Origin: a virus
Length of the DNA stretch: 36,643 bases
Direction: 5' to 3' (one strand)
Virus record (IMG/VR): IMGVR_UViG_3300027963_000165
Span: 1 to 36,643 of that record
This document shows, piece by piece, positions 1 through 36,643 of this stretch. Position numbers and translations under genes: made by a program. A model generated the notes under the pieces. It had not been told where the DNA came from. It made no database searches and saw nothing but the letters and a program-made list of their open reading frames with translations. Each line of letters begins with the position of its first letter. Position 1 is the stretch's first letter.

Positions 1-28
1 CGTCAAGCGGATGCGGGAACTCTACTGG
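1..28. repeat. Left copy of terminal direct repeat
   Basis: Bases 1-28 are identical to bases 36616-36643. A gene reads in frame across the join, so this is best explained as the assembly overlap of a circular or circularly permuted phage genome rather than a functional terminal repeat. Confidence 0.9.
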
Positions 29-148
29 GAAGGCGTCCCTTGCAAGTCCATCGCCCGTCTCTTCAACTTATCCTACAACTATGCGTGGCAAATCGTTAAC
101 TTCTATCGCCTCCGTAAAACGCAAGGTGAAATCCAAGGTCGCGAATAA
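2..148 (+). CDS. Small helix-turn-helix protein, C-terminal part (gene crosses the circular join)
   Basis: This is the 3' part of a 78-residue protein whose start is at 36527; the two parts join in frame through the 28-bp terminal overlap. The segment from VKRMRELYWEG through SIARLFNLSYNYAWQIV has the length and hydrophobic spacing of a helix-turn-helix unit, and the protein is basic. The TAA stop is at 146-148. It lies between the PP-loop gene upstream and the RusA gene downstream, and the likely RusA start codons (81 or 126) lie inside it. It may be a small DNA-binding regulator of the replication block. No specific family is recognised. Confidence 0.75.
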   Translation, partial: VKRMRELYWEGVPCKSIARLFNLSYNYAWQIVNFYRLRKTQGEIQGRE

Positions 149-487
149 ATCATGGAACCCCAATCTTCCCTACCCACTGCGCCTGACCCTCACGGGCTAC
201 AACACACCCAGCTTAAACACGATGCTGGGGCGCAATTTCTGGATCCTGACAAAGCTAAAAAAGGAGGCAAGGGACGCCCTCGTTTCTGCGTTACGATCAC
301 CCGCTACGGTAGCCGCCCCCTCGACGTTGACAACGGCGCAGGGGGCTGCAAACCCCTCCTAGACGCCATCCGCTACGAGGGTCTAATTCCAGACGATGAC
401 CCCAGCAGCATAGAATTTCAGTTCCGACAGTACCAGGTCAAGAAACCCCACCGTCGGACCGAAATTCTGATCGAGCATATCCCTTAG
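81..487 (+). CDS. rusA: RusA-like Holliday junction resolvase, needs a -1 frameshift
   Basis: Two overlapping frames together make one RusA-like endonuclease. The first frame (ATG 81 or GTG 126) encodes the N-terminal strand and a conserved-looking SLNTMLGRNFW segment. The second frame, running to 487, carries the catalytic part: LDVDN, then CKPLLDAI, then IPDDDPSSIEF, which match the Asp and Lys positions of RusA. RusA dimers cut four-way DNA junctions in replication and recombination. The frames overlap at A AAA AAG (257-263), a classic bacterial -1 slippery heptamer. An A-run miscall would explain the split equally well. The helix between the two halves looks shorter than in E. coli RusA, so the gene could also be damaged. 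It converges with the gene at 484-759, overlapping by 4 bp. Confidence 0.6.
257..263 (+). promoter_or_regulatory. Candidate -1 ribosomal slippery site A AAA AAG
   Basis: In the upstream frame the codons are CTA AAA AAG GAG, giving the heptamer A_AAA_AAG, followed at once by GGAGG. Slipping back one base moves translation exactly into the frame that holds the RusA catalytic residues. The alternative is a homopolymer length error or a real one-base deletion. Confidence 0.4.
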
Positions 488-759
488 GACTCGTCGTAGC
501 CGTCGTCGTCGTCCTCTTTGTACTTCTTTTTCTTCTTCATGCCCTTGCCACCCGTACCCACGGGTTCAAGAGTGGCACTGAGGTTGACGATCTTGTAGCC
601 TTTGCCGTCAATCTTCATCTTGGAGCCGATGGAGGTAACGTCGATCTCTTTACGGGCTGGGCGTTGTACCTTGTCAGGAATGCCCTTAATGCGGTCTCCA
701 GACGTAGCATTGCACTCGCACGGACTGTGATTGGAATTTGGAAGCGTTTTGTAGTTCAT
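484..759 (-). CDS. Hypothetical protein with Lys-rich and Asp-rich tail
   Basis: A 91-residue protein, the last gene of the minus-strand virion block, starting 6 bp after the stop of the gene at 766. The middle (IDVTSIGSKMKIDGKGYKIV) looks like short beta strands. The C-terminus carries a lysine run followed by an aspartate run, written in GTC/TTC-type low-complexity DNA on the plus strand. The family is not recognised. Position suggests a minor virion or late protein. It converges with RusA (overlap 484-487), and no terminator hairpin is visible at the junction. Confidence 0.6.
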   Translation of the reverse strand: MNYKTLPNSNHSPCECNATSGDRIKGIPDKVQRPARKEIDVTSIGSKMKIDGKGYKIVNLSATLEPVGTGGKGMKKKKKYKEDDDDGYDES

Positions 760-765
760 GGGAAA

Positions 766-2547
766 TTATCGGGAGGGTGATATACCTTGTTGTTCCTGCC
801 TGTATCGGTCAATAAAAGATTGCACGTTGCTACCAGCAAGGCCACCGGAAGGGCCACCAGACTTAGCTAGAAATAACGATAGATTACTTGGAACATTAGT
901 TCTATATTGAGCGCGACTCAATCCTTGCTGGATAAACGATGGAACGCCACCACCTTCTCCCGTAAGCATTCTAGAGGCAGCATTGGTCACTCCTTGACCC
1001 GCCAATCCACCAGCAACAGTAAGCCCAGCAGATTCACCAGCAGGAAGCCCAATAAGTCGGCTCAATCCAAGTCCAGCTGCTCCACCAACCGCCAAGCCAG
1101 CTGGCAATCGCCGCGTATTGGAAGCCCGAATCGTACTGCTTGCCGCTTGAATAATTGGAGCAATTTGGAATGCGTCTTCTTGGATGTTCCAGACACGCCC
1201 CATCAGACCAAGATTTCCATCAAGCATCCCAGGCGCATCTTTGCTTAAATTACCAATAACCGAAACGTCAATAGTCCTTCGTCCAGGATTAACAGCTGAT
1301 TCGATTACCGCAAGTTTAGCTAACTTAGGGCGAGTTTGGATAAGACGCTGACTCAAATCAGGACGACCCGCTCTGGTAACAATCGCATCAAGTTGATTTT
1401 CCAGTTTCTGGTATTGAGCAGTTGAGTTTTTAGCCCTTTCAAGAAGGGCAGGAGTTGTTCCCTTGTTGGAATCTTTCGCATCCTTCCAGATCTTCCAAGT
1501 TCTCCGCATTACATCACGCGCATCCTCAACATCATCAACTTTTTGTTTTGCAGCACGACTGACGGATTTAATGTCACCGTAAACTGTTTTGAGTTCTTGA
1601 GCGCGAGCTTTGAGAACATCCAAAGTCAGTTCAGATTCAGCTGGAAGACCGACTTCAAAACGAGCAATTTCACCCGCTTTTATCGTATTTCGGTTTTGAA
1701 TGCTTCTCGTGACTTCATCAGATTCACCAGCAATAGTTTGAAGTGCTTTGGTCGTCTTGCTCGGATTGACGATACGGGGATCGTTAATCCCGCCGATTGC
1801 CTGCCAAGCCAATAAATCACGGTCTCTTCCAATGTTCTGAGACTTTGCGATTGCCGCTGATGCAGCTTCTTCACTTGGTCCAATCGCTCTTTCCGGCCCA
1901 ATGTACCCAGACCGAGGAATTGCGCTTCCAGAAGTTGCGGCACCAGCATAACGAGCAGCTGCACCACCAGCAGCACCACCAGCAGCAGCAAGAGCCATTT
2001 CAGCAGGAGTTACTGAGCCGATTTCTCCAGTAATAGCTGCTGGAGCAAGCACCGCACCCAAATTGGCAGCACCCATTTTAACACCGGATTCAGCTATTTC
2101 GCGCCCTGTTACCTTTGCCAGCTGCCCAGCTGCTCCAGACATCAATCGGGCTTCTGGAGCGAAAGGAATGGCGCCCATGAGTCCAGCCTGCAAGCGACCA
2201 CGCATCGTAGGTTCCTCGCCCAAGCCACGAGTAGTGGCTTCGTAGCCACCCATACCACCAGCAAATCCACCGATTGCAGCACCAATAGGAACGGACAATC
2301 CAGCCGTAAATGGAGCAAAAGGAGCCCCAGCTAAAGCACCTGCTTTTTGCCCGACCGCTGCGCCTCCAGCTTCACCAGCAATTTTAATTCCTGCCTTTTC
2401 GATCTGACTCAGCAAGTTCTCGCGAAATTTATCGGATTCACTCGGAAGCTTCTTGGGAGATAATTTCTCTTTTTCAGCAGCTATTGCCTGTTCAAGCTGA
2501 ATCAACTCATTCTCTTCTTCAGCAGTTAAGGAAGGTGATTTGCTCAT
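766..2547 (-). CDS. Large internal virion protein, glycine-zipper type
   Basis: A 593-residue protein near the end of the virion block. The N-terminus is a charged helix (about 8-55). It is followed by long Gly/Ala-rich stretches (about 55-105, 140-205 and 475-530) with GxxxG spacing, typical of segments that insert into or cross membranes. The centre (about 270-400) is helical and coiled-coil-like. Podovirus internal core proteins that are ejected to form the DNA channel look like this, but no enzymatic domain such as a transglycosylase is visible. The ATG at 2547 directly follows the neighbour's stop at 2549, fitting co-translation with the other core proteins. The role is inferred from position and composition. 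Confidence 0.65.
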   Translation of the reverse strand: MSKSPSLTAEEENELIQLEQAIAAEKEKLSPKKLPSESDKFRENLLSQIEKAGIKIAGEAGGAAVGQKAGALAGAPFAPFTAGLSVPIGAAIGGFAGGMGGYEATTRGLGEEPTMRGRLQAGLMGAIPFAPEARLMSGAAGQLAKVTGREIAESGVKMGAANLGAVLAPAAITGEIGSVTPAEMALAAAGGAAGGAAARYAGAATSGSAIPRSGYIGPERAIGPSEEAASAAIAKSQNIGRDRDLLAWQAIGGINDPRIVNPSKTTKALQTIAGESDEVTRSIQNRNTIKAGEIARFEVGLPAESELTLDVLKARAQELKTVYGDIKSVSRAAKQKVDDVEDARDVMRRTWKIWKDAKDSNKGTTPALLERAKNSTAQYQKLENQLDAIVTRAGRPDLSQRLIQTRPKLAKLAVIESAVNPGRRTIDVSVIGNLSKDAPGMLDGNLGLMGRVWNIQEDAFQIAPIIQAASSTIRASNTRRLPAGLAVGGAAGLGLSRLIGLPAGESAGLTVAGGLAGQGVTNAASRMLTGEGGGVPSFIQQGLSRAQYRTNVPSNLSLFLAKSGGPSGGLAGSNVQSFIDRYRQEQQGISPSR

Positions 2548-2548
2548 A

Positions 2549-3859
2549 TTATTTTGATCCTTTTTTAGCTCTCAACTCAGCTGCCCTTTTCTCCTTTTCT
2601 TCTAACGAAGATGGAACGCCGTAAAGCCCAAGACTTCCTTCAAGAAGAGATTTATCAAGATTCATTGGAGTTTTCTCTTTGAAATACACTGCACCTGGAG
2701 ATCCTGGACGTCCATACTTTGTTACGACAGAAAAATTATAAGTATTGATATTATCGTTATACCGAATGGCTTTCTCAGAATACATATTAGCTATCGCTCG
2801 TTTAACAACTTCTGGATTTTGAAGGGAATTAACGCGGCCACCAAGATAGTCAATAATACGGCTTACGTCACCTTCAGTCATAGTTCCTCCGCCACCAACG
2901 GTTGTGCGAAGTCCAGAAACAAGCCCTTGAAGTTGTCCTTTAGCTAGTTGTATATTTATTTGCTCCGAAGTTGCTGGATCACCCATCAAAGTATTGTAAG
3001 CAAATTTAAAATCTTCAGCTAATTTGTTAAAACCGCTTGGAATAGAACCGCTCAATGAAGCGTATTTCTGCATACGACGCAATGATTCTTCATCGTCTTG
3101 CAATTCAGTTCTCAATTTTTTAAATTCAGAGAATTGAATATGAGGAGTAAAAGATCCAGGTGTAGCTGGAATTTCACCAGATTTAATTGGTCTCAAATTT
3201 TCTCCAGGAGGTTTTACTAGAACATCGCCAGTAGCATTATTTGTAAAATAAACACCAGAAAAATTTCCACCTTGATCCATTACAAGACCGCCTTCTGAAA
3301 GTTCTCTAGTTCCAACAGTAGCAGCCTGTTTATAAAGCATATCCATTTCTTTTGGATCAGGCTTACGTTTATTTTCAAACATGAATCGGCTCATTCCTAT
3401 CTCAAAAGCTTTATCACGCTCACTCTTATCTATTGGCTTAATCGCCCGATCATACTCATTTTGCATATTGAAGTAGATCTGAGTAATCTGACTTACAGTA
3501 GGTGCACCAAACGCGCCACCCATTGACAATTCAACAGCCTTACGAATAGCGTCCGTTTGGGTTGGTCGCTTAGGCAAAGGAGCCTGAGGAGCAGCAGGAA
3601 ATCCACCGCTCATCAGTTCAAGTTGACCAGCCGGAACCCTTTGGGAAGCAAGCGCAGACTGAGGCAAGAACTGAATGGCGGAATCAGGGACTATTGCAGG
3701 CTTGGTAATCGGCTGCTCTGCCAGTTTAGCAGCGGGTTGTTGCGCGGCAGGCTGTTGTACAGCAAAAAGCTGGTTCAGCTCGGAATCGCTGGGTTCATTT
3801 TCACGATCCAGCGTCAAAGTCTTACCGGTTTGCGTATCTTCGTAAGTGAATTTAGCCAT
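2549..3859 (-). CDS. Probable internal virion protein
   Basis: A 436-residue protein. Residues 1-30 (KFTYEDTQTGKTLTLDREN) look like a small beta unit; residues 34-95 are a Pro/Ala/Gln-rich linker with a repeated AAQQPAAK-like motif. The rest is charged and helical, ending in a Lys/Glu-rich helix. It is tightly packed between two other large virion-type genes (2 bp gap on each side), which suggests one translational unit. No catalytic motif was recognised. The call of internal or ejected virion protein rests on gene order in podovirus genomes and on composition. Confidence 0.55.
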   Translation of the reverse strand: MAKFTYEDTQTGKTLTLDRENEPSDSELNQLFAVQQPAAQQPAAKLAEQPITKPAIVPDSAIQFLPQSALASQRVPAGQLELMSGGFPAAPQAPLPKRPTQTDAIRKAVELSMGGAFGAPTVSQITQIYFNMQNEYDRAIKPIDKSERDKAFEIGMSRFMFENKRKPDPKEMDMLYKQAATVGTRELSEGGLVMDQGGNFSGVYFTNNATGDVLVKPPGENLRPIKSGEIPATPGSFTPHIQFSEFKKLRTELQDDEESLRRMQKYASLSGSIPSGFNKLAEDFKFAYNTLMGDPATSEQINIQLAKGQLQGLVSGLRTTVGGGGTMTEGDVSRIIDYLGGRVNSLQNPEVVKRAIANMYSEKAIRYNDNINTYNFSVVTKYGRPGSPGAVYFKEKTPMNLDKSLLEGSLGLYGVPSSLEEKEKRAAELRAKKGSK

Positions 3860-3861
3860 GA

Positions 3862-5151
3862 TTATTTACCTCTGCGAGCGGGGGTTCTAACTCCAAACTG
3901 TCTTTCCAATTCACGCATTTGAGCATTCCGTCTAAAAGCAGCATCAGTTGCTTCATTCCGCATGGCTCTTTCATAAGGATCACCCATAACGTCGCCAAAA
4001 GATTCAACCAGAATACGAGGATTGGATAGGATCGCCTTAATGCCTTCTTCGTCCAAGGTAATAGTCTTCTTCTTTTTCAGGGAACCGGCTTTCCCTTCAT
4101 CTTCACCAGCAGTCAACCTAGGTGATGCCGCACGCTTTTCACTAGCCGCTAAACTTTCATCGTATTGCTCACGAAGCTTTCTCGCAATATCCTTGGCTTC
4201 AGGACTCAACTTAATTTGAGGCAAAGTAAACTGTTCAGATGGGGAAGAGATTCCGGTGTCAAATCGTTGACGAGCTAACTCCAGTGCCAGAGGATCAAGG
4301 GAAGGAGCAGCCGCGGCAACTGATGCTGGAGCACTTGCAAGAGCAGACTGAACTCTGCGGGAAGGAGCCATTGGGCCTGCAAATTGAGAAGCAGCCAAAG
4401 CAGCTGGTGCAAAAGAAACGTCAGACGGACGCAAAGCCCTATACTGGTCAATTGGCTGGGCCGCAGTCACCATTGGTAAACTGGAATCAACAGGAGACGG
4501 CAAAACAGCCTCAGAAGGCTGAATGCTTGACGTTACGGGCATTCCGCCAGCAAGGGTGGCAGATGCATCAGGAACCCTGCGAAACCGACTGGATGAGGCG
4601 GGTTGAGCAACGGGCGCACTTACCGAAGGAACAGCCGTAGCAACAATAGGAGCAGCAAGAGATGCAGAAACAGGAGTTCCAGGAACAAACATCGCTGCAT
4701 TTTCAGCCTGCTTCTTAACATCAGTATCAGAGCCAGCCATCATGCCCTTGTAGATTTCTCCAAGTTTTTTTTGCTGAGCAATCTCTTCCTCAAGCTTCTG
4801 GCTCTCTAAACCAAAACGCTTCATTGACGCTTGGTCTTTAGCCAAGTTTGCAGCCGTGACCTTACCTTCAATAAACGTAGCAAGATTCAGGTAATTCTCC
4901 TTCTCTGACTTATCTGGATCCCCGCCTAGGAATTGCTTAAGAGTATTCTCATCCATCCCAAACTGATCCTTGTGCGTAGTAATCAGCTGCTTCAAGGCAC
5001 TGCTCTTGGCCCGAAACGCCTTGTTCTCCTCATCGCGCTTGTACAGCGTCTCACCCAGCCCAGTCAGCGTATCGCCCAGTACTTTGGCGCGATCCATCGT
5101 TGACTGATACAGAATCCGACCTTCATCACGTTGAACAGGAACGTAGGGCAT
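3862..5151 (-). CDS. Probable internal virion protein
   Basis: A 429-residue protein. The N-terminal 130 residues are strongly helical and charged, with a coiled-coil look. The middle (about 150-310) is a low-complexity Ala/Pro/Ser/Val linker, and the C-terminus (about 320-429) is helical and basic, ending in RTPARRGK. Helical ends joined by an Ala/Pro-rich linker are common in phage core and scaffold-like proteins. It sits 2 bp upstream of the gene at 2549-3859. No family is recognised with certainty; a core or ejection protein is inferred. Confidence 0.55.
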   Translation of the reverse strand: MPYVPVQRDEGRILYQSTMDRAKVLGDTLTGLGETLYKRDEENKAFRAKSSALKQLITTHKDQFGMDENTLKQFLGGDPDKSEKENYLNLATFIEGKVTAANLAKDQASMKRFGLESQKLEEEIAQQKKLGEIYKGMMAGSDTDVKKQAENAAMFVPGTPVSASLAAPIVATAVPSVSAPVAQPASSSRFRRVPDASATLAGGMPVTSSIQPSEAVLPSPVDSSLPMVTAAQPIDQYRALRPSDVSFAPAALAASQFAGPMAPSRRVQSALASAPASVAAAAPSLDPLALELARQRFDTGISSPSEQFTLPQIKLSPEAKDIARKLREQYDESLAASEKRAASPRLTAGEDEGKAGSLKKKKTITLDEEGIKAILSNPRILVESFGDVMGDPYERAMRNEATDAAFRRNAQMRELERQFGVRTPARRGK

Positions 5152-5163
5152 AATAGTGGATGA

Positions 5164-7308
5164 TTACTTTGTTGGAGTTGAAGCCCCTGGCTTAATCAAG
5201 CCGTCAATAATAGACTGAACGGCACCAACGGTTGTTTTGATACCGTTATTGGCAAGGAAGCCAACAAACGAGTTAACAAATTGAGCCTCTTGACCTTTGC
5301 TAGCAGCTTCTTTGTAGGCAGCGAGATTCTGTTGTGCGGCCTGATACGCATTGTAGGCGTTAACGTTGTAATCGTAGACCTCACGGGCATAAGCACTGGT
5401 TGGAGAATAAGTGTCAGCAATTAACTTAGCTGTTGGCGCAAAAATGTTTCCTGTCTGAAGATCAGCAGCATTCCTCAAGTTGCCGATAGACTGTTGCACA
5501 GAGGCACGGGCTTCTGATTCCCGCTGCCGCTGCAAGGCATCCCTGTTCAAGATCTCAGCCCCAATCGCACCCCGACCCATTACCTGACCACGCGCCCCAT
5601 AAGCCTCTCGTGCGCTCTGTTGGGCACTGCGCGTGTCTTGAGCACTAAGGTTGCCACTCTGGGCCTGATTGTAACGGGCTAGATCAGCCGCAAGTTGGCT
5701 TTCCGCTGTGTTGCCAAGAGTGGTTAAACTAGACGGAGTGAACTGTTCCTGCAACTTCTTGTAATACGCAGCAAGGTCATTGCCAGGCTGACCCGTGAGA
5801 GTTGCTGCCGTTAGGCCAAATTCCTTTGCGAAATCGCGTTGAGCTAGTCCAGAATTAGTTGGGCTAGTAAAAGTAAATGTAGGTGTAGAAGTAATCACGG
5901 TGGCTGTTGTTCCAGATGGGGTTGTTCCCCCTACCGGAGTGGAAGTTTTTGTTGGACCATCGTTTGGGGTTGTTCCCCCTACTGGAGTGGAAGTTTTTGT
6001 TGGACCATCGTTTGGAGGTGTTTTTGTAGCAATTACACCAACAGCTGCAATTTCTGCGTCTATTTTATCTTGTGCTGCTTTTGCAGCATCTCGTTTCATC
6101 TTTTCAATTGCATCCCACGGATTCACTGAAGTTACAGCTGTTGAAGGTGTAGTTCCTGTTGGCGTACTGCCATCACTTGGAAGAGTTGCCCTTGTTTGCA
6201 CTGTTGTTCCAGAAAGGTCAGGAATAGTATAATCCGTAACAGGATTGAGTCCTTGTTGGGTTTGCCTGATAACAGAAGCAGGATCAATATTTGACTGAGT
6301 GCGTACAACTGCTGGTGCCCCTCCAGCGGGCGTTGTTTGACCAGGAACGCCTCCTAGTGCGCCAGGAGTGACAGATACAGGCGCGTTAGTTGCAGATACA
6401 GGCGTGCTCGACGAGCTTAAAGACGTACTAGATGGTTGTGGATTGTTGGACGTTGAGCCAATGCTTCCAGTTCCAAAAATGCCGACGCCTGCACCGCTAG
6501 TGCTAGGATCAATTTCGCTTCCAGTAGCACCACTGCCAGTAGCAGTACCAGCACTACCAGTGCTCGTACCTGTGCCTGTTCCTGTTCCTGTTCCAACTCC
6601 CCAAATGTCACGAATATCTTGTTTTCCAGTTACTACATCTGCGGCATTTTGCACAGTCCCAACAGTTCCTTGAGCTGCGTTAACCACACTCCCGATTGGA
6701 TTAGAAGGATCAAGCCTAGCTACTTTGCCACCTGAGAAGATTAATCCAGCAGCAGTTATAGCCAATCCAGTCATTGGATCAATCCCTGGGATCGGAAGGA
6801 TTAATGGAATCCCTGAATTACCAGAAGCTTTTGCAGCAACAGCTGCGCTCCGAGCTGCTTGTGCTTGTGCGGAATCTTGTAATCCAAATTCTGCTTGAAG
6901 CGATTTTTCAACATCCAGAGTTATGCCTTCAGCCAATGAAATTGTTTTACCATCTGGCCCTGCAATTCTTTCATTCGCTGTTTTCTCTGTTAATGGAGGC
7001 AAACCTCTTTGTGCCCTTCCCTTATTTATGTCAGCTATCCTTTCAGCTGCAATTTTGTCCAGTAAAGGATCACCATAAATGAGCTGAAATAATGGTGATG
7101 GAGGCGGAAGCGGTCCCATTACTGGATTAGTTACGGGAGGAACATAAACACTAGAACCGCCAGATCCATCGTTAGAATCATCATAATAATAACCAGTATC
7201 ATCATAACCATTGTACACGTCAAATCCATATGGGAAAGTAGTGTTGTAAGTACTTCCAGAAGATACCGTAACTGGAGGCAACATTCCTCCCTCAAATATG
7301 GTCGGCAT
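5164..7308 (-). CDS. Large virion protein with Thr/Gly-rich repeat linker
   Basis: A 714-residue protein. The N-terminal 60 residues are Tyr/Gly/Asp-rich. Residues about 60-160 are helical. A hydrophobic Gly/Ile stretch lies near 168-195 (LILPIPGIDPMTGLAITAAG) and could touch a membrane. Residues about 240-470 are a Ser/Thr/Gly/Pro linker with GT dipeptide repeats and a duplicated 16-residue unit. The C-terminal 220 residues are helical and Gln/Ala-rich, with QQSAREAYGARGQVMGRGAI, a pattern typical of podovirus internal core proteins. It is the first of four consecutive large core-type genes. The virion role is inferred; no enzyme motif is seen. Confidence 0.6.
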   Translation of the reverse strand: MPTIFEGGMLPPVTVSSGSTYNTTFPYGFDVYNGYDDTGYYYDDSNDGSGGSSVYVPPVTNPVMGPLPPPSPLFQLIYGDPLLDKIAAERIADINKGRAQRGLPPLTEKTANERIAGPDGKTISLAEGITLDVEKSLQAEFGLQDSAQAQAARSAAVAAKASGNSGIPLILPIPGIDPMTGLAITAAGLIFSGGKVARLDPSNPIGSVVNAAQGTVGTVQNAADVVTGKQDIRDIWGVGTGTGTGTGTSTGSAGTATGSGATGSEIDPSTSGAGVGIFGTGSIGSTSNNPQPSSTSLSSSSTPVSATNAPVSVTPGALGGVPGQTTPAGGAPAVVRTQSNIDPASVIRQTQQGLNPVTDYTIPDLSGTTVQTRATLPSDGSTPTGTTPSTAVTSVNPWDAIEKMKRDAAKAAQDKIDAEIAAVGVIATKTPPNDGPTKTSTPVGGTTPNDGPTKTSTPVGGTTPSGTTATVITSTPTFTFTSPTNSGLAQRDFAKEFGLTAATLTGQPGNDLAAYYKKLQEQFTPSSLTTLGNTAESQLAADLARYNQAQSGNLSAQDTRSAQQSAREAYGARGQVMGRGAIGAEILNRDALQRQRESEARASVQQSIGNLRNAADLQTGNIFAPTAKLIADTYSPTSAYAREVYDYNVNAYNAYQAAQQNLAAYKEAASKGQEAQFVNSFVGFLANNGIKTTVGAVQSIIDGLIKPGASTPTK
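5918..6013. repeat. Two-copy 48-bp tandem repeat inside a virion gene
   Basis: Units 5918-5965 and 5966-6013 differ at one base and encode two copies of a 16-residue Thr/Pro/Gly unit (PNDGPTKTSTPVGGTT) in the linker of the 714-residue protein. The length is a multiple of three, so gain or loss of a copy keeps the frame. Confidence 0.85.
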
Positions 7309-7343
7309 GATAAGTTATTTACTTAACTGAATGTTGAACTGCA

Positions 7344-7922
7344 TCAAGAAGTGACGCCCTTGATGACTACGAAGTTCAGTACAAGAGCTTCGCTTAAATT
7401 TCCAGCAGTGTTATTGCGGATGCTCAGAGTAGCCGTCCCAGCAAGGCAGGCCACGTTGATTGTGTAAGCCCCAAGGGTACCACCAGATTTGTGGTTGATG
7501 ATAACAACGTCAGTAGCCGCAATAAGTGAGTTAGTCCATGTAGCAGAAACAATGGTAGCTGCATTTAATACATCAGCGGCTGTGGTAATTTGGCCGCACA
7601 TCTTGCTCAAAGTAAATGCAGTAGCCTTGCTGGTGGCTTGAGTAATTGTACCACCCGCACCCGTGTAGAATCCCAGTCCAGTAGTGGTCGTAACCAATGC
7701 CTCGTAGTCTCCTGCACCAGTGGTATAGCGAGCTAGGAACGTGTTGTTAGCTGCGGCAGCAACGATCTTAGGCAGCGTCACTGCATTGTTTGCAAGCATT
7801 GAAGTTGTAACTTCACCCGCAGCAATGGCTGCAACCGTAGGTTGAGCCAACAGATTCAACTTGGTGTAAGTGATGGGATCCGTCGTTCCCGTAAAGGTGT
7901 ATCCTGGTGTTACAGATGGCAT
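7344..7922 (-). CDS. Tail-fibre or collar-type structural protein
   Basis: A 192-residue protein. The N-terminal 90 residues contain short polar repeats (GEVTTSMLANNAVTLPKI) of the kind found in phage fibre shafts. The C-terminal 100 residues are rich in beta-strand-forming Val, Thr and Ile (ADVLNAATIVSATWTNSLIA, then TLSIRNNTAGNLSEALVLNF), resembling the terminal domain of many phage receptor-binding and collar proteins. It lies between the tail nozzle and the core proteins. The role is inferred from composition and context. Confidence 0.55.
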   Translation of the reverse strand: MPSVTPGYTFTGTTDPITYTKLNLLAQPTVAAIAAGEVTTSMLANNAVTLPKIVAAAANNTFLARYTTGAGDYEALVTTTTGLGFYTGAGGTITQATSKATAFTLSKMCGQITTAADVLNAATIVSATWTNSLIAATDVVIINHKSGGTLGAYTINVACLAGTATLSIRNNTAGNLSEALVLNFVVIKGVTS

Positions 7923-7933
7923 GACAAATAGGA

Positions 7934-8257
7934 TTAAAGCGTGAAGAAAGCTGGACCTGTCGAGCGATACTGACCGCCCCCATTCATGGCATTGCCATTG
8001 TTTGCGTTTTTAGCAACCATTTGCGGCATACCAAATGAAAGAATTTGTTGCGGGATCATTCCATTGGTCAAAGAGGATCCACCGGCATTAGGAGCCATTT
8101 GGTTCTGGTTGTAATTAGACATCAATGATTCGATGTCGCGCATCTGACTGGGTTGCATTGATGCAGCAGATCCCATAGGGGCACCTACTCCAGCAGGCAT
8201 AGTTGGCAATGGATCTCCATTCTTAACCAACTTAGAAGGCATTTTGAAGTCGTACAT
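7934..8257 (-). CDS. Hypothetical virion-block protein, Met/Asn/Gln-rich
   Basis: A 107-residue protein unusually rich in Met, Asn, Gln and Gly, with no predicted domain and probably flexible. It lies 3 bp after the nozzle gene's stop and is preceded by an AT-rich leader without a Shine-Dalgarno sequence. Position between the nozzle and the fibre-like gene suggests a minor structural or assembly protein. No family is recognised. Confidence 0.55.
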   Translation of the reverse strand: MYDFKMPSKLVKNGDPLPTMPAGVGAPMGSAASMQPSQMRDIESLMSNYNQNQMAPNAGGSSLTNGMIPQQILSFGMPQMVAKNANNGNAMNGGGQYRSTGPAFFTL

Positions 8258-8260
8258 AAA

Positions 8261-10918
8261 TTAAACTTGGACGAGGTTAGCGCGTTGTCCAGCGCGTGCT
8301 TCATAGCCAACAGACATGATTTTCATGTAGCCTTGCGTGTTAGTAAGCTCCAACCAGCTAAGGCGTCCCTGACGCCGAGTAATGAGTGGCAACCGGTATT
8401 CTTGCAACATCTCAGGCTGAATGCCAGAACCGGTCTGTAGGCCCGTAGAAGGCAGTCCTGGGGTACTTCCTGCAGCAAGCGTGCCCGTGCTGTAATCCTT
8501 GCGGTAAGCACGATTAAAATCGTTGTTCACGTTGGTCAGGTCGTAAGCAGAGTCAGCAAACTTCCAGCTCTCAGACCGACTGTAGGTCTGGTCTGTCAAA
8601 ATCACGCTCTCTTCGCTGGCACCCTCCGTAAACGCTGATACGGACACTTCTGGGCGGTTAGTAGCCAAATCCACAAATGCCCGACGCTGGAAGTGATTTA
8701 CGTTAGAGGTATCGTAGGCACGGGTAATTAGCTGAGTGCTGATTTCAGCCACCGTTGCACCGCTAATGTCGTTCTGGCCTTCATCCGTGACAAAGATCCG
8801 TCCGTCCTCGGTAACTGCGTGCATTCGCTGCAATCCAAGATAATCAATTACCTGCCAGCTTTGGATGCACATATTCAACGTGCTATCAAAGCTCCACTCA
8901 CCAAACCAGTTCTCGGTAGTAAAATTGTAAACTACCACTGCATTGCAGACGAGGCTGTTATCGACGGGAAGCGCAACGTAGAGCTTGTTGCTCCAATATC
9001 CAATGCTGATCTTGTAGCCAACCTTCCAGTTTACCCGACTCATAATCGTCCGAATTTTCGTAGAAAGCGGAAGCGTTTTATGCTGAAGCGAGTTGTTGGT
9101 GGATGTTAGCGTCAGCAGATTGATGTTCTGATTGCTGACGTAGGCCAAATCAGGGCCAATTGAGGTAACGCCGTTAATGCCTACTAGACCCACCTGACGG
9201 GTAATTTCAGTAACAGTAGCGATAGGAACTCCCGTAATAGGGTTACTTAATGCTCCTTGGATGTTTTGAATGAGCAAGATCGACTTGTTCTTAAAGGCGA
9301 TAAGGCTGTCTTGTCCGAATGGGAACGTGGCAACCAAGTAGTCGCTGCCACCTGTATTTATATGCAACTCGTTTGCGAGAGGATCGTAATCCGTAAACGC
9401 CAATACGTCTGATGCAGCTACTTCATCTTTGCCGTCTATCACCCAAAGCCTGTTTTGATAGAAAGTAGCCTGATTGCTATTGGGGATGGACAAAAACGAA
9501 ACTGGCAGCGTCGTGTCTGGAACCAGCGCAAACGTGCCGTTCCAATTGCCATCCCAGTACAGCGGAGTTTCATCTGGCCCACGGAAAATGTAAACGTAGT
9601 TGTTGGCCTGAACAATGGTGGACTGAGTGGTTACTTGGTAGCTTCCAAGGCTGATGCTTTTCCCCGTGTATCCGTTGGCGTAGAATCCAACGCTAGCATT
9701 CCCCAGCATCATAATCCAAGTCTGGCCAATGTTATTAGGATCGGAATAGATGCTTGAAGCGTAGACATTCTGCAACGGAGCACTGTAGGAGTAGAGAGCT
9801 TCGTACGTTCCAAGTGAATATGTATTTATGATAACAGAAGTATTGTTACCATTGGCCAAACTTTGATCTGCTGGAGTTAAAGCTGTGTCTGTAATGTCTG
9901 TATCATACAATATCCAATTAGTACCATAAATTGAAGTAAGAACTACAGTTGTTCGAGTCGCTCCAGAATTTTCACGGCCAACAGCAATAAATCGTCCGTT
10001 GAAGAAATCTATGTCGTTGAATATGTAAGTTGGAGAGGTATATGCAGCCTGAACTAAAGTCCAATTTGTTAAATCACCAGAAATAGCAATTCCACCTCCA
10101 GTAGAAATTGCACAAAAAACATTATTTCCAAAAGTTATTCCAGCAATTGTGCTAAAAGTGAAGAGCGCGTCTAAATCAGCACCTAATGTCCAGGTAATGC
10201 CATCAACTGATGTGAAAAGTTTTCCAGATTTTGTTGTTGCAATGAAAATACCATTGTAAAAAAATAAATCACTAGATTGACCCGAACCATTTTGTTGCGT
10301 TCCAGTTGTCCACGTTACACCATTATTAGTAGAAGTTGTTGGTGTAAAATTAAAGTCATTTGTAATGCTACACACAGAAACCCATTTTCCATTTCCGTAA
10401 GCTAATCCTCTAACAGTAAATGGAGAGGTAGAAGATGAAATGCTCCACGTTAAACCATCTGATGAATAAAAAAGCTGATCGCTACTAGAAGCACCGGCAA
10501 CAAATACGCCATTTGCAAATGCTATCTTTTTAATTATTCCACTAAGAGCAGCAGGAATAGCAGTTTGCGTCCAAGTAATTGCATCAGGACTGGTAATGAC
10601 GCATGGAAAAAATGTAGTAAGGGTACCTCCAGCAACAAACAAATTACTTCCAAAAGTAATGCAGTACGCATCACCAGAAGTAACATTTGTGGTTGTGTTC
10701 CATTTTGAACCAAACGCCTCAGTAGCCAGTTCTGGCAAGCAGACAAACCCACCCCTAGTCACTGCGTCCTGAGACGTGAAATCATGGTTAACGGCCTTCT
10801 GGACGTTACCAGGCTTGATGTTCTCAGGAGCGTTGTACTCGTCTACGCCAAGAAATGAATTATCGCCAACCACTTGAGGTTGGTCATCAAGATTACCGTA
10901 TGCGCGATAACGATTCAT
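8261..10918 (-). CDS. Tail nozzle (tubular protein B-like) with inserted beta-propeller
   Basis: An 885-residue protein. The first ~70 residues (PENIKPGNVQKAVNHDF, AVTRGGFVCLPEL) and the part after ~385 (FYQNRLWVIDGKDEVAASD, then FPFGQDSLIAFKNKSILLIQ) match the usual layout of podovirus nozzle proteins like T7 gp12. Between them, residues about 70-385 hold repeated FANGVFVAG / LFYSSDGLTWS-type blades, typical of BNR or WD-like propellers. The insert is visibly AT-rich: 10081-10140 has 18 G/C in 60 bases, against 30 in 60 at 9301-9360. The core forms the end of the tail tube; the propeller may bind a surface glycan or protein. Confidence 0.75.
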   Translation of the reverse strand: MNRYRAYGNLDDQPQVVGDNSFLGVDEYNAPENIKPGNVQKAVNHDFTSQDAVTRGGFVCLPELATEAFGSKWNTTTNVTSGDAYCITFGSNLFVAGGTLTTFFPCVITSPDAITWTQTAIPAALSGIIKKIAFANGVFVAGASSSDQLFYSSDGLTWSISSSTSPFTVRGLAYGNGKWVSVCSITNDFNFTPTTSTNNGVTWTTGTQQNGSGQSSDLFFYNGIFIATTKSGKLFTSVDGITWTLGADLDALFTFSTIAGITFGNNVFCAISTGGGIAISGDLTNWTLVQAAYTSPTYIFNDIDFFNGRFIAVGRENSGATRTTVVLTSIYGTNWILYDTDITDTALTPADQSLANGNNTSVIINTYSLGTYEALYSYSAPLQNVYASSIYSDPNNIGQTWIMMLGNASVGFYANGYTGKSISLGSYQVTTQSTIVQANNYVYIFRGPDETPLYWDGNWNGTFALVPDTTLPVSFLSIPNSNQATFYQNRLWVIDGKDEVAASDVLAFTDYDPLANELHINTGGSDYLVATFPFGQDSLIAFKNKSILLIQNIQGALSNPITGVPIATVTEITRQVGLVGINGVTSIGPDLAYVSNQNINLLTLTSTNNSLQHKTLPLSTKIRTIMSRVNWKVGYKISIGYWSNKLYVALPVDNSLVCNAVVVYNFTTENWFGEWSFDSTLNMCIQSWQVIDYLGLQRMHAVTEDGRIFVTDEGQNDISGATVAEISTQLITRAYDTSNVNHFQRRAFVDLATNRPEVSVSAFTEGASEESVILTDQTYSRSESWKFADSAYDLTNVNNDFNRAYRKDYSTGTLAAGSTPGLPSTGLQTGSGIQPEMLQEYRLPLITRRQGRLSWLELTNTQGYMKIMSVGYEARAGQRANLVQV

Positions 10919-10939
10919 TGCGGTTGTGTCTATGGACAG

Positions 10940-11116
10940 TCAATCAAGGTTCTTGAGGTATTCCGCCTTCCATTGCTTGCGCCACCGCCAGAGTAGGAAG
11001 GCAATGCCAAGCAGTGTGCCGACAAGTGCGGCAACCTCATTGATCTGCGATAGGCTCACCATTGCAGCGGCGGGCGTGGCGGCGGTGAGGGTAGCTCGGA
11101 TGTTGTCGGAGGTCAT
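10940..11116 (-). CDS. Small single-pass membrane protein, possible holin partner
   Basis: A 58-residue protein. A hydrophobic segment at about 34-50 (VAALVGTLLGIAFLLW) is followed by a strongly basic RWRKQWK stretch, so the C-terminus should stay in the cytoplasm. Its ATG overlaps the stop codon of the 3-TM holin-like gene (ATGA, 11113-11116), which supports real translation. Small basic membrane proteins coupled to holins are often antiholins or second holins, but no sequence family is recognised. The next gene downstream is the tail nozzle. Confidence 0.65.
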   Translation of the reverse strand: MTSDNIRATLTAATPAAAMVSLSQINEVAALVGTLLGIAFLLWRWRKQWKAEYLKNLD

Positions 11117-11550
11117 TTAGATTTGTTGTAGCGTGCGCCAACCCACCAGAAGATCAGCGTCCATGCGCCAAATTGGATCTCCGGTGACATGGTAGCGCGG
11201 ACTTCAGGGGATGCGGAAAAGTAAACGGATGTCAGGAAAATGAATCCAGCCCACGTCAGCCCTGGGCGCGTAAGCTGGCGGAAAGCCTCCACAAGGACGT
11301 AGATGGAGCCAACCCACGGCCACGTCCCAGCAGGGATGACAAGGGTTGCGTTGGAGTCCTTTTGGGATGCGGTGAAGGCGTTCCACGCTGCCTCTTTCTC
11401 GGCTGCGGCCAGCTTGGCGTTGAGCAGCATAATTTCCACTTCGGCGTCCTTCTTTTTGCGCCACGTCTCGAAGAAACTTGTGCCGAGATGGAGCAGCGAC
11501 CCCACGACACCCCCGCTCGCTGCGTTGAAGAGGATCTCGGTGAGACTCAT
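11113..11550 (-). CDS. Holin-like membrane protein (three-TM type)
   Basis: A 145-residue protein. It has an N-terminal Gly-rich hydrophobic stretch (about 10-25), a charged coiled-coil (about 30-60, RKKKDAEVEIMLLNAKLAAA), and two C-terminal hydrophobic segments (about 74-92 and 98-113), with a further aromatic one near 125-140. This order, with a Trp-rich middle (AGTWPWVGSIYV), resembles the GTA_holin_3TM family. Holins make lesions in the inner membrane that let endolysin reach the wall. It is chained to the 58-residue membrane protein by ATGA and follows the signal-peptidase-like gene by 1 bp. Family membership is judged by eye. Confidence 0.6.
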   Translation of the reverse strand: MSLTEILFNAASGGVVGSLLHLGTSFFETWRKKKDAEVEIMLLNAKLAAAEKEAAWNAFTASQKDSNATLVIPAGTWPWVGSIYVLVEAFRQLTRPGLTWAGFIFLTSVYFSASPEVRATMSPEIQFGAWTLIFWWVGARYNKSK

Positions 11551-11551
11551 G

Positions 11552-12025
11552 TTACTTCCCCCAGACGTAGGTGCGGGCTACGATGCCGACAAAGTTCGCC
11601 GCCGTCACCCGCTCCATCGTCTCGTAGGTCTTGTTGCCGAGTCCGGTCATAATCCACCCATTGCCGTCGATCTGTGCGGCCTGATGCATGACGTTGCGAT
11701 TAGCCCAGCGAGGTACATAAATGACCAGCGACCCAGCTTTGATGTCCGCGTAACGCGCACCCGACACAAGCACGGCCAGAGCCGACACTGTCCGCAGCGG
11801 GTCAGCCCCAGCGGGAGCCGCAGGGATGTACGGTGCCATTGAGCCAGTGCCTAAGACTACTACGGCAGACGGGCCAGCCAGCGTCCACGCATCGGCCTCC
11901 GACGCGACGATGATCCGCAGCGGCAACCCCGCCGTGAGCACGCGCTCACTCCGCAGCGCGAGGCCCAGCACGACCACGAGGCCGAGCGCGAGTGCCGCGA
12001 GGAGGAGTGAGCGTTTTAGGTTCAC
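11552..12025 (-). CDS. Membrane-anchored S26 signal-peptidase-like protein
   Basis: A 157-residue protein starting at GTG 12025, which overlaps the previous stop (GTGA). Residues 5-25 form one membrane anchor. Then comes the GTGSMAPYIP motif, matching the S26 box with nucleophile Ser62. IKAGSLVIYVP (95-105) follows, then NVMHQAAQID with His114 where Sec11-type enzymes have their catalytic His. The last box, GLGNKTYETMERVTAANFVG, aligns with the usual GDNN...D box but lacks the first Asp. It therefore looks like a Ser-His (Sec11/SipW-like) rather than a Ser-Lys enzyme, possibly altered in activity. It sits beside holin-like genes, so it may process a phage membrane protein or be part of lysis. 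The assignment is by motif only. Confidence 0.5.
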   Translation of the reverse strand: MNLKRSLLLAALALGLVVVLGLALRSERVLTAGLPLRIIVASEADAWTLAGPSAVVVLGTGSMAPYIPAAPAGADPLRTVSALAVLVSGARYADIKAGSLVIYVPRWANRNVMHQAAQIDGNGWIMTGLGNKTYETMERVTAANFVGIVARTYVWGK

Positions 12026-12162
12026 GGCGTGGGCTTGTCAGCGGCAGCGGCCTTGAGCGTTTCAATCTCCGCAAGCGCAGCCGCGAGTGAGTCCACCAGC
12101 AGATTCAGAGACTGCTGCTGGAGTTGGGTAACGATGGCGTTCTTGTGTTCTTCTTTGGTCAT
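12022..12162 (-). CDS. Small coiled-coil protein
   Basis: A 46-residue protein made of one amphipathic helix (NAIVTQLQQQSLNLLVDSLA, then AEIETLKAAAA), fitting a short coiled coil or tail-chaperone-like peptide. It starts at ATG 12162, 5 bp after the stop of the upstream gene, and its TGA overlaps the GTG start of the signal-peptidase-like gene by 4 bp. The chain of tight overlaps is the main evidence that it is a real gene. Function unknown. Confidence 0.6.
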   Translation of the reverse strand: MTKEEHKNAIVTQLQQQSLNLLVDSLAAALAEIETLKAAAADKPTP

Positions 12163-12167
12163 TGTGC

Positions 12168-12428
12168 TTATTCCTCGGATACAAGTTCAAACCCAGCGTT
12201 CACGGCTAACACAGCGGCAAACGCAGCGTCGTCAGTCCACGCCGCGCATTGCTCTGCGGTCGCAGGCACAAGGCCAACGGGCATGATTTCCACGCCCTCT
12301 GCATCGAGGAGGTGGCAGTCGGCAACGGCGGTAGGTTGCGTGTATTGGATGTATCGGACCTCGAACAAAGTTCCGATTTTAGGGCTAGCGGGTGAGCCCA
12401 TAGTGTAGGGAGCGATTGGGATGGTCAT
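12168..12428 (-). CDS. Hypothetical protein downstream of tail fibre
   Basis: An 86-residue protein with short beta-like segments (KIGTLFEVRYIQYTQPTAVA, LDAEGVEIMPVG) and a helical C-terminus (AAWTDDAAFAAVLAVNAG). It follows the tail-fibre gene and precedes the small-membrane-protein cluster in the same orientation. No Shine-Dalgarno sequence; the leader reads ACACCC before the ATG. No family is recognised. A fibre-associated or chaperone role is possible from position only. Confidence 0.6.
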   Translation of the reverse strand: MTIPIAPYTMGSPASPKIGTLFEVRYIQYTQPTAVADCHLLDAEGVEIMPVGLVPATAEQCAAWTDDAAFAAVLAVNAGFELVSEE

Positions 12429-12488
12429 GGGTGTAGTTGAATTTAGATTACTTGGCTTCTAGGGCGGCGAGCGCGTGGAAAAGTGATG

Positions 12489-13787
12489 TTATTGAATACG
12501 AACATAACGCCACGCGACGTCGAAGGTGCTTCCGCCGGATTGTGTAACTCGGACATTAAGTCCAGAAACCGTGAGCGTAAAACTAGCGGCATTTGTTGCA
12601 GTTATTTTTAATGTACTGCCGTTGCCCGTGTTTGTAACAACTGCTGTTGCCGCCCAATCGTTCGGGTCATAAGCATCAATGTAGGCGTACACTTGATACA
12701 TACCGCGAGTGGATGCTGCAAAAAGAGTAGTTGCCGTTGCGTTTGGCGCGGAAACCGTCCCAGTTGCCGAGTTCACATTAGTCGCCGTCACCGCGCCCGC
12801 GAAGGTGGCGGCTCCGGCACTAAGCGGGCGTGAGCCAAAGTCTACCAAACCGCTGGCCCCAGCAGTCGCAGAAAACACATTAGCAACACCATCTTCTACA
12901 AGATCGCAGCGGTTATTAGTGATCGCAAGCGACCATAACTTGTTCGATTGTGATGTGTTGCAAAGCTGTAATTTAGGGTTGCCGTAGGAAATTGTAGCTT
13001 GCCCCCCGAAATAGCTCGCCGCACCCGCCGCGCCCGCCGAAATGCCGCCCGCGATAACTAGCGCGCCTACGTTGGCGGAGCCTGCGGTGGTGGAGGAGAT
13101 GGTTACGTTGCCGGTGGTGGACGGGAAATTTACCTGCGATATGGTTGTACCAGAACGTGTAATTACCAGAGCATTTTCACCCGCCGTATTAGCGTCATTT
13201 ACCGCTCTCAGTCTCAGTATATTACTGCCTATTCCGCTACCCATTTGCCATGACCAATTTTTCGCATCGGCACCTTCTGCGGGATTTGAAATCCAATAAT
13301 CCGTCAACGATGTGGTGCTCGATAAATGCAACCTGCCCAGCGGCGTCGTCGTCCCGATGCCGACGTTGTTGCTCGCCGATAGCACCGTGATCGCTGCGCC
13401 AGAGTCGGTCGTGCCGAGCGTCAGGGGGGTCGCGGCGGGGGAGGTGAGGGAGGACGCCCCAAGCGCACCCGTAACCGTCAATCCCGTCGTTGCAATGTCC
13501 AACACCTTTGCACCGTTAGCCGCTACACCAATGTTGTTTGCACTAATACGGTAGAGCCCTGTGTCTTGGTCGGATAAAAACGCAAAGCTGGGATTGGCAG
13601 CCGTACCATTTGCTCCATGCACACTGCCACCAGGAGCAATTACACCACTGGTTGTAAGCGTAGTGACAGATGGGTTGGCAGCACTCATCTTGCGCGTGCC
13701 GTTGGTTGCTCCATCCAAAGCCATAAAATCATCAGATGCAGCCGATGAAGCAGTTGTAGCGAGATCTTTGATGCGAATGTCAGCCAT
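12489..13787 (-). CDS. Tail fibre / receptor-binding protein
   Basis: A 432-residue protein. The N-terminus, ADIRIKDLATTASSAASDDF, is the attachment-type motif seen in many phage fibres. It is followed by Ala/Ser/Thr/Gly-rich beta repeats such as FLSDQDTGLYRISANNIGV, NNVGIGTTTPLGRLHLS and TTGNVTISSTTAGSANVGAL, typical of trimeric fibre shafts. The C-terminal 90 residues (VYAYIDAYDPNDWAATAVV through VAWRYVRIQ) form a compact beta domain, probably the receptor-binding tip. A short reading frame just past the stop ends in SLFHALAALEAK, reminiscent of the tail of fibre chaperone domains. Confidence 0.8.
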   Translation of the reverse strand: MADIRIKDLATTASSAASDDFMALDGATNGTRKMSAANPSVTTLTTSGVIAPGGSVHGANGTAANPSFAFLSDQDTGLYRISANNIGVAANGAKVLDIATTGLTVTGALGASSLTSPAATPLTLGTTDSGAAITVLSASNNVGIGTTTPLGRLHLSSTTSLTDYWISNPAEGADAKNWSWQMGSGIGSNILRLRAVNDANTAGENALVITRSGTTISQVNFPSTTGNVTISSTTAGSANVGALVIAGGISAGAAGAASYFGGQATISYGNPKLQLCNTSQSNKLWSLAITNNRCDLVEDGVANVFSATAGASGLVDFGSRPLSAGAATFAGAVTATNVNSATGTVSAPNATATTLFAASTRGMYQVYAYIDAYDPNDWAATAVVTNTGNGSTLKITATNAASFTLTVSGLNVRVTQSGGSTFDVAWRYVRIQ

Positions 13788-13798
13788 AAAATAAAGGG

Positions 13799-13981
13799 TT
13801 ACGGATATTGAACGTACACAAACTTGTTCCCAGACGAATCAACGATGTTATCGCTGGTAGCTGTAATTAGATACCCATCTGGGATAATAGGTCTGCTAGA
13901 GTCATTTAATTGGGGTATGTTAATGCCCGTAGCCATGCGCTGGCCCAGAATATCACATTGACTGCCGAGGATCGCAATCAC
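13799..13981 (-). CDS. Small hypothetical structural-block protein
   Basis: A 60-residue protein whose ATG overlaps the stop of the preceding gene (ATGA at 13978-13981), indicating translational coupling. It has mixed short beta segments (PIIPDGYLITATSDN, NKFVYVQYP) and no transmembrane segment. The next gene downstream is the tail fibre. Unknown family; possibly a fibre-attachment or head-fibre partner. Confidence 0.6.
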   Translation of the reverse strand: MIAILGSQCDILGQRMATGINIPQLNDSSRPIIPDGYLITATSDNIVDSSGNKFVYVQYP

Positions 13982-14304
13982 AGTTGGAATTCAGAGGCTT
14001 GGATAGCTGCGCTGGTCGCACCTTGGCGGATAAACTTAGCCTGCTGCGCTGCCGCGGTAGACCAGGTGTAATGCGACCCAGAGTAAAGACGATGACCATT
14101 GGTCGTAGTCGGAGCAGAACCGTCAAACGTGCACATCACGTCAGCGTCCTGCACATCCAGAACAATCATAGTCGTAGTATCGCCAAACGTGGAAAACTGT
14201 ACGCCACCTACCGTGCTGTCTACCGTCAGGCGTTGATCCGCTACTGCACTACCCCGATACCAGGCTGGTTTCGGGAAGATGTTATTTAGATTGAATGAAC
14301 TCAT
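13978..14304 (-). CDS. Hypothetical virion protein, beta-rich
   Basis: A 108-residue protein with a beta-rich body: VGGVQFSTFGDTTTMIVLDV, then VMCTFDGSAPTTTNGHRLYS, then a helical end with QQAKFIRQGATSAAIQASEF. The phrase VMCTFDGSAPTTTNGHRLYSG, followed by a conserved-looking aromatic stretch, is reminiscent of small phage decoration or collar proteins. It lies after the adaptor gene and its HNH insertion. Before that insertion it was probably closer to the adaptor gene. Family uncertain. Confidence 0.6.
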   Translation of the reverse strand: MSSFNLNNIFPKPAWYRGSAVADQRLTVDSTVGGVQFSTFGDTTTMIVLDVQDADVMCTFDGSAPTTTNGHRLYSGSHYTWSTAAAQQAKFIRQGATSAAIQASEFQL

Positions 14305-14362
14305 AAGTAAGTAGTTTTGTTTAAACGTTGACGTAGCCCAGAATGAAATTAGGCATCAATGC

Positions 14363-14902
14363 GTGAATACTGAAACCTATACCCCGATTCGGGGCTACGA
14401 AAGATTGTACGAAATTACCGAAAGCGGACATATTCGCTCTTGGTCTTTTGGAACTACAAGACGTAGACGAAAGCCGCGAGCTTTGAAATGGCGAATCAAT
14501 CGTTCTGGCTACGCTACTGTTGCTTTGGCTAACGGACCAAAGCCAGTTTGGAATGTATTGGTTCATCGCCTTGTTGCGCTTACTTTTTTGCCAAATCCTA
14601 ATGAGTTGGCAGAAGTTAATCATAAAGATTCCAATAAGATCAACAATCATTGCAACAATTTGGAATGGATTTCGAAGTTGAATAATTTGCGTCATTCTTG
14701 GAGCGTTGGAACACATATATCGCCAAGAGGCGAACGTGCTCATCACGCCAAATTGACATCCGTACAAGTAGCTGAAATTCAAAAGCGTTTTGCCATTGGG
14801 CATAAAGGCTCTGTAATAGCCAAAGATTTTAATATTACGGCCACTCATGCTTATCGGGTACGCGATAATTTGCATTGGAAACCGGAATTACCAAGACCTT
14901 GA
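14363..14902 (+). CDS. HNH homing endonuclease (NUMOD4-HNH-HTH)
   Basis: A 179-residue protein starting at GTG 14363, on the strand opposite its neighbours. Residues 5-30 (YTPIRGYERLYEITESGHIR) are a NUMOD4 DNA-binding motif. Residues 66-112 are the HNH nuclease: VHRLVAL, VNHKDSNKINNHCNNLEW, with His68, Asn86, His87 and Asn94-Asn98 as expected metal and fold residues. Residues 130-172 look like a C-terminal HTH (LTSVQVAEIQKRF then SVIAKDFNITATHAYRV). Such selfish enzymes cut an allele lacking the insert and spread by repair. The last 15 bp overlap the 3' end of the adaptor gene, which must have been altered. No group I intron core is apparent, so it is free-standing. Confidence 0.9.
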   Translation: MNTETYTPIRGYERLYEITESGHIRSWSFGTTRRRRKPRALKWRINRSGYATVALANGPKPVWNVLVHRLVALTFLPNPNELAEVNHKDSNKINNHCNNLEWISKLNNLRHSWSVGTHISPRGERAHHAKLTSVQVAEIQKRFAIGHKGSVIAKDFNITATHAYRVRDNLHWKPELPRP

Positions 14903-16204
14903 CTGAGAGGTAACGTGCGTGCTGACAATCATTTGGAAGCTGTCTGGCATCTGCCTCTGGATGCGGTCCCATTCCTCATTCTTCTTCATCTCAACGATGT
15001 TGTAGGCTTGGGCGGCTTTGTCAGCCTGACCGTCTTGAATCAACCAGTCTCCGTAGGTCTGCCAGATCAAAGGCTGGCTAATCATTTCAGGGACAGGCTG
15101 AATCTCCCATTTAGCGGAAGTATTCTCTGGATTTTGCGCTGCCGTGGTTGTTGCCAAGCATTTGTAATAATCGCTGGTTCCAATAGCAGCCCCTGCGGTC
15201 TTGGTGTAATAAATGTACTGGCCTGCAACGTAGGTTGCTGTGGCGGAATAGGCATCCCCCGCATAGTTGTAGGGAACACGCCGATAGTAGATGTAGATCG
15301 GGTTGGCTGGGTTCGTGTTGTAGCTAACGTACCCATTGGTACCCATAAACCCACCCGCACTGGAAATCATCTGGAAACCATCCTTAGTCACCACAAACCC
15401 TTGTCCACGCGGATAGGTAATCATGGCTGGGCTGTCTACCCACGCCTGGAACATGACATCAATCTCAGCTTCCCCCGTTTGGTCCCAAGGAAGGTTAAAT
15501 TGCTGCGGGGAAACGTTGTTCTGCTGAACAATCAGATTGCCCCAGAGGTAAAGCCCCTTGGTAATGTCACCAAGGTAAGAAATCGTAGTCCCATCCGTGC
15601 TAATGCCTGCTTTATAAGTCTGGCTGGTGGCATTAGCCCCAGTCTGATACATGATCGTGCAAAGAAAGAATCCATTGGCGCATTGGGATATATTTGCGCT
15701 CTGCACGTTGGCTTGGGTTCCAACGAGTCCGGTCTGGACGTTAAAGAACGTGGAGAACGTGGTTGTACCGTCGTTTACGGCCAAATAGAGGTAGTTCCTA
15801 CCCGCTGGACGTGCGTAGACACTTGCTTGGTAGTTTGTGGCCCCAAATGCGCTTACAGCCTGTGTTACGTTGTGCTCTGTAGTCGTAGCCGTCTCAAAAA
15901 CTTTGCTGGCGGTAACGCGGTTGTCAGCTGGGTTACTGATGTTGTTGGCCGTAACCGTCACATTGGGAGCCGTCCAATACGCTGTCTGGGAAAGATCGTT
16001 GGGGTATGTCAGCAAATCACCCACAAACCGAGCCTCACCCCATCCCGTCAAATCAGGCCAATTGCCAGCACCCCAGATCTGGCGCACATTGGCGTTGAAC
16101 AAGTCATTGATCGATTGCGCCGTCTCCGTCGTTAGACGAGACGTGGGCACGCCAATCAGCCCGCAAATGTTAGCCAAAGCGCGACTGTAGGCGATTGTTC
16201 TCAC
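14888..16204 (-). CDS. Tail tubular A-like adaptor protein, 3' end altered by HNH insertion
   Basis: A 438-residue protein. The N-terminus (RALANICGLIGVPTSRLTTE, SINDLFNANVRQIWGAGNWP) and C-terminus (MISQPLIWQTYGDWLIQDGQ, AQAYNIVEMKKNEEWDRIQR) match the helical adaptor / tail-tubular A layout that links portal to nozzle. Residues about 70-230 hold a beta-rich carbohydrate-binding-like insert (VTVTANNISNPADNRVTASK, YLYLAVNDGTTTFSTFFNVQ). The final residues, QSRSW, are encoded by DNA antisense to the HNH gene, so the native C-terminus was probably replaced. It is followed downstream by fibre-region genes. Confidence 0.7.
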   Translation of the reverse strand: MRTIAYSRALANICGLIGVPTSRLTTETAQSINDLFNANVRQIWGAGNWPDLTGWGEARFVGDLLTYPNDLSQTAYWTAPNVTVTANNISNPADNRVTASKVFETATTTEHNVTQAVSAFGATNYQASVYARPAGRNYLYLAVNDGTTTFSTFFNVQTGLVGTQANVQSANISQCANGFFLCTIMYQTGANATSQTYKAGISTDGTTISYLGDITKGLYLWGNLIVQQNNVSPQQFNLPWDQTGEAEIDVMFQAWVDSPAMITYPRGQGFVVTKDGFQMISSAGGFMGTNGYVSYNTNPANPIYIYYRRVPYNYAGDAYSATATYVAGQYIYYTKTAGAAIGTSDYYKCLATTTAAQNPENTSAKWEIQPVPEMISQPLIWQTYGDWLIQDGQADKAAQAYNIVEMKKNEEWDRIQRQMPDSFQMIVSTHVTSQSRSW

Positions 16205-16558
16205 TTAGTCTTTATTTTTCATCCATCCACCTGTTAGACCATGACGAGCAGGATTGACCTTAGGACGATAGCCAACGGCACACAGATGCGGATTATCTTT
16301 CAGATACTCAGGCATCCATTCATGGACGTTATTCCCGTGCTGACCCTGCAAACGGAAGAAGAGGCGGCTATTGATGCGTGCAGCCATCTGCCCAAGCCCT
16401 TCCATCTGCGTAGAGCCTTGTTTACGCATCTCCGCGGCTAGACGAGCCTGGTCCTCGTGGACCTTGGCTTTCTCGTTGGGCAGACCATTCTGGATCTCCC
16501 ACCACCATTTGCGGACAAACTCCTTGGGAATATCTGTGACTATTTGATCGCTGCTCAT
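16205..16558 (-). CDS. Hypothetical protein between capsid and adaptor genes
   Basis: A 117-residue charged protein with a helical N-terminal half (EKAKVHEDQARLAAEMRKQG) and a basic, aromatic-rich C-terminal half (RINSRLFFRLQGQHGNNVHE). Its stop directly abuts the adaptor ATG region. It begins right after a transcription terminator, so its transcription needs readthrough or an unseen promoter. Not recognised; a head-completion or assembly protein is possible by position. Confidence 0.6.
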   Translation of the reverse strand: MSSDQIVTDIPKEFVRKWWWEIQNGLPNEKAKVHEDQARLAAEMRKQGSTQMEGLGQMAARINSRLFFRLQGQHGNNVHEWMPEYLKDNPHLCAVGYRPKVNPARHGLTGGWMKNKD

Positions 16559-16559
16559 T

Positions 16560-16599
16560 AAAAAAGAAAACGGGCAGAGCCTCGGATGAGGATGCCCCC
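16560..16599 (-). terminator. Rho-independent terminator after the capsid-decoration genes
   Basis: On the minus strand a hairpin with stems GGGCA/TGCCC (16572-16576 with 16593-16597) and CCTC/GAGG (16580-16583 with 16588-16591) is followed by GTTTTCTTTTTT. It lies just after the stop of the decoration-like gene and before the gene at 16205-16558. It should end or thin out the scaffold-capsid-decoration transcript, giving higher levels of head proteins than tail proteins. Confidence 0.8.
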
Positions 16600-16612
16600 T
16601 GTTTGAGATTAC

Positions 16613-17083
16613 TTAACCAAGCTTCGTCGGATCGCTAAGATCCACGATGTTCAGGTAAATATCCAGTGCGCCAGCGGTCAGAGCCGAAGGACTGCCGCCA
16701 CCTCCTGAGTTCGTAAACGTAGCAACAAGGTTAACAGACGCTGTGCCCTTAACGATGGTAGCGTTGGTAAGAACCCCCGCCAGAACGCCAGCAGTCTTCA
16801 CGGATTGAGCCGTGACGAGTGCGCTAGTGCTGCTAGTGGTGCCAATATTCACTGAGAACGCCGTCGTGCCCGCAAAGGCAGTCGTGATGTTCACCAGTGC
16901 ATTGTTCATTACGAAGTTTGACGGCAAAGTACCGAGCGTCAACGTTACGGTATCGGCATTACCCGAACCGTAAGCAACGTCAGAATAGTCAACGTGAAAC
17001 TTGTTGGAGAATCCGCGAGATTGTTCTTGCAGCGAAAGCTGCGAGGTATCGGCGCGGGCGATGGTTACTGCTGTATCAGCCAT
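16613..17083 (-). CDS. Probable capsid decoration protein
   Basis: A 156-residue, beta-rich protein with alternating Thr, Val, Ala and Gly (TVTLTLGTLPSNFVMNNAL, TTAFSVNIGTTSSTSALV, ASVNLVATFTNSGGGGSPSA), and no membrane segment. It follows the major capsid gene and is followed by a strong terminator, a typical place for a head decoration or stabilising protein made in high amounts. An AAGGA element precedes the ATG, one of the few Shine-Dalgarno-like sites in this block. The role is inferred. Confidence 0.65.
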   Translation of the reverse strand: MADTAVTIARADTSQLSLQEQSRGFSNKFHVDYSDVAYGSGNADTVTLTLGTLPSNFVMNNALVNITTAFAGTTAFSVNIGTTSSTSALVTAQSVKTAGVLAGVLTNATIVKGTASVNLVATFTNSGGGGSPSALTAGALDIYLNIVDLSDPTKLG

Positions 17084-17114
17084 GGTAGTGTCCTTTTATG
17101 TTGAGGATTATTGT

Positions 17115-18116
17115 TTAGCTGGATTGAGCAAATTTGCCAAGCCCCAGCGGATTCTTAACCATGAGGGTAAGAGCCGCCAGGATAAACCCGCGACGACCAC
17201 CACCAAGATCAGGCAATTCATTAGATTCGATACCGAGCATATAGCCCAGACCGACCAACTCTGGATCAATGACGTAACCGCGAGCTTTCTGTTGGTTAGT
17301 CGTGGTTGAAGGATCAGCACCATCGAGGATACCGTTGAACAAGTCAGGTACAATCGTAACGGTGTGGAAGTCTCCAACGTACATCGTGACATCCAAATCA
17401 ATCTGGTGCTCCGTAGCATCCTGAGTTACTTGGTAGGATTTTGATGTAGTCGCACCTTCTTGACGCTGGAATTTGCTGATAGCCCGCTTGAGCGAGGGAC
17501 CAGCAAACAGCGTGTACGAACGGCGACCACCGACCTGTTGGAAGATCGATTGGAAGACATCGTTGAACTCCGACTCAGACAGAGAACTAGTGGTGCTGGA
17601 ACTAAGAATGTTGGCCGTAGGCGTACGGAACGCTGCGGGAACATCGGAACCAGGGGTATTGCTGATCCACTTTCCAAGCGCACGAGCCTTGTAAGGCGCG
17701 GGCGGGGCTTCCTGTTGGCGGTCATTATCGGAACCAATACAGGCTTCGATATCGCGTTTGATTTCGCGCATAGCCTTCATTTTGGCATTCGCGACCTCGC
17801 TGGACACGCCAGCAACGTCAGAAGCCTCCTGAAGACGCGAAACCATCCACTGTTCGCGGAACTGCTGGACGTAATTGCCCAGACGAGCGCGATTGACGGC
17901 TTGATTAGAGAACGCAAGGACATCTTGACCTTCCAGCACGCCACCGAAGTTAACGGCGGAAAGGGTGTCCACTTGCCATTCTTGATACGCATTCGTCATG
18001 CGTTTAGTTTTTGAGAAGGTCGAAACCTTCGGAGTATCCTCGGGGGCGAGGATGGTCAGGAAATCTGTGAGGTCTTCACGATCACCGGCAACATTGTAAG
18101 TAGTAGATAGGGCCAT
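17115..18116 (-). CDS. Major capsid protein, SU10-type HK97 fold
   Basis: A 333-residue protein. The N-terminus (DREDLTDFLTILAPEDTPKV, YQEWQVDTL) and the helix KMKAMREIKRDIEACIGS match the SU10-like major capsid family (DUF5309 type). Its C-terminal half has TMYVGDFHTVTIVPDLF, ARGYVIDPELVGLGYM and LMVKNPLGLGKF, as expected for the axial domain. It builds the icosahedral shell. Directly upstream is the scaffolding gene and downstream the decoration-like gene. The leader has no Shine-Dalgarno sequence (TCTACA before ATG). Confidence 0.85.
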   Translation of the reverse strand: MALSTTYNVAGDREDLTDFLTILAPEDTPKVSTFSKTKRMTNAYQEWQVDTLSAVNFGGVLEGQDVLAFSNQAVNRARLGNYVQQFREQWMVSRLQEASDVAGVSSEVANAKMKAMREIKRDIEACIGSDNDRQQEAPPAPYKARALGKWISNTPGSDVPAAFRTPTANILSSSTTSSLSESEFNDVFQSIFQQVGGRRSYTLFAGPSLKRAISKFQRQEGATTSKSYQVTQDATEHQIDLDVTMYVGDFHTVTIVPDLFNGILDGADPSTTTNQQKARGYVIDPELVGLGYMLGIESNELPDLGGGRRGFILAALTLMVKNPLGLGKFAQSS

Positions 18117-18128
18117 TGTAGAACGAGT

Positions 18129-19226
18129 TTAACGGTTGAATTTTGCTTTTTCTTTTGCCAGCAGAAATGCTGCTGCTTCGTTTGCCGTGACGCCACCCTT
18201 CTTGGATAATTGTGACCGCATCGCTTCAATCTGGTTGGCTGATTTCGCTGCTGAAGGCATACGAACGTCACCACCGTTGGAAGAAACGACTGATTGACTG
18301 GACGGAGGACGGTTGCTCATAGCAGTTTTAGGCTTGTTGTCTGTTTTTGCAGCCTTCTGTTTAGCATCGAGGGACCGAAGCCCTTCAATTTGCACTCCAA
18401 TGATCCAATCCGCATTAGGCAGATTCTTCATCCAGGGCATCTGTGACAATGCTTGTTGGGCGAGGACGTATTCAGGCGCACTTTTGTCTTTCAGATAGGG
18501 AAACATCTGATGAGCGACTTGCTGCGACTGCTGCTTCTGCGTCAGGAACTGTGTACGGGCTGGAATGTCATCATCGAGCGTTTTTTCTGCATTACGCAGA
18601 ATCGCTTTTAACTCACTCCGTCCCAAAACAGTATCGCCAACCTGAATCGGCTCAAAGTCATCACGATCTAATTGATCTTGGGCGAATCGCTTGGCTTCCT
18701 TGGCCTGTTGCTGTAAGGAGGCTAATGCTTGAAAGTCATCAATCTGGGCCAGCGGCACATTGGCAGGCATCTGTGCGGTTGCTGGCTTTTGAGTAGCTTG
18801 TTCAGCGGGAGGTGAACTGTTTCTTTCCCCTAGCTGGGACTCAAGCTGCTCTAATCGCGACTCCAAGGCTTTTCGCTTGGCGACTTCTTTACCGATACGT
18901 TTATCGATTTTCTTCTGAAGCTCTGGTGTAATATCCTGAGAAGGAACATCAGCTTCACCATCGGATGTTTCCACCTCTTGGCTTGGCTCGGCAGACTCGG
19001 CGGAAGCTTCGTCTGGGTTGACTGAAGTATTTGACGCTGATTCCTGCGTCGGAGCAGTCTGTTCAGTCTGTCGTTGAGCTTTAGCATTTTCGGACTCGAT
19101 GTTAAGGAGTCGTTGGGCTGCTTGCGCGACACTCAGATTACTCTTTTTCGGTGCATCATTTTTTGCCTCAGTATTAGATACCTCAGCTGGCTGTGAAGAA
19201 GCGGATTCGACGTTTTCGTTAGACAT
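18129..19226 (-). CDS. Scaffolding protein
   Basis: A 365-residue acidic, helical protein. Residues 1-95 are low-complexity Ser/Glu/Ala. Residues about 96-150 form a coiled coil (ITPELQKKIDKRIGKEVAKR then LESRLEQLESQLGE). The C-terminus is basic and helical (EAMRSQLSKKGGVTANEAAA). This composition and the position directly before the major capsid gene are standard for phage scaffolds that direct capsid assembly and leave the procapsid. The leader between 19227 and 19347 may carry its promoter. Confidence 0.8.
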   Translation of the reverse strand: MSNENVESASSQPAEVSNTEAKNDAPKKSNLSVAQAAQRLLNIESENAKAQRQTEQTAPTQESASNTSVNPDEASAESAEPSQEVETSDGEADVPSQDITPELQKKIDKRIGKEVAKRKALESRLEQLESQLGERNSSPPAEQATQKPATAQMPANVPLAQIDDFQALASLQQQAKEAKRFAQDQLDRDDFEPIQVGDTVLGRSELKAILRNAEKTLDDDIPARTQFLTQKQQSQQVAHQMFPYLKDKSAPEYVLAQQALSQMPWMKNLPNADWIIGVQIEGLRSLDAKQKAAKTDNKPKTAMSNRPPSSQSVVSSNGGDVRMPSAAKSANQIEAMRSQLSKKGGVTANEAAAFLLAKEKAKFNR

Positions 19227-19269
19227 GGGATTATAGCCCCCAAGGGCCGATAGACTTCATGGCGGATGC

Positions 19270-19320
19270 CAAGTATCGGTACAAATGCGTGCGCAAACTA
19301 TACTGTCAACAATAAATATA
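19270..19320 (-). promoter_or_regulatory. Possible promoter for scaffold and capsid genes
   Basis: The 121-bp gap before the scaffold gene contains, on the minus strand, a perfect TTGACA (19304-19309) in an AT-rich flank. No good -10 hexamer is visible at 16-18 bp spacing, so only the -35-like element is clear. Confidence 0.3.
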
Positions 19321-19347
19321 ACAATTTATTGCACCGAATGAAACCTA

Positions 19348-19644
19348 TTAGGATCCGCGGTCTTCAGCATCAGTCTCTGCTTGCAGCAATTGCTGCTGAA
19401 CAAAGTCATCGTACAACGCAATAATCTGTGAGTACGCTCGGAGTTCCCCCGTGGATGCAAGGGTCATACGATCATTTTGAACAACTGCATCGGAACACAG
19501 ATCAATCATGGTGGAATGCTGCATTTCGCGCAGTTCCTCAATGAAATTCTGGAAGTTATCGTTCCCAACCAAACCAAACATGGTATGACGCAAGTTAGCA
19601 AACTTCTCAGTAGAACTCCGATGGGGATCGCGACGTTTCTTCAT
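19348..19644 (-). CDS. Hypothetical protein coupled to portal
   Basis: A 98-residue helical protein (FQNFIEELREMQHSTMIDL, ELRAYSQIIALYDDFVQQQL). Its ATG overlaps the portal stop codon (19641-19644, ATGA), so it is probably translated by re-initiation after portal. Position between portal and scaffold suggests a head-assembly accessory protein. No family is recognised. Confidence 0.65.
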   Translation of the reverse strand: MKKRRDPHRSSTEKFANLRHTMFGLVGNDNFQNFIEELREMQHSTMIDLCSDAVVQNDRMTLASTGELRAYSQIIALYDDFVQQQLLQAETDAEDRGS

Positions 19645-21788
19645 TTGGAGGCTGTAGCTGCGGTGGGATTAGGCATGGTAGCACCTAGGCGACCAATAAC
19701 AGCGTTTTGCTGTTGCTGCATCTGGAACTCATACTGTTTCTTGCGGGTATCCAGACGCTGACGGAATGGTTCATCTTGGGCGTACCGTTGCTGGATGTCA
19801 GGTTGCTGCAAATACTGCTCCATGATTTGCAGACCAAATTGCGGAGGTGTGCCAGGCTTGATGTTCTTGGGAATGCCGGCAAAGATCTGCGTAAGATCCT
19901 GCTGTTCGTCCTCCACTAGCTGTTGCTGGGCCTGTTGCACGGGGCGAATAATGCGCTCGGCAATGTTAGGATCAATGGTGGAAATGAATGCGGTGCAGAG
20001 GGCAGAATAATCAATGATTCCATCGCGGTCGAGCGACTGAGCGGCCTGAATAATGGCAGTCCATTTCTCGCTCATCCGCTTGAAGTCAGTGGATTGCACG
20101 TCCCACGACAGGTAGAAATCAAACTCTTCATTGATGTCACCCTTGTTGAACAATTGAAGGTTAGTGTCCTTAACGCCCATTACGCGGAACATGACTTCAT
20201 CTTGTCCGTACTGCTTGTAGAGCTTCCAGACCTGTCGGAAGGTGCGTGACAAACAACTGAGGAATTTATCCACCTCAAATTGATTGTAGATGGGGTCAAT
20301 AGCAGGATCACCTTCGCGGGAAGCAAATCCATTGTACTCCTTGAATGAGGCTTCCAACAACGTCTCGGACGTGTTGGTGTTCATGTCAGGGATAGGACGA
20401 TCTGCGTAATGGTATTCGTTGGGCCTGCGCTCCGAAATCATGGCTCCTGGCCCCCAGCGTCCTGGTGGGCGTCCTTGTGGGTAGCAAATGGGCGGAAGGA
20501 TGCCTAGAGAGGCCGCGTCAATGCGACTATCTTTATGCGCCTTGATTTGGTCCTGCCAAGGCTTGCCTGGTTCTGGTACGCCTCGCGAATCGTGCAACTT
20601 GCGGCTGAGATACTCGCGGCGGTACAGAACAAATGGATACTCGCCGTGCGCGTAACCCAGCAGACCTGTTTTGGCGTAGCCGTCATGGTTCTGATCGGCA
20701 GGCAGCATCGGATTAAAGATGGTGCAGTAAATTCCTGGCGTCCCATCTTCGTCTGACAAGCGTTGGTAGGCGTAGACAACGCCAATGCGGTCAGTGAACC
20801 GCTGTTGGGTGTAGACAAAGGAACGACTGATAGGTTGAAGGTACTCGCTGGGGCTGATGGTAATCAGTTGTCCGCGTACTTTCTGAATGGCAGCTTCCAC
20901 CCAATTCTCGTCCCAGCCATCGGTCTGGACCAAGGCACGCAATTGCTCTGCGGTGAAATACTCTACGCGGTAAATCCCTGGCGTATGTTCAAGATCGGTA
21001 GAGAAAGATGGGATAAAAACGTGCTCATCCAGATTGAAAGCGCGGATGATGGGGTAGGACCGCTCAGGACCATCCATTGGCACGGTGGTTTCACCTGTGT
21101 CGCGCAACTCTTTCAGCATCTTGCCAGCTTTGCCTTTGGAGCAATCGTACTGCTTGACAAAGATTTCCTTCAGGTCGTCGGCTGCGCTCTTGTCTTCCAA
21201 GAGGGCCATAATGTCGATGGCGGGGAACTGCTCTTGCAGATCTTGCAAGCGGACGCTGACCATAACCTTCTCTTTGCGCTTCTCCCAGAACTGACCCATG
21301 ACGGCAATACCTTTTTCGTCCATGAAGTTAGCGCACATCTCAATCTCGCGCTCAATTTCGGGAATCTGCGTCTGGATCATCCAACGCATAAAATTGCTAA
21401 CCAACTGACTTCGGGAACCGTCCTCTGAGCCTACGGGTACAGCGGTAAGGTTCGAGCGTTTAAACGCCATTCCCTTCATTGCAACTTTCTTGTTGATGAT
21501 ATTATCAACGAGGAAGCAGCGCAAATCGCTGGCACCATCCCACGGGGTAGGGCTTACTTTGCTACCTTCGCGAGAATGCTTTTTACCATCGGCAGATTGA
21601 CCGTTCCAGATAGCGTAACGTGTCTCGTAGTTCAACCGGCATTGGTCGATGAATGGTTGGTTATCGCGCACGCAATCTTCAAAGGCTTTCTTCAGCAGGT
21701 TGAAGTTTGGACCTTCGTTTTCAGACGGGGCCAATTGAAGGCCAGGGTCTGAAGTCATAGATTTGGCATTGCCGTCAATAGAACTCAT
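19641..21788 (-). CDS. Portal protein
   Basis: A 715-residue protein, within the size range of large podovirus portals. It has the portal-like N-terminal region (FEDCVRDNQPFIDQCRLNYE, WDGASDLRCFLVDNIINKKV), a beta/helix core (IYCTIFNPMLPADQNHDGYA, GEYPFVLYRREYLSRKLHDS), the wing and stem region with ASREGDPAIDPIYNQFEVDK, and a Gln-rich helical C-terminus (QQQLVEDEQQDLTQIF, EFQMQQQQNAVIG) like a barrel. It forms the dodecameric ring for DNA entry and exit. It lies downstream of the large terminase, the usual packaging order. The leader has no Shine-Dalgarno sequence. Confidence 0.8.
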   Translation of the reverse strand: MSSIDGNAKSMTSDPGLQLAPSENEGPNFNLLKKAFEDCVRDNQPFIDQCRLNYETRYAIWNGQSADGKKHSREGSKVSPTPWDGASDLRCFLVDNIINKKVAMKGMAFKRSNLTAVPVGSEDGSRSQLVSNFMRWMIQTQIPEIEREIEMCANFMDEKGIAVMGQFWEKRKEKVMVSVRLQDLQEQFPAIDIMALLEDKSAADDLKEIFVKQYDCSKGKAGKMLKELRDTGETTVPMDGPERSYPIIRAFNLDEHVFIPSFSTDLEHTPGIYRVEYFTAEQLRALVQTDGWDENWVEAAIQKVRGQLITISPSEYLQPISRSFVYTQQRFTDRIGVVYAYQRLSDEDGTPGIYCTIFNPMLPADQNHDGYAKTGLLGYAHGEYPFVLYRREYLSRKLHDSRGVPEPGKPWQDQIKAHKDSRIDAASLGILPPICYPQGRPPGRWGPGAMISERRPNEYHYADRPIPDMNTNTSETLLEASFKEYNGFASREGDPAIDPIYNQFEVDKFLSCLSRTFRQVWKLYKQYGQDEVMFRVMGVKDTNLQLFNKGDINEEFDFYLSWDVQSTDFKRMSEKWTAIIQAAQSLDRDGIIDYSALCTAFISTIDPNIAERIIRPVQQAQQQLVEDEQQDLTQIFAGIPKNIKPGTPPQFGLQIMEQYLQQPDIQQRYAQDEPFRQRLDTRKKQYEFQMQQQQNAVIGRLGATMPNPTAATASK

Positions 21789-21832
21789 AGGCTTATGTCA
21801 CGACTATTGTAGATTTTTAATAAATCAAGCAA

Positions 21833-23473
21833 TCAATAACTCCAAGTCCTATCGTCAATCTGTTTATTGGCGTGCGGATCGACAAAGGAGCACTGGGAAA
21901 CCAGCAGATACCGCAGGCAGTCAATAGGATCCTTGCTGGCTTCGTCTTTGCCACCCTTGGCTGTATATTCCTGCAAGGAATAGATCAAATTTTGGCAGCG
22001 TTCGCTGATGTAAATCTTGGGCGCGTTAAGGGATGAGATGGGTTTGCTCTCGTCGTAGGAGAACAAGCCGTTGATGAGCTGGATGCCGTTTTCGATTTCA
22101 ACGCCAGGGGCGGGCAGAAAAATCATACCGGCATCGTCAAGCTCGCTGATAATTGTGGTAGCTCCATCCGCAGATTGTTTTTCGGCAGCACCTAGGCGTG
22201 GATCGATAAACCGCTCAAAGATAGTTTCACCTTCCTCGCAATGTTTCATCAATTCGACGTAATCATTGATGCCTCTCTTAGAACCTTTTTGGGCTGGACC
22301 TGCTTTGCCCTCGGGTCCAGTGCCTGGCAATGCCCAGTCGTCGTAGTCAGGCCACTCGCGGTAAACCCACCACGTCCCTGCTGCATCAATCGCTGCCCAA
22401 ATCATAAACCAATTCTTGGATCCAGCGGGATCAAGCACCATGTAACGGGTGACATTGTAATCCACGTTGTTGGTCCACGGCAGTTTTTCGTGCGGGATGA
22501 CGTTGACCTCTTTGTTGAAGCCAGGAAACACGCTGGTCATGCTCTTAGTCGGCACGCCATAGGCGCGGGCAAATACTTCATCCTTGGAGCGACCTAGCAG
22601 TTTGTTCCTAAAATCTGAGGTATCGATGAAGCTATTATCTTCTGTCCAAAAGTAATAGATGATCGTTCCAGGACGCGACAACGATTCTTGAACGACAGGA
22701 AGCTCGCGGCCTACGAGTGGAGCAAAGCGTTTCTCTAGCGTGCGAGTCTTGCCAAGGATGTCCTGCACCAAGGGTGTCCAGCCCGTGAGCGTGGTGAACG
22801 TCAGGAGAATGCGCCCATGGTAGTCAGTAGTGCGGTACTGCAAGGTCTCAAACATCTTCTGCGGGCATTCTTCATCGCACCAAATGAGATGCGCCTTAAA
22901 ACCTTCAGCTACTTGGGCATCAGCTTGGTAGCTCCGGTAGTTGCTAAACTTGATGCTGCCTCCGCGGCGAAATCCATTAACGGGTGGGAGGATGCAAATG
23001 TTATCGGTAAAACCATTCTTCTGCGAGTACTGGACGCTGTGATTAAGCCCCTTCTTGGTGGGCAAGTTGCGAATGCCATCGGGCAGGGCGTCCCAGATCA
23101 TGCGTTGCTGATCTTCGATAGATCGGTCCTCGTTTACGTGGTAGGCCCGAACCTCTGCACCAGGGATTGTACCTGCCGCCCAGACGCATAACCTGCTGGC
23201 TATCATCGATTTTGAACTACGATTTCCGCCCAGGATGACGTGGTTGGTATATTTGTTCCAGTTCTTCATCATGGTCTGCCATGAAGGAAGAATCCAACCT
23301 GCACCTACCGGATTCATCAAAGCGTCGTGATTGCGTTGCTCACGAAACGTCAAGTACTCGGCCAGTTTCTCTTTAGGCCAACTCATCAGAACCGAATCAG
23401 GTGGATTAGAAACCCACGGGATTCCAAAGTCAGGTTTAAAGTCATCGCAGTAATGAACATCGCCAAGTGCCAT
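21833..23473 (-). CDS. terL: Terminase large subunit
   Basis: A 546-residue protein that drives ATP-dependent DNA packaging and cuts concatemers. Walker A is GGNRSSKS (82-89). Walker B with the catalytic Glu is HLIWCDEECP (about 195-204, Asp200-Glu201). The coupling motif is LTFTTLTG (about 224-231). The RNase H-like nuclease part carries MVLDPAGSKN, the later RFIDPRLGAA and the C-terminal DEASKDPIDCLRY, giving the expected acidic triad. Its length is typical. Portal follows downstream. Confidence 0.92.
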   Translation of the reverse strand: MALGDVHYCDDFKPDFGIPWVSNPPDSVLMSWPKEKLAEYLTFREQRNHDALMNPVGAGWILPSWQTMMKNWNKYTNHVILGGNRSSKSMIASRLCVWAAGTIPGAEVRAYHVNEDRSIEDQQRMIWDALPDGIRNLPTKKGLNHSVQYSQKNGFTDNICILPPVNGFRRGGSIKFSNYRSYQADAQVAEGFKAHLIWCDEECPQKMFETLQYRTTDYHGRILLTFTTLTGWTPLVQDILGKTRTLEKRFAPLVGRELPVVQESLSRPGTIIYYFWTEDNSFIDTSDFRNKLLGRSKDEVFARAYGVPTKSMTSVFPGFNKEVNVIPHEKLPWTNNVDYNVTRYMVLDPAGSKNWFMIWAAIDAAGTWWVYREWPDYDDWALPGTGPEGKAGPAQKGSKRGINDYVELMKHCEEGETIFERFIDPRLGAAEKQSADGATTIISELDDAGMIFLPAPGVEIENGIQLINGLFSYDESKPISSLNAPKIYISERCQNLIYSLQEYTAKGGKDEASKDPIDCLRYLLVSQCSFVDPHANKQIDDRTWSY

Positions 23474-23477
23474 AGGA

Positions 23478-23675
23478 TTACTTCTTTTTCTTAAAGGGTT
23501 TAATCAACGTTGCGTAAGCTACGCGGCTTATCTTCAACTGCTTCCATGTAATGATGCCTTGGCCATCAATGTTGATGCCTTCAGGTTCTGCATTAACTGA
23601 GAGGCGGGCGTATTCCCTTGCGCCTTCAATGTCCGGTTCAATTAACCATTCGTTAATTTTTGTACGAGTAATCAT
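23478..23675 (-). CDS. Small basic protein upstream of terminase
   Basis: A 65-residue protein from ATG 23675 (a GTG at 23729 would give 83 residues; the ATG is preferred because the sequence before it does not look conserved). It has mixed helix and strand (ITRTKINEWLIEPDIEGARE, GIITWKQLKISRVAYATLI) and ends in a Lys run. It lies 4 bp before the terminase start. Family unknown. It could be a packaging accessory or DNA-binding protein. Confidence 0.5.
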   Translation of the reverse strand: MITRTKINEWLIEPDIEGAREYARLSVNAEPEGINIDGQGIITWKQLKISRVAYATLIKPFKKKK

Positions 23676-23735
23676 TGGGCAGGGTGAGATGCGTTTCCTG
23701 CAATAGCCAATGATTCTTTTTATCAACACATCAGG

Positions 23736-23752
23736 TATTAGAAACGCTAATA
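23736..23752. promoter_or_regulatory. Small dyad in the divergent gap before the glycosyltransferase
   Basis: TATTAG and CTAATA form a perfect 6-bp inverted repeat with a 5-bp spacer between the start of the minus-strand terminase block and the plus-strand glycosyltransferase. It is a possible operator for one or both; no promoter hexamers are convincing. Confidence 0.35.
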
Positions 23753-23811
23753 ACGACAGATGCTGTGAATTTTTAGCTTCAAAGACTGAGTAATCATTGC
23801 AGGTTTATTGC

Positions 23812-24705
23812 ATGGCTACTAAACGAATCCTCATTGGAACTCCTCTCAAAGGAGACATTCCTAAATCTTATTTTCGGACCAGCCTAGTTATGGCGTCCGC
23901 CAAGATTCCTGATGTCAAACTAGACTGGATCTTGCTGGATGGTCCTGCGGTACAAATTGCCCGCAACGAAATTGCAGCTTATGCTATTGAGAACAATTTT
24001 GATGAAGTCATCTTTTGGGATAAGGATGTCTTGGCGCAACGGAACGGGGTTGATGTTACTGACAGTGCGTTAATGCGGCTAATCGGGCATGACAAAGATA
24101 TTGTCACGTCGGTCTACGCCTCTCGGTCCTTGGATACGCATTGGCACGTTACGCCGTTACCTGGTGAGGTGGCTAACGAGGAAGGATTGCAGAAAGTAGA
24201 ACGCGCAAGCATTGGCTTTTCTAAAATCAAGGTGTCCGTGTTTAAAGCTATTGCTCACGACAATCCAGATCGAGTGGCAATGCTGTTGGATCCTAATCGT
24301 GCACCACGTTCCATTCCTGAACTGTTTCCTATGGAACTTCAAGGACGCAACATTCCGAGCTACCGTTTGCAACAGATCAAGAATGCCATGACTGATTGCA
24401 AGAATGATGATAAGTTGCGGATGCGGATTGAACGTGAGTTGTCCGTGCGTTACGATGAACCCAATGCCTATCTTTCGGAAGACTATGGATTCTGCAAGCT
24501 GGCGCGGGAGTCTGGCTACGATATCTGGATGGATACTCTGATGGTACTTGGTCACGAGTCCAGAGTAACGCTGCCCATTGAAACGCCCAAGCTCATGGAA
24601 ATGCTGTCAGAGCCGTGGCGCAAAGAGGAACTAGCCGTAATCAAAACTCAACTGATCAAACAGAACCAAGAGGCCAAGCAAAAGAATAACAACAACCGCA
24701 ACTGA
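23812..24705 (+). CDS. Glycosyltransferase, GT-A fold
   Basis: A 297-residue protein starting at ATG 23812, preceded by AGG; an in-frame TTG at 23797 is less likely. ILIGTPLKGDIPKSY and the run RNEIAAYAIENNFDEVIFWD are typical of GT-A sugar-nucleotide binding. WDKD (69-72) fits the DxD metal motif. Near the C-terminus, LSEDYGFCKL (221-230) and LGHES (246-250) match the late ED and His positions of family 2-like enzymes. It would move a sugar from a nucleotide donor to phage DNA, a virion protein or a host surface glycan. It stands alone on the plus strand between terminase and upstream late genes, so it looks like an added (moron) gene. Confidence 0.75.
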   Translation: MATKRILIGTPLKGDIPKSYFRTSLVMASAKIPDVKLDWILLDGPAVQIARNEIAAYAIENNFDEVIFWDKDVLAQRNGVDVTDSALMRLIGHDKDIVTSVYASRSLDTHWHVTPLPGEVANEEGLQKVERASIGFSKIKVSVFKAIAHDNPDRVAMLLDPNRAPRSIPELFPMELQGRNIPSYRLQQIKNAMTDCKNDDKLRMRIERELSVRYDEPNAYLSEDYGFCKLARESGYDIWMDTLMVLGHESRVTLPIETPKLMEMLSEPWRKEELAVIKTQLIKQNQEAKQKNNNNRN

Positions 24706-24707
24706 CC

Positions 24708-24881
24708 ATGAATGCTGACTACAAAGTAATTACCCCTGAGCAACGGTGGCACGCTGGTCGTCAAGCAGAGGCATTCTTTGGCCTGCTAGACGCTCATGAT
24801 AAACTTAAACAAGAGCATCTAAAGTTGCAGGAAGAAATGAAGAAGCTCCGCAAGGCTATCAAGACAGACAAGCCAACCTAG
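24708..24881 (+). CDS. Small coiled-coil protein behind the glycosyltransferase
   Basis: A 57-residue protein, 2 bp after the glycosyltransferase stop. After a short N-terminus (NADYKVITPEQRWHAGRQAE) it is one long charged helix (HDKLKQEHLKLQEEMKKLRK). It probably forms a two-gene unit with the glycosyltransferase. Its TAG stop overlaps the TAG stop of the convergent gene at 24878 within a CTAG palindrome. Function unknown. Confidence 0.6.
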   Translation: MNADYKVITPEQRWHAGRQAEAFFGLLDAHDKLKQEHLKLQEEMKKLRKAIKTDKPT

Positions 24882-25405
24882 TCCTTAACAGCCCCTGTCT
24901 TCTTGCTGATCTTAGCGTCGATGTCATTGCAGTTACCAATGTCCACGGGGGCTGACTGAATCGTAGGCACGCCCGTCTTGCCACTCAAGCGGGCGACAAT
25001 CTCCTCTTTGCTCAGAGAACCATAGTTGTTAACTTGGATGTTAACGTTGGCTCCTTGCGTAGCGTTTAAGCCTGCAATGCGTTGCCGTTTGTCAATGGCT
25101 ACCGCCAGGTTAAACCCAAGCGTTTGCAAGGGTGTGTCGTCTACTGTTTCCAGCATTCGGTCCACAATCTTATCCGCCAAGGTATCCAGTTTGCCTATGA
25201 GTCTTTGATTAAATTCTTCCACGGTAATTCCTACAATACGTTGCAGAACCCTGCGATCATCAACCGTCACATCACCCAGAGAGGGATGCTTCTTCAAGCC
25301 CAATCCTCTCCCGTCCAGCGTAGCCATCGCCACAGAATTGATTAACCTCTGCGGGCTGTAAGTCGCCTTGCCATGCTTGCCATCAACTTTGACTCCTTTA
25401 GCCAT
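24878..25405 (-). CDS. Candidate terminase small subunit
   Basis: A 175-residue protein. It has a basic N-terminus (KGVKVDGKHGKATYSPQRL), a helical middle (EEFNQRLIGKLDTLADKIVD), then LGFNLAVAIDKRQRIAGL, a pattern often seen late in phage small terminases, and a polar C-terminus with LSKEEIVARLSG. The gene lies upstream of the large terminase on the same strand, separated by the plus-strand glycosyltransferase insert, which fits an original small-large terminase pair. The N-terminal DNA-binding domain is not obvious, so the call is tentative. Confidence 0.4.
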   Translation of the reverse strand: MAKGVKVDGKHGKATYSPQRLINSVAMATLDGRGLGLKKHPSLGDVTVDDRRVLQRIVGITVEEFNQRLIGKLDTLADKIVDRMLETVDDTPLQTLGFNLAVAIDKRQRIAGLNATQGANVNIQVNNYGSLSKEEIVARLSGKTGVPTIQSAPVDIGNCNDIDAKISKKTGAVKD

Positions 25406-25410
25406 ACAGC

Positions 25411-26442
25411 TTACGGAGCAAGGCCATTAGCCCATTGCGAAGCTTGTTCCCTGATGCGGGCAATGTACTCATCGGCTGACTCAGGCTTTCTAGGAAACAC
25501 GGTATCCTGCTTCAGGAACTGAGGCAGCACATGGCTGGTGTCCGTGGCGTCTGTCGCCGCCGCGGCTACAGCCTCAACCACAGGCTCACGTTCAGGCGCA
25601 GCTACGACCTCTGCCACAGGCTCCGCCTCCACGCCTTCATTCACATCCATCCGCCTCACCACCATATATTCCGAATCCGTATCATCTGCACTGAGCCAAG
25701 TCCGCTTCACCCATACCCGCTCCCCCCTCACCAGTCCATTCCTCCAGTTCCAGTTAGCCACCTTAGTCCACAGCTCGCCCACACCATCTTTCCCTGGCAA
25801 TCTCAGCTCATTGTATTGCTTGTTACGGCACACCTTACCCACCAACCCTTCTCCTTCTTCTACCCATCTCGACTCACCCCAACTACTAGCATAAGTAGCT
25901 TTTTCCGCCACTATATCTGCTTGACCAAACTGCCTATTCCCCTCCAACTCCCCGTCAGGGGAGTGAAGCTCTTGTGCCGTCTCTTGTGCCGCACAATTAC
26001 CACCACTGGCAGCTGCCAAGCCTGCCTCTTCTGCCAAGGCTATAGCTCCTGCTACTTCCCTAATAGCCGCTACTCCCAACGTCAGCTTTCCTCCTGACTG
26101 CAAAATTCGTACCTCTTGGGTGGATTTATAGTTATAATTATCCCCGCTGGCAGGCTGACCCCCCTCCCCCCCATCCGGCTGGTCCGTGACTCCGGTATCG
26201 GAGCAGTCAATACGTGTATCCACCTGAGGGTTACTAGCGAGCAGTGCCTGCAGGTATCCGGCTAAGTGATACTGATCCGCATAAGCGTGGGCGTCACGGG
26301 CGCGTCCGCTCTTTACTAGTGTGCTTAGCCAGCTTTCCCGGCCCGCTACACGCTTGCGGCTAGGACGGCCTAAACGTCGCTTGCGAACGGCAGGCGAGGA
26401 AACGGTAGCAACGGAGGAGGAGGAGACGGAGGAGGAAATCAT
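25411..26442 (-). CDS. Hypothetical protein with AT-hook-like N-terminus
   Basis: A 343-residue protein, first gene of the minus-strand block. The N-terminal SSSVSSSS stretch is written by a GGA/TCC microsatellite, followed by RKRRLGRPSRKR, an AT-hook-like basic motif. Residues about 35-75 are helical, the centre is low-complexity Gly/Ala/Glu, and about 195-270 is more ordered (KVANWNWRNGLVRGERVWVK, EYMVVRRMDV). Two Glu/Val/Ala-rich repeats (AEPVAEVVAAPEREPVVEAV) precede the helical end. It may bind DNA in packaging or regulation, but no family is recognised. It starts from a divergent control region. Confidence 0.6.
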   Translation of the reverse strand: MISSSVSSSSVATVSSPAVRKRRLGRPSRKRVAGRESWLSTLVKSGRARDAHAYADQYHLAGYLQALLASNPQVDTRIDCSDTGVTDQPDGGEGGQPASGDNYNYKSTQEVRILQSGGKLTLGVAAIREVAGAIALAEEAGLAAASGGNCAAQETAQELHSPDGELEGNRQFGQADIVAEKATYASSWGESRWVEEGEGLVGKVCRNKQYNELRLPGKDGVGELWTKVANWNWRNGLVRGERVWVKRTWLSADDTDSEYMVVRRMDVNEGVEAEPVAEVVAAPEREPVVEAVAAAATDATDTSHVLPQFLKQDTVFPRKPESADEYIARIREQASQWANGLAP

Positions 26443-26462
26443 AGAATAGGACGAATTGCGAA

Positions 26463-26506
26463 TGCTTAGACGATAAGCAAGTCATAAGTGATAAGTGATG
26501 CTTATA
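26463..26506. promoter_or_regulatory. Divergent control region with dyads and direct repeats
   Basis: The 195-bp gap between the divergent gene blocks contains TGCTTA-N5-TAAGCA (26463-26479). Two tandem ATAAGTG copies follow (26484-26497), then GCTTAT pairing with the ATAAGC at 26473-26478. The cluster looks like an operator region for the switch between the plus and minus transcripts. Promoter hexamers are not clear. The rest of the gap shows nothing I can name. Confidence 0.45.
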
Positions 26507-26637
26507 GGGGTATTAGGAGAACTACTTGCGTGCTGGCATGGGGAAAAGAAGTTGCAAGGATGGGAAGAGAGAGTCAGGGTGTGAGCAGTCAGGGCGCGTT
26601 TGCCTTGGCATCCTACCCGTAAATAAACCAGTTATCT

Positions 26638-26838
26638 ATGTACCTCCTGCAAATATTAGAAGACGCTCGCCGACGCAATGCGGCGGAACAGTATTACATT
26701 TATACCCAGAGCGAAGAAGGCAAAGCTGCCGCCTTGGAGTTGGATCGCTTGCGGGCGGAGTGTGATGCGGCAGAAGCGGATTACGTTGCGCTTTGTGCGC
26801 GGTATGACGCGGAGCGGGCGGCGGAGGTGGTCGCATGA
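26638..26838 (+). CDS. Small helical protein opening the plus-strand block
   Basis: A 66-residue, charged and almost wholly helical protein (LLQILEDARRRNAAEQYYIY, LELDRLRAECDAAEADYVAL), suggestive of a coiled coil. It is the first plus-strand gene after the divergent region. AACCAG (26626-26631) lies 6 bp before the ATG; there is no Shine-Dalgarno sequence. Its stop overlaps the start of the next small gene (ATGA). Function unknown. Confidence 0.6.
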   Translation: MYLLQILEDARRRNAAEQYYIYTQSEEGKAAALELDRLRAECDAAEADYVALCARYDAERAAEVVA

Positions 26839-26930
26839 ACCTTACACCTCAGGATCGCGACGACATCCTAGGGGGAACCGTGTTTCTCCTATTGCTAGCT
26901 GCCTGCCTATTCCTTTCCGCTTTCCTTTAA
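26835..26930 (+). CDS. 31-residue single-pass membrane peptide
   Basis: It starts at ATG 26835, overlapping the previous stop by 4 bp. The first ten residues are polar and acidic; residues 13-31 are wholly hydrophobic (GTVFLLLLAACLFLSAFL) and end at the stop. The overlap and clean membrane segment support translation. It could modulate a membrane target, but nothing more can be said from sequence. Confidence 0.5.
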   Translation: MNLTPQDRDDILGGTVFLLLLAACLFLSAFL

Positions 26931-26971
26931 TGGGGGAGCGAAACCAACCAGTACAACCAACCAGTAAAAAA

Positions 26972-27604
26972 ATGATTACTCAAACTCAGTTGCTCGACGC
27001 TGTGGGCGGATTCTCCGCTCCCTCTAAAATGCCATGCCACGGCTATTCGATCCCCGCTCGGCATTGCAAAACCGGACGGAAGATGCGAAAGGTTTCCAAT
27101 TCCATCTGCTCTATCTGCTATGCGTTGAAAGGGCGATACGCGTTTCCCAACGTGCAGAATGCACTGGAACGGCGTTTTAAGACAATACGGGGCCGCAAGT
27201 GGGTGGCCGACATGGTGGCCGCCATTAATGCAGTTGAAAAGAGCGGATATTTCCGCTGGCATGACAGTGGAGACCTGCAGAGCGTGGCACATTTCGGGAA
27301 GATTTGCGAAATCGCACGGTTGACGCCTAACGTGCGCCATTGGTTGCCAACTCGCGAGTATGGCATGGTGCGCGAGTTTATTGAAAAGGGTGGCGTGGTA
27401 CCTGGTAACCTTACGGTGCGCTTTTCGGCTTTGATGGTAGACGGTGCGGCCCCCGAGACGCTCGCGAGACGGTGCGGGGTGCAAGTTAGCGGAGCGTGCG
27501 AAACAGCGTTTTCCTGCCCCGCCTCGCGTCAAGGGAACGTTTGCGGCTCATGTCGGGCCTGTTGGAATCGCGAGACGTTCAATGTAACCTATAAAACCCA
27601 CTGA
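26972..27604 (+). CDS. GP88-like phage protein
   Basis: A 211-residue protein from ATG 26972; an in-frame ATG at 26930 overlapping the previous stop (TAATG) would add 14 residues. Cys-rich features match the phage gene product 88 family: SICSICYALKGRYAFPNVQ (about 45-63), the central RWHDSGDLQSVAHFGKICEI and WLPTREYG, and the C-terminal CPASRQGNVCGSCRACW. Cys pairs suggest a metal or Fe-S site. The biochemical role of GP88 proteins is not known to me. Just before 26972 the sequence AACCAACCAGTA occurs twice. Confidence 0.75.
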   Translation: MITQTQLLDAVGGFSAPSKMPCHGYSIPARHCKTGRKMRKVSNSICSICYALKGRYAFPNVQNALERRFKTIRGRKWVADMVAAINAVEKSGYFRWHDSGDLQSVAHFGKICEIARLTPNVRHWLPTREYGMVREFIEKGGVVPGNLTVRFSALMVDGAAPETLARRCGVQVSGACETAFSCPASRQGNVCGSCRACWNRETFNVTYKTH

Positions 27605-27605
27605 C

Positions 27606-27755
27606 ATGAAACCTTGGAAAATTAATGCTGCTCTTTTGGTCATTGAAGCAAGCGATCTTTACTTCATTGAAACGCACAATCGGTGGTTTCCGGTTCCGAA
27701 ACACTGGATCGGCGATTTCGTTTCATCACACTCCTATTTGATCAAATCACGCTGA
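27606..27755 (+). CDS. Small protein ahead of a terminator
   Basis: A 49-residue protein, starting 1 bp after the GP88-like stop. It is aromatic-rich and mixed (INAALLVIEASDLYFIETHN, RWFPVPKHWIGDFVSSH) with no clear membrane segment. It is the last gene of its transcript: a strong terminator follows 15 bp after the stop. Function unknown; the support is its spacing and protein-like composition. Confidence 0.5.
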   Translation: MKPWKINAALLVIEASDLYFIETHNRWFPVPKHWIGDFVSSHSYLIKSR

Positions 27756-27769
27756 ACCAATCCAAGCCA

Positions 27770-27800
27770 AGCCGCGCACACTCTGCGCGGCTTTTTCTTT
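27770..27800 (+). terminator. Rho-independent terminator of the first plus-strand operon
   Basis: A perfect 9-bp stem AGCCGCGCA/TGCGCGGCT (27770-27778 with 27784-27792) with a 5-base loop is followed by TTTTCTTT. It ends the 26638-27755 transcript. Confidence 0.9.
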
Positions 27801-27904
27801 GCCCGTTCCCCGTCCGTCCTTGCCCGTTTTCGGCTAGTCCGTACGCACGCCCATGCATTCGCCTAGGCTGGCCAGCGGCGGGCCAAGGATTGGCTGCGTT
27901 TGAC

Positions 27905-27942
27905 GTAACGTCGCACGTTACGGATGTAACGCCTGACGTTAC
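27905..27942. promoter_or_regulatory. Two tandem 17-bp dyads, helically phased
   Basis: Four half-sites alternate: GTAACG 27905, CGTTAC 27916, GTAACG 27926 and CGTTAC 27937, at 11, 10 and 11 bp spacing. They make two dyads, GTAACGTCGCACGTTAC and GTAACGCCTGACGTTAC, 21 bp apart, on one face of the helix. They lie between a terminator and the 13-bp repeat array, so an operator or an origin-binding site is likely. An alternative is a remnant of a lost gene encoding a DVT-rich linker. Confidence 0.6.
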
Positions 27943-27953
27943 ATGACCACCCA

Positions 27954-28133
27954 ATTTGACCCATAGATTTGATCCAGCAATTTGACCCAGCAATTCGACC
28001 AGTGAATTTGATCCGTGAATTCAACTAGCAATTTGACGGACAGATTTGACCCAGCAATTTGACCCATGAATTTGACCAACGATTTTGACCCAAGATTTTG
28101 ACCCAGCATTTGACCCAGCAATTTGACCCAGTA
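27954..28133. repeat. Array of fourteen 13-bp degenerate tandem repeats
   Basis: Consensus ATTTGACCCAGCA. Units begin at 27954, 27967, 27980, 27993, 28006, 28019, 28031, 28044, 28057, 28070, 28082, 28095, 28108 and 28121, i.e. 13-bp steps with two of 12. Three units are exact. There are no spacers, so it is not CRISPR. It may be an iteron-type origin or protein-binding array, or an expansion of the leader motif found before nearby genes. No gene is convincing here. Confidence 0.85.
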
Positions 28134-28146
28134 GATCAGCTACTGG
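28128..28146. promoter_or_regulatory. Hairpin at the right end of the repeat array
   Basis: CCAGTAG and CTACTGG form a perfect 7-bp stem with the 5-base loop ATCAG, using the last repeat unit as its left arm. No T-run follows, so it is not a terminator. The remaining bases to 28238 form the leader of the next operon. Confidence 0.45.
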
Positions 28147-28238
28147 ATAAGGGTCATGCAACATTTTATCTTGTGTTATCGTCCTGCCTCTCACAACCTC
28201 CCTTCCTCGTCAGTCAACTCAACCCGTAAATTCAGCCC

Positions 28239-28532
28239 ATGAAAATCAACATTGATAGCGTAAAGTCCCTCGCCATCCAAACCGAATATCGGCACGCGCA
28301 TTGCCGCCACGCCGAATATCTCGGCTCTTTCCGCCACCCGCAGCATCTCCAAAGTGCGGATTGGACTCTGCACCTTTATGAGATTTGTGGTGCATTGGTT
28401 TTTGCCACGAATGGCGACCCAGTGTGGAAAGAGTACAACCATCAGGTGTTCGATCAGCTTTTGGAAATCTACGGCATCGATTTGCCAGCCATTCTCACCG
28501 AAGTTAATTCAACCCACAAATCCCATGATTAA
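28239..28532 (+). CDS. Hypothetical small accessory protein
   Basis: A 97-residue protein, first gene after the repeat array. It has mixed strand and helix (WTLHLYEICGALVFATNGD, WKEYNHQVFDQLLEIYGIDL) and several His and Cys residues (YRHAHCRHAEYLG) that could bind a metal. The start context ATTCAGCCCATGA resembles a repeat unit and has no Shine-Dalgarno sequence. Its end overlaps the next gene by 8 bp. Not recognised. Confidence 0.55.
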   Translation: MKINIDSVKSLAIQTEYRHAHCRHAEYLGSFRHPQHLQSADWTLHLYEICGALVFATNGDPVWKEYNHQVFDQLLEIYGIDLPAILTEVNSTHKSHD

Positions 28533-28782
28533 AAAAGAATCCACCATTGACCAAGGCACCGCAGCCCTCGCTGCGTATCGTCGGTTCGCAACGCATACCC
28601 ACTCCGCCAAAAAGACCGCAGCTTACGACGCTGCCGTAGCTTCCGCCGCAATTGCCATTTCCGCTCTTAAAGGTTTGTCGGCGTGCGTGGACGGAATGGA
28701 TCAGCTCAGTCTTGATGAAGATTTTGAGGCTGCACAGACTCAAGCCCGCGCAGTGATTGCGCGGGTGGGAGGTGTCAAATGA
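28525..28782 (+). CDS. Hypothetical small helical protein
   Basis: An 85-residue protein starting at ATG 28525 within the end of the previous gene. It is Ala-rich and helical (GTAALAAYRRFATHTHSAKK, DAAVASAAIAISALKGLSA), with an acidic Asp/Glu stretch before the C-terminal helix. The start context AAATCCCATGA is Shine-Dalgarno-free. It is chained to the next gene by ATGA. Function unknown. Confidence 0.55.
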   Translation: MIKKESTIDQGTAALAAYRRFATHTHSAKKTAAYDAAVASAAIAISALKGLSACVDGMDQLSLDEDFEAAQTQARAVIARVGGVK

Positions 28783-28994
28783 GCACTCGAAACCACGCCG
28801 AGCGCGAGGCCGCACAGGCCCGCGACGAGCAACGCAAAGCAGCCTACAGCCGCTTCGCTCCGTTATCGGCAGAACTTGCCGCAATCTATGACAGCCGCCG
28901 CCTCACCGAGGAGGACGTTGACCACCTCGCGGAGCTTTATTCGGAGGGCCGCACCTACAACCGCAACGCCAGTCTCCGTTCCACCCATGAATAA
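28779..28994 (+). CDS. Hypothetical small charged protein
   Basis: A 71-residue protein, start coupled to the previous stop (ATGA 28779-28782). The N-terminal half is a highly charged helix (HAEREAAQARDEQRKAAYSR) and the second half has EEDVDHLAELYSEGRTYN, a possible second helix. It overlaps the next gene by 8 bp. Nothing specific is recognised; the gene-chain context is the main support. Confidence 0.5.
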   Translation: MSTRNHAEREAAQARDEQRKAAYSRFAPLSAELAAIYDSRRLTEEDVDHLAELYSEGRTYNRNASLRSTHE

Positions 28995-29202
28995 ACGTAT
29001 CACCCGACAAGATATCGAAGCGTGCGTTTGGAGCCGATCCAGCGTGCGTTGCGCCATCGCCTACCGTGCTGCCTTAGGTTTCATCAAAAATTCAGGGGCC
29101 GACATCTATTCCCAGAAAGCAATACGCACCATGATGAGGTATCACGCCAAGGGCGCCATTCGCGAGGCCCGTATGTTCACTCCCCATAACTTCACACCAT
29201 GA
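28987..29202 (+). CDS. Hypothetical basic small protein
   Basis: A 71-residue basic protein from ATG 28987, with context CCACCCATGA. ITRQDIEACVWSRSSVRCAI and KAIRTMMRYHAKGAIREARM suggest two helices and possible nucleic-acid binding. It overlaps the previous gene by 8 bp and the next by 4 bp (ATGA). Function unknown. Confidence 0.5.
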   Translation: MNKRITRQDIEACVWSRSSVRCAIAYRAALGFIKNSGADIYSQKAIRTMMRYHAKGAIREARMFTPHNFTP

Positions 29203-29342
29203 AACACATCTGCCCAGAGTGCGGACAATCGCACGGAAACCATCACGCCAATTGCCCCGAGATCCCCGAGATTCAGCAAGACGACATCGAGATCACCACG
29301 GAAGCGGAGGACAGTTTTAACCAAATGGATTTGATCGCCTGA
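29199..29342 (+). CDS. Small zinc-knuckle-like protein
   Basis: A 47-residue protein coupled by ATGA. The N-terminus CPECGQSHGNHHANCPE has two Cys-x2-Cys-type ligands plus His and a third Cys, fitting a small zinc-binding unit. The rest is acidic (IQQDDIEITTEAEDSFNQ). Its last codons and stop fall in two degenerate copies of the 13-bp repeat (from 29330). It may be a regulatory adaptor; unproven. Confidence 0.5.
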   Translation: MKHICPECGQSHGNHHANCPEIPEIQQDDIEITTEAEDSFNQMDLIA

Positions 29343-29355
29343 TTGACCTACCTCC

Positions 29356-29379
29356 TAACCACCCTTAACGGGGTGGTTA
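29356..29379 (+). promoter_or_regulatory. Stable hairpin in the intercistronic gap
   Basis: TAACCACCC and GGGTGGTTA make a perfect 9-bp stem with a 6-base loop, 48 bp before the next start codon. No T-run follows on either strand, so it is more likely an mRNA stability or processing element than a terminator. Confidence 0.5.
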
Positions 29380-29426
29380 CAGGGTGCGCCAACGGCGAAC
29401 CATTAACACAGCCAGTAAATCCAGCC

Positions 29427-29717
29427 ATGAATCACCCAGCCATGAATATAAATAAATTAGACGATCAAAATTGGTGGCAAGCCCAAGCTCAACGTGCAAT
29501 TGCCGCAGGCGAACATATCGCCGTGGCATGGCGCATCGAGCACGACGAGGTTTCGGACGGTTGTATGCCAGCGGGTTGGTACGCTGTCGGCGTGGATTGT
29601 CGGGATCTGCCGATTGATTGGCCCTTTAGCCTGTGTTTCGGGCCTTTTGACACAAAAGTTGAGGCGCAGTCAGCGGCTCAACACGCTGATTCCGAGCTAA
29701 GGAAGGCAGTGCCATGA
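29427..29717 (+). CDS. Hypothetical protein
   Basis: A 96-residue protein from ATG 29427; a second in-frame ATG at 29442 is equally possible, and both sit in CCAGCCATGA contexts. It has a Trp-rich N-terminus (LDDQNWWQAQAQRAIAAGEH) and a strand-rich middle (MPAGWYAVGVDCRDLPIDWP), then a C-terminal helix. A CCAGTAA leader motif lies upstream. It is coupled to the next gene by ATGA. No family is recognised. Confidence 0.55.
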   Translation: MNHPAMNINKLDDQNWWQAQAQRAIAAGEHIAVAWRIEHDEVSDGCMPAGWYAVGVDCRDLPIDWPFSLCFGPFDTKVEAQSAAQHADSELRKAVP

Positions 29718-29863
29718 CCAACCAAGCCTTGCAGCGGCTCCAGCGAGCCGCATGGAGCACACCCAAGGGCAAATGCTTGGTGTCCGCTGCCGACTTGTCC
29801 GCCCTAATCTACGCTTGGGCCAAACTGCAGGAGAGGCGTGAAGCCTCCAAATCCAAACCATGA
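29714..29863 (+). CDS. Small hypothetical protein before the methyltransferase
   Basis: A 49-residue, basic, mostly helical protein (NQALQRLQRAAWSTPKGKC, SAADLSALIYAWAKLQERRE). Its start overlaps the previous stop and its stop overlaps the methyltransferase start, both as ATGA, so it sits inside a coupled chain. The Lys/Arg-rich C-terminus suggests nucleic-acid contact. Unknown function. Confidence 0.6.
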   Translation: MTNQALQRLQRAAWSTPKGKCLVSAADLSALIYAWAKLQERREASKSKP

Positions 29864-30453
29864 AAATTCTTGTCGCCTGCGAATATTCTGGGGCCGTCAG
29901 GGATGCATTCGCCCGATTAGGGCACGACGCATGGTCTTGCGACCTGATGCCCTCAGAATCGCAAGGAAACCACCTTGCAGGCGATGTCAGGCCACTGCTC
30001 GGAGAGCAATGGGCATGGGATCTAATCATTGCTTTCCCTCCTTGCACCTATCTGTGCAGTTCTGGGATGCATTGGACAGTGCGGGGGCTGCGGGATCCCC
30101 AGCTAACCGAGGATGCGCTTGACCTAGTGCGGACGCTCATGGATGCCGATTGCCCACGCATCGCCCTTGAAAATCCGATCGGTTGCATCTCCAGCAGGAT
30201 CCGCAAGCCTGACCAAATCATTCACCCTTGGCAATTCGGCCACCCAGAATCTAAAACCACCTGCTTATGGCTAAAAAACCTCCCGCCACTCATCCCCACC
30301 AACGTCCTGACCAAGCCAGAGAGCGGACGCTGGGAGAATCAGACACCCAGCGGCCAAAACAAGCTCGGGCCAAGCAAGGACAGGTGGAAGATCCGGTCAA
30401 AGACTTACCAAGGCATCGCTGATGCTATGGCTGCACAATGGGGCCAGATTTGA
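29860..30453 (+). CDS. Small cytosine DNA methyltransferase-like protein
   Basis: A 197-residue protein. The SAM-binding start KILVACEYSGAVRDAF and the acidic GHDAWSCDL, then WDLIIAFPPCTYLC with Pro-Cys (Cys62) and ALENPIG (Glu104-Asn105-Pro106), follow the order of C5-cytosine methylase motifs I, IV and VI. It is much shorter than full enzymes and lacks a clear target-recognition domain, as is common in phage versions. It may protect phage DNA from host nucleases. Its stop TGA (30451-30453) is supplied by the first unit of the second 13-bp repeat array. Confidence 0.7.
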   Translation: MKILVACEYSGAVRDAFARLGHDAWSCDLMPSESQGNHLAGDVRPLLGEQWAWDLIIAFPPCTYLCSSGMHWTVRGLRDPQLTEDALDLVRTLMDADCPRIALENPIGCISSRIRKPDQIIHPWQFGHPESKTTCLWLKNLPPLIPTNVLTKPESGRWENQTPSGQNKLGPSKDRWKIRSKTYQGIADAMAAQWGQI

Positions 30454-30524
30454 CCCAGTAATTTGACCCAGTAATTTGACTCAGCAATTCAACCAGGGAA
30501 TTTGACCAGCAATTTGGCTGGCAG
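30448..30524. repeat. Second array of 13-bp repeats (six units)
   Basis: Units start at 30448, 30461, 30474, 30487, 30500 and 30512, matching the ATTTGACCCAGTA form of the array at 27954-28133. A degenerate seventh unit follows at 30525. The array starts inside the end of the methyltransferase gene and fills the gap to the convergent DUF6321-like gene. Confidence 0.85.
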
Positions 30525-30536
30525 ATTCCCTTTTTC
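30506..30536 (+). terminator. Weak terminator-like hairpin after the methyltransferase
   Basis: CCAGC/GCTGG (30506-30510 with 30517-30521) is followed nine bases later by TTTTT. The short stem and gap make it a weak candidate, but the place, between convergent genes, is right. Confidence 0.35.
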
Positions 30537-30546
30537 ATTTTTGCCT

Positions 30547-30801
30547 TCAGCAATTCCAAGCTTTTCGGCTCCAATAATTTGGACTAAAGATGTTATCCTT
30601 GCCCGTTATTCCACCTGACCGAGCACAGTAGCTTTTCTTTCGTGCTGGCTGATCTTTCTTGATGGACATCTGAGGATCCCCGAAACGGACGATCTTCGTC
30701 TTGCCACCTTTCTTCACAAGGACAGCCGACTTCTTCCGTCCGCCAGGCGTCCGCTTCACCTTGCCGTACCCGCTGAACGTCTCTCCACGGTGCGTAATCA
30801 T
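30547..30801 (-). CDS. DUF6321-like phage protein
   Basis: An 84-residue basic protein. The order HRGETFSGYGKVKRTPGGRK, SAVLVKKGGKTKIVRFGDP, MSIKKDQPARKKSYCARSG and a final NYWSRKAWNC matches a small phage family I know as DUF6321, with Cys residues that may bind metal. Function unknown, but it is widespread in phages. It is the second gene of a two-gene minus-strand operon lying against the surrounding plus-strand genes. Its ATG overlaps the upstream stop by 4 bp. Confidence 0.7.
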   Translation of the reverse strand: MITHRGETFSGYGKVKRTPGGRKKSAVLVKKGGKTKIVRFGDPQMSIKKDQPARKKSYCARSGGITGKDNIFSPNYWSRKAWNC

Positions 30802-31028
30802 TTGAGCTTCTTCTGAGCCTTATGTTCCCGCTTGTCAATCATCCTCCATCTGACCACCTGTCTCCAGTCTCCGGATACCTCATCCCTGACTTCCGTCTTC
30901 CCCCCTGCTAGTTCAACTTCCACTGGCAGGTGAGCAGCGTGCGGCAGGATCCAGTCCGCTTTATTCCATTGGTTAAGTTTCATTCGTAGGTGTTCGTGCG
31001 ATTTGGCTCGGGCACGGTTGGATGGCAT
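30798..31028 (-). CDS. Small basic protein, first gene of the internal minus-strand operon
   Basis: A 76-residue, very basic protein (KSHEHLRMKLNQWNKADW, VELAGGKTEVRDEVSGDWRQ). Its start codon and Shine-Dalgarno-like AGGGG lie inside a strong hairpin (31027-31056), which could control translation. It is coupled to the DUF6321-like gene by a 4-bp overlap. Function unknown; nucleic-acid binding is possible. Confidence 0.6.
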   Translation of the reverse strand: MPSNRARAKSHEHLRMKLNQWNKADWILPHAAHLPVEVELAGGKTEVRDEVSGDWRQVVRWRMIDKREHKAQKKLK

Positions 31029-31056
31029 AGCTCACCCCTGCTAGGGGGCGAGCTAT
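31027..31056 (-). promoter_or_regulatory. Start-codon hairpin of the minus-strand operon
   Basis: Outer stem ATAGCTC/GAGCTAT (31027-31033 with 31050-31056) and inner stem CCCCT/AGGGG with loop GCT. In the minus-strand mRNA it encloses the AGGGG ribosome-binding-like element and touches the ATG. It may block translation unless opened, or be a DNA dyad bound by a regulator. Confidence 0.6.
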
Positions 31057-31302
31057 TGGTGCTAATGCGCCTTGGACTGGGTGTCTGGACGTATTGAGGG
31101 ATCCGCTCGGGCGTGCCAGCTGCACACGGATTGACCTCGGCTCACTAGGTAAACCTACACTCTTATGCCAGCGGGTAATCGTTCTGGCTGCCGATACTGA
31201 GGATCAGAGGCTGATTCCTAACCCACCTTGCGGTGCGGCGGCTTGTGGGCCAATCTCAGCTTGAGGTCTTTGCAGCGTTGCGGGCTGCTTACGCATCAGG
31301 GC
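31057..31302. other. Hairpin-rich intergenic region, possible structured RNA
   Basis: No convincing gene on either strand. Many short inverted repeats occur: AGGT/ACCT near 31150, GCCAG/CTGGC near 31167-31189, CTGA/TCAG near 31197-31213, CCCAC/GTGGG near 31221-31250 and GCAGC/GCTGC near 31272-31288. The density suggests a folded RNA or a replication-related element. Strand and ends are not known. Confidence 0.4.
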
Positions 31303-31410
31303 ATAAAAAAGCCCGCGTGGTAGTAGGCACGGCGGGCTTTCAAACTGACAACTAAAATTGTTTTGCTCGTCGCGGCTACTACCCCGCTTGACGAGGAAGA
31401 AGAAAGTAAC
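31303..31410 (-). ncRNA. Candidate small RNA with two kissing-loop hairpins
   Basis: On the minus strand, hairpin A (31366-31395) has a 10-bp stem with a two-base bulge and an 8-base loop, GGTAGTAG. Hairpin B (31308-31340) has a GC-rich stem, loop CTACTACC on this strand, and a TTTTTT tail (31305-31310), so it also acts as a terminator. The two loops are exactly complementary over 8 bases. A possible promoter lies just upstream (TTGAAA, 17 bp, TG-TTAATT) near 31410-31440. The same pairing would hold in a plus-strand RNA, but only the minus strand has the T-run. Not matched to any RNA family I know. Confidence 0.45.
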
Positions 31411-31458
31411 GAATTAACAGGGGGGCAAGATTTATTTCAACAATTATGAGAAAAAGAG

Positions 31459-31486
31459 TTGCAAGCTAAGTTAAAATGTATCTTAT
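31459..31486 (+). promoter_or_regulatory. Possible promoter of the exonuclease operon
   Basis: TTGCAA (31459-31464), a 16-bp spacer and TCTTAT (31481-31486) resemble a sigma70-type promoter, 50 bp before the exonuclease ATG. The match is moderate. Confidence 0.35.
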
Positions 31487-31496
31487 CAGCCCCATC

Positions 31497-31515
31497 GAGA
31501 GGCATTCCGCCTCTC
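31497..31515 (+). promoter_or_regulatory. Leader hairpin of the exonuclease mRNA
   Basis: GAGAGGC/GCCTCTC is a perfect 7-bp stem with loop ATTCC, 20 bp before the ATG. Its right arm belongs to GCCTCTCACAACC, which also occurs exactly at 28186-28198 in the leader of the 28239 operon. It could stabilise or regulate the mRNA. Confidence 0.5.
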
Positions 31516-31535
31516 ACAACCAGTAAAAACAGAAC

Positions 31536-32333
31536 ATGAATAAGTCACAACATTGGTACGATCAGAACGGGAACGCTTGCTTTGAGGTTCCTAAGGCAAA
31601 GGGCGGCGGGATGCGGGCCACTACGCTGGCAGACGCTCGGAAGCTCGGGCTGTACCCTAGCGTTACAACCATCATGTCAGTTATGGCCAAGCCACAACTG
31701 GATGACTGGAAGCTTCAGCAGGTGGCTGAACGAGCCTACGCCAACCCACCGCAAGACGGCGAGGAGGCTGGAACTTACGCCCGACGCACCATCGAAGGAG
31801 CGTTTGAGCAAGTCGGGGATGCAGCCGATCTGGGGACGGCCATTCACGGTGCCCTAGAAGCCCATTTCAAAGGCTTTCCCATCCCTGAGGGTATGGACGC
31901 CTACGTTCGGCCTGTCGTGGCCGCGCTGGACGTTGCTGGCATTCGGCTGATGCAGCACGAACTCCGGTTGGTCAACGCTGTCAACGGCTACGCTGGCACC
32001 ACCGACGCAGTTATGGTCCGTGACGGCAAGCAAGGCATCCTAGACTTCAAGTCCCGCAAGACCAAGGCGGGCGTCAAGTGCGAGCCGTGGGACACTGAAC
32101 CCATGCAAATCGCCGCTTACGGTGTCGCCAAGTTCCTGTCCGTTCCGATCTGTGGGGCCAACGTCTACATCTCAACCACAGAACCAGGACGCGTAGACGT
32201 AGTGCATTACGACCATAGCCAGTTGCACGCAGCTTGGCACGCATTCCGTAATATGATCGAACTCTGGCAGTACCTGAAAGGGTATCGCCCGCCCTCTTTG
32301 TCAGCAACCAGTAACACGTCAGTAAACCAATAA
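31536..32333 (+). CDS. PD-(D/E)XK exonuclease (RecB/Cas4-like)
   Basis: A 265-residue nuclease. Metal-site order: His104 in LGTAIHGALE, Glu142 in HELRL, Asp157 in GTTDAV, then ILDFKSRKT with Asp170 and Lys172, and QIAAY (191-195). This is the RecB/Cas4 arrangement used by phage recombination exonucleases. It should resect DNA ends to make single strands for the binding protein encoded next. The leader CAACCAGTAAAAACAGAAC is free of Shine-Dalgarno sequence. It heads a run of recombination and replication genes to 34279. Confidence 0.8.
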   Translation: MNKSQHWYDQNGNACFEVPKAKGGGMRATTLADARKLGLYPSVTTIMSVMAKPQLDDWKLQQVAERAYANPPQDGEEAGTYARRTIEGAFEQVGDAADLGTAIHGALEAHFKGFPIPEGMDAYVRPVVAALDVAGIRLMQHELRLVNAVNGYAGTTDAVMVRDGKQGILDFKSRKTKAGVKCEPWDTEPMQIAAYGVAKFLSVPICGANVYISTTEPGRVDVVHYDHSQLHAAWHAFRNMIELWQYLKGYRPPSLSATSNTSVNQ

Positions 32334-32345
32334 AACAAAACAGTC

Positions 32346-33014
32346 ATGCCTATCAACGTCTCCAATAAAACCAAGTCCGACCCAGTGCCAGCGGGAACCC
32401 ATCACGCAGTCTGCTACGGCATCATCGCCGTTGGCACCCAGCCATCCGAGAAGTTTACGCCTCGCCAAAAGATTGTTGTCTGCTTCGAAATTCCCTCGGA
32501 ACGCATCACAATTAAGGATCAGGATCTGCCACGGGGCATCAGCAAGCGATACACCCTTAGCCTTAACGAGAAATCAAGCCTCCGCAAAGACCTCCAGTCG
32601 TGGAGAGGGAAACCCTTCACGCAGGAGGAGCTTAACGGCTTTGATGTCTCCAAGGTGATCGGCTCCAATTGCCTCATCTCCGTCCTTCACTCTGATCGCG
32701 CTGGGGCGGTGTACGCTGACATTAGCGGTATCTCCGCTTTGCCGCGGCAAATGGCGTCAGTGCGACCAGAGAACACACCGCTGTACTTTAACCTTCTGGA
32801 ATCCATTGATCTGGCCAAGAAGACGGGCAACACGGATGTCAATTGGCCCTCCGAGCTGCCAGCGTGGGTGCAGAAAATCTGCTCCCAAGCAGACGAGTAC
32901 CTAGCGTTTCGTGGTGGAGAGTCGGCTGACAGTCCAGCAGCTAAAACCATTGGCAAGTTGATGGAAACACAGGATCTTGCCGCAGAAGGTGACAGTGAAA
33001 GCGTCCCATTCTAA
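32346..33014 (+). CDS. Single-stranded DNA-binding-like recombination protein
   Basis: A 222-residue protein placed directly after the exonuclease. PVPAGTHHAVCYGIIAVGTQ and QKIVVCFEIPSERITIKD give the beta-strand pattern of a phage OB-type single-strand-binding protein (DUF669-like group). The C-terminus is acidic and ends in SESVPF, like the DDxPF tip that SSB proteins use to recruit partners. It would coat single strands made by the exonuclease and help annealing. The leader holds AACCAGTAA and CAGTAAACC motifs. Family name uncertain. Confidence 0.65.
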   Translation: MPINVSNKTKSDPVPAGTHHAVCYGIIAVGTQPSEKFTPRQKIVVCFEIPSERITIKDQDLPRGISKRYTLSLNEKSSLRKDLQSWRGKPFTQEELNGFDVSKVIGSNCLISVLHSDRAGAVYADISGISALPRQMASVRPENTPLYFNLLESIDLAKKTGNTDVNWPSELPAWVQKICSQADEYLAFRGGESADSPAAKTIGKLMETQDLAAEGDSESVPF

Positions 33015-33030
33015 TCATGCCAACTCTAAC

Positions 33031-33357
33031 ATGAAAACCAGTACAACGGGACACCAGATAGAACTAGGCGAATGGCTAAGGGACCAATGCTTAACGCACA
33101 TTCTTGAGCACACGCCCGATAGTTGGGTGGAGGCGTTTGAGGAGAAGGCAGGACGGTTGCTACGGACGCAGGGATCCTTCACCGCACATGAAGTTGTTAG
33201 CCATGTCGGGCCACCACCTAACCATGTAAACGCCATCGGGGCCGTGTGCCGAGCTTACGCCCGTCGCAACGACCTCGTTGGATCCTACGAGAAGGCAACA
33301 AATCCAGCGGCACACGCCCGAGTCGTCGTGCGCTGGAGGGATGCTCACGCACGATGA
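33031..33357 (+). CDS. Hypothetical protein, possible winged helix
   Basis: A 108-residue protein starting at ATG 33031; upstream in-frame TTG starts are less likely. An N-terminal helical part (ELGEWLRDQCLTHILEHTPD, AFEEKAGRLLRTQG) leads to FTAHEVVSHVGPPPNHVNAI and RAYARRNDLVGSY, which resemble a recognition helix and wing. This would fit a DNA-binding role in the recombination-replication block. Its stop overlaps the start of a tiny membrane peptide (ATGA). Not recognised with certainty. Confidence 0.55.
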   Translation: MKTSTTGHQIELGEWLRDQCLTHILEHTPDSWVEAFEEKAGRLLRTQGSFTAHEVVSHVGPPPNHVNAIGAVCRAYARRNDLVGSYEKATNPAAHARVVVRWRDAHAR

Positions 33358-33455
33358 ACACCTATGTTTGGCTACTTGCGTGCTTTATCTGGCTTCTTAT
33401 TGGGATCCTTATCGGCGTTTTCCGCTTCGGAGATTCCGACCACATGGACGATTGA
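33354..33455 (+). CDS. 33-residue membrane peptide nested over the wall-hydrolase start
   Basis: It starts at ATG 33354, overlapping the previous stop by 4 bp, and ends inside the hydrolase gene in another frame. Residues 4-23 are a clean membrane segment; the C-terminus is RFGDSDHMDD, strongly acidic. A small membrane peptide translated just before and overlapping an endolysin-like gene could be a pinholin, antiholin or export regulator. The nested hydrophobic frame could also be a by-product of the hydrolase signal peptide codons. Confidence 0.5.
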   Translation: MNTYVWLLACFIWLLIGILIGVFRFGDSDHMDD

Positions 33456-33798
33456 CCTAGAGAGGCTGATAGCCTGCATCGAACACAAGGAGGGTGCCCC
33501 CTGGAGCAACGCTGGGGGTGCCCTCCAATTTACTCGGGCGACGTGGAGCGATTTCTCCACCGACCCCTACACGTGGGCTAGCCAGCCCGACAAAGCCCGT
33601 CAAATCGCACGGAAAGCCCTATTGCGGGCCATCCAGAGAATGCGGCAAGACGGCATCAAACCCTCAGTGTGGCTCCTCGCCCTGCGCTGGAACTGCGGCT
33701 ACGCAGGAATGGTGAGGCGAATGGAGGGACGCTGGGACTACGCAGAACACGTCAGGAACCTTTATTACGACCATGACTTTCTCAGAACACGCCTTTGA
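33364..33798 (+). CDS. Lysozyme-like / transglycosylase endolysin with signal sequence
   Basis: A 144-residue protein. Residues 1-22 are a hydrophobic N-terminal signal or anchor. The domain CIEHKEGAPWSNAGGALQF (38-56) followed by TRATWSDFS has the Glu, small-residue turn and Gln/Trp order of lysozyme-like folds; Glu40 or Glu43 is the likely catalytic acid. The C-terminal helical part contains WLLALRWNCGYAGMVRR. It probably degrades peptidoglycan after export, so it may not need a classic holin for passage. It lies in the plus-strand block, far from the holin-like minus-strand genes. Confidence 0.65.
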   Translation: MFGYLRALSGFLLGSLSAFSASEIPTTWTIDLERLIACIEHKEGAPWSNAGGALQFTRATWSDFSTDPYTWASQPDKARQIARKALLRAIQRMRQDGIKPSVWLLALRWNCGYAGMVRRMEGRWDYAEHVRNLYYDHDFLRTRL

Positions 33799-34279
33799 CG
33801 CCTGCTGCCGACAGGCCAAGGCTATTGGCAGACGGCTGAATAAAACTGAATGGCTGCAAGCCATGCAGGAAGCTTACGACTCCTACCCGCATGAGGGGCT
33901 GAAAGTCAGGGCAACTCGCATTAAATCAGTAGACGCCGAATGGCTGGAGGAATTGGAGCAGAATCCAGCCTATGCTGGCATCGACATTAAACGGGAGCTG
34001 GGCAAAGCGCAAGCTTGGGCCTCCATCCGCAACGTGGGTGTCAGCCAGATGCGTTTCCTCAATTGGCTCAACAAGGCGCAATCGTCCGATCGGCCTATTC
34101 AGTTTAACGGAGCAGGGGCCACCTCGTTCCCCACTCCCTCCGCTCAAACCAGCAGCGAACCCAAAGGCTGGCGTGAATGGGTCCGCGAGAACTCCACAGA
34201 TCCTAGCAATGCAGATAGACCTTGGAACGCACTAGAAGCAGTAGCTCAGAAATACATTTTAACCCAACTACAGAAATGA
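33773..34279 (+). CDS. Replication protein O/DnaT-like domain protein
   Basis: A 168-residue protein. The N-terminal 50 residues are helical and basic. Residues about 54-102 (AEWLEELEQNPAYAGIDIKR, then GVSQMRFLNWLNKA) match the short domain found late in many phage replication O and DnaT-like helicase-loading proteins, with its typical L..P...GIDI..E....W....FLNWLN order. The C-terminus has WREWVRENSTDPSN and WNALEAVAQKYILT. It may recruit host helicase to phage DNA. No helicase or primase gene is visible, which supports host dependence. Confidence 0.6.
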   Translation: MTFSEHAFDACCRQAKAIGRRLNKTEWLQAMQEAYDSYPHEGLKVRATRIKSVDAEWLEELEQNPAYAGIDIKRELGKAQAWASIRNVGVSQMRFLNWLNKAQSSDRPIQFNGAGATSFPTPSAQTSSEPKGWREWVRENSTDPSNADRPWNALEAVAQKYILTQLQK

Positions 34280-34914
34280 ACACACCCACCGAAGCGCATT
34301 ATCAACTGGCGCACGATATTCTCCAATCGAGCTATCAAGAAGAATCTGCTCAGTTCATTGCTGCCAGCGAGGCGAGAGCGTGCGACCAACTCCGCTCCGA
34401 CCTAGAGCGGGCGGACACGCTCTATCAGCGAGCGTGCGAGGTCGAGCGCGAACTTCGCGCCGAGGTGGAGAACGAAGCGAAATGGGCCGCGCACTACCTA
34501 ACGGAGGCGCGGGCGGCGGAAGCCGAGCGCGACCATCTGCAAGCCCAGTTGCGCGCCCTCACTCTGATTTGCGGCACCAATGACGCCAATAAATTTGAAA
34601 CGTGGATTGACCGCGCCAACGCCCGCGCCGAACGCGCCGAGGCCGCTGAGACCGTCGCCCTCGTCAACTGGAACGGTGCGCTGGAGCGAGCCATCAAAGC
34701 CGAGGCTGACCTCGCCGCAGCCAAAGAACGTCTACGCAGCGAGGCGATGGATGATTATGCGTCAATTAAAGATTTGCAACGCGAACTCGCCATCGAGCGG
34801 GCGCGGCTGGATGCTGGCACGATACTGCTCACTGTCGCAGGTGAGCGAGTCTGGCATTGCGGCGTTGATCTACGCGCAGCGATTGATGCGGCTATGAAGG
34901 AGGATGCGAAATGA
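34276..34914 (+). CDS. Long coiled-coil hypothetical protein
   Basis: A 212-residue protein starting at ATG 34276, which overlaps the previous stop (ATGA). Almost all of it is a Glu/Arg/Ala-rich helix with heptad character (LRSDLERADTLYQRACEVER, ERDHLQAQLRALTLI, IKAEADLAAAKERLRSEAMD). It ends with AAIDAAMKEDAK, nearly the same ending as the next gene. Coding DNA near its 3' end contains AAGGAGG that serves as the next gene's ribosome-binding site. Function unknown. Confidence 0.6.
   Translation: MNTPTEAHYQLAHDILQSSYQEESAQFIAASEARACDQLRSDLERADTLYQRACEVERELRAEVENEAKWAAHYLTEARAAEAERDHLQAQLRALTLICGTNDANKFETWIDRANARAERAEAAETVALVNWNGALERAIKAEADLAAAKERLRSEAMDDYASIKDLQRELAIERARLDAGTILLTVAGERVWHCGVDLRAAIDAAMKEDAK
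34897..34903 (+). promoter_or_regulatory. Strong Shine-Dalgarno site AAGGAGG
   Basis: AAGGAGG lies 7 bases before the ATG at 34911, inside the C-terminal codons of the coiled-coil gene. Such a full Shine-Dalgarno site is an exception in this genome and supports the 34911 start. Confidence 0.75.
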
Positions 34915-35156
34915 GCACACCCACGCCCCGCACAATCCCCGAAACCGACAACATCACCTTCCACTGTGGACAGGCAAGCCAAGAAATCATGCGGCTCGAC
35001 GAAGACGGCATGACCTACAAGGGCCAGCGCATCGAAGACGGAGGGGAAGCGCATCGGGCCTTCTTGGAGGTAATGAGTGCGATGCAACCAACACCACGCA
35101 CGGACACCGAAAGCTTTGCCGCAATCGACGCGGCGATGAAGGGGGGCGAGAAATGA
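34911..35156 (+). CDS. Small hypothetical phage protein
   Basis: An 81-residue protein. The centre EIMRLDEDGMTYKGQRIED is a beta-hairpin-like segment I associate with small phage accessory proteins, and the C-terminus is AAIDAAMKGGEK, echoing the end of the upstream gene. Coupled at both ends by ATGA, with a strong Shine-Dalgarno site upstream. Function unknown. Confidence 0.65.
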   Translation: MSTPTPRTIPETDNITFHCGQASQEIMRLDEDGMTYKGQRIEDGGEAHRAFLEVMSAMQPTPRTDTESFAAIDAAMKGGEK

Positions 35157-35359
35157 GCACAGAAGAAACCATGCTCACTTGTCAGCCAGACGTAGCGCAC
35201 GCACGGGCCAAAGACCTGGACGCAGCCAGCGATGCCAAGCTCGCCCTGATCTGCGGGGAACTCACTGCTGGCGAGATTCGCACACTTCGCGCCATGCTCA
35301 GTTACATCCTCAGACCTCCTGCCGAGGAACTATCTATCGAGCAGTGCAATAATAAATAA
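35153..35359 (+). CDS. Small helical hypothetical protein
   Basis: A 68-residue protein starting at ATG 35153 (ATGA with the previous stop), preceded by AAGGGGGG. It is helical and acidic (VAHARAKDLDAASDAKLALI, GEIRTLRAMLSYILR) with two Cys. It is the last gene of the coupled group that starts at 33773. Function unknown. Confidence 0.55.
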   Translation: MSTEETMLTCQPDVAHARAKDLDAASDAKLALICGELTAGEIRTLRAMLSYILRPPAEELSIEQCNNK

Positions 35360-35401
35360 CATCGTAATTGAGAAAAAGTATCAACACACCATAAAACCCC
35401 C

Positions 35402-35689
35402 ATGAAAATTGAAATGAAACGTCCTAACAAGCAAATGGCTGACAACGTCGAAACCATGTTAAATGATTTCGCGAAAATCAGCACCATCGCCCGCACACTC
35501 AAAACCCAAATGGTAACGGTCTATCGTTACATTTCTTATCTCCAATACACCAAGGTCATGGTCAGTGATGCGGAGCTGAAAATGATTATCAACCACAGGA
35601 AGGCCCGCAAAGCCTCTTCAGCCGCTCCAGCCCAGTCCACACCCGCACCAGGCGTTACCCATGCCGCTACGCCTGTTCTAGGGGCATAG
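35402..35689 (+). CDS. Possible HTH protein
   Basis: A 95-residue basic protein. DNVETMLNDFAKISTIARTL followed by VTVYRYISYLQYTKVMVSD has the spacing of an HTH with a Tyr/Arg-rich recognition helix. The last 30 residues are an Ala/Pro/Ser tail. It could be a small DNA-binding regulator. It starts 42 bp after the previous gene with an AT-rich leader lacking a Shine-Dalgarno sequence, and ends 1 bp before the PP-loop gene. Confidence 0.55.
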   Translation: MKIEMKRPNKQMADNVETMLNDFAKISTIARTLKTQMVTVYRYISYLQYTKVMVSDAELKMIINHRKARKASSAAPAQSTPAPGVTHAATPVLGA

Positions 35690-35690
35690 G

Positions 35691-36527
35691 ATGAGCCAAG
35701 AACCCATCAATATCCTTTCGCTCGGGGCTGGCGTGCAAAGCAGCACGCTGGCACTCATGGCTGCAAAGGGAGAAGTTGGCCCAATGCCACTGGCTGCGAT
35801 CTTTGCGGACACGCAGGCAGAACCAGCCAGTGTTTACAAATGGCTGGATTGGCTGGAAACACAGTTGCCATTCCCAGTCTATCGGGTCACGGCGGGAAGT
35901 TTAACTGAGGCTGTGTTCAAACCAAGAACACATGAAAAGCACGGTGCGACCTATTTTAAGAATTTGATTCCTGCCTTTACCCTAAATCCAGATGGAACAA
36001 GAGGGATTACAGGCCGCGCCTGCACAAAGAATCATAAGCTCGACCCTATGTTTAGAAAAGCCAAACAACTTGGCAGCATAAAACGCGGTCAAAAGACTAT
36101 CGGAGTCATTTCGTGGATAGGGATATCGCTTGATGAAGTTTCGCGCATGAAACCAAGCCAACTCAAATGGGCAAAAAATCGGTATCCTCTGATTGATATG
36201 GATATGACGCGCCATGATTGCTTGCGCTGGATGGAGAAGAATGGGTATCCCCCCCCCCCCCGTTCTGCTTGCACTTATTGCCCGTTTCATTCCGATCATG
36301 AATGGCGTCGTATGAAAAACGAAGAACCCCAAGAATTTGCTGACGCAGTGGCATTTGAACAAAAAATGCAGCAATTGAGAACGCTGGAGAACGGACCTAA
36401 TCGTATGCGTGGAAAACTGTTTCTGCACAATTCACTGAAACCGCTTGGGGAAATTGACTTCAGCGAGGACAAGACCCAAGGCAGCTTTCATTTTCAAAAT
36501 GAGTGCGAAGGGATGTGCGGTGTCTAA
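35691..36527 (+). CDS. PP-loop (PAPS-reductase-like) family protein
   Basis: A 278-residue protein. The PP-loop SLGAGVQSSTL (10-20) binds ATP in the PAPS-reductase / ATP-pyrophosphatase family. AAIFADTQAEP (35-45) is the usual following motif. Cys111 in RACTKNHK, SACTYCPFH (192-200, Cys194 and Cys197) and the C-terminal CEGMC add Cys residues, suggesting a metal or Fe-S site. Such phage proteins are often annotated as PAPS reductase but may serve sulfur or nucleotide chemistry on DNA or RNA; the true reaction is unknown. A 13-C run lies in codons 187-190. Its stop overlaps the next start (TAATG). Confidence 0.75.
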   Translation: MSQEPINILSLGAGVQSSTLALMAAKGEVGPMPLAAIFADTQAEPASVYKWLDWLETQLPFPVYRVTAGSLTEAVFKPRTHEKHGATYFKNLIPAFTLNPDGTRGITGRACTKNHKLDPMFRKAKQLGSIKRGQKTIGVISWIGISLDEVSRMKPSQLKWAKNRYPLIDMDMTRHDCLRWMEKNGYPPPPRSACTYCPFHSDHEWRRMKNEEPQEFADAVAFEQKMQQLRTLENGPNRMRGKLFLHNSLKPLGEIDFSEDKTQGSFHFQNECEGMCGV

Positions 36528-36643
36528 TGGCCCGTCCTCCGTACCTTCCGCCAGATCCTATCTCCGTCTCCTACTTCAAGGGACGGAAGTACCGCGTCCG
36601 CACCACCCCGTGGCACGTCAAGCGGATGCGGGAACTCTACTGG
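36527..36643 (+). CDS. Small helix-turn-helix protein, N-terminal part (gene crosses the circular join)
   Basis: It starts at ATG 36527, overlapping the stop of the PP-loop gene (TAATG). The N-terminal part has a Pro-rich start (ARPPYLPPDPISVSYFKG) and then RKYRVRTTPWHVKRMRELYW leading into the HTH encoded at 2-148. Full length across the join is 78 residues. A small DNA-binding regulator is likely. Confidence 0.75.
   Translation, partial: MARPPYLPPDPISVSYFKGRKYRVRTTPWHVKRMRELYW
36616..36643. repeat. Right copy of terminal direct repeat
   Basis: Identical to bases 1-28. Reading continues in frame from here into base 29 with the same gene, which shows that the ends join to a circle. Confidence 0.9.

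Follow-up and report, generated by a model that had tools for sequence, protein, structure and literature searches.

An intergenic region of an uncultured phage carries two adjacent hairpins whose loops are complementary, followed by a run of thymines, and this raises the question of whether the two loops contact each other in an RNA and, if so, what such an RNA might do. The DNA analysed here (the window) is the 36,643-nucleotide IMG/VR record IMGVR_UViG_3300027963_000165, in which the element is located in a 500-nt region between a divergent exonuclease gene (31536, plus strand) and two small genes on the minus strand.

Hairpins, loops and strand in the window

Both hairpins that a first-pass annotation had described, at 31366-31395 (h2) and 31308-31340 (h1), are present (Table 1). 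Read along the minus strand, h2 (31395-31366) is followed by the linker, h1 (31340-31308) and then the TTTTTT that the annotation had also noted, which lies at 31305-31310. Every relative is T-rich at this position, and in the window the tract is found 3' of h1 on the minus strand only. The arrangement expected of an intrinsic terminator, a G+C-rich hairpin and then a T-tract on the same strand, thus occurs in the window and in all relatives. A generic terminator scan of the window did not list h1, probably because of the bulge in its stem.

The loops had been described as a perfect 8-base match. The match is exact, but the 8-mer assigned to h1 (GGTAGTAG, 31319-31326) includes one base of the h1 stem. 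The unpaired h1 loop is GTAGTAGG (31320-31327), and the true contact, as delimited by the relatives, comprises 7 bp (31320-31326 with 31376-31382). Each 8-nt loop keeps its 5' base free. As regards other targets for the loops, their 8-mers have no further sites in the window, which is weak evidence with approximately one chance site expected.

Chance complementarity of the loops had been judged to be small, which depends on the stems. Several other 7-nt matches with short (4 bp) stems exist in the window, and a loop match by itself is therefore nothing unusual. When nine or more stem pairs are required, a criterion set after the site had been seen, this is the sole site, whereas dinucleotide-shuffled windows contain 0.07 such sites on average (any at all in 3 of 60 shuffles). 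We consider the covariation in relatives described below, rather than the rarity of the match, to be the decisive evidence.

Strand was assigned from wobble pairs and the T-tract, which together place the predicted RNA on the minus strand. Changes that give G-U on the minus strand and an A-C mismatch on the plus strand were found in h2 of L012 (L109) and in h1 of L017 (L110) and L114/L116. The plus strand of the window, taken alone, folds into one long hairpin; this fold was rejected as it is not kept in distant relatives. The inverted repeats could form cruciforms and serve as a protein-binding or replication element at the DNA level. We regard a DNA element instead of an RNA as highly improbable, given that the wobbles are specific to the minus strand, the T-tract is one-sided, and the loops change freely while staying paired.

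Table 1. Features of the kissing-loop element and its surroundings (window coordinates).
Feature	Position	Strand	Basis and remarks
Predicted ~103-nt RNA	31303..31405	-	5' tail, h2, linker, terminator hairpin h1; covariation on A3 and A5; both ends inferred from sequence
Hairpin h2, CTCGTC-aa-GCGG-[GGTAGTAG]-CCGC-GACGAG	31366..31395	-	Sequence; U-G wobble on minus strand in L012 (A-C on plus); G-C to U-A double change (GCGG/CCGC to GCTG/CAGC) in relatives
h2 loop, 7 nt of kissing helix, GTAGTAG on minus strand	31376..31382	-	Paired in every relative with the loop of h1; double changes at 4 of 7 pairs
Linker	31341..31365	-	CAATTTTAGTnGTCAGTTTG conserved in close relatives, other sequence elsewhere
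Hairpin h1 (terminator stem), AAAGCCCGC-c-GTG-[CCTACTAC]-CAC-GCGGGCTTT	31308..31340	-	Double changes A-U to C-G, U-A to A-U, C-G to A-U; G-U on minus strand in L017
h1 loop, 7 nt of kissing helix, CTACTAC on minus strand	31320..31326	-	Covariation on A5
T-tract TTTTTT, intrinsic-terminator-like end	31305..31310	-	Sequence; T-rich tract in all relatives
Candidate sigma-70-like promoter TTGAAA-17-TTAATT, weak -10	31412..31440	-	By eye; conserved in five close relatives
Separate conserved structured RNA, ~200 nt	30998..31195	-	RNAalifold double changes and minus-strand U-G pairs; model R2
Variable domain between the two RNAs	31196..31299	-	Type A in window; type B (GGTGAGCGACCACCCTAACnGGGAGTCCTGCCAC) in other relatives

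Covariation and genomic context in the window's phage group

A terminase search placed the window in an uncultured phage group represented by many partial contigs. We built a covariance model of the minus-strand element (R1) from the window and four close relatives, and it matched further contigs with scores from 147 bits down to ~19 bits. Inspection of each weak match by eye showed h2, h1 and a T-rich tail, with complementary loops, all on one strand. Scanning 2.9 million viral contigs with a loop-relaxed pattern gave nine contigs, every one from the window's phage group and one of them new. An exact 17-mer of h1 was discarded as a probe, its matches among viral contigs being mostly unrelated. 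The element is carried by the window and 13 contigs (L108, L109, L107, L110, L111, L122, L112, L113, L114, L115, L116, L117, and L282), among which L112/L113 and L116/L117 are near-identical pairs.

Six distinct loop pairs occur in this group, each perfectly self-complementary: GTAGTAG/CTACTAC (window, L108), GTTGCAG/CTGCAAC (L109, L107), ATACGAG/CTCGTAT (L110), GTAGAAG/CTTCTAC (L111, L122, L116/117), GTAAGAG/CTCTTAC (L112/113, L114, L115), and the wholly different CTAGCGGA/TCCGCTAG of L282, located upstream of the neighboring ~200-nt RNA. On alignment A5 (11 sequences), all 77 cells of the seven-pair kissing helix are paired, a count that overstates independent events since these are metagenomic contigs and some are near-duplicates. 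The covariation score of the whole structure on A5 is 0.387, vs. 0.02-0.05 for slid partners. On A3, 8 of 30 pairs are changed on both sides (score 0.313 vs. 0.01-0.06 slid). The stems covary as well: GTG/CAC becomes GAG/CTC in h1, an A-U pair at the h1 base becomes C-G, and GCGG/CCGC becomes GCTG/CAGC in h2. The outer stem of h2 is poorly kept in L017.

The loops differ among viruses yet always change together, which argues that the contact is real. Complementarity ends at the loop: the flanks do not pair in L114 or L116, nor in the second phage group described below. This pattern speaks for a kissing contact over a single long hairpin or an inverted repeat that is decaying. In the window itself, 78% of the 23 nt in the arms 31315-31337 and 31365-31387 are complementary, as might arise by chance or from inverted copies evolving in concert through gene conversion or template switching, with pairing that has no function. 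This origin is barely credible given that distant relatives match in the loop bases only while their flanks differ, that the stems covary separately, and that a second phage group has the same design. We conclude from these comparisons that the predicted hairpins are real and that the loop match is under selection. The covariation search of related phage genomes with an RNA structure model, which the first-pass annotation had proposed, thus found covarying loops and stems; loop changes without compensation, which would have spoken against the contact, were looked for in the relatives and not seen. The proposal of a kissing-loop RNA transcribed from the minus strand and ending in a terminator is strongly supported by the compensatory loop changes, the minus-only wobbles and the kept T-tract. 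With two hairpins, pairing loops and compensatory change, the element can be assigned, as judged from the alignments, to the kissing-loop structural class.

The same annotation had suggested a small RNA antisense to the plus-strand leader of the exonuclease operon. The element does lie opposite the 5' side of the exonuclease gene in the window and its close relatives. However, it is kept where the adjacent gene differs, independently of its neighbor, and stands beside non-exonuclease genes in L107/L010, L111, L122, L114, and L116, so that this reading loses support. In addition, the element is more than 120 nt from the exonuclease start codon in a divergent arrangement, and full antisense pairing would not need self-complementary loops. 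An antisense role is thus very unlikely. The start of the divergent early gene is distant enough for its promoter to be located outside the element. On the minus strand, the candidate promoter in Table 1 was not listed by a consensus promoter scan of the window. Just before the first early gene, at 31498-31533 (plus strand), we observed a conserved hairpin, GAGAGGC-ATTCC-GCCTCTC, followed by ACAACCAGTAAAAACAGA; this hairpin is kept even in L010, where the first early gene differs. Elsewhere in the window, a short ATTTGACCCA-type repeat array at 27950-28150 (plus strand) lies upstream of the gene at 28239 and is possibly an origin or iteron array.

The ~200-nt RNA predicted downstream of the element has 46 pairs by RNAalifold, of which 8 are doubly changed, with U-G pairs on the minus strand. 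It has no Rfam match, and its 5' domain is interchangeable between types A and B. Model R2, which describes this RNA, matched 13 contigs, three of them without an R1 match. One of these three (G016, L282) revealed the divergent kissing pair noted above; in the others (G013, G007) no kissing element is recognizable beside the ~200-nt RNA, and the kissing element is therefore not indispensable. Conversely, the kissing element of L107 and L114 is not accompanied by the ~200-nt RNA. As each occurs alone, the two are separate modules, usually found next to each other. In L114, a different structured-looking noncoding block (1200-1500, minus strand) replaces the ~200-nt RNA downstream of the kissing element.

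The same design in a second phage group

A second group of phages with this design was found with a loose pattern followed by a filter for a complementary partner. Its layout comprises a P0 hairpin (GCC-GAAA-GGC), an h2 of the form CGCTG-[GGTAGGAG]-CAGCG, an A+T-rich linker, a long terminator hairpin (h1) with the loop ACTCCTAC or TCTGCTAC, and a T-tract. A tighter pattern recovered 22 viral contigs, and the loops are complementary in all 22. Compensated loop variants include GTAGGAG/CTCCTAC and GTAGCAG/CTGCTAC, and stem variants are also compensated. In a 12-sequence alignment, 348 of 348 structure cells pair, and P0, the kiss and the terminator stem each contain double changes. A model of the second group built without the window group (R3) gave weak but in-place matches to window-group contigs G032, G004, and G020 (E 0.01-0.08). 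The same model found no match in 295 genomes of Bacteroidota classes, an empty result that shows little as the search had no positive control.

The second-group RNA lies 23-62 nt after an upstream gene on the same strand and is present once per contig in the 15 contigs searched. Directly 5' of it, most contigs have the motif TAnnTTTG, which we take to be the Bacteroidota -7 element. At least six different genes begin 9-37 nt past the terminator stem. The internal loop of h1 (A8 columns 63-66 and 81-83) is an invariant AGUA/GAA resembling the G-bulged (sarcin-ricin) motif, and the 5' end carries an invariant hairpin with a GAAA tetraloop. Together these suggest, on sequence grounds, further tertiary structure in the second-group RNA.

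Four contigs have a second leader on the plus strand (G048 at 7587, G045 at 786, G052 at 9094, and G046 at 35874), with a promoter-proximal hairpin set, a GAAA tetraloop and a T-tract. It lies 340-590 nt after the first RNA and overlaps a conserved short ORF (MENLKQAPLGVPVQF...). The gene that follows it has a homologue that follows the first RNA type in L194/L235. A 7-nt match is present in this second leader, which we did not count as another kissing case because the match is invariant and inside the short ORF.

Known RNA systems and possible modes of action

At the gathering threshold, Rfam 15 has no match in the window; the best sub-threshold match is ar14 (25.4 vs. 58.8 bits). The relatives and the second group gave only weak terminator-like matches to Rfam at gathering and relaxed thresholds, and GOLLD/ROOL covariance models had no match in the window or its relatives. 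Phage GenBank records gave no DNA match and only distant terminases, and a search for tRNAs found none. A single match in a collection of 85,000 genomes, in Hymenobacter, is inside a coding gene with non-complementary loops and was set aside as a chance match. Literature searches on kissing-loop phage small RNAs returned nothing.

Several phage RNAs share traits with the element. The lambda OOP RNA and the lambda 6S (pR'-tR') leader RNA are short phage RNAs ending at a terminator beside a phage operon; they are alike in this respect, although we know of no kissing loops in either, and neither has a sequence or family match here. In HK022, the put RNA antiterminators form a pair of neighboring hairpins within a phage leader close to the promoter. 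They resemble the element, by description alone, in their paired hairpins, whereas to our knowledge they have neither the kissing loops nor the built-in terminator seen here. The C4 antisense RNA of P1/P7 (Rfam C4, c4-a1b1) is likewise a small phage RNA with a defined structure that works by loop pairing, and no Rfam model matches the element. The phi29 pRNA has two mutually complementary loops on one RNA that covary among phages, as here, but its contacts are intermolecular and serve the packaging motor, and here again there is no Rfam match.

Similar loop-loop kissing of ~6-7 bp occurs in the antisense RNAs that control plasmid copy number (ColE1 RNA I/RNA II; pT181, pIP501, pMV158), and in pT181 and pIP501 it is linked to a terminator, as in the element. 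In the plasmids, however, the loops belong to two RNAs read from opposing strands and owe their complementarity to that origin, while here they are on one RNA and are kept complementary by compensatory change. GOLLD and ROOL are phage-borne structured RNAs with covarying kissing loops and unknown function (PMC12286853). The likeness extends to being phage-borne, structured and equipped with kissing loops, but GOLLD and ROOL are ~650-800 nt or more (PMC12286853), compared with ~100 nt and a terminal terminator here. By the tests made, the element is not a member of the plasmid antisense or GOLLD/ROOL groups.

The element is probably a stand-alone, promoter-to-terminator phage RNA of ~100 nt on the minus strand (predicted ends ~31405 and 31303) that acts through its shape. 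Structure, strand, conservation and independence from the adjacent gene are established by the sequence comparisons; expression, ends and function are predicted. In the RNA transcribed from this strand, the two loops would kiss over 7 bp and tie h2 to h1. As h1 would double as the intrinsic terminator, the fold would be completed as transcription ends, and the kiss would lock it as termination completes. The kiss is most likely intramolecular, since the loops drift together among phages and stay self-complementary. Kissing between copies, giving dimers, chains or rings via h1-h2 as in phi29 pRNA or GOLLD/ROOL, is improbable: an RNA that carries two complementary loops is able to pair in trans, and the covariation test is blind to cis vs. 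trans, but the linker should let the loops meet in cis at a far higher local concentration, and nothing in the sequence demands an oligomer. We infer the function from shape and position only. Most likely, a compact RNA from the early region would bind a protein or RNA polymerase by its shape and not pair with one fixed target; alternatively, such a shape, placed where a transcription unit begins, might gate read-through downstream.

The latter possibility is the main rival to a stand-alone RNA. Here the element would be a conditional terminator (attenuator) in a leader that starts just upstream of h2, with the kiss helping or hindering termination at 31305 and read-through reaching the downstream RNA or gene. 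In the second group, with TAnnTTTG at the 5' edge and the next gene so close, another promoter would hardly fit; the genes behind the element differ, and in four contigs a second, similar leader precedes a related gene. In the window's group, an ORF of L107 starts right at the T-tract, and the next conserved block begins within tens of bases. Against this, the window, L111, and L122 have few or no same-strand genes before convergent ones, we found no conserved antiterminator pairing, distant relatives do not retain the long alternative hairpin, and G013 and G007 have the downstream ~200-nt RNA but no recognizable kissing element. On balance, we consider attenuation rather unlikely.

Whether the RNA stands alone or leads a transcript, the two groups offer a clear case, from sequence only, of a selected tertiary RNA contact in uncultured phages, in which the contact partner is the terminator hairpin itself. 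We tentatively propose that they represent a previously undescribed class of phage leader RNA, present in at least two uncultured phage groups, in which an upstream hairpin kisses the terminator loop and either sets termination or makes a locked structural ligand, while the loop codes diverge freely. The neighboring ~200-nt RNA would be a second structured RNA in the same intergenic region with no match in Rfam, and both could be tested in a plasmid reporter, with no need for the phage. If the kiss does gate termination, it would be a new control of early phage transcription, and the phages would provide a natural set of diverged loop pairs.
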